Assembly (NCBI RefSeq): GCF_900176035.1
Contig: NZ_FWWT01000013.1
Span: forward strand, 1-64,000
Length of the DNA: 64,000 nucleotides
Source: Desulfonispora thiosulfatigenes DSM 11270
GTDB taxonomy: Bacteria; Bacillota; Peptococcia; Peptococcales; Desulfonisporaceae
Direction of reading: 5' to 3'
Shown here: positions 1 to 64,000 of the stretch, in pieces
Layout of the letters: each line of letters opens with the position of its first letter
Position numbering within the stretch: the first letter of the stretch is position 1
Position numbers and translations under genes: made by a program
The notes under the pieces: model-generated
Seen by the model: the letters and a program-made list of their open reading frames with translations, nothing else
The model's database searches: none
Told to the model about the DNA's origin: nothing

Positions 1-417
1 ATGGATATGTGTAATGGTGAAATTATTAGTTATGGTATTGCTAAGCGTCCTACGGCCAAGAGCGTAATGGATGCACTAGATAAGGCCATTAAAATAACCT
101 CAGATTGTCCTTATCGCCGAACATTCCATTCAGATCAAGGATGGGCTTACCAGATGAGAGCATACTCTAACCGGCTTAAGGAAGAACGTATTTTTCAAAG
201 TATGTCTAGAAAAGGTAACTGCTATGATAATTCCGTTATGGAGAACTTCTTTGGACTGCTTAAACAAGAGATTTACTATGGTGTCGTCTATTACAGCTAT
301 GAGGAATTGAAGTCGGAAATTGAACGATACATAAATTACTATAACGAAAAGAGAATTAAAGAGAAACTTGGATGGCTAAGTCCAGTGCAATACAGACTTA
401 GTCTTCAGGCTGCATAA
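1..417 (+). CDS. IS3-family transposase (OrfB), 3' part
   Basis: C-terminal 138 residues of a DDE transposase of the IS3/IS150 type; the gene runs off the left edge, so the ATG at base 1 is internal. The second catalytic Asp lies in HSDQG (residue 45 of the visible part) and the Glu in MENFFG (residue 81), which gives the D-35-E spacing of the family. The end follows the usual IS3 pattern (YNEKRIKEKLGWLSPVQYR). The enzyme catalyses excision and insertion of its element. The visible part has no frameshift and could belong to an active copy. Confidence 0.93.
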   Translation: MDMCNGEIISYGIAKRPTAKSVMDALDKAIKITSDCPYRRTFHSDQGWAYQMRAYSNRLKEERIFQSMSRKGNCYDNSVMENFFGLLKQEIYYGVVYYSYEELKSEIERYINYYNEKRIKEKLGWLSPVQYRLSLQAA

Positions 418-421
418 AAAT

Positions 422-447
422 AGCGAGGCAGCCGAAACTGTCTCGCT
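422..447 (+). terminator. Hairpin at IS right end
   Basis: Ten-bp stem (422-431 with 438-447, one G-T pair) with loop CCGAAA, five bases after the transposase stop. There is no long T-run, so it may stop transcription leaving the element or block read-in rather than act as a classical terminator. Confidence 0.55.
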
Positions 448-569
448 AATAAAGTCTAACTTTTAGGGGTCACCTCAATTGCTTTGAGAGTGCCTTTTGT
501 ATAAGAAATGTATAGAGATTTAATTGAATAAATTACTTATCCTTATATAAATATATCTATTAATTCATT

Positions 570-1055
570 TTAAAAATTGTTATTCTCCAGTTTTAATAAA
601 AATTCTTTAATTTCTAGACCTCCGTCATATCCTGTTAAAGAACCATTTTTGCCAATAACCCGATGGCAGGGAATAATAATTGAAATAGGATTTTTATTAT
701 TAGCCTGACCTACAGCTCTTGCTGCTTTTTCGTTTCCAATGATCTTAGCAATTTCCCCGTAATTTTTAGTAACCCCATATGGTATTTGCTGCAACGCATT
801 CCAGACCTTTTGTCTAAACGGAGTTCCCTTAGGGGATAGAGGTAAGGTAAATACTTTACGCTTTCCTTCAAAATATTCTTGTAACTGTTCATATGCTCTT
901 TTTAAAACCTCTGTTTCTTTAAGAGTATATTCCTCAAACTCATTACCCGTTTGAAGATAATTCTCCTTTTGATAATGCACATTAGTGATTTTATTATTCT
1001 CTTCAGTAATAGCTATTTCACCGAGTGGTAGTTGATAATAAAATATATTTTTCAT
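570..1055 (-). CDS. ogt: Methylated-DNA--protein-cysteine methyltransferase
   Basis: Suicide repair protein that moves the alkyl group from O6-alkylguanine (and O4-alkylthymine) in DNA to its own cysteine. At 161 aa it has the usual single-domain Ogt length. The active-site motif IIPCHRVIG is intact, with acceptor Cys130 followed by His131-Arg132-Val133. The helix-turn-helix part contains the expected RAVGQANNKNP. It stands alone and is divergent from the metal-resistance operon. There is no Ada-type regulatory domain, so constitutive expression is likely. Confidence 0.95.
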   Translation of the reverse strand: MKNIFYYQLPLGEIAITEENNKITNVHYQKENYLQTGNEFEEYTLKETEVLKRAYEQLQEYFEGKRKVFTLPLSPKGTPFRQKVWNALQQIPYGVTKNYGEIAKIIGNEKAARAVGQANNKNPISIIIPCHRVIGKNGSLTGYDGGLEIKEFLLKLENNNF

Positions 1056-1150
1056 AATATCCCAAATCCTTTTCTAATTAATATTGTTCAGGCATATATA
1101 TAATTTAATACTATTATATTCTAAACCTTAAAACTATAATTCAAAACACC

Positions 1151-1179
1151 TTGACAAATAAATTCATGGATTCTAAAAT
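1151..1179 (+). promoter_or_regulatory. Sigma-A-type promoter of the cadC-cadA operon
   Basis: TTGACA at 1151-1156 and TAAAAT at 1174-1179 with a 17-bp spacer. The predicted start near 1186 lies just before the operator-like repeat. Confidence 0.8.
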
Positions 1180-1190
1180 AGAGATAACAC

Positions 1191-1206
1191 ATGAATAGTT
1201 GTTCAT
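1191..1206 (+). promoter_or_regulatory. Probable CadC/ArsR-type operator
   Basis: Perfect inverted repeat ATGAA-TAGTTG-TTCAT placed just downstream of the predicted transcription start and upstream of the repressor gene. This matches the arrangement and base content of known cadC/czrA-type operators, so autorepression relieved by metal is expected. Confidence 0.7.
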
Positions 1207-1237
1207 ATGTTCATATATTATAGTTAGAGGTGTTTTT

Positions 1238-1606
1238 ATGTATGATAAAGGTAAAGAAATTGATAAATGCGATTGCACGATAATCCATGATGATGTTGTA
1301 AAAAAGGTTAAAGCTAAGATGCCTTTAGAGGAAAACTTAGTTGACCTAGCAGAATTATTTAAGGTATTTGGTGATTCTACCCGCATAAGAATTCTTTCAG
1401 CCTTAGCCATATCAGAAATGTGTGTGTGCGATATTGCTGCTTTATTAAATATGACGCAATCTGCAATTTCTCATCAACTCAGAATTTTAAAGCAAGCAAG
1501 ACTAATCAAAAACAGAAGAGATGGCAAGATAGTTTTTTATGCTTTAGATGATGAACATGTCGAACATATCTTTGAACAAGGATTAATTCACATTAACGAA
1601 AGATAA
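1238..1606 (+). CDS. cadC: ArsR/SmtB-family metal-sensing repressor, CadC-like
   Basis: Winged-helix repressor of 122 aa that should leave its operator when it binds Cd, Pb or Zn. Start ATG at 1238 is chosen because AGAGG lies 8 bp upstream; an earlier ATG at 1199 overlaps the operator. Cysteine pairs at residues 11/13 (KCDC) and 62/64 (MCVCD) correspond to the N-terminal and helix-3 thiolates that form the soft-metal site of CadC. The recognition helix contains TQSAISHQLRIL. It is followed after 29 bp by the metal ATPase, with promoter and operator directly upstream. Confidence 0.92.
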   Translation: MYDKGKEIDKCDCTIIHDDVVKKVKAKMPLEENLVDLAELFKVFGDSTRIRILSALAISEMCVCDIAALLNMTQSAISHQLRILKQARLIKNRRDGKIVFYALDDEHVEHIFEQGLIHINER

Positions 1607-1635
1607 TTTAACTTCAAGGTTTGAGGGGTGAATAT

Positions 1636-3764
1636 ATGAGTTCAAATATAAAAAAAGAAGTCATTTTAGAAGGTCTAAATTGTGCACATTGTGCAAGTAA
1701 AATTGAACACGAAGTAACTGGACTAGAAAATGTAACCTTTGCCCATTTAGATTTTATCTCCAAAAAATTAACAATAGACATTAAAAATGACGATCATGCA
1801 AATCACACAATGCATGGAGTCACTAAAATAGTCCATAAGCTAGAACCTGATGTGAAAATCATTGATAAAGATGCTGACAAAAAGGAAAAACTTGAAAGGC
1901 TAGAAACATCTAACGAAAAGAAACAAGAACTATATCGTATTGGAATAGGTGCATTTTTATTTGCATTAGCGTTAATATTTAACTTTTCTCCTAATATTGA
2001 ACTTGCACTTTATTTAATCGCATATGTCTTAGTAGGGATAGAAGTGTTAATAAAATCGGCTAAAAATATTAAGCGCGGTCAAGTTTTTGATGAGAACTTT
2101 TTAATGACTATTGCAACAATTGGTGCTTTTGCTATAAAAGAGTACCCAGAAGCAGTTGCTGTGATGCTGTTTTATCAAATAGGCGAATTCTTTCAGGGAC
2201 TCGCTGTAAATCGTTCACGTAAATCAATTGCAGATCTCATGGATATAAAGCCCGAATTTGCAAACTTTAAAACTAAGCATGGAGTTACAAAGGTTTCTCC
2301 GGAAAAAGTTAAAATTGGTGACATAATCATAGTAAAACCTGGAGAAAAGGTTCCTCTTGATGGGATAGTTACAAAAGGTACGTCTATGGTAGAAACATCT
2401 GCATTAACAGGTGAATCAGTACCAAAGAGGATTAGTGAAGGTCAAGAAATTTTAAGTGGTTTTATTAATATCAATGGACTTCTTACTATTTCAGTAACTA
2501 AAGAGTTTAAAGATTCTACCGTTTCTAAAATCTTAGACCTAGTACAAAATGCAAGTAGTAGAAAATCACAGACTGAAAACTTTATTACAAAGTTCGCTAG
2601 ATATTATACACCTACTGTAGTTATCATAGCTGCTTTACTCGCTATTCTTCCACCTTTACTACTTACTGGGGCTAACTTTTCTGACTGGCTTTACAGGGCG
2701 TTAGTATTTCTCGTAATTTCCTGCCCTTGTGCACTTGTGGTTTCCATACCTCTTGGATTTTTTGGTGGTATCGGTACTGCTTCAAAACATGGAATCCTCA
2801 TAAAAGGCAGTAATTATTTAGAGGCATTAAATAATGTAGAAGTGATAGTATTTGATAAAACTGGAACACTTACCAAAGGGGTATTTAAAGTTACTGAGGT
2901 AAATCCTGCTAATGATTTTACTAAAGATGAAATCCTAGAATATGCAGCTCTTGCTGAAAGTTATTCAAATCATCCAATTGCTGAGTCAATTCAAAAAGCA
3001 TATCAAAAAGAAATAAAAAAGATTCAATTACCGATTATAGTGAAATTCCTGGTCACGGACTGAAAGTTAAAACTAGGGACCATGAAATCCTAGCGGGTAA
3101 TGCTAGATTAATGCAAAAAGAACAGATAGAATTTAATACTATAAATACACCTAGTACCATAGTGCACATTGCTATTGATAAAAAATATGCAGGCCATCTC
3201 ATAATTTCCGATGAACTAAAAGAAGATTCTAAAAGTGCCTTGCAAAGACTTAAACATATGGGCATTCATAAAACGGTTATGCTCACAGGTGATTCAAAGT
3301 TAGTGGCTGCAAAGGTGGCAAAAGAATTAGGCATAGATGAAGTATATGCTGAGCTTCTCCCTCAAGATAAGATGGAAAAATTAGAAATGTTGGAAAAGAA
3401 AACATCTTCTAAAGGTAAACTGGTCTTTGTGGGGGATGGTATAAATGATGCCCCTGTCCTTAAAGGAGCTGATATTGGAATTGCCATGGGAGCCTTAGGA
3501 TCAGATGCCGCTATTGAAGCTGCTGATATCGTGCTCATGACTGATGAACCTACAAAAATAGCATGCGCCTTAAAAATAGCAAAAAGAACAAGACTAATTG
3601 TATGGCAAAATATTATCCTAGCATTAGGAGTAAAACTAGTTGTTCTCTCTCTTGGTGCAGGTGGAATAGCAACCCTTTGGGAAGCGGTCTTTGCCGATGT
3701 TGGCGTAGCCTTATTAGCAGTTTTAAATTCCATGCGGGTAATGAAAATAGGCCAGGTGAAGTAA
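1636..3764 (+). CDS. cadA: P1B-type heavy-metal ATPase (CadA/ZntA-like), interrupted by a -1 frameshift
   Basis: Membrane pump exporting Cd/Zn/Pb-type cations. Start ATG 1636 follows GAGGGGTG; an upstream in-frame TTG at 1621 lacks a site. Frame 1 runs to a TGA at 3061-3063 and holds the metal-binding GLNCAHC (Cys16/Cys19), actuator TGES, membrane SCPCALV and DKTGT. The other frame, open to 3764, holds SEIPGHG, TGDS, GDGINDAP and the last two membrane segments, all needed for activity. Joined by a -1 shift at 3015-3021 the protein is about 709 aa, normal for CadA. Unshifted, the product stops early in the P/N domain and could not pump. Cause: deletion, sequencing error or programmed shift. 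Confidence 0.85.
3015..3021 (+). other. In-phase A_AAA_AAG slippery heptamer in cadA
   Basis: In the upstream reading frame the codons are ATA-AAA-AAG, so the heptamer has the exact X_XXY_YYZ phase used by dnaX and many IS elements. A -1 slip continues as GAT TCA ATT ACC GAT TAT, giving residues DSITDYSEIPGHG that rejoin the conserved CadA sequence. No strong upstream Shine-Dalgarno or long downstream stem was found; only a 4-bp GTGA/TCAC pair is present. Confidence 0.55.
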
Positions 3765-3784
3765 CCCTCTTTATTAGAGGGTTA
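3762..3784 (+). terminator. Terminator of cadA
   Basis: Nine-bp stem TAACCCTCT / AGAGGGTTA with loop TTATT, starting at the cadA stop codon and followed by a short T-rich tract. Confidence 0.8.
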
Positions 3785-3830
3785 TTTCATTTGAATGCTC
3801 TCCTTTTTATAATATTAGTAGCAATTATGG

Positions 3831-3912
3831 TATATAAATTACTTTAAAATATGAATTCACTTAATAACCTGTTTCTATAAGCTTTTTATTTGGTTCGTCT
3901 ATGAATAGGCCA
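3831..3912. repeat. Junction repeat, copy 1
   Basis: About 80 bp also present near 6424-6507 and 8649-8735. Read on the minus strand it contains the last codons of the 61-aa membrane protein gene (WPIHRRTK and stop), then a decayed ribosome site and the first codons of the ECF sigma gene. In this copy the membrane-gene half is the functional one. Confidence 0.85.
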
Positions 3913-4071
3913 TTGAGCAAAGGCTAAATAAAATAGCATAATTAAGTTTACTATAGGTATAACTATTAGTAAACTTAAACGACCAGGAAAACCTGCCTTG
4001 GAAAAGACCTTCCAAAATGGCCAAACTAAAAGGAGGCCACTAAATAATATTAATTCTACTAATCCAAACAT
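3886..4071 (-). CDS. Small membrane protein of unknown function (61 aa)
   Basis: Mostly hydrophobic 61-residue protein with two predicted membrane segments (roughly 3-20 and 31-52) around a WPFWKVFSKAGFPG loop, ending in basic HRRTK. The loop resembles a widespread family of small membrane proteins, but no function can be assigned. A very strong site, AAAGGAGGTG, precedes ATG by 8 bp. It follows the 97-aa membrane gene by 17 bp, so the two are probably cotranscribed. Its 3' end is the source of the three-copy junction repeat. Confidence 0.8.
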   Translation of the reverse strand: MFGLVELILFSGLLLVWPFWKVFSKAGFPGRLSLLIVIPIVNLIMLFYLAFAQWPIHRRTK

Positions 4072-4088
4072 GAAATATTCACCTCCTT

Positions 4089-4379
4089 TTATTCATTTCT
4101 ATGTTTATAACAAGTATATCCTCTCATACAAGTAACAATCGTTAATATAGTAGCAAGTCCACTTATAATTTCATTTTCAAATGTTTTATATAAATATCCA
4201 CCAATTACTATACCACCTAATAAACTTAGAATTCCAAGCAAGAAAATAAAATAAATCTTATTGATTTTTTTCATATGGTGTGGTACCTTACCTCCAATAT
4301 AATGTCCAGGATTATACTGGTTTTCAGTCCACTCTTCTAGCTCATTTAAATCTTCACTAGGATGTTTTGGTTTCTCCAT
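4089..4379 (-). CDS. Small membrane protein of unknown function (96 aa)
   Basis: Soluble N-terminal stretch of about 40 residues rich in charged and Pro residues (LNELEEWTENQYNPGHYIGG), then two hydrophobic segments at roughly 45-65 and 70-88. The ATG at 4379 is preferred to the in-frame GTG at 4388 because GGAGTG lies 6 bp upstream. It is the first gene of a two-gene unit with the 61-aa membrane gene. A promoter-like motif shared with another gene of this region lies about 110 bp upstream. Family not recognised. Confidence 0.75.
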   Translation of the reverse strand: MEKPKHPSEDLNELEEWTENQYNPGHYIGGKVPHHMKKINKIYFIFLLGILSLLGGIVIGGYLYKTFENEIISGLATILTIVTCMRGYTCYKHRNE

Positions 4380-4419
4380 TAATATCACTCCATTTATAAA
4401 TTAGCAGGAAATATCATCT

Positions 4420-4452
4420 ATAATTTATGTTTTGAATCTAAAAACCCTTTAA
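4420..4452. repeat. Relic of a terminator-region repeat
   Basis: Very similar to 8769-8799 (shared CTAAAAACCCTTTA core and flank). At 8.8 kb the sequence forms the tail of a real minus-strand terminator. Here no gene ends, so it looks like the leftover of a lost duplicate. Confidence 0.55.
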
Positions 4453-4490
4453 ATTATGAATTAATAATTATAAAATTATAAATTCAGGCT

Positions 4491-4530
4491 CATATATAAG
4501 ACAGTATAAGTTACAAAATGGTTCTCCTAC
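4491..4530 (-). promoter_or_regulatory. Shared upstream motif A (possible ECF-type promoter)
   Basis: On the minus strand it reads GAACCATTTTGTAACTT then TACTGTCTTATATAT. It is nearly the same as the sequence upstream of the 78-aa gene (11172-11210). The TGTAAC-like element resembles -35 elements of sigma-X-type ECF promoters. Assignment to the neighbouring sigma factor is inference. Confidence 0.4.
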
Positions 4531-4567
4531 ATTTACAAAAAATATAGTTTACTTTAAACAAAAATAA

Positions 4568-4604
4568 ACAGAACTATTTTGTAAACTAGTCTGTCTATCT
4601 AATA
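4568..4604. repeat. Duplicated terminator hairpin, copy 1 (decayed)
   Basis: A 37-bp sequence matching 6529-6565 at 35 positions by hand alignment. At 6.5 kb it forms a good terminator stem. Here one mismatch falls in the stem and no minus-strand gene ends nearby, so it is probably a relic. It lies just upstream of the plus-strand 125-aa gene. Confidence 0.7.
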
Positions 4605-4627
4605 CGTACTAGAAGGAGTGGACTTGA

Positions 4628-5005
4628 ATGATGAGTAAAAAAATGGATATTGCTATTGCTTTCGGGTTAACTATATTTAAGCTAATATTATGGGCATATA
4701 AAATGTTAATTACAAGCGACATACCGGTTAAAATGTCTTTTATGGATAGTTTATTAATAACAGGTCTGTTATTGTTAACCTTTATAATATATGGATTTTA
4801 TATAACAAAAACAAAATTTATTAAATTGAACATTATATTATTAGCGTTACCACTATTACTATGGTTTACATGTACGCAGCAATCCTTAACATATCATTAC
4901 CACAAATATGATACGATAGTTAGCATTATAGGTTTTACTACAATATTGGTTTCCTTTCTACAACTTCTCTATTTGAAAAAGAAAAAAATATTTATTAAAC
5001 GTTGA
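4628..5005 (+). CDS. Hypothetical membrane protein (125 aa)
   Basis: Four hydrophobic segments (roughly residues 8-26, 40-60, 68-83 and 97-115) with a lysine-rich C-terminus (KKKKIFIKR) expected to stay in the cytoplasm. AAGGAGTGG lies 7 bp before ATG, a good site that supports reality. It is the only plus-strand gene between cadA and the right end, standing alone among minus-strand genes in the duplicated region. No family recognised. Confidence 0.7.
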   Translation: MMSKKMDIAIAFGLTIFKLILWAYKMLITSDIPVKMSFMDSLLITGLLLLTFIIYGFYITKTKFIKLNIILLALPLLLWFTCTQQSLTYHYHKYDTIVSIIGFTTILVSFLQLLYLKKKKIFIKR

Positions 5006-5035
5006 CCCTTTTACAGCATTTCCATAAGCGTGATA

Positions 5036-5178
5036 CTAAATCGGATCGATCAGATATAAACGCTCTTTAACACTTTCAAATTCCAAAACTAAACCATTCT
5101 CATCTGGCATATAATTCAATTCATTATCACTATAGTTCCTGCTCCCAGGGTCAACAGGAACTATAGAGCCCCCTCCAT
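5036..5178 (-). pseudogene. Small gene broken in a G-run (would encode 47 aa)
   Basis: AGGAGG with 6-bp spacing precedes ATG at 5178, but the frame stops after five codons. Adding one G to the run of five (5169-5173 on the plus strand) opens 47 codons beginning MEGGSIVPVDPG and ending ERLYLIDPI. The same frame is also in phase with the anti-sigma gene stop. It could be a decayed gene, a contingency locus or a sequencing error in a homopolymer. Function unknown. Confidence 0.45.
5130..5166. repeat. Perfect 12-bp inverted repeat
   Basis: CTATAGTTCCTG (5130-5141) pairs with CAGGAACTATAG (5155-5166) around a 13-base loop. It lies inside the broken small gene and has no T-run on either side, so it is not a typical terminator. 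It may be a protein-binding dyad or a transposition scar. Confidence 0.6.
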
Positions 5179-5191
5179 ATTTATCCTCCTG

Positions 5192-5914
5192 TTAATTTAA
5201 ATCTTTTATTATTTTCATCAATTCCTCATATTTAATATTAGTAGCAACTACTATATATTCCATGGAGTTTATAGTCCAATGAACTTGATAATTATTAGCA
5301 TTTTCAATAATCAAAAATTCAATATCATTTTTTGTAACCTTTTTAATTTTTGCATTTTTAGGAACATAGGTATTAGTAGTTCTTTCTCCTATAATATTTT
5401 CTTGCTTAATCAGTAACATTTTATCATCATTTTCAAAAATTAAATTAGTTATTGCATAGGGATATTTCCCTGCATTAATACTTATTTGTGGTTTATTAGT
5501 AATACCTGCAGATAAATAATTTGGATACTTTATATTATAAGTCGTCATACTTTGTGCTTCTTCAAATGTTAAATCCTTATATAGTCCTGGCTCAATTTTA
5601 ATATTTGTGTTTTTAGATATAACTGTAGCCTCTCCATCCTCTGATTTGGAAAACCACTGATAAGTCTCATCTTTAAATGCTGTGACCTTATTTGCATTAA
5701 CAATCGGTGTAGCAATTATTATTATTACTAACACTGCTACTATTATTTTTAAATGTTTCCTATGCTTGATACCTTTTTGTTTAGGTTTATTTTCTGTTTT
5801 ATTTAATCTTTTTTCAAACTCTTCCCATGATTGTTCAACATCTATAGATACAGGACCTTCAATCATTATTTTTAAATTATCTTCTATGCTTTTATCTAAA
5901 TATTTATCATCCAT
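5192..5914 (-). CDS. Membrane-bound anti-sigma factor with DUF4367-like domain
   Basis: 240 aa: cytoplasmic N-terminal part (about 1-50, with SWEEFEKRL typical of sigma-binding tails), one membrane segment (about 55-73, KIIVAVLVIIIIATPIV), then an extracytoplasmic domain ending in a pattern like DUF4367 (YQVHWTINSMEYIVVATN followed by a final KII helix). Its start overlaps the sigma stop by one base (TAATG), so translation is coupled. The expected role is to hold the ECF sigma factor inactive until an envelope signal arrives. The signal cannot be told from sequence. Confidence 0.85.
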   Translation of the reverse strand: MDDKYLDKSIEDNLKIMIEGPVSIDVEQSWEEFEKRLNKTENKPKQKGIKHRKHLKIIVAVLVIIIIATPIVNANKVTAFKDETYQWFSKSEDGEATVISKNTNIKIEPGLYKDLTFEEAQSMTTYNIKYPNYLSAGITNKPQISINAGKYPYAITNLIFENDDKMLLIKQENIIGERTTNTYVPKNAKIKKVTKNDIEFLIIENANNYQVHWTINSMEYIVVATNIKYEELMKIIKDLN

Positions 5915-6459
5915 TATTTATCACCCTCAATCAACTTTAGATAATCTTTATTAATAGACGGTAATATTTTAGAAAGCGTTCCCTTTGATCTATGTAAAGA
6001 TGATTTAATTGTTCCTAGCGGTTTTTCTAACATATCAGCTATTTCTTGATCTTTAAGTTGCCAATAAAATTTTAAAATAATTATCTGATTTGCTGGAGGA
6101 GTGAGCTTTGTGATTGCTAACCTCATTTCTTTGCTTAATTCTAAATTTTCTAACTCATCATAAGGGTCAATATAATTATTAGTTTTCTGTATAATAAATT
6201 TTTCCAGCAAATCATTATCTTCAATAGCTACCACCTTCTGATTATCTCTATAAATATCAATAGCACACCTCGAAGCAATGACAGCAACCCATGCCCCAAA
6301 TTTACTAGCATCCTTTAATTTATCTATATTTTTATATGCTTTTATAAAAGCCTCTTGGGCAGATTCCTCAGCTAAATAATGATTTTTTAATATTAAAAAG
6401 CAAGTAGAATATACCCTTTTATAATAAGTTGTATAAAGTACTTTAAAATATGAGTTCAC
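5914..6459 (-). CDS. ECF-type RNA polymerase sigma factor
   Basis: 181 aa with region 2 (about 10-75, AEESAQEAFIKAYKNI, FGAWVAVIASRCAIDIYR) and region 4 (about 110-165, LPLGTIKSSLHRSK-type helix-turn-helix, here EKPLGTIKSSLHRSK). Start is GTG at 6459 with AAGGTGAT upstream; this site lies inside junction repeat copy 2. It is cotranscribed with the downstream anti-sigma gene. It resembles SigX/SigV/YlaC-type regulators of envelope stress. Its targets are unknown, but motif A/B upstream of nearby genes is a candidate. Confidence 0.92.
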   Translation of the reverse strand: MNSYFKVLYTTYYKRVYSTCFLILKNHYLAEESAQEAFIKAYKNIDKLKDASKFGAWVAVIASRCAIDIYRDNQKVVAIEDNDLLEKFIIQKTNNYIDPYDELENLELSKEMRLAITKLTPPANQIIILKFYWQLKDQEIADMLEKPLGTIKSSLHRSKGTLSKILPSINKDYLKLIEGDK

Positions 6460-6507
6460 TTAATCACCTTTTTCTATAAGCCTTTTATTTGGTTCGTCTA
6501 TGAATAG
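6424..6507. repeat. Junction repeat, copy 2
   Basis: Carries the functional ribosome site, GTG start and first twelve codons of the ECF sigma gene. The upstream half is the orphan 3' end (HRRTK and stop) of a gene like the 61-aa membrane protein, with no gene body left. Confidence 0.85.
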
Positions 6508-6526
6508 CTCTTTTTTAAATAAAACT

Positions 6527-6557
6527 AGACAGAACTATTTCGTAAAATAGTCTGTCT
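6527..6557 (-). terminator. Terminator after the 225-aa membrane gene
   Basis: Stem of AGACAG/CTGTCT plus ACTATTT/AAATAGT with one bulged base and a 4-base loop, followed on the minus strand by AGTTTTATTT. A decayed copy is at 4568-4604. Confidence 0.75.
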
Positions 6558-6572
6558 ATCTAATAAATATTA

Positions 6573-7250
6573 TCAAGTATCACCATTAATTACACATTCC
6601 TTTAATACTCTATTAACTAATTCTTTATCTTCATAATTAACTATAAATTTTACTTCGTTGTTAAAATAAAAAAACCTAACTTTTTGTAAAGAGATGTTTA
6701 AATCATATTGCACGCCTTTTTTTAATAAATTATTTTTATAAACTTTGCTCCACTGATAATCAACAATATCATTCCAGCTTATAGTTTCACTTTTAAAAAG
6801 TATACCATGTTCATAAACTATATTTCGCTGCCATCCTAAATAACTCTCCAAGATTAAGCTACAAAAAGAAACTATGATCAAAGTTAGCGTACTTAGTATA
6901 TTACTTTTATAAGAAACTATAGTAACAAGCTCTCTTGTCATATTGTTATCCAAAAAATATTTTCTTAAATGTTCTAAATACTCTAAATTGAATAATTGAA
7001 AAATACTATTTATGTAATCTTGATGTAATAAATGATAGACTTCATTAGTTTTAATAATAAATATTCTTAACAAGATAATAAATGTTACAAACCAAATTAA
7101 GCTCGCAATCATGGAATTTAAGTTTTTATTTAACTCTATAATTATTTTATCTTTTCCTTGTCGTCTAATCTTTTTGTCTTTATAGATTTTAATAAGTACA
7201 AATAGAATAAGACCAATATTTAATATACTAAATAATATATAAGTCATCAT
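6573..7250 (-). CDS. Hypothetical membrane protein (225 aa)
   Basis: Membrane segments at roughly 4-22, 48-67 and 117-140, then a soluble C-terminal domain of about 80 residues (GILFKSETISWNDIVDYQWS). That domain resembles the small beta-rich domain of DUF5673-type membrane proteins; this is a weak assignment. It stands upstream of the sigma/anti-sigma pair but is separated by a terminator. Starts with MM; either ATG may be used. Confidence 0.7.
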   Translation of the reverse strand: MMTYILFSILNIGLILFVLIKIYKDKKIRRQGKDKIIIELNKNLNSMIASLIWFVTFIILLRIFIIKTNEVYHLLHQDYINSIFQLFNLEYLEHLRKYFLDNNMTRELVTIVSYKSNILSTLTLIIVSFCSLILESYLGWQRNIVYEHGILFKSETISWNDIVDYQWSKVYKNNLLKKGVQYDLNISLQKVRFFYFNNEVKFIVNYEDKELVNRVLKECVINGDT

Positions 7251-7490
7251 TTTAACCCATCTCTTTCTTCTTAGGTTTCATTGAAAAAACAGTTAATTTT
7301 CAAAATAATTCTGCCTTTTTTTGTCGAATTAGAACTTTCTCTATCAAAAGTTTATGGAACCATTTTGAAACTTATCTTGATTAAAACATCCTTTTGTTCA
7401 TATAAGTATATTCATTCTATATTTACTAACATCCTTACTGCAAAACTACAGGTCACAAGTTTTAAAGACTTGTTTATTATCAATATCATC

Positions 7491-7616
7491 TTAAGAATTA
7501 TTTTTAATATATATTTTCAATGCTTTTATAAGTAAAATCATTGTATATATGCCAAGTATAGTTAAACTTAAATAAATGAACATTGTTCCTAAGCCAAATA
7601 ACTGTGCTAAAATCAT
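7491..7616 (-). CDS. Small membrane peptide (41 aa)
   Basis: ATG at 7616 follows a near-perfect AGGAGGTGATTT site. The peptide is one hydrophobic helix (GTMFIYLSLTILGIYTMILL) with a basic tail (KALKIYIKNN). Such one-helix peptides are common in Firmicutes genomes, but I know no function. It sits 54 bp after the stop of the first 312-aa paralog and is probably in the same transcript. The strong site makes it more likely real than its size suggests. Confidence 0.65.
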   Translation of the reverse strand: MILAQLFGLGTMFIYLSLTILGIYTMILLIKALKIYIKNNS

Positions 7617-7670
7617 ATAAATCACCTCCTGTTTATATATCCACCATTAATTTGTTTTATATATCTAAAT

Positions 7671-8609
7671 TTAATGCTTCTCTGTTTTTACTGGACTACT
7701 CTCAATTATATTAAATGTTTTGCCTGCATCAATTAGGTATATTTCTTGTTTAACTAGCTGTTCATTATCTTTCATAAATTCTAATTGTGATAAATATACA
7801 TCTTTCCAATTTTTATAATTTCCAATATAATTTGCCGAATTTGAATAAATTATATTTTGCCAATAATCATGCTTTAAGTTTTCCAAATCAATGTTTTGTC
7901 CTTGTTCATGAAATAAATCTAAATAATCTTCATTAGCTTTTTTTCTTGTGATAAATTCCCTTACAGTATTTTGCGAGTCTAAATAAAAGTCCCACTTAGG
8001 CATTCTGTTAAAATAATTATAATTTTCTATTTGCCACTTTAACTTAATTGGAATAGTAGTAACAATATTATCATTGTTATCTTTAATTCCTATCGTTATT
8101 TGTTCTATACTTTTATCGAAAAAACTATTTTGTTTATAAAAAAAGAAAGTACTTTCATTAAACTCCATACCATCTCTATGAAGAGGTAAACTAACCCCCT
8201 GGTCATCAATCAAATCAATTTTGTCTCTTATACTATCAAAATACTTTTCATCTAAATTTTCTCTAATTAAAGTACCTCTTAATTCGATAATTCCATACTT
8301 TTTATCTTCATTATATTGCAACTCTCTATAAGGCTTCCTATAAAAATAACTGGTTGCAAGAAAAGGTTTTTGCAAAAACCGAGGTAAACGAGTGCCTACT
8401 TTAAAGTGCCAACCATCAAATTCGATGTAATTCGGTTTACGGTCTGTTAAAACAAGTTCATCAAATTTAATAATATTACCTTCATAGTTAACTTTAGTAT
8501 CAACTACACATCTTTTGATTGATATTTTATGTTGATTGTAAAAATAAATAGTGATTACTAGCCAGATAACAATTACTACCAAAAATACCTTTAGCCATAC
8601 TTTTTTCAT
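7671..8609 (-). CDS. Membrane-anchored protein, 312-aa paralog A
   Basis: A single N-terminal membrane helix (about 4-22) after a KKVWLK start, then about 285 residues predicted outside the cell. Forty of the first 60 residues match the paralog at 9896-10834, and strong similarity continues to the end. Shared landmarks are FYNQHKISI, FHKV-type WHFKV, LQKPFL, YRKPYRELQYNED, LKWQIENYNYFNRMP and LIDAGKTFNIIE. No known family recognised. GAGGTGAAAGG supports the start. A role linked to the neighbouring envelope sigma system is only a guess. Confidence 0.8.
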   Translation of the reverse strand: MKKVWLKVFLVVIVIWLVITIYFYNQHKISIKRCVVDTKVNYEGNIIKFDELVLTDRKPNYIEFDGWHFKVGTRLPRFLQKPFLATSYFYRKPYRELQYNEDKKYGIIELRGTLIRENLDEKYFDSIRDKIDLIDDQGVSLPLHRDGMEFNESTFFFYKQNSFFDKSIEQITIGIKDNNDNIVTTIPIKLKWQIENYNYFNRMPKWDFYLDSQNTVREFITRKKANEDYLDLFHEQGQNIDLENLKHDYWQNIIYSNSANYIGNYKNWKDVYLSQLEFMKDNEQLVKQEIYLIDAGKTFNIIESSPVKTEKH

Positions 8610-8648
8610 TTTCCTTTCACCTCAACATTATTAAGTATCAATTTTAAA

Positions 8649-8735
8649 ATAAGTTGTATAAAGTACTTTAAAATATGAATTCACTTAATCGCCTTTTTCT
8701 ATAAGCCTTTTATTTGGTTCGTCTATGAATAGGCC
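8649..8735. repeat. Junction repeat, copy 3 (non-functional)
   Basis: Contains both halves, the end of the 61-aa membrane gene (WPIHRRTK, stop) and the sigma start (first twelve codons), but neither gene body. The sigma frame stops five codons after the match ends. It is upstream of paralog A. Confidence 0.85.
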
Positions 8736-8793
8736 ACTTCTAAAATAAGGATTAAAATCCAGACCTCTATAATTACATTTTAAACCTAAAAAC

Positions 8794-8826
8794 CCTTTAT
8801 ATTTTTGGCGTTGCAAAATATAAAGG
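8794..8826 (-). terminator. Terminator after the 99-aa gene
   Basis: Perfect 12-bp stem CCTTTATATTTT / AAAATATAAAGG with a 9-base loop, followed on the minus strand by GTTTTTAGG. Confidence 0.8.
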
Positions 8827-8907
8827 TTATATATATTTAAGAATTTAAGCTTATTCTCTTTTAAATTTTATAGACTAATTGGGGTTAAGAAAGATGTAAT
8901 TATTAAG

Positions 8908-9207
8908 TCATTTCCCATATATTGAATTAAATCCTATTTCTTCACCATCTTGCTCTAATACTAAAGTATCATAAATATCTGTAGGAAACGGTTCTACCTC
9001 ATAAACTATTTGTTTTCGCTCAGATAAAGCATCTGTATCAAATTTTATTTTTAAGATATCTTCATTTAATTCATAATCTATATTTTCATATGAATTTTCA
9101 GTGCCCTTTAAAATAATATATAGATGTTTATTTGTTTCAAGGGCATATATTCCACCTTCCTCCAATTCATGTAAGACTTCTACCAGCTTCATGTCTCTAT
9201 TGTTCAT
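8908..9207 (-). CDS. Acidic hypothetical protein (99 aa), possibly 5'-truncated by a frameshift
   Basis: Soluble acidic protein with no recognised family; alternation of short beta-like segments (LYIILKGTEN, LKIKFDTD) suggests a small beta-rich fold. The ATG at 9207 has only a weak site. In-frame codons without a stop continue upstream to about 9270, and a second frame from ATG 9302 (MIIYEKSEDDLTF) ends at the same place. One extra T in the T-run near 9264-9267 would join them into a 131-residue protein. It is followed by a good terminator. Confidence 0.6.
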   Translation of the reverse strand: MNNRDMKLVEVLHELEEGGIYALETNKHLYIILKGTENSYENIDYELNEDILKIKFDTDALSERKQIVYEVEPFPTDIYDTLVLEQDGEEIGFNSIYGK

Positions 9208-9428
9208 AATCTCTTTTAAAGTTACATCTTTAATGAAATCAATTTTGTGAGCTTCCTTGTTATAAAAGTAAGGTCATCTTCTGATTTTTCATATATGATC
9301 ATACCCCCTTACTTTATTTAACAATTAATCTATTTATTTTATCAAACCAATTTTAAATATTAATAACTCTAAATTCTGAGCACTCCTATTTCCCTTCAAA
9401 AAAGACAATTATCAACTTGTTTCTATCT

Positions 9429-9872
9429 TTAAACGTTAAACAAACCGAAAAAATTATTAGCCTTCACTATCCACAGTAATATTATAAGCAACATTATATT
9501 GAAGATTAATTGACTAATTGTAAAAATATATGCATTTCTATTTACGGCATATTTCCATTCCATAACAGCTCTAACTATTTCAGAGATTCCTAAAAATATA
9601 AATCCTAAAACCCCAGGTTGAAGATACCAGATAATTTTATCCGGGCCACTTACTAGATAAATGTATAAAATAAAAAGTATTATCAAAAAACTAATTCTAA
9701 TTGTCGAATCAATTTTTTTATGTTTTTCATTTACATGATTATATGTAAAGAATTTTCTTTTTTCTACTTTTAAATACCTTCTCATTACAGCTTCAAAAGC
9801 AAATATCAAAGATGTAAATATAGCTAGCACAAAAAATAACTTTAGCCAAAACAAAGGGTCTACACCATACAA
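9429..9872 (-). CDS. Membrane protein, DUF4181-like (147 aa)
   Basis: Four hydrophobic segments (about 9-28, 57-74, 85-102 and 115-137). The loop after the first segment, RRYLKVEKRKFFTYNHVNEKH, fits the conserved part of DUF4181 proteins (a family of unknown function found in Bacilli and Clostridia). It lies 23 bp downstream of the second 312-aa paralog and is likely cotranscribed with it. Confidence 0.75.
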   Translation of the reverse strand: MYGVDPLFWLKLFFVLAIFTSLIFAFEAVMRRYLKVEKRKFFTYNHVNEKHKKIDSTIRISFLIILFILYIYLVSGPDKIIWYLQPGVLGFIFLGISEIVRAVMEWKYAVNRNAYIFTISQLIFNIMLLIILLWIVKANNFFGLFNV

Positions 9873-9895
9873 TATAAAACACTCCTTTTTCTAGT

Positions 9896-10834
9896 TTACT
9901 CATACACTACTTGCAGTGGACTGATCTCAATTATTTTAAATGTTTTGCCTGTATCAATTAGGTATGTTTTTTGTTTAGATTCTAGTACATTATCTTTCTT
10001 AAATTCTAACTCTGATAAATACACATTTTCCCACTCTTTATAATTTCCAATATAATTTATCGACTCTGAATGAATAGTATCTTGCCAATAATCATGATTT
10101 AAATTTTCTGAATCAATCTTTTGTCCTTGTTCCTGAAATAAATCTAAATAATCTTCATCCGATTTTTTTCTTATAATTAATTCCCTTACTGTATTTCGTG
10201 GGTCTAAATAAAAATTCCAGTTAGGCATTCTGTTAAAATAATTATAATTTTCTATTTGCCATTTTAAGTTAACTGGAATAGTTGTAACAATATTATCCTT
10301 ATCATCTTTAAGTACAATATTTATATTTTCTATACTTTTATCAAAACGTTTATTTTTCTTGTAAAAAAATGAAATATAATCTTCGTTGTCAGTACCATTC
10401 TCTGTAGTAGGTAAATAATTTCCTTGATCATCCATTAAGTGAATCTTCTCATTTATATTATGTAAATATTCAGGATCTAAATTTTTTTCAAATATAGTTG
10501 CTTTTAATGACATTATCCCAAATTTATGATCTTCATTATATTCTAATTCCTTATAAGGCTTTCGATAAAATGAGCTTGTTAGCAAAAACGGTTTTTGTAA
10601 AAACCCAGGTAAACGAGGAACTACTTTAAAGTGCCAACTATCGAACATGACGTAATTTTTTTCATGATCAGTTACAACAAGTTCATCAATCTTAATGATG
10701 GTATTTTCATATGCAATATGTTTATCAATTACACACCTGTTGATCGATATTTTATGTTGATTGTAAAAATATATGGTAATCACTAGCCAAATACTAACTA
10801 TTACCAGAAGTACTTGAAACCATCTTTTTTTCAT
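9896..10834 (-). CDS. Membrane-anchored protein, 312-aa paralog B
   Basis: Same length and layout as the protein at 7671-8609: a membrane helix at about 5-22, then an external domain with WHFKVVPRLPGFLQKPFL, YRKPYKELEYNED and LKWQIENYNYFNRMP conserved. Differences concentrate in the middle (about 115-170). The tandem pair sits on either side of unrelated small genes, so the duplication carried or later received other DNA. Start ATG follows GAGGTGAAAGGG. Function unknown. Confidence 0.8.
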   Translation of the reverse strand: MKKRWFQVLLVIVSIWLVITIYFYNQHKISINRCVIDKHIAYENTIIKIDELVVTDHEKNYVMFDSWHFKVVPRLPGFLQKPFLLTSSFYRKPYKELEYNEDHKFGIMSLKATIFEKNLDPEYLHNINEKIHLMDDQGNYLPTTENGTDNEDYISFFYKKNKRFDKSIENINIVLKDDKDNIVTTIPVNLKWQIENYNYFNRMPNWNFYLDPRNTVRELIIRKKSDEDYLDLFQEQGQKIDSENLNHDYWQDTIHSESINYIGNYKEWENVYLSELEFKKDNVLESKQKTYLIDTGKTFKIIEISPLQVVYE

Positions 10835-10887
10835 TCCCTTTCACCTCGTTAGTTTTAATTTACAGTTTAAATTTGCATATTTTGTTA

Positions 10888-11124
10888 TTAGAATGACCTA
10901 ATTAGTACAATTAAAACGACCGTAGCTAAAAAACTAATTGGTATTAACAAATGTATTTTTCTATTTGTCTCTTTATATCTACTCCATTCATCTATTGACT
11001 GATTCAAAAGTATTATCCCTAGTACAGCAATAAAAACATTACTAGGAATATCAATTTTCATAAATACTAGTAGTAAATAGATAATTGCTACTATACTAAC
11101 AGTAATTCGTCTAGCTTTTTCCAT
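10888..11124 (-). CDS. Small membrane protein (78 aa)
   Basis: Three short hydrophobic segments (about 8-22, 28-42 and 57-77) with a charged linker (DEWSRYKETNRK). AGGAGATGG lies 6 bp before ATG. Probably the first gene of a unit with paralog B and the DUF4181-like gene (gap 53 bp). Motif B lies about 50 bp upstream. No family recognised. Confidence 0.65.
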   Translation of the reverse strand: MEKARRITVSIVAIIYLLLVFMKIDIPSNVFIAVLGIILLNQSIDEWSRYKETNRKIHLLIPISFLATVVLIVLIRSF

Positions 11125-11171
11125 ATAACCATCTCCTGGTATTAATCTTTATCCTATACCTTGCTTAATTA

Positions 11172-11210
11172 TATATATAAGACTGTCAAATTTACAAAAA
11201 AGTTCGCATT
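11172..11210 (-). promoter_or_regulatory. Shared upstream motif B (possible ECF-type promoter)
   Basis: On the minus strand it reads GAACTTTTTTGTAAATTT then GACAGTCTTATATAT. It aligns with motif A at 4491-4530 over about 40 bp. Its position 50 bp before a start codon suits a promoter. Dependence on the local ECF sigma is inference. Confidence 0.4.
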
Positions 11211-11242
11211 AATTCATAGAAAATTCGAAATTATCTTATTAA

Positions 11243-11274
11243 AAAAAGACCAGGGCATTTTAATTACACCCTAG
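11243..11274 (-). terminator. Terminator after the 52-aa gene
   Basis: Stem CCAGGG (11250-11255) with CCCTAG (11269-11274), including a G-T pair, followed on the minus strand by TCTTTTTTT. Confidence 0.65.
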
Positions 11275-11288
11275 CCCTAATCTATTCT

Positions 11289-11447
11289 TTATTTATCAAA
11301 TAGTCCACCCTTTTTATGTTGTTTTACTACTGTTTGCTGCTTTCCTATTTTTTTACTTGCTCTTTCACCACTAAGACCTTGCTCAGCGCTTGCTTTCTTT
11401 TTCTCAGCAATAATTCTTTTCATCTTTTCAATATTACTATTTGACAT
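11289..11447 (-). CDS. Small basic protein (52 aa)
   Basis: ATG at 11447 has AAAGGAGA 6 bp upstream, and the gene ends in a terminator. The product is highly basic and helical in its first half (IEKMKRIIAEKKKASAEQGL), with Gly/Lys-rich end KKGGLFDK. It starts 19 bp after the stop of the thioredoxin-like gene and probably closes that operon. No family recognised. Confidence 0.65.
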   Translation of the reverse strand: MSNSNIEKMKRIIAEKKKASAEQGLSGERASKKIGKQQTVVKQHKKGGLFDK

Positions 11448-11465
11448 TTTTAGTCTCCTTTAGTC

Positions 11466-11702
11466 CTATTCCTTTTCGATCATTTTAATGATTTCTTTAG
11501 GTTTTAAGACCTTCCCAAATGACATAACCTTTTCATTAATTACAATTGCAGGAGTTATAAGCACCCCATATGCAGTTATCTCTTTTAAGTCTTCTACTTT
11601 AATTATTTCAGCTTCTTTTCCCAATTCTTTTAAAGCCTTTTCTGTATTTTCAGCTAATGTGATGCAATTTCTACATCCAGATCCTAATATTTTAATAATC
11701 AT
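11466..11702 (-). CDS. Thioredoxin-like small redox protein (redox-active disulfide protein 2 type)
   Basis: 78 aa, shorter than thioredoxin (about 105 aa) and typical of the MTH895/TIGR00412 group. The redox motif is Cys10-Arg-Asn-Cys13 near the N-terminus, followed by a helix and the cis-Pro region ITPAIVINEKV. It follows a COG0701 permease and an ArsR regulator, an association seen often in bacteria and archaea, which suggests a thiol or metalloid role. GGAGTG precedes the ATG. Confidence 0.88.
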   Translation of the reverse strand: MIIKILGSGCRNCITLAENTEKALKELGKEAEIIKVEDLKEITAYGVLITPAIVINEKVMSFGKVLKPKEIIKMIEKE

Positions 11703-11803
11703 TATAAATCACTCCTTATTATATCTTGTGTAACTACTTGCGCAAGATTTATTTTTTCTTATTTAAAACTAAAAACCTTTGAGCTATTATAACAAATTTC
11801 TCT

Positions 11804-12808
11804 TTAAAGAAATAAATAACTGAACAAATTAAAGAAATAACCAATTATAATAATTCCTAGCGTTACAATTCCCACAAAGGTGATTAATAGTTTTGTTTTT
11901 ACTACCTTTTTTAGCATAATAATAGAAGGAAGAGAAAGTGCGGTAACTCCCATCATAAAGGCTAAAGCTGTGCCGATTCCTACTCCTTTTAAAACTAAGG
12001 CTTCGGCAATAGGTAAAGTTCCAAAAATATCTGCATACATTGGCACGCCTACTATTGTGGCTATTAAAACAGAATACCATTTATCTTGCCCTAAAACAGC
12101 AGAAATAATATTTTGTGGTATCCAGTTATGAATAATAGCTCCTATTCCTACTCCTATTAAGATATACATCCACACTCTTTTAATTATTTCTAATACTTGA
12201 TCTTTTGAAAACTCAATCCGATCTCTTTTAGTTAGCTTTTCTTGTTCTACATCCAACACCTGATTACCATAAACAAAAGGCTCTACATGTTGTTCTAAAT
12301 TAGACTTACTAATTATCGTTCCCCCGATTACAGCAAGGATAAGACCTACCACCACATAAGCTATCGCAATTTTCCAGTTAAAGATACTAGCTAATAAAAT
12401 TACAGAAGCTAAATCAACTAAAGGTGAAGATATTAAAAAAGAAAAGGTAACGCCAATTGGCAGTCCTGCACTAGTAAAACCAATAAATAAAGGAATTGAT
12501 GAACAAGAACAAAAGGGGGTCACCGTTCCTAGTAAAGCTCCTAAAATATTTGCAGAAGTACCTTTATACTTTCCTAAAATTTGCCGAGTTCGTTCTGGTG
12601 GAAAATAACTTTGGATATAAGAAATACTGAAAATCAATACTGATAAAAGAATAAATATTTTAATAACATCGTAGATAAAAAAATGAATACTCCCACCTAA
12701 TCTGCTACCTACATCTAATCCCAAAATATTTTGCACAAGCACCGTAACTAAGTCATGTAACCACTGCATTTTTAATAAGTGGTTATTTAACCATTCAAAA
12801 ATAATCAT
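11804..12808 (-). CDS. COG0701 permease (DUF318 / ArsP-like)
   Basis: 334-aa membrane protein with about eight to nine segments in two repeated halves. The key motif TPFCSCSSIP (Cys100, Cys102) in the first half and SLPSIIMLKK in the second match the family, which includes ArsP (export of trivalent organoarsenicals) and proteins linked to other soft ligands. Its start directly abuts the stop of the ArsR gene. Regulator, permease and CxxC protein form one operon. The substrate cannot be fixed from sequence. Confidence 0.9.
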   Translation of the reverse strand: MIIFEWLNNHLLKMQWLHDLVTVLVQNILGLDVGSRLGGSIHFFIYDVIKIFILLSVLIFSISYIQSYFPPERTRQILGKYKGTSANILGALLGTVTPFCSCSSIPLFIGFTSAGLPIGVTFSFLISSPLVDLASVILLASIFNWKIAIAYVVVGLILAVIGGTIISKSNLEQHVEPFVYGNQVLDVEQEKLTKRDRIEFSKDQVLEIIKRVWMYILIGVGIGAIIHNWIPQNIISAVLGQDKWYSVLIATIVGVPMYADIFGTLPIAEALVLKGVGIGTALAFMMGVTALSLPSIIMLKKVVKTKLLITFVGIVTLGIIIIGYFFNLFSYLFL

Positions 12809-13087
12809 CTAACCCCTCCTAACACCCTCAAAAAAATTAGTTAAGGTAGCTAAGCCTTTTTCATTAAGGGAATATTTCATCCAAACTCCATCTTTACGGC
12901 TAGTAACTAAACCACTTTCACATAATATTTTCATATGATACGAAAGAGTCGGCTGGGTAATTTCAAATTCTTCTAAAATCTTACACGCACATAATTCACC
13001 ACCAGCGAGCATATCAAATATTTTTACTCTAGTTTCATCTGCCAGTGCTTTCAAATATACAGCATATTCTTTATAATTTTTCGTCAA
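12809..13087 (-). CDS. ArsR-family transcriptional repressor
   Basis: 92-aa winged-helix regulator. ELCACKI (Cys33, Cys35) in helix 3 is the classical ArsR metalloid site, with a third possible ligand at Cys56 in HMKILCESG; the recognition helix includes TQPTLSYHMKIL. It should repress its own operon with the permease and redox protein and respond to As(III)/Sb(III) or a related thiophilic ion. Promoter and dyad operator lie directly upstream. Confidence 0.93.
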   Translation of the reverse strand: MTKNYKEYAVYLKALADETRVKIFDMLAGGELCACKILEEFEITQPTLSYHMKILCESGLVTSRKDGVWMKYSLNEKGLATLTNFFEGVRRG

Positions 13088-13105
13088 TTATTTCTCCTCC
13101 CACCT

Positions 13106-13131
13106 ATACATAGATGTTTATCTATATGTAT
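13106..13131 (-). promoter_or_regulatory. ArsR operator dyad
   Basis: Imperfect 26-bp palindrome with arms ATACATAGAT and ATCTATATGTAT around GTTT. It covers the predicted transcription start and touches the -10 element, a position suited to repression. Confidence 0.7.
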
Positions 13132-13159
13132 TATATTCTTAGACATAGATAGGTGTCAA
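13130..13159 (-). promoter_or_regulatory. Consensus promoter of the arsR operon
   Basis: On the minus strand TTGACA (13159-13154) and TATAAT (13135-13130) with an 18-bp spacer, both perfect. Confidence 0.85.
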
Positions 13160-13256
13160 TGTGTTATTGAGTTTTTCGATAAGTGAGTAATCTATTTCTG
13201 CATTACTAGTTACAGGCTGGGGCATAATAGATTCCTCTAAATTTAATCTAATGCTT

Positions 13257-13300
13257 AAAAAAGGCCAACCGGGATAAATTTTCATCCTGATTGGCCTTTA
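13257..13300 (-). terminator. Terminator after the isochorismatase-family gene
   Basis: Long stem AAAGGCCAA / TTGGCCTTT extended by CGGGAT / ATCCTG, followed on the minus strand by TTTTTT. It could work in both directions. Confidence 0.85.
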
Positions 13301-13348
13301 TATTTAGACTTTATGCTTTAAATATTTAGTATAGTTTCTGCTTTGCTC

Positions 13349-13897
13349 TTACTTTATTAATTTAGACAACACTTTAAACTCAGGAGTACCTGCTTTTTTT
13401 AAGAGGTCAAAAATTATGGTTTCTGTATTAGTTACTACAGCTCCCATGTGGGACATTAAGTTTAAGCCATTTTGCTTGTTTTCTCCAGTTCTAGAGGAAA
13501 TAGCGTCTTCTGTTACAAAGACCTCATAGCCATGAGCTAGTAAATCCCGTACTGTTTGAAAAACACAGACATGAGTTTCCATTCCTGCGATAATAACCTT
13601 TTTTCTACCTAGCCCTTTCAGCTCTGCTACTACTTCTGGTATGCAGGCACTAAAACTTGTTTTTTCAAAAACTTTAGACTGATTTAAATATTTACTTACT
13701 TCTTCTACAGTTTTGCCTAATCCTTTAGGATATTGCTCGGTTACAAGGACAGGAATACCTAAATTAGTAGCGGCCTGTAATAAGATATTAGTCTTATTAA
13801 TCACCTGGTCCCCTGACTTCATAGCGGGAACTAATCTTTCTTGGATATCTATTACTAACAAAACAGTTTCATCTTTTTTTAAGGTAAACTTATCCAC
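13349..13897 (-). CDS. Isochorismatase-family cysteine hydrolase
   Basis: Hydrolase of the nicotinamidase/isochorismatase superfamily (YcaC-like). The GTG at 13897 is chosen because AAGGAG lies 8 bp upstream; an in-frame ATG further up lacks a site. The catalytic triad is visible as Asp17 (VIDIQ), Lys79 (FEKTSFSA) and Cys111 (GMETHVCVFQT), with the cis-peptide region GMETHV intact. It is a single gene with its own terminator. The substrate is unknown; there is no NAD or siderophore gene beside it. Confidence 0.88.
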   Translation of the reverse strand: MDKFTLKKDETVLLVIDIQERLVPAMKSGDQVINKTNILLQAATNLGIPVLVTEQYPKGLGKTVEEVSKYLNQSKVFEKTSFSACIPEVVAELKGLGRKKVIIAGMETHVCVFQTVRDLLAHGYEVFVTEDAISSRTGENKQNGLNLMSHMGAVVTNTETIIFDLLKKAGTPEFKVLSKLIK

Positions 13898-13986
13898 CGC
13901 GAAAACTCCTTCGTTAAATCCTTTTTTAAAAAACACTTTGAATTTTTTCCCTACTATTAAATATCTTTAGATAGGTTTAATAAACC

Positions 13987-15864
13987 TTAAACCATTACTT
14001 TGCAAATATTATTAGTAAACTCTACAGGGTCTTCAATTGGTAATCCTTCGATTAATAGGGCTTGATTATATAATAAATTTGTAAATAGTTTTAATCTATC
14101 TTGATCTTTACTAAAGGCATCTTGTAAGGTTTTAAATACTTCATGATTAAGGTTAATTTCTAAAACCTTTTCCGCTTTAACATTTTGATTATCTGGCATG
14201 GAATTAAGGACTTTTTCCATTTCAATGGTTAAATCACCTTCATTAGTTAAGCATACAGGATGACTTTTTAATCTTTTAGAAGCTCGTACATCTTTTATTT
14301 TTTCTCCTAAAATATCTTTCATCGCTGCAAAAAGATCTTTATTTTCTTCATTTTCTACTTCTGCCTTATCTTCATTTTCCTCAGATTCGATTCCTAAATC
14401 TCCACTTGCCACAGATCTAAATTCTTTTCCCTCATAATTCATTAACATTTTTACAGCAAATTCATCTATTTTGTCAGTGAAGTATAAGATTTCATATCCT
14501 TTTTCTGCTACCATTTCAGTTTGAGGTAATTTGTCAATTCTTTCATTTGTTTCACCTGAAGCATAATAAATATACTTTTGATCTTCTGGCATTCTCTCTA
14601 CATATTCCGCTAAGGTTACCATTTTCTTTTCGGTTGAGGAATAAAAAACAAGTAAATCTTTTAAGGCATCTTTATGCATACCATAATTATTATAAATTCC
14701 AAATTTTATTTGGCTACCAAAAGATTCAAAGAACTTTTCATACTTTTCTCTTTCATTTTTCAAAAGCTTTTGTAATTCACTTTTAATTTTGTTATTAATA
14801 TTTTTCGCAATGAACTTTAATTGTCTATCATGCTGTAACATTTCACGGGAAATATTAAGAGATAAATCTTCTGAATCTACGATTCCTTTGACAAAGCTAA
14901 AGTAGTCAGGTAAAAGTTCAGAGCATTTATCCATGATTAAGACTCCACTAGAATATAACTCTAAGCCTTTTTCGTACTCCTTAGTATAATAATCAAAAGG
15001 AATATTTTCCGGAACATATAATATAGCATTATAACGCACAGTTCCATCTACACTAATATGAATATGAGTAAGTGGTTTATCAAAACCATAGTGTTTCTCA
15101 TTATAGAAGTTTTCATAATCTTCATCAGTTAGTTCACCTTTATTTTTACGCCATAATGGAATCATACTATTAATAACTTGTTCTTCTACATACTCTTCAA
15201 ATTCATCTTTACTTCCTTCTTTAAGTCTTCTTTGAGTCATGTCCATTTTTATTGGATAGCGAATGTAATCAGAGTACTTTTTAATGATTGCTCTTAATCT
15301 ATATTCTTCTAAGTATTCATCATAATTTTCTTCTTCCGTGTTTTCATTTATTTTTAAAATTATCTCTGTACCTACTGCTTCCTTTTCACAAGTTTCAATA
15401 GTATAGCCATCTGCCCCTTTAGATGCCCATTTATAGGCAGTATCGCTTCCTAATGCTTTAGTTATTACAGTAACAGTTTCAGCGACCATAAAAGCAGAAT
15501 AAAAACCTACCCCAAATTGTCCAATGATATCATGTCCATCTTTTATTTCTGTTTCTTTTTTAAATGCCAAAGATCCACTTTGGGCAATTATCCCCAGGTT
15601 TCTTTCTAATTCTTCTTCAGTCATACCAATACCAGTATCAGTAATTTTCAAGGTTCTACTTTCTTTATCTGGTATTACCTTTATGTAAAAGTTTTCTTTA
15701 TCAAATTTTATCTTTTCATCAGTTAAAGCTTGATAATAAATTTTATCAATAGCATCACTAGAATTAGAAATAAGTTCCCTTAAAAATATCTCCCTATGGG
15801 TATAAATTGAATTAATCATCATATCTAATAATTTTTTGGATTCAGCTTGAAACTCTTTTTTCAT
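13987..15864 (-). CDS. htpG: Molecular chaperone HtpG (Hsp90)
   Basis: Cytoplasmic ATP-dependent chaperone, 625 aa, the usual HtpG length. The N-terminal ATPase has [19 protein letters not shown] and [11 protein letters not shown] in order within the first 130 residues; the middle domain has NISREMLQ; the C-terminal dimerisation domain is complete. An acidic insert ([17 protein letters not shown]) lies near residue 500. A perfect CIRCE element and a promoter sit directly upstream, so HrcA control is expected. Single-gene unit. Confidence 0.98.
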
Positions 15865-15936
15865 TATAAATTGTCCCCTTTCTTAATAAAACTACGCTCT
15901 ATGAAATAGCATAGTAAATAATTTACTTTTAAATTG

Positions 15937-15963
15937 TTAGCACTCTCTTCTAGTGAGTGCTAA
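15937..15963 (-). promoter_or_regulatory. CIRCE element (HrcA operator)
   Basis: Perfect TTAGCACTC - 9 bases - GAGTGCTAA between the htpG promoter and its start codon. Confidence 0.97.
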
Positions 15964-15974
15964 TGTCTACTTTT

Positions 15975-16003
15975 TATATACCATATAAAAAAATTAATGT
16001 CAA
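15975..16003 (-). promoter_or_regulatory. htpG promoter
   Basis: On the minus strand TTGACA (16003-15998) and TATATA (15980-15975) with a 17-bp spacer, placing the start just before the CIRCE element. Confidence 0.8.
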
Positions 16004-16023
16004 TATTTATGAACAATATAAAT

Positions 16024-16069
16024 GGGACTGCCTTTGTTTGTAAATTAAAATTTACTTTAAGACAGTCCC
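16024..16069 (-). terminator. Terminator-like hairpin after tlp
   Basis: Outer stem GGGACTG / CAGTCCC with an inner stem GTAAAT / ATTTAC. The following tract is AT-rich rather than a clean T-run. Confidence 0.6.
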
Positions 16070-16143
16070 TTCCAATATTTATCTCTTTATCTCATTCGTT
16101 AAAAATTATTTATTTTTCTATTAAGTTACTATTAATAAAGTTA

Positions 16144-16374
16144 CTATTTTAAGTTGTTTTGTCTTGCATTTGCTTCGTCTTTAATTTCTTCACGCATTCC
16201 ACTTAATGCATCTCTTCTTTTTTCATTTTTCTCTATTAATTGATTTTTCATAGTTTGATTATCTGTTTCGTTAATCATATCTTTAGCTTCCCTATAATTC
16301 TCAATTGTATTATTAATGTTGCTTTGAATTTTATCTACATTATCTCTTCTATCATCAGGTTTATTTTTTTTCAT
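16144..16374 (-). CDS. tlp: Small acid-soluble spore protein, Tlp family
   Basis: 76-residue hydrophilic helical protein of the Tlp family, made in the forespore. The family pattern KPDDRRDNVDKIQ ... NTIENYREA ... EKNEKRRDAL ... EIKDEANAR is present nearly end to end. ATG at 16374 is chosen with AAGGAGA 9 bp upstream. Despite its name (thioredoxin-like) it has no cysteine. Alone between htpG and the calcium ATPase. Confidence 0.9.
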   Translation of the reverse strand: MKKNKPDDRRDNVDKIQSNINNTIENYREAKDMINETDNQTMKNQLIEKNEKRRDALSGMREEIKDEANARQNNLK

Positions 16375-16483
16375 CGTTATCAATCTCCTTATTTTAAAAT
16401 AATAAAAATTACCCTTTAGTTATTTTGTACAAATAAGAAATAGATATACGATAATTATTAATTTATTTTAGAAAACTAGCTAC

Positions 16484-19078
16484 TTACATATTTTCTGGGT
16501 TCATTACTCTTCTTTTAAATACTTTAATGATCTCAACAATTGGAATAACTGCTAGTGCTAAAGCTGTTGCTACTAAAAAGTCATACCATGGAAGAGCTAC
16601 AAGTTTAAAGATATTATTTAAACCTGGAGTATAAATAACCGCAATTGTGAGGACAAAAGATGAAATCATGGCTCCCCACAGATATTTATTTTGTTTTTTA
16701 ATAGTGAAGATAGAGCCTGTTAAAGAACGCATATTCATAGAATGAAATATTTCACACATGGAAAGCGTTAAAAATGCCATCGTCATACCCGTTATATGCG
16801 ATTGGTCATTTCCGATAAAAAAGGATATAAGGGTTATTACTGCAATAAGCAATCCTTGATAAAGAATACTTATTCCGACCCCTCTTGCAAAGATACTTTC
16901 CTTAGGATCACGAGGTGGTTGTTTCATGCTATTTTCTTGATGTTCTTCCATTCCTAGTGCAATAGCAGGAAAAGTATCTGTAATTAAATTAATCCATAAA
17001 ATATGAATTGGTGAAAATAAGCGAACAGCAAACAGGGTTGCAATAAATAAGGCTAACACTTCACTTAAATTTGAAGCTAATAAAAACTGCACTGTTTTAC
17101 GAATATTATTATAGATTCTTCGTCCTTCTTTTACTGCCGAAACAATAGATGCAAAATTATCATCCGCTAGTACCATATCTGCTACATTTTTTGTTACCTG
17201 TGTACCCGTAATACCCATGCCTATACCAATATCTGCTGATTTTAAAGCTGGAGCATCATTAACCCCATCACCTGTCATGGCTGTAATTTTCCCTTTTTTC
17301 TTCCACGCATTAACTATACGTACCTTATGCTCAGGCTGTACTCTTGCATAAACAGCATACTTTTCTACTGTTTTTTCAAATTCTTCATCTGATAGGCGGG
17401 AAAGTTCTGCTCCTGTTATCGCTTCCCCTTGATCATTTAAAATACCTAACTCTTTTGCGATTGCAACTGCTGTAATTTTATGATCGCCTGTAATCATAAT
17501 TGGGCGTATTCCAGCATCCCTACATTCACCAATGGCTATTTTTACTTCTGGACGAATAGGATCAATCATCCCAACTAAACCTATAAAAATCATATCTTTT
17601 TCAAGCTCTTCTGGTCTATTCTCTGGTTTAGCATTATAATTTTTAGTAGCTGCTGCTAATACACGCAAGGCCTTTTCAGCCATTTTCGTATTTTCCCCTA
17701 AAATTTCTTCACGCTTACTATCTGTTAAAGGTTCGATTCCCTTTTTAGTTAAAATTTGAGTACACTGCTTTAATACTTCATCGGGTGCTCCCTTTGTATA
17801 CTGAATAAATTCCCCTTTAGAATTTTTATGAATAGTAGACATCATTTTACGGTCTGAATCAAAAGGTGCCTCTTCTACCCGTGGCATCTCTTTTTCTAAT
17901 AGATTTTTATTTTTCTCTTGTTTTAAAGCATAAGTCACTAGGGCTGATTCAGTGGGTTCACCTAACACAGATCCATCTTCAGAGACTTGCGTATCATTAC
18001 AAAGAGCAAGTGCTATAGGCAATATTTCTTCTTGTCCATAACTATCCACAACTGTCATTTTATTTTGGGTTAAAGTACCCGTTTTATCAGAACAAATAAT
18101 TTGGGTAGAACCAAGGGTCTCTACTGCTGTTAATCTACGAATAATTGCATTTCTCTTTGACATTTTTGTTACACCAATTGATAAAACTACGGTAACAACG
18201 GTAGCGAGTCCTTCTGGAATAGCAGCAACTGCAAGGCTGACAGCCAGCATAAACATCTCAAAGACATATTCACTAGAAAAGTCACCTTTTCTCAAAATAC
18301 TAAAGGCAAAAATAAAGATAGATATTCCTAAAACGGCAAAACTAAGTACTTTACTAAGACTTGCTAATTTATTTTGAAGTGGAGTTTTACCTCCTTCAGT
18401 CCTTGCTATGATACCTGCAATTTTGCCCATTTCAGTTTCCATGCCAGTAGCAACTACAACGCCTTCACCTCTACCATATCCTACACTAGTACCCATATAA
18501 AGCATATTTAGACGATCTCCTAAAGGAAGATTATCTTCTTTTTCGATGGGCTCACTAAATTTATCTACTTGCACAGATTCACCAGTTAGAGGAGATTCTT
18601 CTACCTTTAAACTTGCTGACTCTATTATTCTCATATCAGCTGGTACAGCATCTCCTGCCTCTAATAGCACAATATCTCCTGGTACTATATCCTCTGATTT
18701 AATCTGCACAACCTCATTGTCTCTACGCACTCTTGAATGTGTAGAAGACATTTGTTGCAGGGCTTCAATTGCCTTTTCAGCCTTCCCTTCTTGGACAACT
18801 CCTAATACCCCATTTAAGATAACAACTAAGAAAATAATAATCATATCTGCTACTTCACCAAATAATCCAGAAACTACAGCAGCTGCTATTAAAACAATTA
18901 TCATAGGGTCAAGCATTAACTCTAAAAATCTTATGACAATATTTTTCTTTTTAGCTTCTTCTAATTTGTTTTTTCCAAATTTGGTTAACCTCTCTTGGGC
19001 ATTACTAGCTTTTATACCTTCTTTTGAAGTTTCCTGCTCTTTTAAAACATCTTCTACTCCCTCAAAGTAATGCTGCAC
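16484..19078 (-). CDS. P2-type calcium-transporting ATPase
   Basis: 864-aa P-type pump of the SERCA/YloB type. Landmarks in order: N-terminal cation-ATPase domain, actuator ESPLTGES, membrane IPEGL, phosphorylation site CSDKTGTLT, hinge TGDGVNDAP and the C-terminal six-helix half with NLITDTFPA. The PEGL plus N...D residues of segments 4 and 6 fit Ca2+ transport. YloB in Bacillus is linked to spores, which suits the spore-gene context. No cysteine metal motifs, unlike the cadA product. Confidence 0.93.
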   Translation of the reverse strand: MQHYFEGVEDVLKEQETSKEGIKASNAQERLTKFGKNKLEEAKKKNIVIRFLELMLDPMIIVLIAAAVVSGLFGEVADMIIIFLVVILNGVLGVVQEGKAEKAIEALQQMSSTHSRVRRDNEVVQIKSEDIVPGDIVLLEAGDAVPADMRIIESASLKVEESPLTGESVQVDKFSEPIEKEDNLPLGDRLNMLYMGTSVGYGRGEGVVVATGMETEMGKIAGIIARTEGGKTPLQNKLASLSKVLSFAVLGISIFIFAFSILRKGDFSSEYVFEMFMLAVSLAVAAIPEGLATVVTVVLSIGVTKMSKRNAIIRRLTAVETLGSTQIICSDKTGTLTQNKMTVVDSYGQEEILPIALALCNDTQVSEDGSVLGEPTESALVTYALKQEKNKNLLEKEMPRVEEAPFDSDRKMMSTIHKNSKGEFIQYTKGAPDEVLKQCTQILTKKGIEPLTDSKREEILGENTKMAEKALRVLAAATKNYNAKPENRPEELEKDMIFIGLVGMIDPIRPEVKIAIGECRDAGIRPIMITGDHKITAVAIAKELGILNDQGEAITGAELSRLSDEEFEKTVEKYAVYARVQPEHKVRIVNAWKKKGKITAMTGDGVNDAPALKSADIGIGMGITGTQVTKNVADMVLADDNFASIVSAVKEGRRIYNNIRKTVQFLLASNLSEVLALFIATLFAVRLFSPIHILWINLITDTFPAIALGMEEHQENSMKQPPRDPKESIFARGVGISILYQGLLIAVITLISFFIGNDQSHITGMTMAFLTLSMCEIFHSMNMRSLTGSIFTIKKQNKYLWGAMISSFVLTIAVIYTPGLNNIFKLVALPWYDFLVATALALAVIPIVEIIKVFKRRVMNPENM

Positions 19079-19090
19079 TAGAACACTCCT

Positions 19091-19876
19091 TTATATTTTT
19101 ATTATTTTATTTTGTTCATAAATAATTCTTAAACCATCTAAAGTTAATAGTTTATCAACGCTATCAATTACCTTAGACTCACTTGCAATTACAGGCGAAA
19201 TTCCTCCTGTAGCAATTACCTTTACATCCTTACTACCCATTTCTTTTTTCATTCTTGTAACTATGCTTTCAACTATGCCGCAGTAACCATAAACTATCCC
19301 GGCTTGCATCGCAGCAACGGTATTTTTGCCAATGGTTTTCTTGTTTTTAGGTGCTATTAATTCCACTTTAGGTAACTTTGCAGTTCTAGTATATAAAGCT
19401 TCTGCGGATATCTGTACACCTGGAGTAATAGCTCCACCTAAATATTCTCCCTTAGCAGAAATTGCACAAAAAGTAGTAGCCGTCCCAAAGTCTACAATTA
19501 TTAGAGGTCCTCCATATTTATTATAAGCAGCTATGCCATTAACTATACGGTCAGCCCCAACTTCTTTAGGATTTTCATATAAAATTGGCATTCCCGTTTT
19601 TATCCCTGGTCCCACTATCATTGGATTTACATTAAAATACTTAAAGGCCATCTCTTCTAAAGAGGTCATTATTGGCGGCACTACTGAAGATATAATAACA
19701 TCGGTAATACTTCCTACATCTAGTTTATGATAATTAAACAGATTATTGATAATAATTCCATATTCATCAGCAGTTTTAGATTTATCAGTAGCAATTCGCC
19801 AATCAGTTAGTAACTTTTTCCCTTCGAATATTCCCAGAACTATATTAGTATTCCCTACGTCAAATGCTAGTAACAC
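19091..19876 (-). CDS. coaX: Type III pantothenate kinase
   Basis: First step of coenzyme A synthesis: ATP plus pantothenate to 4'-phosphopantothenate. 261 aa from GTG 19876, which is preferred over GTG 19885 because GAGGTG is 6 bp upstream. The ASKHA-fold motifs are present: FDVGNTN (Asp6), [20 protein letters not shown] and GAITPG. CoaX enzymes need a monovalent cation and are not inhibited by CoA. The preceding gene is an ECF S-component, probably for pantothenate uptake. Confidence 0.96.
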
Positions 19877-19900
19877 TATTTTCACCTCATTAATTTAATA

Positions 19901-20428
19901 TTATTTGCGATATTTACTTAAAGCTTTTACCAATATTACAGTTAATACTGATGCAATAATTATTTCAAAAATTGAGTTACTAATAACAATAATATAGGCT
20001 GCTTGAATAGGTAAGTATTTCATTAAAACAGCTAGTCCTAAAAAACCAATAGTGTTAGTTAAAGTTCCGACAATGGCTGCAGAAATAGAAGCTAATGTGA
20101 TGTTTTTGCGAAAGATCCAAAACGCATAATATGATGTAATCCCAATTAATATTCTTGGTAAAATACGTACAATTGGATCTGAGGGAATCGCTCCTGTCGG
20201 CGTCATAAAACTATAAAGACCAAATAAAAATCCTGTAAATGCACCTACTACTGGACCTTCTAAAATAGCTGCTAAAATCACTGGAATGTGTAAGATTGTG
20301 GCTCTACCAACTGGGGATGGAACAGGAATAAACCCAAGACCTGTAGCTCCTAACATCATCGCTATAGCACCTAGTAATCCAGCAACAACCATTTTCCTCG
20401 TACTCAATTTTTTACTTATATTTTCCAT
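19901..20428 (-). CDS. ECF transporter S-component, probably for pantothenate
   Basis: 175-aa membrane protein with six segments, typical of substrate-binding S-components that share a common energy-coupling EcfA/T module. The N-terminal helix carries the AxxxA-like pattern (VVAGLLGAIAMMLGA) used to contact EcfT. Substrate inferred only from position: 24 bp before coaX, which acts on pantothenate. Alternative: another vitamin precursor. Confidence 0.8.
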   Translation of the reverse strand: MENISKKLSTRKMVVAGLLGAIAMMLGATGLGFIPVPSPVGRATILHIPVILAAILEGPVVGAFTGFLFGLYSFMTPTGAIPSDPIVRILPRILIGITSYYAFWIFRKNITLASISAAIVGTLTNTIGFLGLAVLMKYLPIQAAYIIVISNSIFEIIIASVLTVILVKALSKYRK

Positions 20429-20464
20429 TATATATTACCTCCAATTTTTATGATAGAAAAAATA

Positions 20465-20490
20465 AAAGAGCGGTTATAAATCCGCCCTTT
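20465..20490 (-). terminator. Terminator overlapping the end of bioY
   Basis: Stem AAAGAGCGG / CCGCCCTTT with a T-rich tail on the minus strand. The stem includes the last codons and stop of bioY. Confidence 0.75.
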
Positions 20491-21049
20491 TGCTTACATT
20501 TAGTCTAGTTCTTTCATAGATAGTCTTTCCTATTATAGCGGCTAATATAGCCTTTAAAAAATCTAAACCCATAAAGAGACTCATCATTATAAAAATAGCT
20601 TTAAGGGTAATTACCTTGCCTGTAATATAGTTATAAATTAGATACATCCAAGGTAAGCCGATTAAATAAATAACTACCATTGCCAATAAAGACGCTAGTA
20701 AAAATGTCTTTAAACCTGGATTTTCCTTTTTATGAATAATATATCCTGCTACATAAGCTGCGAAAATGAAGGATATTAAAAATCCAAAAGAAGGCTGCAG
20801 GGCATAAACTAATCCTCCATAAGGGGGAGCTGCAAAGATTGGAACTCCGATAAGACCAAGGAGTATATAAACTAAGATACTTAAAGCTCCAAGCCTCGGT
20901 CCTATTATTGCTCCAGCTAACAATGATAATAAAGGCAATAAACTAAAAGGAATTATTTCAGGTGGCCATATTTTAGACACAAAAGCTCCTAAAGTCATTA
21001 AACCCGCAAAAAATGAAACTAAAATCATATCTCTTATCGATAAATTCAC
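20474..21049 (-). CDS. bioY: Biotin ECF transporter S-component BioY
   Basis: 191-aa six-helix biotin-binding protein. Start GTG 21049 has AGGAGGG 6 bp upstream; longer in-frame starts run over the promoter. Typical BioY features are the LGAFVSKIWP N-terminal helix, GARLGALS-like GPRLGALSILVYILLGLIGVPIF and the GG-Q-SFGFL segment (LVYALQPSFGFLI). It works with a shared EcfA/T module. A BirA-like operator overlaps the promoter, so biotin repression is expected. Confidence 0.93.
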   Translation of the reverse strand: MNLSIRDMILVSFFAGLMTLGAFVSKIWPPEIIPFSLLPLLSLLAGAIIGPRLGALSILVYILLGLIGVPIFAAPPYGGLVYALQPSFGFLISFIFAAYVAGYIIHKKENPGLKTFLLASLLAMVVIYLIGLPWMYLIYNYITGKVITLKAIFIMMSLFMGLDFLKAILAAIIGKTIYERTRLNVSKRADL

Positions 21050-21083
21050 ACTTATCCCTCCTACAATTCTCTTATCTATAAGA

Positions 21084-21112
21084 ATTATAAAAGGTACTCT
21101 AGTCATTGTCAA
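21084..21112 (-). promoter_or_regulatory. bioY promoter
   Basis: Perfect TTGACA (21112-21107) and TATAAT (21089-21084) on the minus strand with a 17-bp spacer. Confidence 0.85.
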
Positions 21113-21137
21113 CTAGATTTAACCCTGAGGTTAACAT
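21106..21137 (-). promoter_or_regulatory. Probable BirA operator
   Basis: Inverted arms TTGTCAAC (21106-21113) and GTTAACAT (21130-21137) separated by 16 bases, close to the Firmicutes BirA pattern. The left arm covers the -35 box of bioY. Confidence 0.75.
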
Positions 21138-21162
21138 AGGGCGATATTCAGTTGTCCATAAA

Positions 21163-21196
21163 AAAACCTTCTAGACATAAAGGCCCAGAAGGTTTT
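21163..21196 (-). terminator. Strong terminator between the aminotransferase and bioY
   Basis: Stem AAAACCTTCT / AGAAGGTTTT with T7 on the minus strand. It ends either the aminotransferase transcript or a separate RNA. Confidence 0.85.
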
Positions 21197-21306
21197 AAAA
21201 ACACAATTATTCCACCTCCCGTCTCGGTCCTCTTGGCTCCAAGCGGTATTGAATTAATATAAAATTATAACTTATAATCTTTCTATACAGGGCCTATGGC
21301 TCCCGT
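21197..21306 (-). ncRNA. Possible structured RNA of unknown class
   Basis: GC-rich blocks in an AT-rich genome, between the aminotransferase stop and a strong terminator. Minus-strand hairpins include GGGAGCC-ATA-GGCCC (21306-21292), CTTGGAGCCAAG and CCG-AGA-CGG, and ACGGGAG occurs twice. No coding frame is supported. I could not match it to T-box, SAM, TPP, cobalamin, glycine, SRP RNA or tmRNA signatures; a 6S-like RNA is possible. Confidence 0.4.
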
Positions 21307-21320
21307 TAGAAATAGATTAT

Positions 21321-22565
21321 TTAACCTTCTATTTGGTCTATAGCCTTTTTAATCTTTGTTGCCATACCTTTAATTTTTTCAGCTGGTACGGCACAAATAG
21401 CTATGCGCAAACCTTTTTTAAGAGATACTAAGAAAATGTTATCTTCTCTTAATTTTAATCCTACTTCTTCAGCTTTCGTTGTCGGTATTGTAATAAAGAA
21501 TCCAGAATCATAAGGACACATTTTTAAACCTACTTCTTTAGCTTCATTAATGAAAGTATGTGCTCTATCTTCCATGCTTTCGCGATATTCATTTCTTTCA
21601 GCATTTACCTTTGCCATTAATTCTGGGTTTTTCCATAAATCTATTAATAGTCTCATTCCTGATCTTGTGCAGTTAGACCAAGTACCTCTACTTGAGAATT
21701 GGTTAACATCATAAAACTCTGTAATTACTTGTTCATCAGAGCTAATTCCAAGTAAGCATCCTGTACGATAGCCATACATAGTATAGCCTTTAGACATACT
21801 AAATCCTACTAAAACTAAGAAATTAGCTGGTAAATTAGAAAATTTCTTAAAGAATTTACGACTACCTTCAGGTGCAAAATCCATATAAGCTATATCTACA
21901 AATAAAATTATATTATTTTCTTTTTTATTGCAAAGCTCTGTAAAAGCATCAATTAGAGCTTGCCATTCATCATCTGTTAAACTATAGCCTGTTGGATTAT
22001 GAGCAGGTGTATTAAGGATTAAAAGGACATTTTTTTGTACTTTCGCCAAAGCTTCAACCTTTTCAATACAAGCCTGTAAATTGAATTTTCCTTCTTCATC
22101 AAAAGTCATAAATGTATCAATTTTACGCATCATCTCGCGAGCCATCGTTTTATATGGTCCCCAGAACCAATCTGAAGTTAAGTATGTATCTCCTTCTTCG
22201 GTGTAATTCCAGATAGCATGATGAATTGCACCACTTCCACCTGGAGTTGCTATTCCTTTAACGAATGCATCTGGTTTATTTTCGCCAAATGTTACATCGA
22301 TTACCGCGTTAATATAATCTGGTAATCCTGCTATCGGAGCATAATTTGCTACATCATCAAAAGGCAAGCTATACATTGTTTTTTCTACGGTAGGTAAAGT
22401 AATTAATTTACCAGAAGCATCTAAAAATGCACCTATAGATGCATTAACTATATTTTCTTTGCCTACTATTTCAGCCTTAGCATTAGCGGCACTATTTACA
22501 CCAAATATATTATCTGTCTCGCTTTTATCTTGAGCATGTTTAGCAACTAAAGATATCTTCTCCAT
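21321..22565 (-). CDS. PLP-dependent class I/II aminotransferase
   Basis: 414 aa; ATG 22565 has AAGGAGG 7 bp upstream. Fold-type I features: NTPAHNPTGY (substrate/PLP region), FVDIAYMDF with the Asp that pairs with pyridoxal nitrogen, and SMSKGYTMYGYRTG holding the Schiff-base lysine. The N-terminal part (NIFGVNSAANAK) resembles a clostridial group annotated as aspartate or aromatic aminotransferases. The substrate is not fixed. It forms a single-gene unit. Confidence 0.88.
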   Translation of the reverse strand: MEKISLVAKHAQDKSETDNIFGVNSAANAKAEIVGKENIVNASIGAFLDASGKLITLPTVEKTMYSLPFDDVANYAPIAGLPDYINAVIDVTFGENKPDAFVKGIATPGGSGAIHHAIWNYTEEGDTYLTSDWFWGPYKTMAREMMRKIDTFMTFDEEGKFNLQACIEKVEALAKVQKNVLLILNTPAHNPTGYSLTDDEWQALIDAFTELCNKKENNIILFVDIAYMDFAPEGSRKFFKKFSNLPANFLVLVGFSMSKGYTMYGYRTGCLLGISSDEQVITEFYDVNQFSSRGTWSNCTRSGMRLLIDLWKNPELMAKVNAERNEYRESMEDRAHTFINEAKEVGLKMCPYDSGFFITIPTTKAEEVGLKLREDNIFLVSLKKGLRIAICAVPAEKIKGMATKIKKAIDQIEG

Positions 22566-22693
22566 TACACTTCCTCCTTGTAGTAAAGCTAAATTCATCA
22601 TTCGCTATATTTTTGTAAAGTCCTTTTTTATTTTATGATGAATAATGTATACTTAGCACTTATTGTTTATTATATAGCACTCTTTTCTAAAAT

Positions 22694-22721
22694 AAAAGGT
22701 CATCCCTAGGGATGACCTTTT
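22694..22721 (-). terminator. Terminator after ndk
   Basis: Perfect 28-bp palindrome centred on CCCTAGGG with A/T runs on both sides, so it could also work in the plus direction. Confidence 0.85.
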
Positions 22722-22728
22722 TTGAAGG

Positions 22729-23142
22729 TTAAATTAATTCATGTCTCTCAAAATATAAATTAATTTCTCTTAAAGCACTTTGGGCACTATCTGCACCATG
22801 AACGACATTTTGGCTCATTTCCCAGGCATAATCGCCTCTAATTGTTCCTGGCATAGCATCATTTGGATTAGTTGCTCCTATCATTTTCCTAGCTTCTAAT
22901 ACAGCATTATGACCTTGAATTACCATTAATAGAACAGGACCACTGGTAATATACTCTATCAAGTCTTTATAAAAAGGCTTTCCTAGATGTTCTTCATAAT
23001 GCTTTTGTGCTATTTCTTTAGAGATAAGTGAAAGTTTTAAGGCACTAAAAGTAAAACCCTTTACTTCTAATCTCTTAACTATTTCTCCGATAAGACCTCT
23101 TTTAACACCATCTGGTTTAATCATCATAAATGTTTTTTCCAT
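22729..23142 (-). CDS. ndk: Nucleoside diphosphate kinase
   Basis: Transfers the terminal phosphate of NTPs to NDPs through a phosphohistidine. 137 aa, a standard bacterial length. Active site NVVHGADS holds His115; TFMMIKPDGVKRG and NPNDAMPGTIRGDYA complete the nucleotide site. It lies 6 bp after ftsH. Ndk is missing from some clostridia but complete here. Confidence 0.97.
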   Translation of the reverse strand: MEKTFMMIKPDGVKRGLIGEIVKRLEVKGFTFSALKLSLISKEIAQKHYEEHLGKPFYKDLIEYITSGPVLLMVIQGHNAVLEARKMIGATNPNDAMPGTIRGDYAWEMSQNVVHGADSAQSALREINLYFERHELI

Positions 23143-23148
23143 AGATAA

Positions 23149-25101
23149 TTATCCTTTGAAAGTTATTTTGATAATACCATCATTCTTATCTTCTTCCATA
23201 TTAATAGTGTTTTGATCTAAATTAATAACTTCTTCATCTGACTTAATTGTATCAGTTAAGGTTTCTCCATCTACAGTACGTTTTGGAGAATCGGTTACAC
23301 CTTTCATTAGCTTTGCAAACTCTACAGCATCAAGGGTTTCCTTTTCCATTAACTCTTTAGCTATCAGATGAAGTTTATCAATATTTTGGCTAAGAATCTT
23401 TTCTGCAACCTTATATCTTTGATCAATAATACTTTTTACTTCTTTATCAATTGAAAAGGCAACTGCTTCACTATAATTACGATCTCTAGCAATGTCTCTT
23501 CCTAAAAATACCTGTTCACTATTTTGATTACCAAATGTAATGGTGCCCAGCTCATCAGACATACCCCATTCTGTAATCATTTTACGAACTGTGGTCGTAA
23601 CTCTTTCAAGGTCATTTTGAGCTCCAGTTGTAATTTCATTTAAAACAAGTTTTTCTGCTATTCTTCCACCAAGCATCATCGAAACTTGCTCTAATAAATG
23701 AGACTTTGTAATATAGTTTCTATCTTCTTTTGGTAACAGTAATGTATATCCTCCTGCTCTTCCTCTTGGAATAATTGAAACCTTATGCAGTGGATCACAA
23801 TTAGGTAACAATTCAGCTACTAAAGCATGCCCTGCTTCGTGATAAGAAACAATTTTCTTTTCAAATTCATTAATAACACGAGATTTTTTCTCAGGACCTG
23901 CAATTATTCTTTCAACAGACTGTTCTAACTCATTCATAGAAATGTTTTTCTTGTTATTTCTAGCTGCTAAAAGTGCTGCCTCGTTAAGTAAATTTGCTAA
24001 ATCAGCACCTGTAAAACCTGGTGTACTTCTTGCCATTACTTTTAAGTCTACTTTACTGTCCATAGGCTTATTTCTCGCATGAACTTGTAAAATTTCTTCT
24101 CTACCTTTAACATCAGGGGCACTAACAGCAACCTGTCTATCAAATCTTCCTGGTCTTAATAATGCTGGGTCTAAAATATCAGGTCTATTAGTTGCTGCAA
24201 TAATGATTATACCTTCATTTAGGTTAAATCCATCCATTTCAACTAATAATTGGTTAAGGGTTTGTTCTCTTTCATCATGACCACCACCAAGACCTGCACC
24301 CCTTTGTCTACCTACTGCATCAATTTCATCGACGAAAACTATGCAAGGAGCGTTTTTCTTTGCTTGTTCGAATAAATCCCTAACTCTTGATGCTCCGACA
24401 CCAACAAACATTTCTACGAAATCAGAACCACTGATACTAAAAAACGGCACTCCTGCCTCTCCAGCAACTGCTCTTGCTAAAAGGGTTTTTCCTGTTCCAG
24501 GAGGTCCAAAAAGTAAAACACCCTTTGGAATCTTAGCACCTAATTCTGTAAACCTGCGTGGGAATTTAAGAAAATCAACTACCTCTTCTAATTCTTCTTT
24601 AACCTCATCTACCCCTGCTACATCACTGAAAGTAATCTTTACTTTATCATCTGTATGTAGCTTAGCTTTACTTTTACCAAATTGCATTACTCGGTTTCCT
24701 CCACCTTGTGTTTGTTGCATCATAAAGAAGAAAACCCCAATTAATAATAGAATTGGTAATAATGAAGATAGTACACTAGTCCACCAAGATGGCTGTGGAG
24801 TTGGTAATTGATTAGCATTAACGTTGTTTGCAATTAAAATATCCGTTAAACTATCATAGTTAACTGGAGCATGCAACATGAATTCTTTATTTGCTTTAGT
24901 CTTACCTTTAAGTTCTTGGTATGTTTCATAAGATGTAATCTCGAGCTCACCAATTTGTCCTTTTTCTACAGCGGCGATAAATTCTGGTAAATTATTAAAT
25001 ACTTTTTCTTCTACTGGTGGATTATTTGTCCATCGTAAAACTGTTACTGCAATCAATACAATTAATAAATAAATTGCTAAGTTTTTAAATACGCGATTCA
25101 A
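23149..25101 (-). CDS. ftsH: ATP-dependent zinc metalloprotease FtsH
   Basis: Membrane-anchored AAA+ protease, 650 aa. Two N-terminal helices (about 6-24 and 108-130) flank an external domain; AAA domain has [17 protein letters not shown] and the SRH region [18 protein letters not shown]; the protease has the zinc motif HEAGH. TTG start at 25101 is supported by GGAGGAGG 8 bp upstream. The order tilS-ftsH resembles Bacillus, but hprT, usually between them, is absent. Confidence 0.98.
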
Positions 25102-25195
25102 TAATCTGCCTCCTCCCCTACACTAACCCTTAAATATTTAAAGTTAAAATTGACCCATTAATATCATTATATGTTATCATATAAACAATGTTTTT

Positions 25196-26593
25196 TCAAA
25201 CTATTTCCTTGGATTTTATCTGTAATATTAAGTAATTTTTTGTTTCATTGGTAACCCTTACCTGATTACTTAAAGCAAGACCTGGTATCCAAATAATATT
25301 ATCCCCTGAACAAATAAGATTAATTTGATCTCTTTTTTCCTTTTCTATTTTTCGGTCTATAAAAAAGTTTTTAAGTTTCTTAGTTCCCTCCATTCCTAAT
25401 AGATGCACTCTGTCACCAGGCTTTCTTTTTCTGATAGTTAAGGGGCTTGGTAATTTATCCCTATCAACTACTACTTGATAATAATCTTTTGATTTTATCA
25501 TCTTGTCTGAGAGAAATGCTTCTATTATAATATCTTCTCCAGGAATAATTGTTTTACCTGGAACATTTACTGGAATTTCTCTGTTTTTTTCTACTACACT
25601 TTCTTTTTTGTTCTGGGTAAAAATTAATGATGTATAACTTTTTTTTACAATGATACCTTGAGGTAAATTGATGCTTTTAGCTCCTTTTTTATTTAAAGAG
25701 AGCTCTATTATGTTTTCGACATGATGGTAACTTAATCCTTGAGTATCTTTCCTTAAATTTTGATAAATATCTCGCAAGATTCTTCTTTTAATCGCTAAAT
25801 CTAATTTATTGAATTTTTCTAAATCTATTATAATATTATCGTTTTGAGAACTAGATAATACCTCTTTTTTAATTTTCTTAGTGTAATTTTCTAAAAACTT
25901 ATTATCTACCTCAACGATGTTTTCTAATTTTAAAAGTGCTTCTACAATATTAGGGTTTAATTCCTTTTGTAAATAAGGAATTAAATCTAGTCTAATTTTA
26001 TTTCGCAAATAAATTTTTTGTTCATTGGTTGGATCTTGATGATAAATTATTTTTTCCTTTTGACAATAATCTATGACTTCTTGTTTAGTCACTTCTGCTA
26101 ATGGACGTATCATCCAATTAAATACTGGGGGCATCGAGGCTAAACCTTTTAAGCCTGTACCTTGTACTAAATGCAGTAAAACAGTTTCTGCCCTATCTTC
26201 AGCATGATGACCTAAGGCAAGCTTTGTATAATTATATTTTCCCTTTAATTCATTATATATTTCATGCCTTATTTTATGACCAGCATCTTCTGGAGAAAGG
26301 CCAGTTTTTTTTATAATCTTAGGTACATTTTTTTCATAAACATAACTATTTATACCCCATTTAGTAGCTAATTCTTGTACATATAAAGCTTCCTTTTTAC
26401 TCTCTTCTCCTCTAAACATATGATCAACACAAACAACACCTAGTTCAAAATCATGTTTTTGCTTTAATTCTTTTAAAACATATAATAAGGCTAAAGAATC
26501 TGCACCTCCAGATACGCCAACTAATATTTTATCTTTAGCCTGGATCATAGTATGTTTTTTAATTGTCCACTCTACCTTTTTTACAAAATTCAC
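25196..26593 (-). CDS. tilS: tRNA(Ile)-lysidine synthetase
   Basis: Makes lysidine at C34 of tRNA-Ile (CAU) so that it reads AUA. 465 aa with the PP-loop SGGADS near residue 31, followed by the middle domain and the complete C-terminal domain ending in the LALSNQVRVTNETKNYL region. GTG start at 26593, with GGAGG about 11 bp upstream. It precedes ftsH by 94 bp; tilS is essential in Bacillus. Confidence 0.96.
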   Translation of the reverse strand: MNFVKKVEWTIKKHTMIQAKDKILVGVSGGADSLALLYVLKELKQKHDFELGVVCVDHMFRGEESKKEALYVQELATKWGINSYVYEKNVPKIIKKTGLSPEDAGHKIRHEIYNELKGKYNYTKLALGHHAEDRAETVLLHLVQGTGLKGLASMPPVFNWMIRPLAEVTKQEVIDYCQKEKIIYHQDPTNEQKIYLRNKIRLDLIPYLQKELNPNIVEALLKLENIVEVDNKFLENYTKKIKKEVLSSSQNDNIIIDLEKFNKLDLAIKRRILRDIYQNLRKDTQGLSYHHVENIIELSLNKKGAKSINLPQGIIVKKSYTSLIFTQNKKESVVEKNREIPVNVPGKTIIPGEDIIIEAFLSDKMIKSKDYYQVVVDRDKLPSPLTIRKRKPGDRVHLLGMEGTKKLKNFFIDRKIEKEKRDQINLICSGDNIIWIPGLALSNQVRVTNETKNYLILQIKSKEIV

Positions 26594-26634
26594 AAATTAA
26601 ATTTCCTCCTTCATACTTTTTAATTAGGCAAAAA

Positions 26635-26662
26635 AAAACCAGCAGATTACTCTGTTGGTTTT
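26635..26662 (-). terminator. Terminator after spoIIE
   Basis: Twelve-bp stem with one G-T pair (AAAACCAGCAGA / TCTGTTGGTTTT), loop TTAC, then a T-run on the minus strand. Confidence 0.88.
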
Positions 26663-26701
26663 AGACATTGGAGAAGTAATATCCTGCTTATAAATGAATA
26701 T

Positions 26702-29038
26702 TTATTCTGAGCGATAATCTATACGCGCTACTAACACCGTTAAATCATCATTTATATTTCCATTTAAAGTGTATTTTGCTAATTCAATTATGTAATCAGC
26801 AATTAACTGAGGATCTTCATGAGGTAAATTCTCAATTACCTTGCACCAATCTTCGACACTTCCATTTATGGCATCAAATACTCCATCCGTCATATTTATA
26901 ATAATATCATCTACATTAACTGCATATTTAAAATGTTCTACCTCTACTTGATTTAAAATACCTGCTGGTAGAGACTTTGATTTAACTACATTGACCGTAT
27001 TATTTCTTTTAATAAATGAAGGGGGTGAGCATACCTTAATGAATTCTGCTATCGCTGATACTTCATTAACAACTACCATATCAATAGTTGTAAAGGTTTC
27101 TTCATTGGAACGTAAATACAACACTGAATTAACCGTTTCAACAGCCATTTTTTGTGTAAGCCCCGCTGTTAATAATCTTTCAAGTAAATTTATTGCCGTG
27201 TGACTTTCTTTAAAGGCCTTTGCTCCAGCCCCCATTCCATCTCCTAAAATCATAGCGTACTTGCGATTAGGTAAAGATAAACAAGACCAATCATCTCCTG
27301 AGATATCTCCACCATCTTTTATTGCCATGGCAACACCTGTAGTTACAGAATACGCCTTAGTTGGATTTAAATGATATGTACAACTACTATTTCCTGCTGT
27401 TGGGCACCTGCTTTGTTTTACGGTATATGTTCTATCTAAAAATTGAGAAACTTTAGGTGCAATAAAATTTGTACACCAGCTTTGTCCTGGACATGATTCT
27501 TGTACAATAATTATTTCTTTATCATCGTTATCCGTTTCAATTACTTTAACATTCTGAATTTTAATATTTTCTTCCATTAGACTAAACTTAATTGCTTCAG
27601 CTAGTTCTTCATTAGTTGTTTCCCTAGATGTTACTTCCTGGGCAAAACCTTTTACTAAACCTGCCACACCTTCTAATTGAGTAGCAACAACTTGCTGTGA
27701 GCTAAGAATTTTTTCATTTATAGCATTATCTTTTTTATATAACTCAAGCTGATACCAAAGGGCTAAACTAAGCTCTCTTATTCTCATACATCTTCGTTGT
27801 AATTCAAGCGAAAAGTGCTTTTCATCAATTCTGCCTTTACTTTCTCCTTTGTTGCAAGCTTCTACCATGGATTGATAAGTTTCTAAATAATCTTTTTTCC
27901 AGCAAGTTTGATAGTGAGTACATCTGTCGCAAACCTTACCTGATACTTCTTTTAAAATATCTATTACAGGATTTTCTTGATCTTTTTCTATAATCTCTTC
28001 TTTTACATTAAATGCCTTACTTAATTCATTGAAAACCTTAGACATTCTTTCTAACTTTTCAGAGCTATCATCTTTAAATGCTGGCATTTCTTCTTTCTTC
28101 TTTTCTACTTCAGGCATAAGAGCTTTTAAGGGTATGATTGCAAAAATTACCCCTGCTATTAATGTTTCTATAAGCGTATTTATTACTTGTTCTGTTCCTG
28201 AAAAATACATCGAAAGAATAAGATTACCAAGCGTAAACCCGATAATAATTCCAACTTTTCCTAATCCCCTGAACACTCCACCTAATAAACCACTTAAAGA
28301 ATAAAATCCGATAGTAGCGACGCTGATATTTCCTGTAACACTTGGAACTAATCCTACAATAGTACCAATAGCTGCGCCTCCACCAGGACCTGCCAAATAT
28401 GCTGAAGAAAGAACAAATATTTTAGAAATTAAACTTTGCACATTCACACTTGCAATATTTACATTACCAAGTCCTAGTAAAACCCCTAAAATTACAATTA
28501 CTAAGCTTACCTTTTCTTCTAAAGATATTTCCATCTTATGCTTGTACTTTTCTACGGCTCCAAAAGTAGTTATCATTACTAAGGTGATTAAGCCAGCAAA
28601 AGCACTTTCAAAAACAATTGAAACCCAATTATATAAAGTTCCCTGATTGATAACAATCAATATCCCATTAACAACCAATATTATCGAAGCGATAATTGAA
28701 GGAACAATTATCCATTGCTTCTTATCTACTAAAAATTGATTATACAGAATACTAAAAATAAGAATACTAATAATTAAGCTAGGTATAGCATGTCCTAAAT
28801 TATTAGTAAAAAGTGTACCTAATAATGTACCCCCTAGAACCCACCATCTTTTTTGCTTGTCCCATACAGCTACAGAACCAATGTAAGCTGAGGCAAAAGG
28901 TTTTATTTCCCCTAATATGACAGCTTGGGTTAAGATAAAACCTACAATACAAAATATAAAGTTATCTAGGCGTAACCAATTTAATAACATCACCCCAGAT
29001 TTACTAGAATTTGTTCTTATAACAGCTTTTCCAATCAC
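26702..29038 (-). CDS. spoIIE: Stage II sporulation protein E (PP2C phosphatase)
   Basis: Dephosphorylates SpoIIAA to release sigma-F in the forespore, and takes part in polar septation. 778 aa from GTG 29038 (GAAGGTG 5 bp upstream; an earlier ATG at 29089 is not supported). About ten membrane helices fill residues 30-320, then a linker with cysteine cluster CDRCTHYQTC, and the C-terminal PP2C domain with LGDGMGAG and MTDGVFDA metal-binding aspartates. Single gene with its own promoter. Confidence 0.97.
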   Translation of the reverse strand: MIGKAVIRTNSSKSGVMLLNWLRLDNFIFCIVGFILTQAVILGEIKPFASAYIGSVAVWDKQKRWWVLGGTLLGTLFTNNLGHAIPSLIISILIFSILYNQFLVDKKQWIIVPSIIASIILVVNGILIVINQGTLYNWVSIVFESAFAGLITLVMITTFGAVEKYKHKMEISLEEKVSLVIVILGVLLGLGNVNIASVNVQSLISKIFVLSSAYLAGPGGGAAIGTIVGLVPSVTGNISVATIGFYSLSGLLGGVFRGLGKVGIIIGFTLGNLILSMYFSGTEQVINTLIETLIAGVIFAIIPLKALMPEVEKKKEEMPAFKDDSSEKLERMSKVFNELSKAFNVKEEIIEKDQENPVIDILKEVSGKVCDRCTHYQTCWKKDYLETYQSMVEACNKGESKGRIDEKHFSLELQRRCMRIRELSLALWYQLELYKKDNAINEKILSSQQVVATQLEGVAGLVKGFAQEVTSRETTNEELAEAIKFSLMEENIKIQNVKVIETDNDDKEIIIVQESCPGQSWCTNFIAPKVSQFLDRTYTVKQSRCPTAGNSSCTYHLNPTKAYSVTTGVAMAIKDGGDISGDDWSCLSLPNRKYAMILGDGMGAGAKAFKESHTAINLLERLLTAGLTQKMAVETVNSVLYLRSNEETFTTIDMVVVNEVSAIAEFIKVCSPPSFIKRNNTVNVVKSKSLPAGILNQVEVEHFKYAVNVDDIIINMTDGVFDAINGSVEDWCKVIENLPHEDPQLIADYIIELAKYTLNGNINDDLTVLVARIDYRSE

Positions 29039-29077
29039 GACGACACCTTCCCTTTTTTTTGGAATTAATGTTCTTTT

Positions 29078-29111
29078 ATTATATAACAATCATGTGGAAA
29101 TATTTGTCATA
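29078..29111 (-). promoter_or_regulatory. spoIIE promoter with Spo0A-box-like sequence
   Basis: TATAAT (29083-29078) and ATGACA (29110-29105) on the minus strand are 21 bp apart, the same unusual spacing as Spo0A-activated spoIIE promoters in Bacillus. TTTGTCATA at 29103-29111 matches the 0A box TTTGTCGAA at 7 of 9 positions and overlaps the -35 box. Confidence 0.65.
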
Positions 29112-29165
29112 GATTGGATGAGGTTTACTGAAATTTAAGACATTTTTTTACATTTTTTCAAAGAA

Positions 29166-29187
29166 AAAGTGTCATCTCTGACACTTT
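29166..29187 (-). terminator. Terminator at the end of the tandem-repeat gene
   Basis: Stem AAAGTGTCA / TGACACTTT, loop TCTC, T-rich tail on the minus strand. It overlaps the stop codon. Confidence 0.8.
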
Positions 29188-30352
29188 AATTTTTTTTTGA
29201 TTCCTTGAGAGAGCTTTTAATGCTCACACTATATTCATCTTGATGGTCTAAATCTTGCTTTAAACTCCTGATATGCTTGGTTAAACGTTCTTTTCGTGAT
29301 GATCTTCCAAATTTAGGTCGATTCTTTCTGTCATTTTTTGCAGGATTATTTTCCTTCTTTATTTCAGGAGCATTTTTTTCTTTCATACTATTTTCCTGAT
29401 TAAGGATATCTTGTTTACTAATTTCTTTATTTTTAGTACTGCCTTTCTTATGGGTTTGTTCATTTTTTGTTTTTTTAGCACTTACTTCTTTATTTACTTC
29501 TTTATTTACTTCTTTATTTACTTCTTTATTTATTTCTTTATTTATTTCCTTATTTATTTCCTTATTTATTTCCTGTTTTCTATCCTTTTTCTTCATAACT
29601 AGGTCTACTTCTACCCTTACCTTCGCGGGGCTCATAACAGTAGTATTTATCTGGGTAGGCACTACTTTAAAATCATTAGGATTAACTTTATTCACCAGTT
29701 CTATCTTTTGCGTAAATTGCTCTAAACTTCGGGTAATGAAAAACCTTTCTCCCTTAGATTTAGAATTTAAATAAAGAAATCTTACATCCTTCATGCAATT
29801 AAGGATTAAATAACTTCTGTCAATATACTTGCTTAGAACAGTAACAGTAGCCTCTGTGGCTATCGCCTCTGAAATAACAGGCAATTTTTTTGGTATTAGA
29901 TATGTGCTTTTTGTAGTAAAATGATCACTCACTTCTTTAGCTTTATCTTGCACATAATTTTCTGGGGTTATAATAATAACTGTTTCGATATATAAGGCAT
30001 CATAGGCTATTTTATTTACATTTAAATGTTTTACCTTTACATCTCTAATTAAACTATCATTTTGATATTCTAATTGAAATGGAATCGCTAGGCTAACTGT
30101 ATTTTGACTTTGTTCATTTACACCTATTTTTAAGGAATCAAAACTTAAATCAAGTAAAATGTCACCTGCTACATAGCTTCTAATTATCTTACTATGGCAA
30201 GCAAACTGAATTTTATCAATATGATGCTCTTTGTATTTATTTAACTCTAAAGTAGCTATACCCTTTAGAAGAAAGTATTGACTATTACCTGATGTAAGTT
30301 TCGCAACATTATTCCAAGCTATATTTACATCCTTTTTATAATATTTTTCCAT
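29186..30352 (-). CDS. Spore-coat-like protein with SPOCS/DUF3794-like N-terminus and repeat tail
   Basis: 388 aa. Residues about 1-235 form two similar beta-rich halves whose pattern (LLKGIATLEL ... VAGDILLDLSF ... AIPFQLEY) resembles SPOCS/DUF3794 domains of spore proteins. About 260-292 is eight tandem four-residue units, EINK then EVNK, and the rest is very basic (NDRKNRPKFGRSSRKERL). It lies between spoIIE and rho and ends in a terminator overlapping the stop. Likely spore-associated; the family call is moderate. Confidence 0.65.
   Translation of the reverse strand: MEKYYKKDVNIAWNNVAKLTSGNSQYFLLKGIATLELNKYKEHHIDKIQFACHSKIIRSYVAGDILLDLSFDSLKIGVNEQSQNTVSLAIPFQLEYQNDSLIRDVKVKHLNVNKIAYDALYIETVIIITPENYVQDKAKEVSDHFTTKSTYLIPKKLPVISEAIATEATVTVLSKYIDRSYLILNCMKDVRFLYLNSKSKGERFFITRSLEQFTQKIELVNKVNPNDFKVVPTQINTTVMSPAKVRVEVDLVMKKKDRKQEINKEINKEINKEINKEVNKEVNKEVNKEVSAKKTKNEQTHKKGSTKNKEISKQDILNQENSMKEKNAPEIKKENNPAKNDRKNRPKFGRSSRKERLTKHIRSLKQDLDHQDEYSVSIKSSLKESKKN
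29484..29574. repeat. 12-bp coding tandem repeat, about 8 units
   Basis: Plus-strand unit ACTTCTTTATTT with minor variants, encoding the E-(I/V)-N-K repeat. The unit length is a multiple of three, so slippage changes protein length without breaking the frame. Confidence 0.9.
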
Positions 30353-30412
30353 ATTATCGCCTCCTAAACATATGTTTATTCAGCATAGTTCATTTTTATA
30401 ATTACAAAAAAA

Positions 30413-30434
30413 AATAGTGCCCCATAGCACTATT
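30413..30434 (-). terminator. Terminator overlapping the rho stop codon
   Basis: Stem AATAGTGC / GCACTATT, loop CCCATA, followed by T9 on the minus strand. Confidence 0.9.
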
Positions 30435-31689
30435 CAAACATTTTTGGCCAAGCTCTCACAAGGTCACTATTGCTTTTAGTTTTTCCGAGAGCATCTATGA
30501 TCATTTCGGCTGCCTCTTGGGGATTTGCATTTGAAAATCTTTTGCGCAACTTCCAATTGACATCTAACTCTTCTTTACTAAGTAAAAGGTCTTCTTTTCT
30601 AGTTCCAGATCTTATAATATCTATCGCAGGGAAAGTTCTTCTTTCCGCTATTTTACGATCTAAAATTAATTCCATATTTCCTGTACCTTTAAATTCTTCA
30701 AAAATCACATCATCCATTCTACTACCTGTATCCACCAAAGCTGTAGCTAAAATGGTTAAGCTGCCACCTTCTTCAATATTACGAGCAGCTCCAAAAAATC
30801 TTTTTGGTTTATGTAGGGCATTTGGGTCTACACCCCCTGATAATGTGCGACCACTAGAAGGGATTACTAAATTATAAGCTCTCGCCAAACGAGTAACACT
30901 ATCCATTAAAATCACTACATCCTTGCCATGTTCTACCAGTCTTTTAGCTCTTTCTAAGACCATTTCCGATACCTTGACATGATTTTCTGGTGGTTCATCA
31001 AAAGTTGAGCTAATTACCTCACCTTTAACTGACCTTTGCATATCTGTTACTTCTTCAGGTCTTTCATCTATTAATAATACTAAAATTTCTATTTCAGGAT
31101 AATTTATCGAGATACTATGAGCTATTTCTTTTAATAATTCTGTCTTTCCAGCCTTTGGTGGAGAAACAATTAGTCCTCTTTGTCCTTTCCCCACAGGACT
31201 AACTAAATCAATAATTCTAGGAGCAGTTGGACTATTATTAATTTCTAATTTTATTTTTTCTTGTGGATAAATAGGGGTGAACCCTTCGAAGTGAAGTCTT
31301 TCGGATGATTTATCGGGGTTTTCTCCATTAACCTCTTCTACTCGTAATAAGGCGAAATATCTTTCGTTATCTTTAGGTTTACGACATAAACCACCTACTC
31401 TATCTCCTGTTCTTAAATCAAATTTTCTAATTTGTGAAGGAGATACATAAATATCATCACTACTAGGTAAGTAAGCTACTGGTCTTAAAAATCCATATCC
31501 ATCTTGCATTATTTCAAGTACACCTTGCGCCCTTAACTGTCCATCATTTTTTGCAAATGCTTTTTGAATTTCAAATACTAGTTCCTTTTTTCTCAGTTTT
31601 GAATAACCTGTTAATTCTATCTTTTTTGCCATATTATATAGTTCAGCCATAGTCTTACTTTCAAGCTCATTTATATTAACCGCGGTCAT
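30430..31689 (-). CDS. rho: Transcription termination factor Rho
   Basis: Hexameric RNA-dependent ATPase. 419 aa: N-terminal helical domain, RNA-binding cold-shock-like domain ([15 protein letters not shown], about 55-130), and the RecA-type motor with Walker A SPPKAGKT, Walker [12 protein letters not shown]-like [12 protein letters not shown] and the Q-loop/R-loop region. No large N-terminal insertion as in some clostridia. AAGGAGTG before ATG. The neighbouring glpX, tal and fba repeat the Bacillus order. Confidence 0.98.
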
Positions 31690-31760
31690 AATTTCACTCC
31701 TTATGCTGTTTTTCTAATTGGATTGTTTAAGGGTTTAACCAGGTAGGAAAATGCAGGGTA

Positions 31761-31781
31761 GGAAGCGCTAGACGCGCTCCC
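31761..31781 (-). terminator. Weak hairpin after glpX
   Basis: Eight-bp GC-rich stem (GGAAGCGC / GCGCTCCC, one wobble pair), loop TAGAC. No T-run follows, so it may be an RNA-stabilising hairpin. Confidence 0.4.
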
Positions 31782-31788
31782 ATTAAAT

Positions 31789-32760
31789 TTAGCCATCCAT
31801 TCTTACATAATGTGGTTTTCTAGAGAAATAGTGATAAGCTTCTATAAATCTAATTGTACCAGTTTTGCCACGCATTACAACTGTATGAGTTGTCGCTCTA
31901 TCATTAAAGAATCTTACACCCTTTAAAGTTTCTCCATCAGTGATTCCAGTTGCCACAAACACAACTTCATCTGTTTTAACTAAATCATCTATTGTTAAGA
32001 CCTTTTTGGTATCAGTTATACCCATTTCTTTCATTCTTCTTAACTCTTCTTCATTTTCAGGAATTAAGCGAGCTCTCATATCTCCGCCCATGCATTTTAA
32101 AGCAGCAGCTGCTAAAACTCCTTCTGGTGCTCCTCCTATCCCAATTACCATATCCACACCCGAATCAGGAATTGCTGTTGCTACTACTGGAGAAACATCA
32201 CCGTCTGTTATTAATTTTATCCTTGCCCCAGCTTTTCTAATTGCATTAATAATTTTTTGATGACGAGGACGATCTAAAATCACAACTGTTACTTCTTCTA
32301 TTTTTTTGCCTAATTTTTGAGCAACATTTCGTACATTTTCTTCAGGACTTGCATCTAAATCTATTGCTCCTACAGCTAAAGGACCTACTGCTATTTTGTC
32401 CATATACATATCAGGGGCATGTAATAGACAATCTTCCTTTGCAACTGCCATTACAGCTATTGCACCATTCATACCTTTAGCAACTAAATTAGTTCCTTCT
32501 AATGGATCTACTGCAATATCAACCTTTACACCTTCACCTAGTCCAACCTTTTCACCTATATATAGCATAGGAGCTTCATCCATTTCTCCTTCACCTATAA
32601 CTACCTTACCTTCTATGTGAATAGTATCAAACATAGATCTCATTGCCTTTACAGCAGCATCATCTGCTGCTATTTTATCTCCCTTACCCATCCAACGAGC
32701 TGAATTTAATGCAGCCGCTTCTGTTACTCTTGCAAATTCTATAGCTAGTTCTCTTTCCAT
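31789..32760 (-). CDS. glpX: Fructose-1,6-bisphosphatase, class II
   Basis: Gluconeogenic phosphatase, 323 aa. GEGEMDEAPMLYIGE and DPLEGTNLVAKG supply the metal and phosphate site of the lithium-sensitive phosphatase fold; GIGGAPEGVLAAAAL is also typical of GlpX. The order fba-tal-glpX-rho points to a sugar-phosphate block. Bacillus has murAB between tal and glpX; here it is missing. Confidence 0.96.
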   Translation of the reverse strand: MERELAIEFARVTEAAALNSARWMGKGDKIAADDAAVKAMRSMFDTIHIEGKVVIGEGEMDEAPMLYIGEKVGLGEGVKVDIAVDPLEGTNLVAKGMNGAIAVMAVAKEDCLLHAPDMYMDKIAVGPLAVGAIDLDASPEENVRNVAQKLGKKIEEVTVVILDRPRHQKIINAIRKAGARIKLITDGDVSPVVATAIPDSGVDMVIGIGGAPEGVLAAAALKCMGGDMRARLIPENEEELRRMKEMGITDTKKVLTIDDLVKTDEVVFVATGITDGETLKGVRFFNDRATTHTVVMRGKTGTIRFIEAYHYFSRKPHYVRMDG

Positions 32761-32781
32761 AACTCTTACCTCCTCTAGGTC

Positions 32782-33429
32782 TTATTTATCTTTTACGGTT
32801 TCCCAATCCTTTAAAAATTGGTCTACTCCCTTATCTGTCAGCTGATGATTCATCATCGCATCAATTACTTTATATGGAACTGTTGCTATATCAGCTCCTA
32901 CTTCAGCTACTTGGTCTACATGCTTTGGATTTCGGATACTAGCTGCAATTATTTTAGTTTTATAATCATAAATTTCAAATACATGAGCCATTTTTGCTAC
33001 AAGTCCAATACCTTCTTCCCCAATATCCTCCAGTCTGCCTACAAAAGGACTTACATAAGTAGCCCCTGCATTAGCAGCTAAAATAGCTTGGTTTACAGAA
33101 AAAATCAAAGTACAATTTGTTTTGATTCCTTCTTTGCTTAATTCTTTAATAGCCTTTAATCCTTCAGCTATCATTGGTATTTTAATTACAATATTAGGAT
33201 GAATTTTCACAAGTTCCCTTGCTTCTTTAACCATTTGGTCTTTAGTTAGTCCAATTACCTCTGCACTTATAGGACCATCAACAAGCTTGGTTATCTCCAT
33301 AATTACTTCCTGAAAGTTTCTGCCTTCTTTAGCTATTAATGTTGGATTTGTTGTCACACCAGAAATAACACCCAGTTCTGCTGCCTTTTTGATATCTTCT
33401 AAATTAGCCGAATCAATAAATAATTCCAT
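32782..33429 (-). CDS. tal: Transaldolase / fructose-6-phosphate aldolase family
   Basis: 215-aa TIM-barrel aldolase of the small transaldolase group (Bacillus YwjH type). Schiff-base Lys83 sits in [18 protein letters not shown] near residue 26 is the family signature. ATG 33429 follows AAGGGGG. In organisms of this type it usually works as a true transaldolase in the pentose phosphate pathway; FSA activity cannot be excluded from sequence. Confidence 0.93.
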
Positions 33430-33466
33430 TAAAATATCCCCCTTAATAACCATTATAATAGAGTAA

Positions 33467-33496
33467 GGCTAGTAAGAAATTTTATACTTACTAGCC
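33467..33496 (-). terminator. Hairpin after fba
   Basis: Perfect 10-bp stem GGCTAGTAAG / CTTACTAGCC with a 10-base loop, no clean T-run. May attenuate between fba and tal. Confidence 0.6.
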
Positions 33497-33503
33497 GATT
33501 AAC

Positions 33504-34358
33504 CTAAGCCTTGCCATTACTTCCAAATACGCGTATTTTTTCTCTCACAATTTCAATCATAGCATCCCTTGCAGGTCCTAAAACCTTTCTTGGATCAATT
33601 TCTTCAGGATTATTAGTAAACACGTCTTTTGCTGCTTTTGTAAACGCTTGGCGAATGTTTGTATCAATATTAACCTTTCTAACTCCTAGGCTAATTGCTT
33701 TTCTAATATCATCATCATCTACACCTGAAGAACCATGTAAAACTATCGGAATATTTGTTAAAGCTTTAATTGCTTTTAAGCGTTCAAAATCTAACTCTGG
33801 TTTACCTTTATAAGGTCCATGAGCTGTTCCAATAGCAATTGCTAAAGAAGTAATCCCCGTTTCTTCTACGAATCTTTGCGCATCCTTAGGATCAGTAAAC
33901 ATAGCGTCTCTTTCAGATACTACGATATCATCCTCTGTGCCACCTATTTTGCCTAATTCAGCTTCAACTGACACGCCAATTGGTCTTGCAATTTCTAATA
34001 CTTTATTAGTTAAAGCAATGTTTTCTTCTAATGAGTACTGTGAACCGTCAATCATTACAGAACTAAAGCCTTGTCTAATGCATTTAATAACTTGTTCAAA
34101 ACTTGTCCCGTGATCAAGATGTAATGCAACTGGTACAGAGACAGTATTAGCTGCAGTTTCAACTAAATTAACGATATACTCAAGACCTGCATATTTTATT
34201 GCACCTTGACTTGCTTGAATAATTACGGGAGACTTCTCAGCCTCTGCTGCTGCTACAATGGCCTGTACTATTTCCATATTGTTGCAGTTAAATGCTCCCA
34301 CTGCATATCCTTCTTTTTCTGCCTTTTCTAACAAATAATCAACACTTACTAAAGACAT
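33504..34358 (-). CDS. fba: Fructose-bisphosphate aldolase, class II
   Basis: Zinc-dependent aldolase, 284 aa. LHLDHG (catalytic Asp82, zinc His83), the metal-site GTAHG and LHGSSG, and phosphate-binding GVRKVNIDTN are present. Acts in glycolysis and gluconeogenesis. It follows the Zn-ribbon-like gene and precedes tal, as in the Bacillus spo0F-fbaA-ywjH order. Confidence 0.97.
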   Translation of the reverse strand: MSLVSVDYLLEKAEKEGYAVGAFNCNNMEIVQAIVAAAEAEKSPVIIQASQGAIKYAGLEYIVNLVETAANTVSVPVALHLDHGTSFEQVIKCIRQGFSSVMIDGSQYSLEENIALTNKVLEIARPIGVSVEAELGKIGGTEDDIVVSERDAMFTDPKDAQRFVEETGITSLAIAIGTAHGPYKGKPELDFERLKAIKALTNIPIVLHGSSGVDDDDIRKAISLGVRKVNIDTNIRQAFTKAAKDVFTNNPEEIDPRKVLGPARDAMIEIVREKIRVFGSNGKA

Positions 34359-34419
34359 TTATCTTGCCCCTCCTCAAATATTAACAAATAATATCCTGTT
34401 AATTATAATTTCATTAAAT

Positions 34420-35073
34420 CTACTTCTTTATTCTTTTTTTACCTTTATCAATATATTTAAATACACCTTTATTCAGAACTATATTAGTTAAATTATTTAC
34501 TATTTCCAAATCCTTTATATTTTCAGCAAAAATAACGGTTACAGCTCCACAGTCTTCGCAAAAAATTTCAACTCGATCTGGATTAACCTCTAATCCAATA
34601 TCGTCATTACCACAGGTACAAGATACCTTATCTTGATTAATTAAATTTCGAACCTTTTCCAAAACCTTTGACATGATTTCTTCGTTATTAAAAAATTCTT
34701 CATCCATCACATCATCTACCATAGTCTCCATGTTATAATCAAAATCTTCAACTGCTTTTCTAACATTTTCTCTTGATCCAAGAAATGCTGATTCTACACC
34801 TGTTTCATGACAATATAAGTTTATCAACTTCTCTTTCCAAATCAAGTTAGCAGGATACGTATAATAGTGCTTGTCTTCACACATACTACAAGCCAGTTGA
34901 ATAGTATATTTATTTCCTTTGCCTCGACCCATGGAAAAGAGGGCTGTTCCACATTGACATTTCAGGTGTACCTTTGTGTCAAAGCCTACGTTAAAGCGAG
35001 ATATAGCATGAAAATCAAGCTTACCACATTCAGGACAATGTAGTGCCACTGTAATATATGTTTTAATCAACAT
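34420..35073 (-). CDS. Conserved protein with several CxxC zinc-ribbon-like pairs
   Basis: 217 aa of unknown function. Cysteine pairs CPEC, CQC, CSMC, CTC and CEDC suggest two zinc sites, one formed in the N-terminal half (about 13-65) and one near the C-terminus (about 152-180), joined by an acidic helical stretch (about 100-145). It starts 25 bp after spo0F, probably in one transcript. That suggests, but does not prove, a sporulation or regulatory link. Confidence 0.8.
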   Translation of the reverse strand: MLIKTYITVALHCPECGKLDFHAISRFNVGFDTKVHLKCQCGTALFSMGRGKGNKYTIQLACSMCEDKHYYTYPANLIWKEKLINLYCHETGVESAFLGSRENVRKAVEDFDYNMETMVDDVMDEEFFNNEEIMSKVLEKVRNLINQDKVSCTCGNDDIGLEVNPDRVEIFCEDCGAVTVIFAENIKDLEIVNNLTNIVLNKGVFKYIDKGKKRIKK

Positions 35074-35098
35074 GGTAGTTCCTCCTTTCTCTTTTAAT

Positions 35099-35452
35099 TT
35101 AAATATTTACAATTAAATCATCTATCATTGTAGTTAATTGTTCTATGTCAAACGGTTTTTCAATAAAGCCAGATATTTTTATGTCTTCAGAAATACTTAA
35201 ACGGTCATAGGCAGTCATTAAAATGGTTTCTGGATAGAATCCTAATTCATTTATTTTAACAATTGTTTCTAGTCCGCTCATCCCAGGTAACTTTAAATCT
35301 GTTATCACTAAATCAGGCTGCCAGTCTGTTATTATGTCTAGGGCCTCTCGTCCTGAAGCTGCATCCTTTAACTCATACTTATCTAGTGCTGCCATTAATA
35401 GTACCCTAATTCCAATTTGATCATCAATTATAAGAACTTTTTTATTAGTCAC
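35099..35452 (-). CDS. spo0F: Sporulation phosphorelay response regulator Spo0F
   Basis: Single receiver domain, 117 aa, without output domain. Phosphorylation residues are visible: Asp10/Asp11, acceptor Asp52 (VITDLKLPGMSG), Thr80 and Lys99 (FIEKPF). Spo0F is the phosphate relay intermediate in Bacillus; many clostridia lack a relay, so it could instead be a CheY-like or Spo0F-like stand-alone regulator. Position beside fba and a sigma-H-like promoter favour Spo0F. Confidence 0.88.
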   Translation of the reverse strand: MTNKKVLIIDDQIGIRVLLMAALDKYELKDAASGREALDIITDWQPDLVITDLKLPGMSGLETIVKINELGFYPETILMTAYDRLSISEDIKISGFIEKPFDIEQLTTMIDDLIVNI

Positions 35453-35484
35453 TGGTTACACTCCTAAAAACTCAATATAACATT

Positions 35485-35514
35485 ATATTCTGGTAAAGAA
35501 AAAAATATTCCTGC
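35485..35514 (-). promoter_or_regulatory. Sigma-H-like promoter of spo0F
   Basis: On the minus strand GCAGGAATA, 12 bp, CCAGAATAT, matching RNAGGAWWW-N11/12-RNNGAATWW at all but one defined position. Bacillus spo0F also has a sigma-H promoter. Confidence 0.6.
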
Positions 35515-35534
35515 TTATATTGAAAATTTTTATA

Positions 35535-36698
35535 TCATTGTACTTCCAAAGTTGATATTTCCTCATAACTACTTTGGCTAATTATCTCATTTTCCTTAAT
35601 ATACAATTTTGGAATAAGTGTGCTTAAGTTAGTTCTACGTGCAGTTAATTCTACGATATCCCCTATTTGTATATCTACTACATCTGTCACATCTAGCATG
35701 GTTAGTTGCATTCCTACCTTACCCACTACAGGTACCCTTTTGCCTTTGATATATCCATATGTTTTCATTCTTGGATGATTAATAAAACGTAAGAATGTTT
35801 TTGCTAAAATTTTAGTTAAATCAAGTATCTTTTTAGGGTGAGCAATTGGTTCTACTGAAAATCCATGATAAAAACCAATTGCTACTACAGCTATTTTAGA
35901 TTTCCTTTTTAATACATATATACGTTCATAACCCACAGAGTGACCTTTTTCTAATTGATTTAGATAGATAACTTTTGCTTTTAAACTCCAGGGATCTTGC
36001 ATCTTTCCAGAAAAAACTTGTCCCCCTTCATCTTGTCCATAAAGAATAGTTCCAGCTCTCACCATATCTAAATGCATTTTAGGATATTTAACCAAAGCAC
36101 TACTGTTACAAATATGCTTTAAGGGAATACTTACACCCTTTTCTGTTAATAATTTTATGGCTTTATTAAACTCTGAAAATTGTTTATCCACAAAAGATTT
36201 TTCTCTCCACATTGCTGTAGCTAAATGTGTGTATAATCCTTCGACTTCAATTTGAGGATTTTCTTTTAAAATATCTATGATCTCTGGAAGCTGCCCTACC
36301 TTTATGCCTGTTCTTCCTAAACCAGTTTCTACTTTTAAATGAACTTTTAACTCTATTTGTTTACCAACTATAAATTGAATCAATTCTAAATTATTTAATG
36401 TTATCGTTAAGTTATACCTTTTTGTGTATTCCAATTCTTCTTCTAAACAAGAACTAAAGATTAGTATTGGAACAAAAATTCCCGCCCTGCGTAACTTTAT
36501 GCCCTCTGATACTTCAGTTACTCCTAAATAATCTATGCCTTGTCTTTGTAATTCCCGAGAAGACTCGATTATTCCGTGTCCATAAGCATCTGCTTTTACG
36601 ACCCCTAGAATTTTAGTCTCGTCAGCTACAAAATTTCTCACTTCTAAAAAATTATTAGCTATTTTATCTAAATTAACTTCTACCCATTTATCCATCAT
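35535..36698 (-). CDS. alr: Alanine racemase
   Basis: PLP enzyme making D-alanine for peptidoglycan. 387 aa; VVKADAYGHG holds the PLP lysine (residue 35), and SVGYERIYV the catalytic tyrosine. Two adjacent ATGs; the second (36695) has the better spacing from GAGGTG. Spore-formers often carry a second Alr to limit alanine-triggered germination; which one this is cannot be told. Confidence 0.96.
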   Translation of the reverse strand: MMDKWVEVNLDKIANNFLEVRNFVADETKILGVVKADAYGHGIIESSRELQRQGIDYLGVTEVSEGIKLRRAGIFVPILIFSSCLEEELEYTKRYNLTITLNNLELIQFIVGKQIELKVHLKVETGLGRTGIKVGQLPEIIDILKENPQIEVEGLYTHLATAMWREKSFVDKQFSEFNKAIKLLTEKGVSIPLKHICNSSALVKYPKMHLDMVRAGTILYGQDEGGQVFSGKMQDPWSLKAKVIYLNQLEKGHSVGYERIYVLKRKSKIAVVAIGFYHGFSVEPIAHPKKILDLTKILAKTFLRFINHPRMKTYGYIKGKRVPVVGKVGMQLTMLDVTDVVDIQIGDIVELTARRTNLSTLIPKLYIKENEIISQSSYEEISTLEVQ

Positions 36699-36718
36699 GC
36701 CACCTCAAATAGGCTAGA

Positions 36719-37801
36719 TTACTTTTTTGTTTTCTTTTTAAAATTAATTAATTTACGAATTAACTTTTGATAAACTGGTTCAACTGTATGCCATAACCAA
36801 TAATAAAACTTGGAATAAACTAAATCATATTCTCCTATAAACTCTGTATAATCACCATTAAATCCTTTTTTAAACTTGAATAATCCATATAATGGATTGT
36901 CCTCACTTAAATAACCTGGTACACCTCTAAAGTCATATAAAGTGCAATTATTTTCTTTTGCCCATTTAATCATAGTCCATTGCAATAAATAGTTAGGCAT
37001 CACATTACGATACTGATTACTTGAAGCTCCATATAAATACCAAACCTTGTTCCCCATAATAAGTGCTAAAGTACCAGAGATATATTTACCTTCATACTCT
37101 GCCATGAAAAGTTTACCATAACCATTTTCAACAAGGTAATCCCACATGTCCTCAAAGTATTGATATGATCTTACTAAAAAATTATCCCGTTCACAAGTTT
37201 CTAATAATATTTCATAAAAATATTTTAAATCTTCTTTTTTACAATCTTCTTTAATAGTTACGCCTCTTTTTCCCGCTAATCTAATATTATATCTGGTCTT
37301 GCTATGCATGTTTTTCATTAAAGTTTCTTCATCTGGAGTAAGATCTAATCTAAAAACGAACTTAGGCTGGATTCCATCAAATCCTTCACCTTTTTCTGCT
37401 GATCTAAAACCTCTAGAAGTTAATAAATTTGCAAACTCAGTATTTTCAGCTGAAATATCAGGATCTACTTTAAAGAAAATAGCCTTATGTTCTTTCGCTA
37501 ACTTTTCTACTTCTTTTAACATAAAATCAAATACTTCTGTATCATCTATCTTAAATACAGGTCCTCTTGGAGCATAAAAAATGGCCTTTTTAAGACCTGG
37601 AATTATTCTTTTTAAAATAGAAATAGCAGCTATTGGTTTATCATTCTTTTCAATAATCAGCCTTAAAGGTTGCCAACCTGTCTTAGCCTTTATTTCGCCC
37701 CACTCATATGATTGTAAAATATGACCTTTGGGAATAGAAGCAATAAAATTATTAAAATAATCGTGCTCATTTTCCTTTATCAATCTGGCCTTCAAAATCA
37801 T
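36719..37801 (-). CDS. FemAB-family peptidoglycan bridge aminoacyltransferase
   Basis: 361-aa protein with two GNAT-like folds; family signatures LQSYEWGEIKAKTGW near the start and TRYNIRLAGKRGV in the middle, plus LYDFRGVPGYLSEDNPLYGLFKFKKGF at the end region (in two parts). Family members add amino acids from aminoacyl-tRNA to lipid II or resist wall stress. Acceptor and amino acid unknown. It lies 20 bp from alr, both concerned with cell wall. ATG 37801 with AAGGG 6 bp upstream; GTG 37804 is an alternative. Confidence 0.9.
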   Translation of the reverse strand: MILKARLIKENEHDYFNNFIASIPKGHILQSYEWGEIKAKTGWQPLRLIIEKNDKPIAAISILKRIIPGLKKAIFYAPRGPVFKIDDTEVFDFMLKEVEKLAKEHKAIFFKVDPDISAENTEFANLLTSRGFRSAEKGEGFDGIQPKFVFRLDLTPDEETLMKNMHSKTRYNIRLAGKRGVTIKEDCKKEDLKYFYEILLETCERDNFLVRSYQYFEDMWDYLVENGYGKLFMAEYEGKYISGTLALIMGNKVWYLYGASSNQYRNVMPNYLLQWTMIKWAKENNCTLYDFRGVPGYLSEDNPLYGLFKFKKGFNGDYTEFIGEYDLVYSKFYYWLWHTVEPVYQKLIRKLINFKKKTKK

Positions 37802-37912
37802 CACCAACCCTTGTGTTTTCTTCCTTTATCTTGCTATCTTTGTCAATACATCAACTAGACTATACCATAAATCATGATAAATTATAAATTATCTCAAACA
37901 ACATATATAAAA

Positions 37913-37941
37913 GTACCTCAAAGAGCTATTCTCTGAGGCAC
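37913..37941 (-). terminator. Terminator after pyrG
   Basis: Stem GTACCTCA / TGAGGCAC with one mismatch, 13-base loop, then TTTTATAT on the minus strand. Confidence 0.75.
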
Positions 37942-37959
37942 TTCTAAATTCCTTATCTA

Positions 37960-39600
<1,641 letters not shown>

Positions 39601-39628
39601 TCAAGAAATTCTCTGCAATTACTTTACA

Positions 39629-39657
39629 ATTTTATCTTTACAGACAAGTACTGTCAA
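39629..39657 (-). promoter_or_regulatory. pyrG promoter
   Basis: TTGACA (39657-39652) and TAAAAT (39634-39629) on the minus strand with a 17-bp spacer, about 60 bp before the start codon. Confidence 0.75.
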
Positions 39658-39753
39658 GAATAAAACTATTCCTAGAATATTCTAAATCTTGTTGGATATT
39701 TATCATTAATCAACTCTAAATAACTTCTTATATCTACTATTTTCCCCAAAATA

Positions 39754-39829
39754 AGAGACACCTATACTATATAAGGTGTCTCCACAATATATAAATGGTG
39801 TCTCACCTATACTATATAAGGTGTCTCCA
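39754..39829. repeat. Two exact 26-bp direct repeats with dyad symmetry
   Basis: CACCTATACTATATAAGG with GTGTCTCCA follows in both 39759-39784 and 39804-39829 (45-bp period). Each has ACACC/GGTGT-type arms; copy 1 is a full GAGACACC / GGTGTCTC palindrome. Between them is another GGTGTCTC. They fill the argS-pyrG gap. Confidence 0.9.
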
Positions 39830-39841
39830 ATCTTTATTAAA

Positions 39842-41515
39842 TTACATTCTTTCAGGTGCACTTACACCTAAAATAGTTAAAACATTTCTTAAGGTTATCC
39901 TTGTTGCATTAACTAAAGCCGTTCTACTAGTAGAGAGTGCTTTATCTTCTGATAATACTCTACAGCAATTATAAAAACTATGAAATGTACTTGCAAGGTC
40001 ATGTGCATAACGGGTTAATACATGAGGCTCGAGACTTTTTGCACCTTCTACTATTTCCACTGGAAAGTCTACAATTTTTCTAATTAAGTCTATTTCTGCT
40101 TTTTCTTTTAAAAGACTAAGATTAGCATTCTTTGCTTTTGGAAGCTCCTCACCTGTCATTTTTAAAATGCTACATATTCTTGCATGAGCATATTGAACAT
40201 AAAAAACAGGATTTTCATTAGAATTTTTCTTTGCTAAATCTAAATCAAATTCTAAGTGAGTATCAGGATTTCTCATCGTAAAGAAATAACGAGCTGCATC
40301 CTTACCTATTTCATCTATTAATTCACTTAAAGTTACGTATTGTCCTGTTCTTTTAGACATACGTACTATTTCTTCGCCTCTATATAAACGAACTAATTGC
40401 ATTAAAACTACTGTTAATCTATCTGAATCATATCCTATTGCTTCCATTGCACCTTTCATACGAGCTACATGTCCATGATGATCTGCTCCCCAAATATTGA
40501 CAACTTGGTCAAATCCTCTTAAGAATTTATCACGATGATATGCAATATCTGCTGCAAAATAAGTAGGTACTCCATTAGAGCGAATTAATACTTCATCTTT
40601 ATCATCAGTATTAAATTTACTTGATCTAAACCACATAGCACCTTCTTGTTCATATACTAAATCCTTTTGTTGTAATAACTCTACAACCTCTTTTATAGCC
40701 CCGGAATTGTGTAAAGCGCTTTCATAAAACCATATATCATAATTCACTCCAAAATCAGCTAAACCTTCTTTGATGCCGTTAACCTTTTCCTTTAAGCCAA
40801 GCTCAACTAAAATAGCCTGTCTTTCATTTGTATCTAATGATACTAGAGAATCCTTTTTATCTTTTATAATAGTTTTAACTGTGTCAATTATATCTACTCC
40901 ATGATATCCATCCTCTGGGAAAGGAACATCCTGCCCTAACTCTTGTAAATATCTTGCTTCTAATGACTTCCCAAAATTCTCGATTTGCTTTCCTGCATCA
41001 TTTATGTAGAATTCTTTTGTAACATTATAGCCTGCACAAGCTAACATGTTAGATAGGGAATCTCCTAAAGCTCCTCCACGGGCATTACCCATATGTAACA
41101 AACCTGTTGGATTAGCACTTACAAATTCAACTTGTATTTTCTTCCCTTTTCCATACTCACTGCATCCATATTTCTCATCTTGATCATCTACTACTTTTAA
41201 GCCTTCATATAACCAATTATTATTTAAATAAAAATTTATAAACCCTGGTCCTGCTATTTCTACCTTTTCTACAAATTCATTTTGGCCTATGTTTGCAACA
41301 ATAATATCTGCAATCTTTCTTGGACTCATTTTGGCTTCTTTAGCCATTAACATAGCTATATTGGCTGCAAAATTTCCATGGGTTTCTTCTCTAGGAACTT
41401 CCAGTACATAATTTGGAATGTCTTCATAAGATATTAGACCTTGTTCTTTTGCAGTAGCTAAAGAATTTTCTAATTGTTGTCCGAGACTATTTTTTACCTT
41501 TTCTACAATACTCAC
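39842..41515 (-). CDS. argS: Arginyl-tRNA synthetase
   Basis: Class I synthetase, 557 aa. HIGH-type motif HMGNARGGALGD, KMSKS-type RMSKRTG and the C-terminal DALR anticodon-binding domain (about 440-557) with LTRYAHDLASTFHSFYN are clear. The N-terminal Add-1 domain is complete. No T-box leader is visible upstream. Downstream lie unusual palindromic repeats in place of an ordinary terminator. Confidence 0.98.
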   Translation of the reverse strand: MSIVEKVKNSLGQQLENSLATAKEQGLISYEDIPNYVLEVPREETHGNFAANIAMLMAKEAKMSPRKIADIIVANIGQNEFVEKVEIAGPGFINFYLNNNWLYEGLKVVDDQDEKYGCSEYGKGKKIQVEFVSANPTGLLHMGNARGGALGDSLSNMLACAGYNVTKEFYINDAGKQIENFGKSLEARYLQELGQDVPFPEDGYHGVDIIDTVKTIIKDKKDSLVSLDTNERQAILVELGLKEKVNGIKEGLADFGVNYDIWFYESALHNSGAIKEVVELLQQKDLVYEQEGAMWFRSSKFNTDDKDEVLIRSNGVPTYFAADIAYHRDKFLRGFDQVVNIWGADHHGHVARMKGAMEAIGYDSDRLTVVLMQLVRLYRGEEIVRMSKRTGQYVTLSELIDEIGKDAARYFFTMRNPDTHLEFDLDLAKKNSNENPVFYVQYAHARICSILKMTGEELPKAKNANLSLLKEKAEIDLIRKIVDFPVEIVEGAKSLEPHVLTRYAHDLASTFHSFYNCCRVLSEDKALSTSRTALVNATRITLRNVLTILGVSAPERM

Positions 41516-41597
41516 AATCCTAACCTCGCTCGCTATTTATAATTATTCTTAGATTAATATCTTGCTTGTACCCTGTCAAGCTATGAAATAATATCTC

Positions 41598-42194
41598 TTA
41601 TAAATTCACTATAATTGGAACTAAAAATGGAACTAAAAATGTTAAAACTAAGCCATGAATAAAGGCAATTATGGCCATATCTGGACTAGTTGATTTTACT
41701 ATTATGGGTAGGGTTGTATCCATAGTGGTTGCTCCTCCTGGTGCTACTGCTGGAATCTTACCAAATTTTCTAGCTACAATGGGCACTAAGGCTAAGGCCA
41801 ATACTTCTCTGAAAATATTAGATAAAAATGCTATTGTCCCTATTTCTATACTCACCATTTTTTGTAGCATTACTCCTGATAGACTATACCAACCAAAACC
41901 AGCACCCACTGCCATAGCATGAATTGCATCCATCTTTAAAAAGAATCCTATAATAAAAGCACCTCCAAGGCTACCGATCACAGTTCCTAAAGGAATCAGC
42001 AATATTTTCCACCCTAGCTCTTTAAGTTTCTTCCAAATTGTCCTATTGCGTCCCAAATCAATCCCAACTACAAAAAGCAAAATGTTTAAAACTATTGTTG
42101 TAAACATATCTACACTGCCAACTAATTGAGATAAAAAACCTATTTTTCCTATTATAATACCCACAAATACAGAACTTATTATTACCCAGGTCAT
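41598..42194 (-). CDS. LysO-type lysine exporter, C-terminal half
   Basis: 198 aa, six predicted membrane segments. Matches the main DUF340/LysO domain with AVGAGFGWYSLSGVMLQK and ATTMDTTLPII, regions tied to transport in YbjE/LysO. In E. coli the two halves form one protein. Here the small N-terminal half is a separate gene that overlaps by 4 bp (ATGA). Substrate inferred from the family. Confidence 0.85.
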   Translation of the reverse strand: MTWVIISSVFVGIIIGKIGFLSQLVGSVDMFTTIVLNILLFVVGIDLGRNRTIWKKLKELGWKILLIPLGTVIGSLGGAFIIGFFLKMDAIHAMAVGAGFGWYSLSGVMLQKMVSIEIGTIAFLSNIFREVLALALVPIVARKFGKIPAVAPGGATTMDTTLPIIVKSTSPDMAIIAFIHGLVLTFLVPFLVPIIVNL

Positions 42195-42478
42195 TTTTTT
42201 TCTCCTTCTAAAATTTTACCTTGTAAAATCCATAATACAAAAACACTTCCTGCAATACTAGCAAAAGAAATAAAAAAGGCCTTAACCCCTAAAGTGCTTA
42301 AATTATTTACTATGTCTGGATTACTACCTATCCCTAATCCCATGGCAAAAAGCATTAAAATTAATCCTGTAACTATTATTTTATCAATACTTTCTTTAGA
42401 TATATAAGAAAAAAGTTTAAACCAACCTACTAACATACCCAGAATTAATGCACCTAAAATGCTCCACATATTGTTCAC
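42191..42478 (-). CDS. LysO-type lysine exporter, N-terminal half
   Basis: 95 aa with three membrane segments, corresponding to the first part of LysO (GLILMLFAMGLGIGSNPDI). Translationally coupled to the larger half through a 4-bp overlap. Separate N-terminal genes of this type occur in other Firmicutes, so the split need not be a defect. Short spacing and the same strand suggest one complex. Confidence 0.82.
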   Translation of the reverse strand: MNNMWSILGALILGMLVGWFKLFSYISKESIDKIIVTGLILMLFAMGLGIGSNPDIVNNLSTLGVKAFFISFASIAGSVFVLWILQGKILEGEKK

Positions 42479-42572
42479 CTCTTCTAACTCAAATTGCCAT
42501 TTTTATACGAAAATTAGCTTGAAAAATACTAACTTTTATTTTAACATATATTTTCTTTTCTGCACAAAAAAA

Positions 42573-42594
42573 AATGCTGCCCTCTGGCAGCATT
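42573..42594 (-). terminator. Strong terminator after ypeB
   Basis: Perfect stem AATGCTGCC / GGCAGCATT, loop CTCT, then T9 on the minus strand. It overlaps the ypeB stop. Confidence 0.93.
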
Positions 42595-43942
42595 AACGCA
42601 CTCGAACTGGAAATACCTCTGGTTTTGTTAATCTAACAATACGTTCATCTTCACCTGTTAATGCATTGACAAAGAGGATAAAGGTTTCCTCTTCGATACT
42701 ACCTCTTACATCATAAACTAAAATTTCCTTATCTTCAAATTCCCCCGGAATTACAGCTAACCTAATATTATTCACTTTAAAATTAGGATTCATCCCAGCT
42801 GTTACTTCTTCAGGAGACTTTTTAGGAGCTGGTAAATCTCTTTGGTGATGATAAGCTAAATAACTACTTTGATCAAAACTTGTTATTTGTCCATTATCTA
42901 AAGCTACTTGTACCTTTATCATATCAGTATATAATAATGTTTTGCCTTGATTAGGTACAAAGGTAAATACAGTAATATTTGTATCACTGTCTGTTTCTAC
43001 TCTTGTTATATCTTTTAAACCAATCTTATTTAAAAATTCAGTTGCTTTTTTAAGAGCCTCATCATCATTAATATTTACTTCTTTAATTGGTCTATCTACA
43101 TACAACTGAACTACATGCCCACCATTTTTAGAGACCTCTAAATAAGTAGGATTTTTATTGCCTTTTTTATAGGCTTTTATTCCAAAGGTCGCAATTTTAC
43201 CTTTATTTTCAAAAGCAACCTCAACCTTTTGTACTGGTCCATCATAGGCATTCATAAAGTTTGTAGCAGCTTCTAAAGCCTTTTCTTTAGTTATTCTTTT
43301 ACCTACTATCGGTTTTAATTCTGGCTCAATTTTTTGCACACCTTGGTCAAATTCTAACTCGGGAAAAGCTTTAACTTTATTTTCGATTTTAGTTAAACCA
43401 TCAACAATTTTATTATCAGTAAGCTCTTTTCCTTTAATAATTCCTTCTGTTTCTAAATCTACAAAGCTCAGGTTTTGATCAATTACCGATGCCTCTACTT
43501 CGTGTAATTCTTCTCCCATAATCTTTGATCTTTTATATAAATCTTGAATCTTAGCCCATTCCTTTTCAGTTAGTTCTTGTTTCTCTAAATTATTTTTCTG
43601 CAAAAGGTAATAGCTATATTCAGCAATATCTGATAACACTTTATCAGTACGATCTAGTTCAATCATAGCTACAGGAATACCACTTAAGTTATTTTGAGCT
43701 GAGAAGGACTGACGCCAAAGGTTAGTAAGACTAAACATAATTTGCTTAGGGCTTGAGCTAACTAATGTTTGAGCCAATTGAGAGTTAATAGAATCTATAC
43801 CCCAAACTAGTTCATGGAAGTTTTTCTGATATTGGATTTCTGTTCTTCTAACTAATTGTTCTTTATCTTGATATTGATTATAGCCGTAATAACCTACAGC
43901 TATAAAAGCAAGAAGTAATAAAGAAATTGCTGTTTTTCTCAC
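42593..43942 (-). CDS. ypeB: Spore germination protein YpeB
   Basis: 449 aa with an N-terminal membrane anchor (about 5-21), a helical region, and three PepSY-type repeats in the second half (for example KRITKEKALEAATNFMN). YpeB is needed for the placement and stability of the cortex hydrolase SleB in the spore. It lies 15 bp after sleB, as in other spore-formers. Confidence 0.95.
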   Translation of the reverse strand: MRKTAISLLLLAFIAVGYYGYNQYQDKEQLVRRTEIQYQKNFHELVWGIDSINSQLAQTLVSSSPKQIMFSLTNLWRQSFSAQNNLSGIPVAMIELDRTDKVLSDIAEYSYYLLQKNNLEKQELTEKEWAKIQDLYKRSKIMGEELHEVEASVIDQNLSFVDLETEGIIKGKELTDNKIVDGLTKIENKVKAFPELEFDQGVQKIEPELKPIVGKRITKEKALEAATNFMNAYDGPVQKVEVAFENKGKIATFGIKAYKKGNKNPTYLEVSKNGGHVVQLYVDRPIKEVNINDDEALKKATEFLNKIGLKDITRVETDSDTNITVFTFVPNQGKTLLYTDMIKVQVALDNGQITSFDQSSYLAYHHQRDLPAPKKSPEEVTAGMNPNFKVNNIRLAVIPGEFEDKEILVYDVRGSIEEETFILFVNALTGEDERIVRLTKPEVFPVRVR

Positions 43943-43957
43943 CTAATTCCCTCCTTT

Positions 43958-44662
43958 CTAATTTCCAAATACATGTTTACCAATAGTTAAACTTATTTTT
44001 CTAGACCAAATCCATTTAGACGTTGCTGTCACCGGATTCCAGTAATATAATGCTCCATATGTAGGATCATTCCCATTGAGAGCATCTCTAGCAGCCCTTA
44101 AGGCACTTGCAGTCGGAGGACTAAAGTATTGTCCATCTACTGCGGCAACAAAGGCACCTGGTTGAAAACAAACCCCGTAAACTGTGTTTGGAAACTTTTT
44201 GCTTTTCACCCTATTTAAAATTACTGCTCCTACCGCTACCTGACCAATATAAGGTTCTCCCCTAGCTTCTCCAGAAATCATTTTTGCTAAAACAGTAACA
44301 TCGTTACTACTAACCTTATTATTATTGCTAGTAGTATTTTGAGTTACTTTATTACCTGGTACAGCTTTATTTAAAGCTACCCATGTTTTATTACCTACTA
44401 TTCCATCATTATTTATCCCAAATCTACCTTGAAACCATTTAACTGACCTTTGAGTTTGCCACCCAAAATCTCCATCGACTTTACCATGATAATAGCCTAT
44501 TTTACTAAGCTTACTTTGAAGTAACCTAACATCATCACCTCTTGAACCATAAGTTAATGTACGGTAACCTATTACTTCCATGAAATCCATACCTACAAAA
44601 ACGACAAAGCTTGCTAACATTAAAATTAAAGCTATTGCCTTAATACCTTGGGGTCTTAGCAT
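43958..44662 (-). CDS. sleB: Spore cortex-lytic enzyme SleB
   Basis: Lytic transglycosylase that degrades spore cortex on germination. 234 aa from ATG 44662 (AGGAGGGAGG upstream): a hydrophobic export/anchor helix (about 8-24), PG_binding_1 domain (about 36-95, YGSRGDDVRLLQSKL), linker of Asn/Thr, then a Hydrolase_2 domain (about 130-234) with MISGEARGEP containing the catalytic Glu. Cotranscribed with its partner ypeB. Confidence 0.96.
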   Translation of the reverse strand: MLRPQGIKAIALILMLASFVVFVGMDFMEVIGYRTLTYGSRGDDVRLLQSKLSKIGYYHGKVDGDFGWQTQRSVKWFQGRFGINNDGIVGNKTWVALNKAVPGNKVTQNTTSNNNKVSSNDVTVLAKMISGEARGEPYIGQVAVGAVILNRVKSKKFPNTVYGVCFQPGAFVAAVDGQYFSPPTASALRAARDALNGNDPTYGALYYWNPVTATSKWIWSRKISLTIGKHVFGN

Positions 44663-44746
44663 GTATGTCCTCCCTCCTAAATTTATTTTCAAAATTATTG
44701 TTTCCTATATTCAAAAAAGTATCCCTTTAATTTTTGGAAATAAAAA

Positions 44747-44766
44747 AAATCACCTTCCGGTGATTT
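44747..44766 (-). terminator. Terminator after the Ppx/GppA gene
   Basis: Perfect stem AAATCACC / GGTGATTT, loop TTCC, followed by T8 on the minus strand. Confidence 0.9.
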
Positions 44767-44785
44767 AATATTTCCTTTAATTCAA

Positions 44786-45682
44786 TTAATGTGAAGGATA
44801 TTTACTTTTCTTATTTATAAACTCCTCCATTATTAGACCATGCATAAGGTCCTTTTCGCTTACACTAACTTCCTGGGCATTTAATAAATCCATGATATTT
44901 TTCAAAATAATTATCCCAAACGGTATAATATCTGCCCTTTTCGGTTGAAGTCCTTTGACATTCTTTCGTTCTTCTAACTCCATTTTACTTAAATCATAAT
45001 ATAACTTTTCTATAACAGCTAAGTTTAAAACAAAGCCTTGAATCAAATTCGGATCATACTTTTCTAGCCCTAACTGGATTGCTGCTAAACTAGTTATTGT
45101 TCCTCCCACTCCAATTAGTCGAAAATTCTTAGGGATGTCCATAATTAAAGGTTTTAAAACATGATTAACATTATCTATTTCTCTATTTTCTGCTAATCTT
45201 ACAGCTCCAACTTTAACGCTATTACAATTTAGCCGATTATTACTAAAAGAAACTAGTTCTGTGCTACCTCCTCCAATATCAACTACTAAATTATCTTTAT
45301 CATTAGAAATATCCTCATCACTAGTAGCGCCTATAAAACTTAAATATGCTTCTTTTTCTCCACTTATAACATCGACCTTTAAACTAGTTATGTCTTCAAT
45401 CATTTGCACTACCTGATCTCTATTGCTAGCATCCCTAACAGCACTTGTTGCAATTACTCTTATTTCCTGTACATCTAGGCTAAGGCACTTATCCTTATAA
45501 TTATTTAGGCAATCCAGTGTCCTTTGTAATACTTGGGTTTTGATTTCTAAATTTTTCCCTATTCCTTCGCCTATTCTTGTTGATTCTAATGTACTTAAAA
45601 CGGGTATTATTTCATTATTAATTATATCTGTAACTAAAAGTCTCGTACTATTAGTTCCAATATCTATGATAGCTACTCTCAT
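44786..45682 (-). CDS. ppx: Ppx/GppA-type exopolyphosphatase
   Basis: 298-aa ASKHA-fold phosphatase of the short (Ppx1/Ppx2-like) form without C-terminal HD domain. IDIGTNSTRLL and VDIGGGSTELV form the phosphate loops; GVGGTITSLAAI completes the site. Substrate polyphosphate or pppGpp; sequence does not decide. Separate terminators on both sides suggest a one-gene unit. Confidence 0.92.
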   Translation of the reverse strand: MRVAIIDIGTNSTRLLVTDIINNEIIPVLSTLESTRIGEGIGKNLEIKTQVLQRTLDCLNNYKDKCLSLDVQEIRVIATSAVRDASNRDQVVQMIEDITSLKVDVISGEKEAYLSFIGATSDEDISNDKDNLVVDIGGGSTELVSFSNNRLNCNSVKVGAVRLAENREIDNVNHVLKPLIMDIPKNFRLIGVGGTITSLAAIQLGLEKYDPNLIQGFVLNLAVIEKLYYDLSKMELEERKNVKGLQPKRADIIPFGIIILKNIMDLLNAQEVSVSEKDLMHGLIMEEFINKKSKYPSH

Positions 45683-45713
45683 ATATTTACTCCTTTATTA
45701 GAAAATAAAAAAA

Positions 45714-45732
45714 CACCCAAAACTTCTGGGTG
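45714..45732 (-). terminator. Terminator after yabR
   Basis: Stem CACCCA / TGGGTG plus flanking pairs, T7 on the minus strand, directly after the stop. Confidence 0.85.
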
Positions 45733-46158
45733 CTATCCTTTATTATTAGTTCTTTTTCTTTTAAAGTCATTTTTCAAATTTAAAGGCGCTAAACGTTCGC
45801 TACTATCTTTGAAAAATCTAGATATTTTATCCTCAAAGGTAACTTCTTTTGGTTGAAATGGTTTAGCTTTAGATTTAAAAGGCTTATTAGGCCTTGAGAA
45901 TTTTTCTGGTGGTTTTTCTGGTTTAGGAACTGCTTGTCTAATAGATAAGCCGATCTTGCCATTCTCATCGATGTTAATTACTTTAACCTTAACAGGATCT
46001 TGTTGTTTTAGAAAATCATTAACATCTTTTACATAACTATCAGCAACTTCAGAAATATGAACTAGGCCAGTAGCCCCCCCTGGAAGCTCAATAAAAGCTC
46101 CGAATTTGGTAATCTTTGAAACTACGCCCTCAATAATTTGCCCCTTTGTAATGGACAT
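45733..46158 (-). CDS. yabR: S1-domain RNA-binding protein YabR
   Basis: 141 aa: one S1 domain at about 1-75 (GQIIEGVVSKITKFGAFIELPGG, then GLVHISEVAD), followed by a basic, Pro/Lys-rich tail. Bacillus YabR has the same layout and position after divIC. Probably binds RNA or the ribosome. No catalytic domain. Confidence 0.93.
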   Translation of the reverse strand: MSITKGQIIEGVVSKITKFGAFIELPGGATGLVHISEVADSYVKDVNDFLKQQDPVKVKVINIDENGKIGLSIRQAVPKPEKPPEKFSRPNKPFKSKAKPFQPKEVTFEDKISRFFKDSSERLAPLNLKNDFKRKRTNNKG

Positions 46159-46225
46159 GCAGAATAATCCTCCTCAAATATAAAAAGTCATCTTATTATA
46201 TCTATTAAAAATACCCTTGTCAAGC

Positions 46226-46570
46226 TTACTCTCTCGCCTCTTTCGACGGCATGACTACAATCTCTCCAGGTTTTACTAAACCTAACTTCTCTCTCGCTAA
46301 CTTTTCAATAGCTTCTGGACTTTTAATATACTCTACTTCTTTTTGTAATTGATAATTAACCTTCTGTAAGCTTTCCACCTCATTTCTTAAAGATGCAATA
46401 TCCTTTTTCAATGAATAAGCTTTGAAAATACCTAAAATAAAACTAATTATCAAATAAAGTAAAAAAATAATAAAAACTATTTTAACTAGTCCCTGAAACC
46501 TCTTTGTTTCTTTATTATTAACTTTTCTGTTATCTTTAAAATTTTGTGGTTTTCTGGCAGATAGAGCCAT
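46226..46570 (-). CDS. divIC: Septum formation initiator DivIC
   Basis: 114-aa bitopic division protein from ATG 46570 (GGAGGAGG, 6 bp). Cytoplasmic basic N-terminus, one membrane helix (about 31-50), a coiled coil (about 55-83, LRNEVESLQKVNYQLQKEVE) and the C-terminal LAREKLGLVKPGE typical of DivIC/FtsB. Forms a complex with FtsL and DivIB at the septum. Position between yabQ and yabR matches Bacillus. Confidence 0.93.
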   Translation of the reverse strand: MALSARKPQNFKDNRKVNNKETKRFQGLVKIVFIIFLLYLIISFILGIFKAYSLKKDIASLRNEVESLQKVNYQLQKEVEYIKSPEAIEKLAREKLGLVKPGEIVVMPSKEARE

Positions 46571-46712
46571 CTCCATCCTCCTCCATATAGCAAAGGGAGA
46601 AAATATGACCCTCTGCCCCATAGCATTTAGTATATAAGACGTTATTTGTAATATTCTACTTTTCTTTGCAAATACCTGCCTAAAAATTTATTTTGGTTTT
46701 CAGGGACTTTTA

Positions 46713-47300
46713 TTAATCCTCTTCTTCATCATCTTCATCTTCATCTTCATCTTTTTCTATTTTCTTTTTTAATTTACTAAATGGACCTTTTATTATTTTT
46801 TTAGCCTTATTCTTGCTCTTTTTTACTATATTCCTTATCTTTCTATAAACTTTTTTGCAAAACTTAAAAGGCATTTTAATTAGCTTAATAACAAAATGTA
46901 CCGGCATCATAATTATTTTAAATACCTTTTTGATGAATTTTATTATACTTTTAATAAGTGCGATGATTTTTTTAATTGTCTTAATTATAAATAATAAAAC
47001 CTTATGAATATATTTTCTGATCGTTCCACTACATTTTTTATATTCGAGATAAAATCCTATAATTAACCCTAAGAATACGTAAGCTCTAACCTCTCCCCAA
47101 TTCCCTAAAATTAAACATACAAAAACAAGTGCCGTAATTAAAATCCAAAAAATTATATCACCAATTAGAGTTCCTATTTTACGAGGACGTACCATAGCCC
47201 TGACTACCCAGTAGGCATCATAACTAATCCCTACTAAAGACCCTATGAAAATAGTTCCGAAGAATATTAATATTTGTTCTATTATTGGCTGCATATACAA
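46713..47300 (-). CDS. yabQ: Spore cortex biosynthesis protein YabQ
   Basis: 195-aa membrane protein with four segments in the first 100 residues (GISYDAYWVVRAMVRPRK is typical), then a very lysine-rich region (about 95-180) and an acidic tail (DEDEDEDDEEED). The strongly split charge of the tail is unusual in extent. YabQ is a mother-cell protein needed for cortex formation. It lies 4 bp after yabP. Confidence 0.9.
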   Translation of the reverse strand: MYMQPIIEQILIFFGTIFIGSLVGISYDAYWVVRAMVRPRKIGTLIGDIIFWILITALVFVCLILGNWGEVRAYVFLGLIIGFYLEYKKCSGTIRKYIHKVLLFIIKTIKKIIALIKSIIKFIKKVFKIIMMPVHFVIKLIKMPFKFCKKVYRKIRNIVKKSKNKAKKIIKGPFSKLKKKIEKDEDEDEDDEEED

Positions 47301-47304
47301 CTTC

Positions 47305-47589
47305 CTATCTTAATAGTTTATTTAAGATCCCTTTGCTCTTCGCACGAAGTTTTGTACCTTTATCTTCAAAATACTCAAGGCTAATAAAATGCCCCCCTAC
47401 CTCTAAGGTTTCTTCTTCTAAATTTAAACTGATAATATGTAATTCTTCACCTTTAATTCTTAAAAACCCTAATCTAGTTACAGCTATAATTTCATTGTCA
47501 TCATAAGAGTCAACATTCATGACACCACTAGCAATAAAGCCTTTTCTGTTTTTTATGCTTATTAAATATTCTGTGGATTTGATGTTCAT
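47305..47589 (-). CDS. yabP: Sporulation protein YabP
   Basis: 94 aa; ATG 47589 with GGGGAGG upstream (longer in-frame starts run through a terminator). Family pattern: LISIKNRKGFIASGVMNV ... ITRLG-like VTRLGFLRIKGEELHI ... LEVGGHFISLEY. Bacillus YabP localises to the forespore membrane under sigma-E; the pair yabP-yabQ is conserved in nearly all endospore formers. Confidence 0.93.
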   Translation of the reverse strand: MNIKSTEYLISIKNRKGFIASGVMNVDSYDDNEIIAVTRLGFLRIKGEELHIISLNLEEETLEVGGHFISLEYFEDKGTKLRAKSKGILNKLLR

Positions 47590-47656
47590 TAAGAGAACCT
47601 CCCCTATAATACTTCTTTTTAACTTATATGCTATTAATTTTGTTTTAAGTACAGAT

Positions 47657-47691
47657 AAAGCCCTAAGATTAGTAACTAATCTTAGGGCTTT
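47657..47691 (-). terminator. Strong terminator after rqcP
   Basis: Seventeen-bp perfect stem (47657-47673 with 47675-47691), only a one-base spacer at the centre. It touches the rqcP stop. It separates rqcP from yabP. Confidence 0.85.
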
Positions 47692-47929
47692 ATAATAATT
47701 CATATAATTCAGTTGCCTGATCTGCTCTTACATTTTCTTTTACTCCTAATACCTTAACCTTGGTATTTCTTGCACCTATCGATATTTCAATAATATCACC
47801 AACACTTACATTTGAACCTGCCTTTGCAACATTTTCATTAATTTTCACTCTACCACCATCACAAACTTCTTTAGCCAATGTCCTTCTTTTTATTAATCTT
47901 GAAACCTTTAAAAACTTATCTATTCGCAT
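47690..47929 (-). CDS. rqcP: S4-domain RNA-binding protein RqcP (YabO)
   Basis: 79 aa, almost entirely one S4 domain (MRIDKFLKVSRLIKRRTLA). In Bacillus RqcP works with RqcH in adding alanine tails to stalled nascent chains in ribosome quality control. Position between mazG/hup and yabP is the Bacillus order. Confidence 0.95.
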   Translation of the reverse strand: MRIDKFLKVSRLIKRRTLAKEVCDGGRVKINENVAKAGSNVSVGDIIEISIGARNTKVKVLGVKENVRADQATELYELL

Positions 47930-47951
47930 TTTTACACCTCAATTTTAAAAG

Positions 47952-47975
47952 ACCAGGTTCTAATTTGAACCTGAT
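47952..47975 (-). terminator. Terminator after hup
   Basis: Stem CAGGTTC / GAACCTG, loop TAATTT, then GTCTTTTAAAA on the minus strand. Confidence 0.75.
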
Positions 47976-47985
47976 CCTACTAATA

Positions 47986-48261
47986 TTACTCAGCTACTGC
48001 TTCTTTAAGGTTTTTACCAGCTTTAAATGCTGGAACCTTTGCAGCTGGGATTTTAATTTCTTCGTTAGTTTGAGGGTTACGACCCACACGTTCTTTACGT
48101 TCTCTTACTTCAAAAGTACCAAAACCAACTAATTGAACCTTTTCACCACTTTTTAAAGTTTCCTCTATAGATGTAAAGAAAGCATTCACAGCCTTTTCTG
48201 CATCTTTTTTTGTAAGTCCAGATTTTTCAGCCACACTAGATATAAGTTCGGTCTTGTTCAA
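47986..48261 (-). CDS. hup: DNA-binding protein HU
   Basis: 91-aa nucleoid protein; start [19 protein letters not shown], and arm region [15 protein letters not shown] with the intercalating proline are typical of HU. Bends DNA as a dimer. Placed between mazG and rqcP; in Bacillus hbs is elsewhere, while several clostridia have HU here. Confidence 0.98.
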
Positions 48262-48356
48262 AAAAATTACCTCCTACCAATTTGTTGTTTACACTTGCTC
48301 ATGGATATTCTTCTTAACATCTTGAAATTCCTGCTTGTGCTTTGTTAATTATTTTT

Positions 48357-49814
48357 TTATTTAAGTTTAGATTCTTCCCACCACTTGTCAAGTTGATCTA
48401 AACTAAATTCCTGAATTTCTTTTCCTGATTGATTTGCTTTTTCTTCAAGATAATTAAACCTTTTACGAAATTTACGAATAGTTGAAAAAAGAGCTTCTTC
48501 AGGATTAAGGTTTACAAATCTAGCTACATTTACAATAGAAAAAAGCACATCTCCTAGTTCATCGTAAACCTCTCCATTTGTACCCTTGATAGCTTCTTTT
48601 AATTCTAAAATTTCTTCGTCTAATTTTGAAAATGCACCTGTAACATTATCCCAGTCAAAGCCTACCTTACTTGCTCTTGCTTGTAATTTATCTGCATACA
48701 TTAGAGCTGACATACTACGCGGAATATCTCCAAGCAAACCCTTAGGTTTTCTACCTTTTTCTTTTTCTTTAATTTTATCCCAATTAACTAATACTTCATC
48801 AGCATCAGAAACTTTGGTATTTGCAAAAACATGGGGATGACGTCTAATCATTTTTTCAGTTATCCCAAAAATAACATCATTTAAATCAAAATCATCTCTA
48901 ACACTCGCTAGGGAACTATGAAAAACTATTTGTAATAATAAGTCTCCCAATTCCTCTGAAAGATTATTCATGTCTTTATTATCTATTGCGTCAATAACTT
49001 CATAGGCTTCTTCTAAAAGATATCTTTTTAAAGTTTCATGTGTTTGTTCTTTATCCCAAGGACATCCAGTTGGTGATAGTAAACTCTTTAAAACGTCTAC
49101 TAAAGGATCTAAAGGATAATCGCATTTAGCAGCACTTTTTTTATCAAGTGCTGGTACAAATACAGTAGTTAAATGATCTACCCAATCTAAATGATCCAAT
49201 TGATAAAGAGGTATCGATTCTATTCTTTCTAAACCTTTCACCCCTGCTGCTCTTATAACCTTAATCATAAATTGGTCAGGATAATATTCCATTAAACTTA
49301 GTTTTAAATCTGATGCTACAAATCTATTATATACCTGACAAATTAGTGCGTCTAAAGCTGGATTTATTTTTTCTAAATCACTTTGCACTGCATCTAGGGT
49401 TTGCATTCCTAGGCTTGGATCTTTTTGAATAATTGGATAAATAGCATCTAAAAAACTTAAAGCTGGGCATATTTCAATCTTCACTTCCTGTATCTTAGCA
49501 CTATCTTGTAAAATTTGTACAGAACTTTCTGCTACAAGTGGACTTCCTGGAACAACATATACTATTTCTCCATATTTTTTAGCTTTAGTCAAGAGAAAAT
49601 TAGTAATATCTTGATATACTTCCTCAAAACTTTTTGCTTCATAAAAATTATCTAAAGCTTTATATTCTATATTCCACAAAGGAAATTTAGCTACAACAGG
49701 ATGCTTTGAGGTACGTAAAAAAACCTGTTTTGATTCTTTTAACTTATTAATCGTACCTAAACTTATCGCCTCTTCCGATCCTGGACCTAGTCCCATTACT
49801 ATTATCTTAGCCAT
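48357..49814 (-). CDS. mazG: MazG nucleotide pyrophosphohydrolase fused to tetrapyrrole-methylase-like domain (YabN)
   Basis: 485 aa. Residues about 1-220 are a SAM-dependent methyltransferase-like domain (GLGPGSEEAISLGT, VVPGSPLVAES), and about 225-485 a two-repeat MazG with CPWDKEQTHETLKRYLLEEAYEV and a second EExxE-type helix pair. MazG hydrolyses NTPs to NMP and PPi. The N-terminal activity is unknown in YabN. Its start directly abuts the yabM stop. Confidence 0.95.
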   Translation of the reverse strand: MAKIIVMGLGPGSEEAISLGTINKLKESKQVFLRTSKHPVVAKFPLWNIEYKALDNFYEAKSFEEVYQDITNFLLTKAKKYGEIVYVVPGSPLVAESSVQILQDSAKIQEVKIEICPALSFLDAIYPIIQKDPSLGMQTLDAVQSDLEKINPALDALICQVYNRFVASDLKLSLMEYYPDQFMIKVIRAAGVKGLERIESIPLYQLDHLDWVDHLTTVFVPALDKKSAAKCDYPLDPLVDVLKSLLSPTGCPWDKEQTHETLKRYLLEEAYEVIDAIDNKDMNNLSEELGDLLLQIVFHSSLASVRDDFDLNDVIFGITEKMIRRHPHVFANTKVSDADEVLVNWDKIKEKEKGRKPKGLLGDIPRSMSALMYADKLQARASKVGFDWDNVTGAFSKLDEEILELKEAIKGTNGEVYDELGDVLFSIVNVARFVNLNPEEALFSTIRKFRKRFNYLEEKANQSGKEIQEFSLDQLDKWWEESKLK

Positions 49815-51419
49815 TTAATCCCTCACTAACTTTAATTTACGCAGTACACTTAAAAGCCTTATTCCAATGCGTGGAACTTCCTTTATTTCAGAGGCTCGTA
49901 TTCCTCCCACTAATAATAATACTAAAAAGTAAATTGCCCCACCAAGACATATTGATATTAATGTATTAAGGGAATTTCCCATGCCTACCCTACTTAAACT
50001 CTTAAAAATAAAGATTACCATTAATCCCATCATAGTAACAGAAAACCCTGGTTTTATAAAATGATCTTGTAGTTTAAACCAATGACCTTTTAACTCTTTA
50101 TTTACTACAAATAAATTTCTAATAGCTGCCATAAAAAAGGCTACAACTGTCCCTAGAGCTGCTCCCTTTATGCCAAATTCGGGTAAAGCTGTTAAGGTAT
50201 AAGTCATCCCTATTTTAATTACAGCTGCTAAGATTAAACTATATACGGGTTCTATAGGCTTACCTAATCCTTGTAGTGCTCCTGCCGAGGTTTGATATAA
50301 GCCAATTGCTATAATACTCGGAGCCAGCCAAGCTAGAGGCGTTCCAGCTTCTTTTAAATTATACAGAAGTATACTAATAGGCTCTGCTAATACTAATAAT
50401 CCTATACTTGCAGGCAACACAATTATTAAGGCAAGTCTTAATACTTGACTAAATTGTTCTCTTATATGTTCTTTTTTACCTTCTGATAAAAGCCCCGATA
50501 TGGCAGGAACTAAACTTGCAGCGAGTGCCGTAGTAATTATAAAAGGCAAATTAATTATCGCCCCGGCCATCCCTGATAATTGCCCATAAAGACGAGTAGC
50601 TTCTACCGTTGTAAAACCTCCTGCTTGAAGTCTAGCAGGTACTATAAATGAATCTAAAAGTTGCATTAAAGGCAATACTAATGCACCTATTGAAATAGGT
50701 ATAGCTAAAAACATTATTTGTTTAGTAATATCAGTAAATCCTTCATCTGTTTGCTTTAAGGTGTAATCATATCTAACTTTATTTTTTTTATTATGCCAGA
50801 AATATATCATGGTTAGTAAAAATAAAGATGCAAAACCACCTGTAAATGCTCCAAAGGTAGCTCCAGCTGCTGCGTATTCTACACCAAGTGGTAATAGGTA
50901 AAATGCTGCAATAAAGACAGTTGTTACTCTTATGATTTGTTCAAATATTTGCGATAATGCTGTTGGAGTCATATTTTGAAATCCTTGAAAATAACCCCTG
51001 ATTGTAGCCATTAATGTAGTCATAACAATTGCTGGTGCAATAGCCTTTAAACTCAAGGCTGCTCTAGGTTCTTTAAAGAAATTTACTGCTATAAAATCCG
51101 CACTAAAGTATAACCCTAGCGAAAACATAGTACCTACAATAAACAATAGTAATAACGAAATTTTAAAAATTCGCCCTATTCCATGGTAATCTTTTTTTAT
51201 TTGACGCTCTGCTATTAATTTAGAGATTGCTAAAGGAACTCCCGCTGTCGATATGGCTAAAATCAATGTATAAAATGGATAAGCCATTTGATATAACCCT
51301 ACACCTTCATCCCCTACCAATCTAGCAAAAGGAATTCGATATATAGCTCCTAGCACCTTACTTAAAACCCCAGCTAAGCTTAAAATTAAGGCTCCTTTAA
51401 ATATAGATTTTTGATCCAC
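49815..51419 (-). CDS. yabM: Lipid-linked polysaccharide flippase-like protein, MurJ/SpoVB family (YabM)
   Basis: 534-aa MOP-superfamily transporter with about 14 membrane helices; family start KGALILSLAGVLSKVLGAIYRIP is plain. YabM and SpoVB are paralogs; SpoVB takes part in cortex formation. Synteny (spoVT-yabM-mazG) favours YabM. Lipid II or another lipid-linked sugar is the likely substrate; not provable here. Confidence 0.9.
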   Translation of the reverse strand: MDQKSIFKGALILSLAGVLSKVLGAIYRIPFARLVGDEGVGLYQMAYPFYTLILAISTAGVPLAISKLIAERQIKKDYHGIGRIFKISLLLLFIVGTMFSLGLYFSADFIAVNFFKEPRAALSLKAIAPAIVMTTLMATIRGYFQGFQNMTPTALSQIFEQIIRVTTVFIAAFYLLPLGVEYAAAGATFGAFTGGFASLFLLTMIYFWHNKKNKVRYDYTLKQTDEGFTDITKQIMFLAIPISIGALVLPLMQLLDSFIVPARLQAGGFTTVEATRLYGQLSGMAGAIINLPFIITTALAASLVPAISGLLSEGKKEHIREQFSQVLRLALIIVLPASIGLLVLAEPISILLYNLKEAGTPLAWLAPSIIAIGLYQTSAGALQGLGKPIEPVYSLILAAVIKIGMTYTLTALPEFGIKGAALGTVVAFFMAAIRNLFVVNKELKGHWFKLQDHFIKPGFSVTMMGLMVIFIFKSLSRVGMGNSLNTLISICLGGAIYFLVLLLVGGIRASEIKEVPRIGIRLLSVLRKLKLVRD

Positions 51420-51506
51420 TTTTTCTTATCTCCTTACTTTACTTGTTTTGTCACTTTCTAATAATATCTTATGTATCTATCTATGACAATAACTAGACAT
51501 AAAAAA

Positions 51507-51526
51507 GGTGGTGTTTAGCCACCACC
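51507..51526 (-). terminator. Terminator after spoVT
   Basis: Perfect stem GGTGGTG / CACCACC, 6-base loop, T6 on the minus strand. Confidence 0.88.
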
Positions 51527-51530
51527 ACTT

Positions 51531-52094
51531 TTACTGCTCCATTTGTTTTGCTAAAAAAGATGCTGCTGTTTCTGCAAGTTTTAATTCTAATTCAGTCATT
51601 TTAACGCTACTATCTTTTGTTGCTACCATTACAACACCTATAGGATCGCCTTCGGTAATAATTGGTGCTATAGCAAGAGAAATAAACTTACCTTCTACTC
51701 CGCTTTCTTCTCCTTCTGCTAATTGAGCAAAAGGGTGGTTTGCTGTATCTTCTATTAAAATTGCCCTTCTATCTTCCATGACCTTTTCAGCTATATTACC
51801 TAATCTCTTATTCATATATTCTTTTTTTGTTGCTCCTGAAATGGCTATCACTTGATCTCTGTCAGCTATACAAGCAATATGCCCAACTGCTTCATTTAGC
51901 GAGTCTGCATATTCTCCTGCAAATTCTCCTAACTCACCGATAGGTGAGTATTTTTTTAAAATTACCTCTCCTTCTCGGTCGACGAAAATCTCTAAAGGGT
52001 CTCCTTCACGGATACGTAATGTTCTACGAATTTCTTTAGGTATTACAACCCTACCTAAATCATCAATTCGTCTTACTATTCCTGTTGCTTTCAT
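51531..52094 (-). CDS. spoVT: Stage V sporulation regulator SpoVT
   Basis: 187 aa: swapped-hairpin AbrB-type DNA-binding domain (about 1-50, GIVRRIDDLGRVVIPKEIR) and a C-terminal GAF-like domain (about 60-185). Regulates late forespore genes. ATG 52094 with AGGAGGG upstream; the in-frame upstream start is not supported. Lies after prsA in transcription order, as in many clostridia. Confidence 0.96.
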   Translation of the reverse strand: MKATGIVRRIDDLGRVVIPKEIRRTLRIREGDPLEIFVDREGEVILKKYSPIGELGEFAGEYADSLNEAVGHIACIADRDQVIAISGATKKEYMNKRLGNIAEKVMEDRRAILIEDTANHPFAQLAEGEESGVEGKFISLAIAPIITEGDPIGVVMVATKDSSVKMTELELKLAETAASFLAKQMEQ

Positions 52095-52250
52095 AAGTAA
52101 GTCCTTCCCTCCTTTTAGCTTATTGGGTAAATAAATTATTATTTTTCCTAAACCCAATAATAGAAGTATTTGTATTTATCCCTAAATTATTCATATATGT
52201 GTTTTTTATATAAGGTTAATTTACTTGTTTTTGGCTCTAAATATACAAAA

Positions 52251-52280
52251 AACCTTTGGAGAAACTAAACTCCAAAGGTT
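52251..52280 (-). terminator. Terminator after prsA
   Basis: Perfect 11-bp stem AACCTTTGGAG / CTCCAAAGGTT, 8-base loop, T-run on the minus strand. Confidence 0.9.
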
Positions 52281-52285
52281 TTAAA

Positions 52286-53338
52286 TTATTTTTTCTCTTC
52301 TGGTTCTTTATCTTTTACTTTATCATCTGCCTTAGTATCATCTGATTTTGTTTCATCAACAGGCTGATTTGTTTGAGTTTTCTTTTCTTCTTCTAACTTT
52401 TCATTTACTTCTTTTTCTAATTTATTTTCAATTTTAGCTTCTTTTCTTACCTCAGTAAGATATTCCATTACCTTATTATTTTTAGCTCCAGTTAATAACT
52501 TATCTTCAATTTGCCCTTTTGCTTCTTCAAAAGATAATTGTTTTGCTGCAACCTTATCTTCTACTTGAATAATATGATAACCAAACTGTGATTTTACTGG
52601 TTCTTTAGCTATTTCTCCAGCATTTAAGGCAAAAGCTACTTCTTCAAATTCAGGAACCATACTTCCTCTTGGAAAATACCCTAAATTTCCTTTATTCTCC
52701 TTAGCAGAAGGATCGATGGATTTTTCTTGGGCTAATTTTTCCATGTCTGCCTTGTTTTCTGTTACTTGTTTTAAGATTTCTTTTGCTTCTTTTTCTGTTT
52801 CTACTAAAATATGTTTTGCTTTAATTTTTTCAGGTTGGTTAAATTCTTCTTTATTTTCATTATAATAAGTTTGTAAATCTGTAGTTATCTTGACATCTTT
52901 AGTTATTTCTGCAAAAAGTTTTTCCATAATTATGGAATCTGTAACAACTTGTTTAATTTCTTTTTCAGACATTTTAAATTGCTTTTCGTAATACTCTTTG
53001 TACTCTTTGTCAGATGCAAATTGACCTTTAATTTGCGCTAATTTTTCGTCAACCACCTTAGAATCGGCTTTGATATTTTTTTTCTCTGCTTGTTTCATTA
53101 ATAATTTTTCATCGATAATTTGATTTAAAACTTGTAAATCAAAATAATCTTTAAAAGAAGCATATTGTGGATCTTCTAAATTAAGTCCTTCTGATGCAGC
53201 TATTTGCACAACTTTATTATCTAACTCATCTCTAGTAATAACCTCATCATTAACCTTTGCTACATAATCTTTACTCTGACAACCAGTCAAAGAGAAAATT
53301 AACACTCCTAGTAGTAAAATACTTGCAAACCTTTTCAT
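52286..53338 (-). CDS. prsA: Foldase lipoprotein PrsA (parvulin PPIase)
   Basis: 350-aa lipoprotein. Signal peptide with lipobox LTGC (lipidated Cys20), a SurA-like helical N-domain (about 28-165), a parvulin domain (about 170-265, KAKHILVETEKEAKEIL, GYFPRGSMVPEFEEVAF, GYHIIQV) and a highly charged Lys/Glu/Asp tail. Helps exported proteins fold outside the membrane. Placed between mfd and spoVT, a common clostridial arrangement. Confidence 0.95.
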   Translation of the reverse strand: MKRFASILLLGVLIFSLTGCQSKDYVAKVNDEVITRDELDNKVVQIAASEGLNLEDPQYASFKDYFDLQVLNQIIDEKLLMKQAEKKNIKADSKVVDEKLAQIKGQFASDKEYKEYYEKQFKMSEKEIKQVVTDSIIMEKLFAEITKDVKITTDLQTYYNENKEEFNQPEKIKAKHILVETEKEAKEILKQVTENKADMEKLAQEKSIDPSAKENKGNLGYFPRGSMVPEFEEVAFALNAGEIAKEPVKSQFGYHIIQVEDKVAAKQLSFEEAKGQIEDKLLTGAKNNKVMEYLTEVRKEAKIENKLEKEVNEKLEEEKKTQTNQPVDETKSDDTKADDKVKDKEPEEKK

Positions 53339-53379
53339 TTATTTCTCCCCTTTCAATCTTTAAGCCATTATAACAAATA

Positions 53380-56300
53380 TTATTTTCCAGATACAAGGCT
53401 AGATATTTCTATAAGTACCTTTTCTAATAGAGTTAACCAATCTTCTCTCTTTAGTTTAACGATATTTATCTTCATGCCCCATTCTCTTTCTCCCCCAAAC
53501 ACTACCCTACGCTTATATTTTTGGACTATATTTAAGATATCCTCTCCTTCTAAACCAGGGTCATCAGAAAACTTTAGATTAATCATCGTTTCTTTTTGTT
53601 TAATAGAATTAATCTTACAATTAAAAGCTAATATTTTAATACGGGCAATTTCTAATAAACTCCTTGTTTCTGTCGGCATATCTCCAAAACGATCCATTAA
53701 CTCATCTTCTAGCTCATTAACTTCTTGGACTACCTTAATTGACGCTATCCTTTGATAGAAATCTAATTTAATTGCAGGATCATTAATATAGAAATCTGGA
53801 ATAAAGGAACTTACTTCTAAATCAACCTCGACCTTAATTTCTTCTTGTTTCTTTTCGCCTTTAAGGTCTTTGACAGCTTCTTCTAAGAGCTTACAATACA
53901 TGTCAAAACCAACGGACGCCACATGTCCATGTTGTTCTGGTCCTAACAGGTTTCCTGCACCTCTAATTTCTAAGTCTCTCATAGCAATTTTAAATCCTGA
54001 TCCAAGTTCTGTAAATTCCCTAATAGCATGTAATCTTTTTTCAGCGGTTGGAGATAAAATTTTATCCTTTTTATATGTAAGATAAGCATAAGCCACTCGA
54101 TTAGCTCTTCCTACTCTACCCCTTAACTGATATAACTGAGAAAGTCCCATCTTATCCGCTTCATCAACAATTAAAGTATTCACATTTGAAACATCTAATC
54201 CAGTTTCAATAATTGTAGTACATAATAAAATATCTAGCTCATGCTCCATAAAATCAAACATAACCTTTTCCAGCATGCTTTCCTTCATCTTTCCATGAGC
54301 AATACCTATTCGTGCTTCTGGAATAATAAATTTTAAAAATTCGTAGATTTTTTCTATATCTTCTACTCGATTATGAACGTAATACACCTGTCCTCCCCTG
54401 CCTAATTCTCTTCTAATTGCATCTTTAACTAAATCAGGACTATGTTCTACCACATATGTTTGAATCGGATACCTATCTTCTGGCGGAGTCTCAATAACAC
54501 TTAAATCTCTAATACCTACTAAAGACATATGTAAGGTACGTGGTATCGGAGTTGCTGAAAGTGTTAATACATCTACTTGAGCCTTTAGTCCCTTTATTTT
54601 TTCTTTATGCGTTACTCCAAACCTTTGTTCTTCATCTACAACTAAAAGTCCTAAATCTTTAAAGCTTACTTGTTTAGATAATAATCTATGCGTTCCTATT
54701 ACAATATCAATTTCGCCTAGTTTCAATTCTTCAAAGATTCTTTTTTGCTCCTTTGGGCTTTTAAAACGACTTATTACATCTATTGTAACCGGAAATTCAG
54801 AAAACCTTTCTTTAAAGGTATTATAATGTTGCTGGGCTAAGACAGTGGTCGGAACTAAGATGGCAGCCTGCTTACCTTCATTTACAGCCTTAAAAGCAGC
54901 CCTAATAGCAACTTCTGTTTTACCGTAACCTACATCTCCACACAATAAACGATCCATTGGCATTGGCCTTTGCATATCAGCCTTAATTTCTTCAATCGAA
55001 CGAAGCTGATCAGGAGTTTCTTTATAAGGAAAAACATCCTCAAACTCCCTTTGGAAATTATCATCTTCTGAAAACTGATAACCTGGTTCTTTTGCCCTTT
55101 TGGCATATAACACAATTAGGCCTTCTGCTAACTCTTTTACTGATTTTTGTACCTTTGTTTTAACCTTTTGCCACTCGTTTCCACCTAACTTATGTACTTT
55201 AGGTATCTTACCCTCATTACCTATATACTTTTGTAACAAATTAACTTGGTCAGTAGGTACAAATAATTTATCTTCACCTGAATATTTTATTACGATATAA
55301 TCCTTTTCAACATCACTAACAATTAATTTTTCTACCCCAATATATCGTCCTATTCCATGTAAAGCATGAACAACATAATCTCCTACTTGCAAATCATCTA
55401 ACTTAGTTATTCGTTTACCTTCTTTTTGAAATAACCTTTTAGTCCTTTTTTGCGATTGGGTGAAAATTTCATTTTCTGAAATAAAGACTGTTTTAGCTTT
55501 GATAAATTCTGCCCCAGTACTTAAATTACCCTGAGCAATAATAACCTTTTTCTTTTGTAATCTATAGTTTTCTCCGACCCAAGTAGCCTCAATATCACAA
55601 TCATTTAAGGCCTGAATTAATCTGAATGCTTTGTCCTTGGAAGAAACTAAAATAACTATACTATAATCTTTTCTTTTCCATTCAATTATTTCATCAGCTA
55701 AAAGCCTAATTTTCGAGAAAAAAGGAGGTAAGGTTTTAGTTTCTATGCTAAGTGCTGTTGTTCCCTTTGGTGGTAATAACGATAAATAAAGAGTTTTTCT
55801 TTCTTCTATCGCTGTTAAAATATCAGAAACTCCTGTATAAAAATTGGTCTGTCCAGGAAGGACTGTACCCCTTATTAATAAATCAGAAAAACTAATATTT
55901 CTTTCCTTTTCCTGATGTGCCTCCGCTTCAATTACCCTGCCTTTTTCATCTAAACATAAAATACTATCTTGTGAAAAGTAGTTAATAAGTATATCCAGAT
56001 TATCATAAAAATATGATTGAAATTGTTCTAAACCTGGAAAATATAAATCATTTGTAATTTTTTCAATTACTTCATTCATCCGACTTGTAATTTTATCTAC
56101 AGCTTCCCTGTCTTTCTTTTTTAACAGAGCTTGTTTTTGTTTTTCATATTCTTTAGTAATATTTTCTAATCCTACATCCTTATATTCTGGCAACAGAAAA
56201 AATTCTCTTGCAGGAAAGAGACTTATTTTTTGTGTATTTTTGATAGATCTTTGACTATCTACTTCAAAAAACCGAATAGAATCTACTTCATCATCAAAAA

Positions 56301-56889
56301 GCTCAATTCGCACAGGATTTTCATAAATTACAGGATATATATCTAATATTCCACCCCGAAAAGAAAACTGCCCTGGAATTTCTACTTTCTCTACTCTTTC
56401 ATAACCATACTTGACAAAATATTCTTTTAATTTGTCCAAGGATATAACTTGACCCACTTTAATATCTCTTATTGAATCTTTAAATAACTTAGGTGGTAAT
56501 AATCTTTTAGTTAAGGATTCAATTGGACTAACTACTACTATCCTTTCTCCCCGTACTAGCTTTTCTAATACTTGTAATCTTTGTTGCTGAATTTCTACAC
56601 TCTGAGCTAATATTTCAAATGGTATCACTTCTAAAGGCGGAAAATATAAAACGTCATAATCTGGAAGTAAAAAATTTAAATCATCACAAATTTCTTTAGC
56701 ACGTTTTAAATTATCACAAACAACAAGCATGCTTTTATCTGTTTTTAGTCCTACTAAGGATAATAAAATATTCTTTTGGACACCACTTAATCCATAGATG
56801 TATTGTTCCTTGTTTTTAGTAAAAGATTTGAGTACTAACTCTATATCAGGTGAATTGGCTAACTCACCAAGTATAGGCGGTGTTTGCAT
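53380..56889 (-). CDS. mfd: Transcription-repair coupling factor Mfd
   Basis: 1169-aa DNA translocase that removes stalled RNA polymerase and recruits UvrA. UvrB-like N-terminal part, RNA-polymerase-binding Tudor-like domain (about 475-540, GDYVVHALHGIGRY), RecG-like motor with GDVGYGKTEVA and VDEEQRFG, and the C-terminal TRCF domain. Length is typical. Starts 13 bp after the small membrane gene. Confidence 0.98.
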   Translation of the reverse strand: MQTPPILGELANSPDIELVLKSFTKNKEQYIYGLSGVQKNILLSLVGLKTDKSMLVVCDNLKRAKEICDDLNFLLPDYDVLYFPPLEVIPFEILAQSVEIQQQRLQVLEKLVRGERIVVVSPIESLTKRLLPPKLFKDSIRDIKVGQVISLDKLKEYFVKYGYERVEKVEIPGQFSFRGGILDIYPVIYENPVRIELFDDEVDSIRFFEVDSQRSIKNTQKISLFPAREFFLLPEYKDVGLENITKEYEKQKQALLKKKDREAVDKITSRMNEVIEKITNDLYFPGLEQFQSYFYDNLDILINYFSQDSILCLDEKGRVIEAEAHQEKERNISFSDLLIRGTVLPGQTNFYTGVSDILTAIEERKTLYLSLLPPKGTTALSIETKTLPPFFSKIRLLADEIIEWKRKDYSIVILVSSKDKAFRLIQALNDCDIEATWVGENYRLQKKKVIIAQGNLSTGAEFIKAKTVFISENEIFTQSQKRTKRLFQKEGKRITKLDDLQVGDYVVHALHGIGRYIGVEKLIVSDVEKDYIVIKYSGEDKLFVPTDQVNLLQKYIGNEGKIPKVHKLGGNEWQKVKTKVQKSVKELAEGLIVLYAKRAKEPGYQFSEDDNFQREFEDVFPYKETPDQLRSIEEIKADMQRPMPMDRLLCGDVGYGKTEVAIRAAFKAVNEGKQAAILVPTTVLAQQHYNTFKERFSEFPVTIDVISRFKSPKEQKRIFEELKLGEIDIVIGTHRLLSKQVSFKDLGLLVVDEEQRFGVTHKEKIKGLKAQVDVLTLSATPIPRTLHMSLVGIRDLSVIETPPEDRYPIQTYVVEHSPDLVKDAIRRELGRGGQVYYVHNRVEDIEKIYEFLKFIIPEARIGIAHGKMKESMLEKVMFDFMEHELDILLCTTIIETGLDVSNVNTLIVDEADKMGLSQLYQLRGRVGRANRVAYAYLTYKKDKILSPTAEKRLHAIREFTELGSGFKIAMRDLEIRGAGNLLGPEQHGHVASVGFDMYCKLLEEAVKDLKGEKKQEEIKVEVDLEVSSFIPDFYINDPAIKLDFYQRIASIKVVQEVNELEDELMDRFGDMPTETRSLLEIARIKILAFNCKINSIKQKETMINLKFSDDPGLEGEDILNIVQKYKRRVVFGGEREWGMKINIVKLKREDWLTLLEKVLIEISSLVSGK

Positions 56890-56902
56890 AGTGTCCTCCT
56901 TT

Positions 56903-57283
56903 TCAATTATTGTTTATTTTTACTATCTGTGTATTCCACATTATATGCATAATAATTGCAATCATAATCGCAAAACTTAAATTTCCCCATTTTATATAAA
57001 CAATCCAAGTTATAAACCCAAAAAAGGAATGAATAACTACTGCTAATATTCCAGGTATCAAGCCTTTAATATTAAATTTCATATCCCATATTCCTTCAAT
57101 AATTCCAAATATAACGTGAGTTAATATTATCGAACCACCAAAAAAAATGGCTAGAGATGTTTTGAATATTTCTTCTTGAATAGGGGTTAAAACTAAGAGA
57201 GCTGCTTCTCCCCATTTTTTAAGCAAAACAACATTAGCCCCCCAGGCAAGTAGGGCGGCAATTAATCCTGCAATTAAATACAT
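56903..57283 (-). CDS. Small PrsW/CPBP-like membrane protein
   Basis: 126 aa with four membrane segments. Conserved-looking acidic and histidine residues lie in membrane-embedded positions: EEIFKT (about 38), THVIFGIIEG (about 55-64), HSFFGF and HIMWN near the end. This E-E/H-E/H pattern resembles PrsW and CPBP intramembrane proteases, but the protein is half their usual length. It fills the place that fin (yabK) takes in Bacillus, between pth and mfd. Function unknown. Confidence 0.65.
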   Translation of the reverse strand: MYLIAGLIAALLAWGANVVLLKKWGEAALLVLTPIQEEIFKTSLAIFFGGSIILTHVIFGIIEGIWDMKFNIKGLIPGILAVVIHSFFGFITWIVYIKWGNLSFAIMIAIIMHIMWNTQIVKINNN

Positions 57284-57298
57284 AAATATTCTCCAAAC

Positions 57299-57859
57299 TT
57301 ATTTTTTATTAAAATTATTCATGGCCACGCTTATATCTTCTTTTAACCATAATTCTATCCCATTAACCGCCTTTTCTATACTACTATCCATTATTTCTTT
57401 TTCTTCTTTACTAAACCTTTGCAAAACATAATCTTTTACAGGATAACCTTTTGTTGGCTTTCCAATACCAATTTTTAATCTTTCAATGTCGCTTGAATGT
57501 AAGTGGCTGATAATAGACTTTAGTCCATTATGTCCACCTGCACTACCATCACGTCTAAATCTAAGCTGACCTATATCTAAATCTAAATCATCATATACTA
57601 TGATAAAGTTTTCAATATTATCATAATAATTTATTAATTCTCTTACAGCTTCCCCACTTAAGTTCATATAAGTCTGAGGCTTAACTAATAAGACCTTTTT
57701 GCCATCCCAATAGGTGCTTTCAACTAAACTTCTTGCTTGTTTTTTTTCTACCTTTACACCTAGTTTATCTGCTATCTTATCAATAACTAAAAACCCCACA
57801 TTATGTTTAGTGTCTTTATACTTATCCCCAGGATTGCCAAGACCTATAATTAAAAACAC
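57299..57859 (-). CDS. pth: Peptidyl-tRNA hydrolase
   Basis: Recycles peptidyl-tRNA released from ribosomes. 186 aa; GLGNPGDKYKDTKHNVGF with catalytic His19 and Asn20, and KPQTYMNLSG complete the site. The order prs-pth-mfd is conserved in Firmicutes; the general-stress ribosomal protein gene ctc, often between prs and pth, is absent. Confidence 0.97.
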   Translation of the reverse strand: MFLIIGLGNPGDKYKDTKHNVGFLVIDKIADKLGVKVEKKQARSLVESTYWDGKKVLLVKPQTYMNLSGEAVRELINYYDNIENFIIVYDDLDLDIGQLRFRRDGSAGGHNGLKSIISHLHSSDIERLKIGIGKPTKGYPVKDYVLQRFSKEEKEIMDSSIEKAVNGIELWLKEDISVAMNNFNKK

Positions 57860-57967
57860 AAAAAATCTCTCCTTTGACTTACTAATTAAAGCAGATAGTA
57901 TAATATCTATGATAAAAATAAGTTTTAGACTATCTTTTATTTTCTAAATATATTTTTCTTTAACCTG

Positions 57968-57997
57968 AAATAAGCCGAGCAAAAGCTCGACTTATTT
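57968..57997 (-). terminator. Terminator after prs
   Basis: Thirteen-bp stem AAATAAGCCGAGC / GCTCGACTTATTT with one G-T pair, 4-base loop. Confidence 0.85.
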
Positions 57998-58007
57998 TTC
58001 TTTAATT

Positions 58008-58958
58008 TTAATCAAACAATCTACTTACTGAAGCATCATCATGAATACGGAGGATTGCTTCACCCATTATTTGTGCAACTGAAAGAACCTTAATTTTATC
58101 TAATTTTTTATCTTCTCCTAATGGAATACAGTTAGTAGTAACTAATTCTTCTATTGGAGATTCCTTGATACGTTCTATAGCAGGTCCTGAAAGAACTGGA
58201 TGTGTGCAACAGGCAAATACCCTTTTAGCTCCTCTTTCCACTAAAGCCTTTGCTCCGTTTGTGATAGTTCCTGCTGTATCAATAATATCATCTGTCATAA
58301 TAACATTTTTACCATTTACATCCCCGATCAAATTCATTACTTCTGAAACATTTGGCATTGGGCGACGCTTATCAATAATTGCTAGGGGCGCACCTATTCT
58401 TTCAGCTAAATTTCTAGCTCTTGTTACCCCTCCCATATCAGGCGAAACAACAACAACATCTTCAATATTTTTCTTTTTATAATAATCAGCTAAGATTGGT
58501 ACACCTAATAAGTGATCTACAGGAATATCAAAAAATCCTTGAATCTGAGTAGCATGTAAATCCATAGTTAATACTCTTCTAGTTCCCGCTGAATGGATTA
58601 AATTTGCTACTAATTTAGCCGTAATAGGATCTCTTGCTCTAGCCTTTCTATCTTGACGCGCATAGCCATAATATGGTATAACAGCTGTAATTCTTCTTGC
58701 AGAAGCTCTTCTTAAAGCATCAACCATAATTAAAAGTTCCATTAAATTTTGGTTTACTGGTCCACAAGTAGATTGAATTACATACGCATCTGATCCCCTA
58801 ACGCTTTCATTAATTGTTACACTAATTTCGCCATCACTAAAAGCGCCAACCTTACACTTACCTGGTTCTACATCTAAATATTGGCATATTTCTTGTGCTA
58901 GTACTGGATTTGAATTTCCCGTAAAAACTTTAATTTTCGATCCTGATGCCACTTTCAT
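58008..58958 (-). CDS. prs: Ribose-phosphate pyrophosphokinase
   Basis: Makes PRPP from ribose 5-phosphate and ATP. 316 aa, class I: ATP-site region [18 protein letters not shown], catalytic flexible loop near RRPMPN, and PRPP loop [11 protein letters not shown]. It lies 12 bp after glmU. PRPP is also the effector of PurR, which is encoded three genes upstream. Confidence 0.98.
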
Positions 58959-58970
58959 TACCTCCTGTTT

Positions 58971-60326
58971 TTAGGATTTTTTAGACCAATCATCAATATT
59001 TTTTTGCTTACTTCTTCCTAGTCCTAAACTTCCTTCTGGTACATCTTTCGTTATCGTAGATCCAGCTCCAATAAATGCCCCTTGTCCTATGGTTACTGGT
59101 GCTACTAAATTAGTATTACTACCAATAAATGCTCCATCATTAATTACAGTCTTACTCTTTACTTTACCATCATAATTACAGGTAATAGTCCCGCAGCCGA
59201 TATTAACTTTACTTCCTACAACTGAATCACCTATATAAGATAAGTGAGGGATTTTACTGCCTTTATTAATAGTGGAATTTTTAATTTCCACGAAATCTCC
59301 TACTTTAACATTATCTTCTAATACTGAATTTGGTCGCAGATATGCAAATGGTCCAATATTACAGCCTGAACCAACTTTACTATCTACTATTAATGAACTT
59401 TGTATATTAACACTATCCATGATTTCACTATTTATTATTCTTGTATTTGGTCCAATAATAGCATTTTGTCCAATACTTGTAGTACCTTCTAAAATACAAC
59501 CCGGATAGATAATAGTATCTTGTCCAATTTTCACGTTTTTACCTATATAAGTATTTAAAGGATCAATAAGGGTTGTTCCTTCAAGCATTAACCTATCTAA
59601 AATTCTTTTTCTAAGTATGCTTTCAGCCTCGGCTAATTGTATGCGATTATTTATACCTAGCGCTTCTATATGATCTTCCATTATATACGAATCTACCTTC
59701 AAATTTTGGGATACTGCCTTTTTAATTAAATCTGTAAGATAATATTCACCTTGGGCATTATTATTGTCAAGCTTAACGATCTCAGAAAGTAAGAAGTTTC
59801 CTTTAAAGCAATAAGCACCTGTATTTATTTCATCTATTGCCTTTTGTCCTACATTTGCATCTTTTTCTTCAATGATAGCCTGTACACCATTTTCATCTCT
59901 TATAATTCTGCCATAACCTGTAGGATCATCTACCTTAGCTGTTAAAATAGTTATTGTAGCCTGATTTTCCTTATGAGACTCTATTAATTTAGTAAGTGTT
60001 TCGGAGCGTAGTAATGGAGTATCTCCACAAACAACTAAAACATTATCTTCTTTTCCATTTAATAGGTTTTCTGCCTGCATTACAGCATGACCAGTTCCTA
60101 ATTGCTGCTTTTGGTATGTTACTTCGATTTGCTCATGTAATATTTCTTCTACCTCTTTTGCTCCATGACCTAAAACAACAATTTTTCTTTTTATTTTTGC
60201 CTCTTCTAATGCATCTAATACATGATTAAGCATAGGTTCACCTAAAACTTTATGTAATACCTTGGGTAATTCTGACTTCATGCGCGTTCCTTTGCCTGCA
60301 GCCAGTATAATCGCAGCCGAATTCAT
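58971..60326 (-). CDS. glmU: Bifunctional GlmU (UDP-GlcNAc synthesis)
   Basis: 451 aa: N-terminal pyrophosphorylase (about 1-225, LAAGKGTRMKSELPKVLHKV) and C-terminal left-handed beta-helix acetyltransferase (about 250-440, with SYIGDSVVGSKVNIGCGT). Makes UDP-GlcNAc for peptidoglycan and other glycans. spoVG-glmU-prs order is as in Bacillus. Confidence 0.98.
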   Translation of the reverse strand: MNSAAIILAAGKGTRMKSELPKVLHKVLGEPMLNHVLDALEEAKIKRKIVVLGHGAKEVEEILHEQIEVTYQKQQLGTGHAVMQAENLLNGKEDNVLVVCGDTPLLRSETLTKLIESHKENQATITILTAKVDDPTGYGRIIRDENGVQAIIEEKDANVGQKAIDEINTGAYCFKGNFLLSEIVKLDNNNAQGEYYLTDLIKKAVSQNLKVDSYIMEDHIEALGINNRIQLAEAESILRKRILDRLMLEGTTLIDPLNTYIGKNVKIGQDTIIYPGCILEGTTSIGQNAIIGPNTRIINSEIMDSVNIQSSLIVDSKVGSGCNIGPFAYLRPNSVLEDNVKVGDFVEIKNSTINKGSKIPHLSYIGDSVVGSKVNIGCGTITCNYDGKVKSKTVINDGAFIGSNTNLVAPVTIGQGAFIGAGSTITKDVPEGSLGLGRSKQKNIDDWSKKS

Positions 60327-60465
60327 AATTTATCCTCCTCAAGTTTCTTTCGCTAAACATATTCCTATCATAAAGTATATAACAAAAAAACCTGAGTTTA
60401 CAGTTTATTTTGACAAAATATATATTTCTAAAATTCGCTATATTAAAAAAATTTACTCATAACAA

Positions 60466-60488
60466 AAGGAGCTATTAACTAGCTCCTT
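60466..60488 (-). terminator. Terminator after spoVG
   Basis: Perfect 9-bp stem AAGGAGCTA / TAGCTCCTT, loop TTAAC, then TTTTG on the minus strand. Confidence 0.8.
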
Positions 60489-60497
60489 ATAATCAAC

Positions 60498-60752
60498 TTA
60501 AACAGCTGATTCATATGCTTCTAATACAGCATTTTGGATAACCTCTCGTGCATCTGAAGATATAGGATGAGCTACATCTCTAAAATCCCCATCTGGCATT
60601 CTTTTGCTAGGCATGGCCACAAATAAACCTTTTTGCCCTTCTACAACTTTAACATCATGCACTACGAAAGCATCATCTATAGTTACAGAAACTATTGCTT
60701 TCATTTTACCATCTGCATTTATTTTTCTAATTCTTACATCAGTAACGTTCAT
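60498..60752 (-). CDS. spoVG: Septation/sporulation regulator SpoVG
   Basis: 84-aa nucleic-acid-binding protein; [31 protein letters not shown] and FRDVAHPI are all conserved, as is length. Works in asymmetric septation, cortex formation and gene regulation. GAGGTGGTG before ATG. A sigma-H-like promoter lies about 50-80 bp upstream. Confidence 0.97.
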
Positions 60753-60802
60753 GAAGAATTCACCACCTCTCTGCTAAAAAGACAATTTTGACACTTTTTT
60801 AT

Positions 60803-60831
60803 TAGTTCGGCACTATATTGGTAAATCCTTC
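60803..60831 (-). promoter_or_regulatory. Sigma-H-like promoter of spoVG
   Basis: On the minus strand GAAGGATTT, 11 bp, GCCGAACTA, matching RNAGGAWWW-N11/12-RNNGAATWW except one base. Bacillus spoVG is the classical sigma-H promoter. Confidence 0.65.
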
Positions 60832-60856
60832 TTGTGTACTTCTAAATTTCTGAAAA

Positions 60857-61678
60857 TTATATATTATTGTTATTTTTAATTTTAACTCTTATTATTTTAT
60901 TTATTTCATCCAGTTTATCTAGCTCTAAAAGACCTAAATAATCTTTTACTACCTTTGTTTCAGGTTCTTTAGTGTCAATTAAAACACCGATTGCTAAAAC
61001 TTCCGCCTTGAATTCTTGCATTAAATCAAGTACACCCTTAGCTGTTCCGCCAGCTTTCATAAAATCATCTATGATAATTACCTTTGAACCACTTGGTAAT
61101 GCTTTTCTTGCTAAAGACATACTCCCTATCTTTTTAGATGACCCCGAGACATAATTTATACTAACTGCTGATCCTTCTGTAACTCTCCCGTCGTTTCTAA
61201 TTATTACTAGGGGTACATTAAAAGCCTTTGCTGTCATTAAAGCTAAAGGGATACCTTTAGTTTCGACGGTAACAATATAATCTGGTTTTTGCTCACTAAA
61301 TTTATGAGCAAAAATATGTCCTAATTTATTTAAAATACTTGGATCATAAATTAAATCAGTCATATAAATATACCCACCAGGCAATATGCGATTCGGATCA
61401 GATAATTTTTCAGAAAGACTTTGTAAAATATCTTGTTCTTCTTTTGTACTAACAAAAGGTAAATATTGCACGCCACCTGCTGCCCCCGATACAGTTTCTA
61501 ACCTACCTTGACCTATATCCTGTAAAGTATTTTTAATAATAGTTAAATCTTCACTAATACTTGATTTTGCCGCTTGAAACATTTGTGCAAAATATCCTAA
61601 GGTAAATAATTTATGTGGACTTTCTAGAAGTATCTTAGTCATTACTACAATTCGTTCACTTCTTCTCCATTTTTCCAT
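60857..61678 (-). CDS. purR: Purine operon repressor PurR
   Basis: 273 aa: winged-helix N-terminus (KWRRSERIVVMTKILLESP, SSISEDLTIIK) and a type-I PRTase-like domain with the PRPP motif VIIIDDFMKAGGTAKG. In Bacillus it represses purine genes and is released by PRPP. ATG 61678 matches the homologous start; GTG 61684 is an alternative. Bacillus yabJ, between purR and spoVG, is missing. Confidence 0.96.
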   Translation of the reverse strand: MEKWRRSERIVVMTKILLESPHKLFTLGYFAQMFQAAKSSISEDLTIIKNTLQDIGQGRLETVSGAAGGVQYLPFVSTKEEQDILQSLSEKLSDPNRILPGGYIYMTDLIYDPSILNKLGHIFAHKFSEQKPDYIVTVETKGIPLALMTAKAFNVPLVIIRNDGRVTEGSAVSINYVSGSSKKIGSMSLARKALPSGSKVIIIDDFMKAGGTAKGVLDLMQEFKAEVLAIGVLIDTKEPETKVVKDYLGLLELDKLDEINKIIRVKIKNNNNI

Positions 61679-61807
61679 TAACACGGAGCCCTCCTATCTC
61701 TGGTTTATTTCCATTTCCGAATATTTTATATGATAAACCATGTTTTTATTCACTATTTAATATTATAAACAAAAAAACTAAAATGCAAAATGATATTACA
61801 ACAAAAA

Positions 61808-61827
61808 AACTGACCTTTAAGTCAGTT
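61808..61827 (-). terminator. Terminator after the nucleotidyltransferase gene
   Basis: Perfect stem AACTGAC / GTCAGTT, loop CTTTAA, T7 on the minus strand; overlaps the 3' end of the gene. Confidence 0.85.
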
Positions 61828-62566
61828 TCTCTCTAACCACTTTTAAATCGCTAGGCTTATCGACATCTATACCAATCTCAGGGTGCCTATCAAGGATGGC
61901 TTTTCCTTTAGTCCCCAATAATTCTTCTACCCTGTTTTCGATTTCTATTAATGTAAGACTATGAAAAATATATTTAAAGATATATTTTATTCCAATATAT
62001 TTTACCAAGCGCAAAGGACTTTTTCTCATTTCTATAAGTCTTTGAGCAGGCTTTAAAGATTTTTCTATAATACTGGGGTTAAGCATAAAGATATTTCCTC
62101 CTGTATAGATGCCATCTTTTAAGTTAACGTAAGTACGTTCTACGCCGGGATAATATAAATCATTTAACTCTTTACAAATAAGAGGATAAAAAATATCACC
62201 CTTAAGTTCTTTACATTCCTCTATAAATTCATCAATCATATATCCTTTAATTAAGGGTATATCTGAAGTAATTATTAATCCTCTTTGCCTATTACTCTTT
62301 AACTGTTTAATTCCATTTAATATACTCTCCAAAATATCCTTACCTGGTGGCACTAAGGTTATATCATTTTCTTTATAGGTGTTTTTTATTTGTTCTGGAC
62401 CTACAACGATAATTCTTTCAATACTCTTACTTTCTTGTAACGCTGCAATTACATAAGAAATCATGGTTCTTTCACCAATTTTAATTAGAGCCTCATACTT
62501 TTCTTTACTACACTCTTGTAATTTGCCTTCGTTTAAACTACCTGCTAAAACAATAGCCCAATTCAA
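61817..62566 (-). CDS. MobA-like nucleotidyltransferase
   Basis: 249 aa with the Rossmann-like GT-A fold of NTP transferases; N-terminal AIVLAGSLNEGK carries a shortened nucleotide loop, and TSDIPLIKG is the metal-binding region. The substrate is unknown. It is conserved in this place, between purR and the GntR/ispE genes, in several clostridial genomes known to me by order, but I cannot verify this here. Possibly sugar- or cofactor-nucleotide synthesis. Confidence 0.8.
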   Translation of the reverse strand: MNWAIVLAGSLNEGKLQECSKEKYEALIKIGERTMISYVIAALQESKSIERIIVVGPEQIKNTYKENDITLVPPGKDILESILNGIKQLKSNRQRGLIITSDIPLIKGYMIDEFIEECKELKGDIFYPLICKELNDLYYPGVERTYVNLKDGIYTGGNIFMLNPSIIEKSLKPAQRLIEMRKSPLRLVKYIGIKYIFKYIFHSLTLIEIENRVEELLGTKGKAILDRHPEIGIDVDKPSDLKVVREKLT

Positions 62567-62581
62567 TTAAAAGTCTCCCTT

Positions 62582-63289
62582 CTAATCTTCATCGGTATAT
62601 AAGCCTTGCTTTTCTAGTGATAATAAGAAGGTTTGTTCAGCTTTTTCAATATGCGTTTTGGCTAACTGTTTAGCTAAGTCTACATCACGGGCAATTAAGG
62701 CTTCGATAATTTTTTTGTGTTCCTCTAATGCTACCATTCCCCTACCTGGCCTTGCTAAAGAAGCTGATCTAAAACGATGTAATTGTTCTTGCAGATTATT
62801 TATAATTTGCAATAACTTTTGGTTACGTGCAGCTTTATATAATAAATCATGAAAAGTAGTATCTATTTCAACTATAGACCTTAGATTATTAGCTTCCGTT
62901 TCTTCAGTTTCTTTAATTAAATGTCTTTGAATTTCTTCGATTTCTTCTTCTGTTATCCTTTGGGCAGCAAGTCCAACTGCTAAAACCTCTAAAGCACCTC
63001 TGATTTCAAATACTTCATTAATATCCTTAATCGATATTCCTGCTACATAAGCGCCCTTACGCGGAACCATGACCGCAAAACCTTCAAGCTCTAATTTCCT
63101 AATAGCCTCTCGTACAGGAGTCCTGCTAACGCCCATTTCTTCTGCTAATTGTATTTCCATCAATCTTTCGCCCGGTCTTAAAGTTTGATTTATAATAGCA
63201 TCCCGCAAAGTTTCAAACACAATTTCTCTTAAAGGTTTATATCCATCCAATTGAACTGGAAGAAGTCTCTTAGTTCTCTTTTTCATCAA
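62582..63289 (-). CDS. GntR-family regulator, FadR/FCD type
   Basis: 235 aa: N-terminal winged helix (about 15-80, LRPGERLMEIQLAEEMGVSR is split by TPVREAIRKLE) and a helical FCD effector domain (about 95-220) with metal/ligand residues in DTTFHDLLYKAARN and EEHKKIIEAL. Ligand unknown; commonly a small organic acid. Its start overlaps the ispE 3' end by up to 20 bp, so translation is coupled. Confidence 0.92.
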   Translation of the reverse strand: MMKKRTKRLLPVQLDGYKPLREIVFETLRDAIINQTLRPGERLMEIQLAEEMGVSRTPVREAIRKLELEGFAVMVPRKGAYVAGISIKDINEVFEIRGALEVLAVGLAAQRITEEEIEEIQRHLIKETEETEANNLRSIVEIDTTFHDLLYKAARNQKLLQIINNLQEQLHRFRSASLARPGRGMVALEEHKKIIEALIARDVDLAKQLAKTHIEKAEQTFLLSLEKQGLYTDED

Positions 63290-64000
63290 TAATCACCCTT
63301 TCGTGAATCTCTTTGCTATCTATGGTTTGAGCTAAATATGCTTTCCCATAATCCGGGGGTATACTATCTTTAAAATTAATGGCTTCTATTTCATTGGGAA
63401 ATAAAGCAAATACAGTAGGTCCACTACCTGCCATTAATGAATGTTTAGTATTTCTAATAAAAAAATCTTTTATTTCTTGTACCTTCGGATATAAGGCAAA
63501 AGTACTTTTTTCTAAAGTATTAACCAAATTTCCAAGTATATAATCTTGATCTTTTCTTTCTAAGGCGCCTAAAAAACCTTTTATATTATCTGTTTTTTCA
63601 AACATTTGTTCTTTCATATTGCTATATACCTTCGGAGTTGATACCCCAAAATCCGGCTTTAGAAGCACTACCCATAAAAGTGGAGCTTCTGGAATAGGGC
63701 TTACATTAGTTCCCCTGCCCGTACTTAAAGCAGTTGGCCCAATAATTCCAAAGGGAACATCTGATCCTATTTGTTCAGCCACTTCTATCATTTCAGAGGT
63801 AGTCATTTTTAGATTAAACAATTTATTCATTCCTAAAATTACGCCTGCCGCATTTGTGCTTCCCCCTGCTAGTCCTGCTTCAATGGGAATTTTTTTATCA
63901 ATATATATTTCTACCCCTTTGATACTGGGGTATTTACTTATTACTAGCTGAGCTGCCTTAAAAGCAAAGTTCTTTTCGTCTAAAGGAATTAAAGTAGAAT
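63270..64000 (-). CDS. ispE: 4-diphosphocytidyl-2-C-methyl-D-erythritol kinase, 5' end outside window
   Basis: GHMP kinase of the MEP isoprenoid pathway. The coding frame stays open to the right edge, where the visible part starts with STLIPLDEKNFAF; the N-terminal residues are missing. ATP-binding loop IPIEAGLAGGSTNAAG is present, as is the C-terminal motif MAGSGPTVFALF. Ribosome quality of the ATG at 63830 is irrelevant because it is internal. Leads into the overlapping GntR gene. Confidence 0.95.
   Translation of the reverse strand, partial: STLIPLDEKNFAFKAAQLVISKYPSIKGVEIYIDKKIPIEAGLAGGSTNAAGVILGMNKLFNLKMTTSEMIEVAEQIGSDVPFGIIGPTALSTGRGTNVSPIPEAPLLWVVLLKPDFGVSTPKVYSNMKEQMFEKTDNIKGFLGALERKDQDYILGNLVNTLEKSTFALYPKVQEIKDFFIRNTKHSLMAGSGPTVFALFPNEIEAINFKDSIPPDYGKAYLAQTIDSKEIHERVIIDEKEN

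Follow-up and report, generated by a model that had tools for sequence, protein, structure and literature searches.

The minus strand of the window (a 64,000-nucleotide stretch of Desulfonispora thiosulfatigenes DSM 11270 DNA, analysed in full) carries a complete tandem pan RNA upstream of genes for a BioY-family protein, a PanT-like ECF S component and the pantothenate kinase CoaX. We put at roughly 80% the probability that this RNA is a leader that serves as a transcription attenuator for the acquisition of pantothenate (vitamin B5). The reading draws directly on family membership, tandem geometry, covariation, the complementarity between the RNA tail and a terminator, and gene context. The identification itself is ordinary and its context informative: a new pan RNA, located in a salvage operon, that most likely acts as a B5/CoA-responsive attenuator.

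The pan motif was previously described upstream of panB, panC and aspartate decarboxylase operons (Weinberg et al. 2010, PMC2864571), and a position ahead of panB-panC-panD is also reported in PMC5670726, the one other paper in the literature searched that carries the Rfam number. The window copy resembles the published motif in its two-bulged-A stem, its tandem arrangement and its location ahead of pantothenate/CoA-pathway genes, but differs in the bioY/PanT-like/coaX operon downstream and in a tail that would double as an antiterminator strand (PMC2864571). Relative to the literature searched, the pan family is already known; what is new is its occurrence ahead of transport and kinase genes, its association with PanC-less genomes and the proposed mechanism of tail and terminator.

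Identity and fold of the element

An Rfam 15 scan of the full window yielded a single match, to the pan motif (RF01749) on the minus strand, with a score of 39.3 bits that exceeds the gathering cut-off of the covariance model (36.2 bits; E = 0.0028). The sequence-only reading from which this work started had proposed a candidate new RNA and had suggested Infernal against Rfam as a check; the check returned a curated family, which rules out a new one. Matches to the L10 leader, caiA, bxd_4, the L20 leader and MicX (E = 0.07–0.8) fall under their own cut-offs and were taken as chance.

The Rfam alignment spans 21285–21215 (minus strand), where P2 is aligned and P1 is skipped. A geometry scan (3 bp, bulged A, 5 bp, bulged A, 3 bp) supplies the other member of the tandem. 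Both hairpins carry the two conserved bulged A nucleotides, P1 with no mismatches and P2 with one G·A pair that recurs in many relatives. A P1-type hairpin appears in only 8 of 1,000 shuffles of the 171-nt region. The third trait associated with RF01749, a place ahead of panB, panC or panD, is absent from the window copy, whose genes are bioY, PanT-like and coaX. We retain the family assignment because gene context is an association made by the discoverers and lies outside the covariance model.

Table 1. Features of the pan RNA locus and the genes it precedes
Feature	Position	Strand	Details
P1, pan hairpin 1	21283..21309	-	3 bp, 3′-side bulged A, 5 bp, 5′-side bulged A, 3 bp, 3-nt loop
Inter-hairpin linker	21247..21282	-	A+T-rich; 8.3% G+C
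P2, pan hairpin 2	21219..21246	-	P1 geometry, one G·A within inner stem; RF01749 match; covariation in 50 relatives
Putative antiterminator strand CGGGAGGU	21214..21221	-	P2 outer-stem 3′ side and conserved tail; 8-bp pairing with 21193-21186
Intrinsic terminator	21163..21196	-	14-bp hairpin, -17.7 kcal/mol; 5′ arm 21193-21186 is partner of antiterminator strand
BirA-operator-like dyad GTTAACC..GTTGAC	21108..21135	-	overlaps -35 of bioY promoter
bioY promoter TTGACA-17-TATAAT, sigma-70-like	21084..21112	-	12/12 consensus matches
BioY-family ECF S component (biotin or PanU-like pantothenate)	20474..21049	-	PF02632 E 1.3e-33; 4dve_A E 1.6e-7
Terminator-like hairpin between bioY and PanT-like gene	20464..20491	-	strong
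ECF S component, PanT-like	19901..20428	-	PF12822; phmmer best PDB chain 4rfs_S
Type III pantothenate kinase CoaX	19091..19885	-	PF03309 E 7.3e-82; NF009847 above cut-off

The minus-strand segment 21312–21163 (150 nt) folds with an energy of -49.2 kcal/mol, compared with -32.7 ± 3.6 kcal/mol for 200 dinucleotide shuffles (z = -4.6), none of which folds equally well. This agrees with the initial description of an RNA that has several hairpins and a terminator. The repeated ACGGGAG noted there was likewise found on the minus strand at 21306 and 21222, one copy lying in the P1 5′ strand and the other in the P2 3′ strand plus tail; elsewhere in the 64 kb it occurs only at 61191 (minus) and 34225 (plus). 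The same description held the whole region to be a GC-rich block, which is accurate for the two hairpins (55.6 and 67.9% G+C) but not for the linker or for the stretch as a whole (38.9%, in a window of 31.7%). Its range of 21163–21306 takes in the terminator but stops three bases short of the first hairpin.

A discrete, strong fold might also belong to an independent small RNA, 6S-like or other, an option that had been left open from sequence. No 6S covariance-model match is present in the full window, nor at E values up to 1 in 20300–22000. The solitary pan match, together with the consistent place of such RNAs ahead of metabolically matched genes, makes an independent small RNA scarcely credible.

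Covariance in related genomes had been named as a further check, and it bears out the pan structure. RF01749 matches occur in 33 of 60 relatives and in 120 of 299 genomes of the phylum (overlapping sets). By count there are 147 distinct matches, and 138 sites in 127 genomes were analysed; the nine left aside (in G289, G226, G240, G304, G098, G073, G314, G080 and G147) are mostly among the weakest. In an alignment of 50 P2 sequences, pairing holds in 94% of cells, both sides vary in 8 of 11 pairs and the bulge columns A15 and A31 are invariant. The covariation score is 0.381, against 0.209 for shuffled alignments, and neither any of 500 shuffles nor any slid register reaches the native value. 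Upstream of P2, the P1 geometry is found without mismatch at 61 of 138 sites and with at most one mismatch at 103 (shuffle means 0.5 and 8.6, respectively); selection by geometry biases pair counts on P1 towards that geometry, for which the shuffles are the control. When only the 11 pairs are demanded, 66 hairpins qualify, and 62 of them have A at both bulges. The window P2 is itself part of the R1 model, so the score of that model at the window follows by construction.

We also approached the association from the transporter side. A same-strand pan hairpin lies upstream in 22 of 80 named ECF-S loci at E < 0.001, and the other 58 have none at that threshold. This check is only partly independent because several of the 22 contigs, judged by their length, overlap with the pan search and because pan-linked genes supplied the seed alignment.

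Predicted pairing between the P2 tail and the terminator

Transcription-terminating leader RNAs and riboswitches of Bacillota form mutually exclusive antiterminator and terminator structures. The window pan RNA has this exclusivity in common with the terminating leaders of Bacillota, but differs in that it would be recognized through two small bulged hairpins. CGGGAGGU pairs at 8 of 8 positions with ACCUUCUG, so that a terminator and a mutually exclusive alternative pairing are both found computationally. Before the 3′ arm of the terminator exists, the predicted energies are -33.3 kcal/mol for the antiterminator and -32.7 kcal/mol for full P2. In these calculations the gap of 0.6 kcal/mol between the two states is as expected of a poised switch.

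This arrangement recurs across the sites analysed. A terminator of -8 kcal/mol or better lies no more than 120 nt away at 114 of 138 sites, compared with 8 in shuffled sequence (one mononucleotide shuffle per site); by this criterion 24 sites have none. We examined the pairing at 94 of the 138 sites, those with a terminator of at most -8 kcal/mol and an arm free of overlap with the tail. The mean duplex between tail and terminator 5′ arm was -9.38 kcal/mol natively, -7.94 kcal/mol when arms were swapped and -3.6 for a linker control, and none of 2,000 swaps was as good as the native set. With one site per family (47 families), none of 500 swaps was as good in each of 20 draws; in an earlier, smaller test of 37 sites, 2 of 500 swaps were as good as the native set. 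A duplex of -6 or better forms at 83 of the 94 sites, and at 69 of these it takes bases of the P2 outer stem, so those duplexes exclude a closed P2. This complementarity supports a model of attenuation in which the tail would act as the antiterminator strand.

In the model that we favour, the 3′ tail of P2 in the nascent leader has two possible partners, the outer stem of P2, which it would close, and the terminator 5′ arm. At low B5/CoA supply, tail and arm would form the antiterminator, and bioY, the gene for the PanT-like S component and coaX would be transcribed. At high supply, a regulator that recognizes the two bulged-A hairpins would lock P2 and free the terminator arm, and transcription would stop. 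We infer this direction, with termination as the high-supply state, from gene content. The regulator would most likely be a dimeric protein; the metabolite itself is a less likely candidate. The leader would presumably be expressed in this organism, and the mechanism can be tested by point mutations.

Attenuation is not universal among pan RNAs, given the 24 sites without a terminator and a tail that resembles a ribosome-binding site in Halanaerobium-type loci. In the five such loci shown, the tail GGGAGG runs directly into the S-component gene, and the same pan RNA seems usable there for translation control. These loci (L208, L214, L217, L224 and L248) come from Halanaerobium and a Halanaerobiales MAG. 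In the region just past the pan tail, inspection by eye found no in-frame ATG, GTG or TTG between GGGAGG and the conserved ECF S N-terminus; an ATA or ATT stands 8 nt past GGAGG in all five, which suggests a non-canonical start codon.

Genes behind pan RNAs

The 138 sites comprise 109 in which biosynthesis genes come first, 28 led by a transporter or kinase gene and 1 that is unclear; in 28 of the 109, the first six frames include BioY, ECF-S or CoaX as well. The transporter- or kinase-led sites consist of 15 with an S component first, 4 with the order (amidohydrolase-)birA-ECF-S-coaX, 5 with PanS-panC, 2 with an OPT-type transporter and type II pantothenate kinase, 1 with DUF997-PanF and 1 with a dipeptide-type ABC transporter. 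The PanS and PanF matches fall below the NCBIfam equivalog cut-off, and the PanF frame is a fragment that ends at the contig end as fetched. Counting in the candidate dipeptide-type ABC operon, 137 of 138 sites stand ahead of B5/CoA-related genes. The known pan regulon is in this way extended from biosynthesis to import and phosphorylation.

PanC was searched for in 44 distinct genomes of the 127. In all 16 pan-bearing genomes without a PanC match (G003, G007, G008, G009, G011, G016, G020, G021, G027, G075, G082, G114, G119, G247, G287 and G319, of which G009, G016 and G020 are less than 90% complete), the RNA leads import or kinase genes. Relatives of the PanT-like gene of the window stand behind pan RNAs in PanC-less genomes. 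Because S components have a common fold, we relied on a profile search against the PDB, in which this gene (19901–20428) matches 4rfs_S (E = 3.1e-12) and 6zg3_C (E = 1.9e-6), followed by RibU (0.016); 4RFS and 6ZG3 are both PanT (PMC7755397), so its closest solved relatives are PanT. It has no match to the NCBIfam PanT model, with sub-threshold hits only, the best of them to a folate S-component subfamily. By homology it would be PanT-like, nearest to PanT.

The BioY-family gene of the window starts with GTG at 21049, preceded by GGAGG, and its product could be a carrier of biotin or pantothenate. Bacillus subtilis PanU (YhfU), which is related to biotin S components, is required for the uptake of pantothenate and is repressed by BirA (PMC11487621, the text of which lacks the terms ‘riboswitch’ and ‘RNA motif’). 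In genome G000, contig C13:119982-120317 holds two adjacent pieces that resemble a second BioY (31 and 27 bits) and may represent an S component that is broken or has diverged.

Another pan RNA in the source genome stands before panB-panC-panD, which here follow a DUF2520-type gene whose product we take to be PanG/E-like. Relatives of the class often have a single joined operon, pan-panG/E-B-C-D-bioY(-ECF-S)-coaX, and the window operon resembles the salvage part of such an operon after a split, with a pan copy of its own retained.

The sequence-only reading observed that the element lies after an aminotransferase gene and that bioY has its own promoter; both observations are correct, but the conclusion that this is no obvious riboswitch fails because relatives also have pan RNAs that lead bioY/ECF-S/coaX operons. 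The promoter of bioY is no objection, since all five pan-bioY leaders of the order carry a BirA-like promoter site past the pan terminator. Nor is the position behind the aminotransferase gene, since a promoter-like site lies just 5′ of the first hairpin at 52 of the 103 sites with a recognizable P1, compared with 9 in shuffles (a single mononucleotide shuffle per site).

The same reading had raised a 3′-UTR RNA. On that account the element would be only the 3′ UTR and terminator of the aminotransferase gene, and bioY would be unaffected. Indeed, the aminotransferase gene ends at 21321 and P1 begins 12 bases past its stop codon; the promoter upstream of the window pan RNA is weak (7/12 consensus), which may indicate co-transcription from the aminotransferase gene; and an aminotransferase gene also occurs in the fetched loci of three other genomes (G006, G009 and G013). 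However, the downstream B5/CoA-related genes at nearly every site argue against it, and a plain terminator has no need of a conserved bulged-A tandem. We regard a mere 3′ UTR as improbable.

Among the 138 pan leaders, five, each of them ahead of bioY in a member of this order, contain the dyad GTTAACC-N-GTTGAC, which we liken to a BirA operator as a predicted site. A biotin-ligase gene (TIGR00121) is present in the source genome. The bioY promoter with its BirA-like operator probably gives the operon two inputs, B5/CoA and biotin. That biotin is the signal for the RNA as well, with RNA and BirA-like site both serving BioY, would fit the BioY-family gene in first position, the operator and the presence of birA near coaX in four pan operons. 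Against this, one family of loci (f2; G004, G007, G008, G016 and G020) has pan before an ECF-S gene without bioY, the BioY match in four of those genomes sits on another contig, and pantothenate biosynthesis genes follow 109 sites. A biotin signal is consequently very improbable, and B5/CoA remains the signal that we prefer for the RNA.

The terminator-like hairpin at 20491–20464 makes uncertain whether pan-controlled transcription reaches coaX. It also leaves the promoter of the PanT-like gene and coaX unexplained.

Regulator and candidate carriers

A more far-reaching reading is that the pan RNA is itself a riboswitch, the long-missing sensor of CoA or its precursors, whose tandem hairpins directly bind pantothenate, a phosphorylated derivative or other CoA intermediate, or CoA. 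As a widespread class, it would control every route to CoA, from synthesis and several unrelated transporter types to type II and type III kinases; most lineages would use attenuation, and relatives of Halanaerobium would mask the ribosome-binding site. The contexts range from biosynthesis to both kinase types and at least four unrelated families of transporter, a breadth that points to B5/CoA status as the signal rather than the substrate of one protein, and CoaX seems dispensable. A riboswitch review calls the lack of a known CoA-binding riboswitch puzzling (PMC9971707). However, a pair of short hairpins whose loops and linkers vary looks unlike most aptamers, and Weinberg et al. (2010, PMC2864571) judged that the dimeric arrangement suggests a motif bound by protein. 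We therefore consider direct ligand binding unlikely, although less so than the alternatives above, and favour a protein regulator. Searches of the open-licence full-text literature returned no effector or mechanism for pan since 2010 and no description of pan ahead of transporters.

CoaX was also considered as a necessary RNA-binding regulator, a proposal weakened by two genomes, G002 and G011 (93% and 96% complete), that have a pan RNA and no CoaX match. G002 (L041) has panG/E-like-B-C-D under its pan RNA and a CoaBC match, and none of the three pantothenate kinase types matched, which leaves missing contigs or an unrecognized kinase. In G011, pan stands before the dipeptide-type ABC transporter operon (L043:1738-6642); PanC and pantothenate kinases of types I, II and III gave no match there, and CoaBC (PF04127) is present. 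This operon possibly serves an unusual B5 or pantetheine route.

Other pan operons bring in further proteins. In G047 the RNA is followed only by a 78-aa protein with two CxxC pairs, with no B5 link seen (L039:4665-5030). An amidohydrolase gene comes first in the order amidohydrolase-birA-ECF-S-coaX in G121 (L137:2984-4366), and the same gene order occurs in G082 (L191:2979-4376), where the frame in the ECF-S position has no blastp match. As a pure guess, the amidohydrolase might free pantothenate from an amide such as pantetheine. Pan RNAs may in this manner point to candidate B5 carriers, namely the PanT-like ECF-S family, the dipeptide-type ABC system and an OPT protein. The last of these, a candidate CoA-precursor carrier, is an OPT-family transporter encoded with a type II pantothenate kinase behind pan at two loci (L129:346-2868 and L149:1901-4403).
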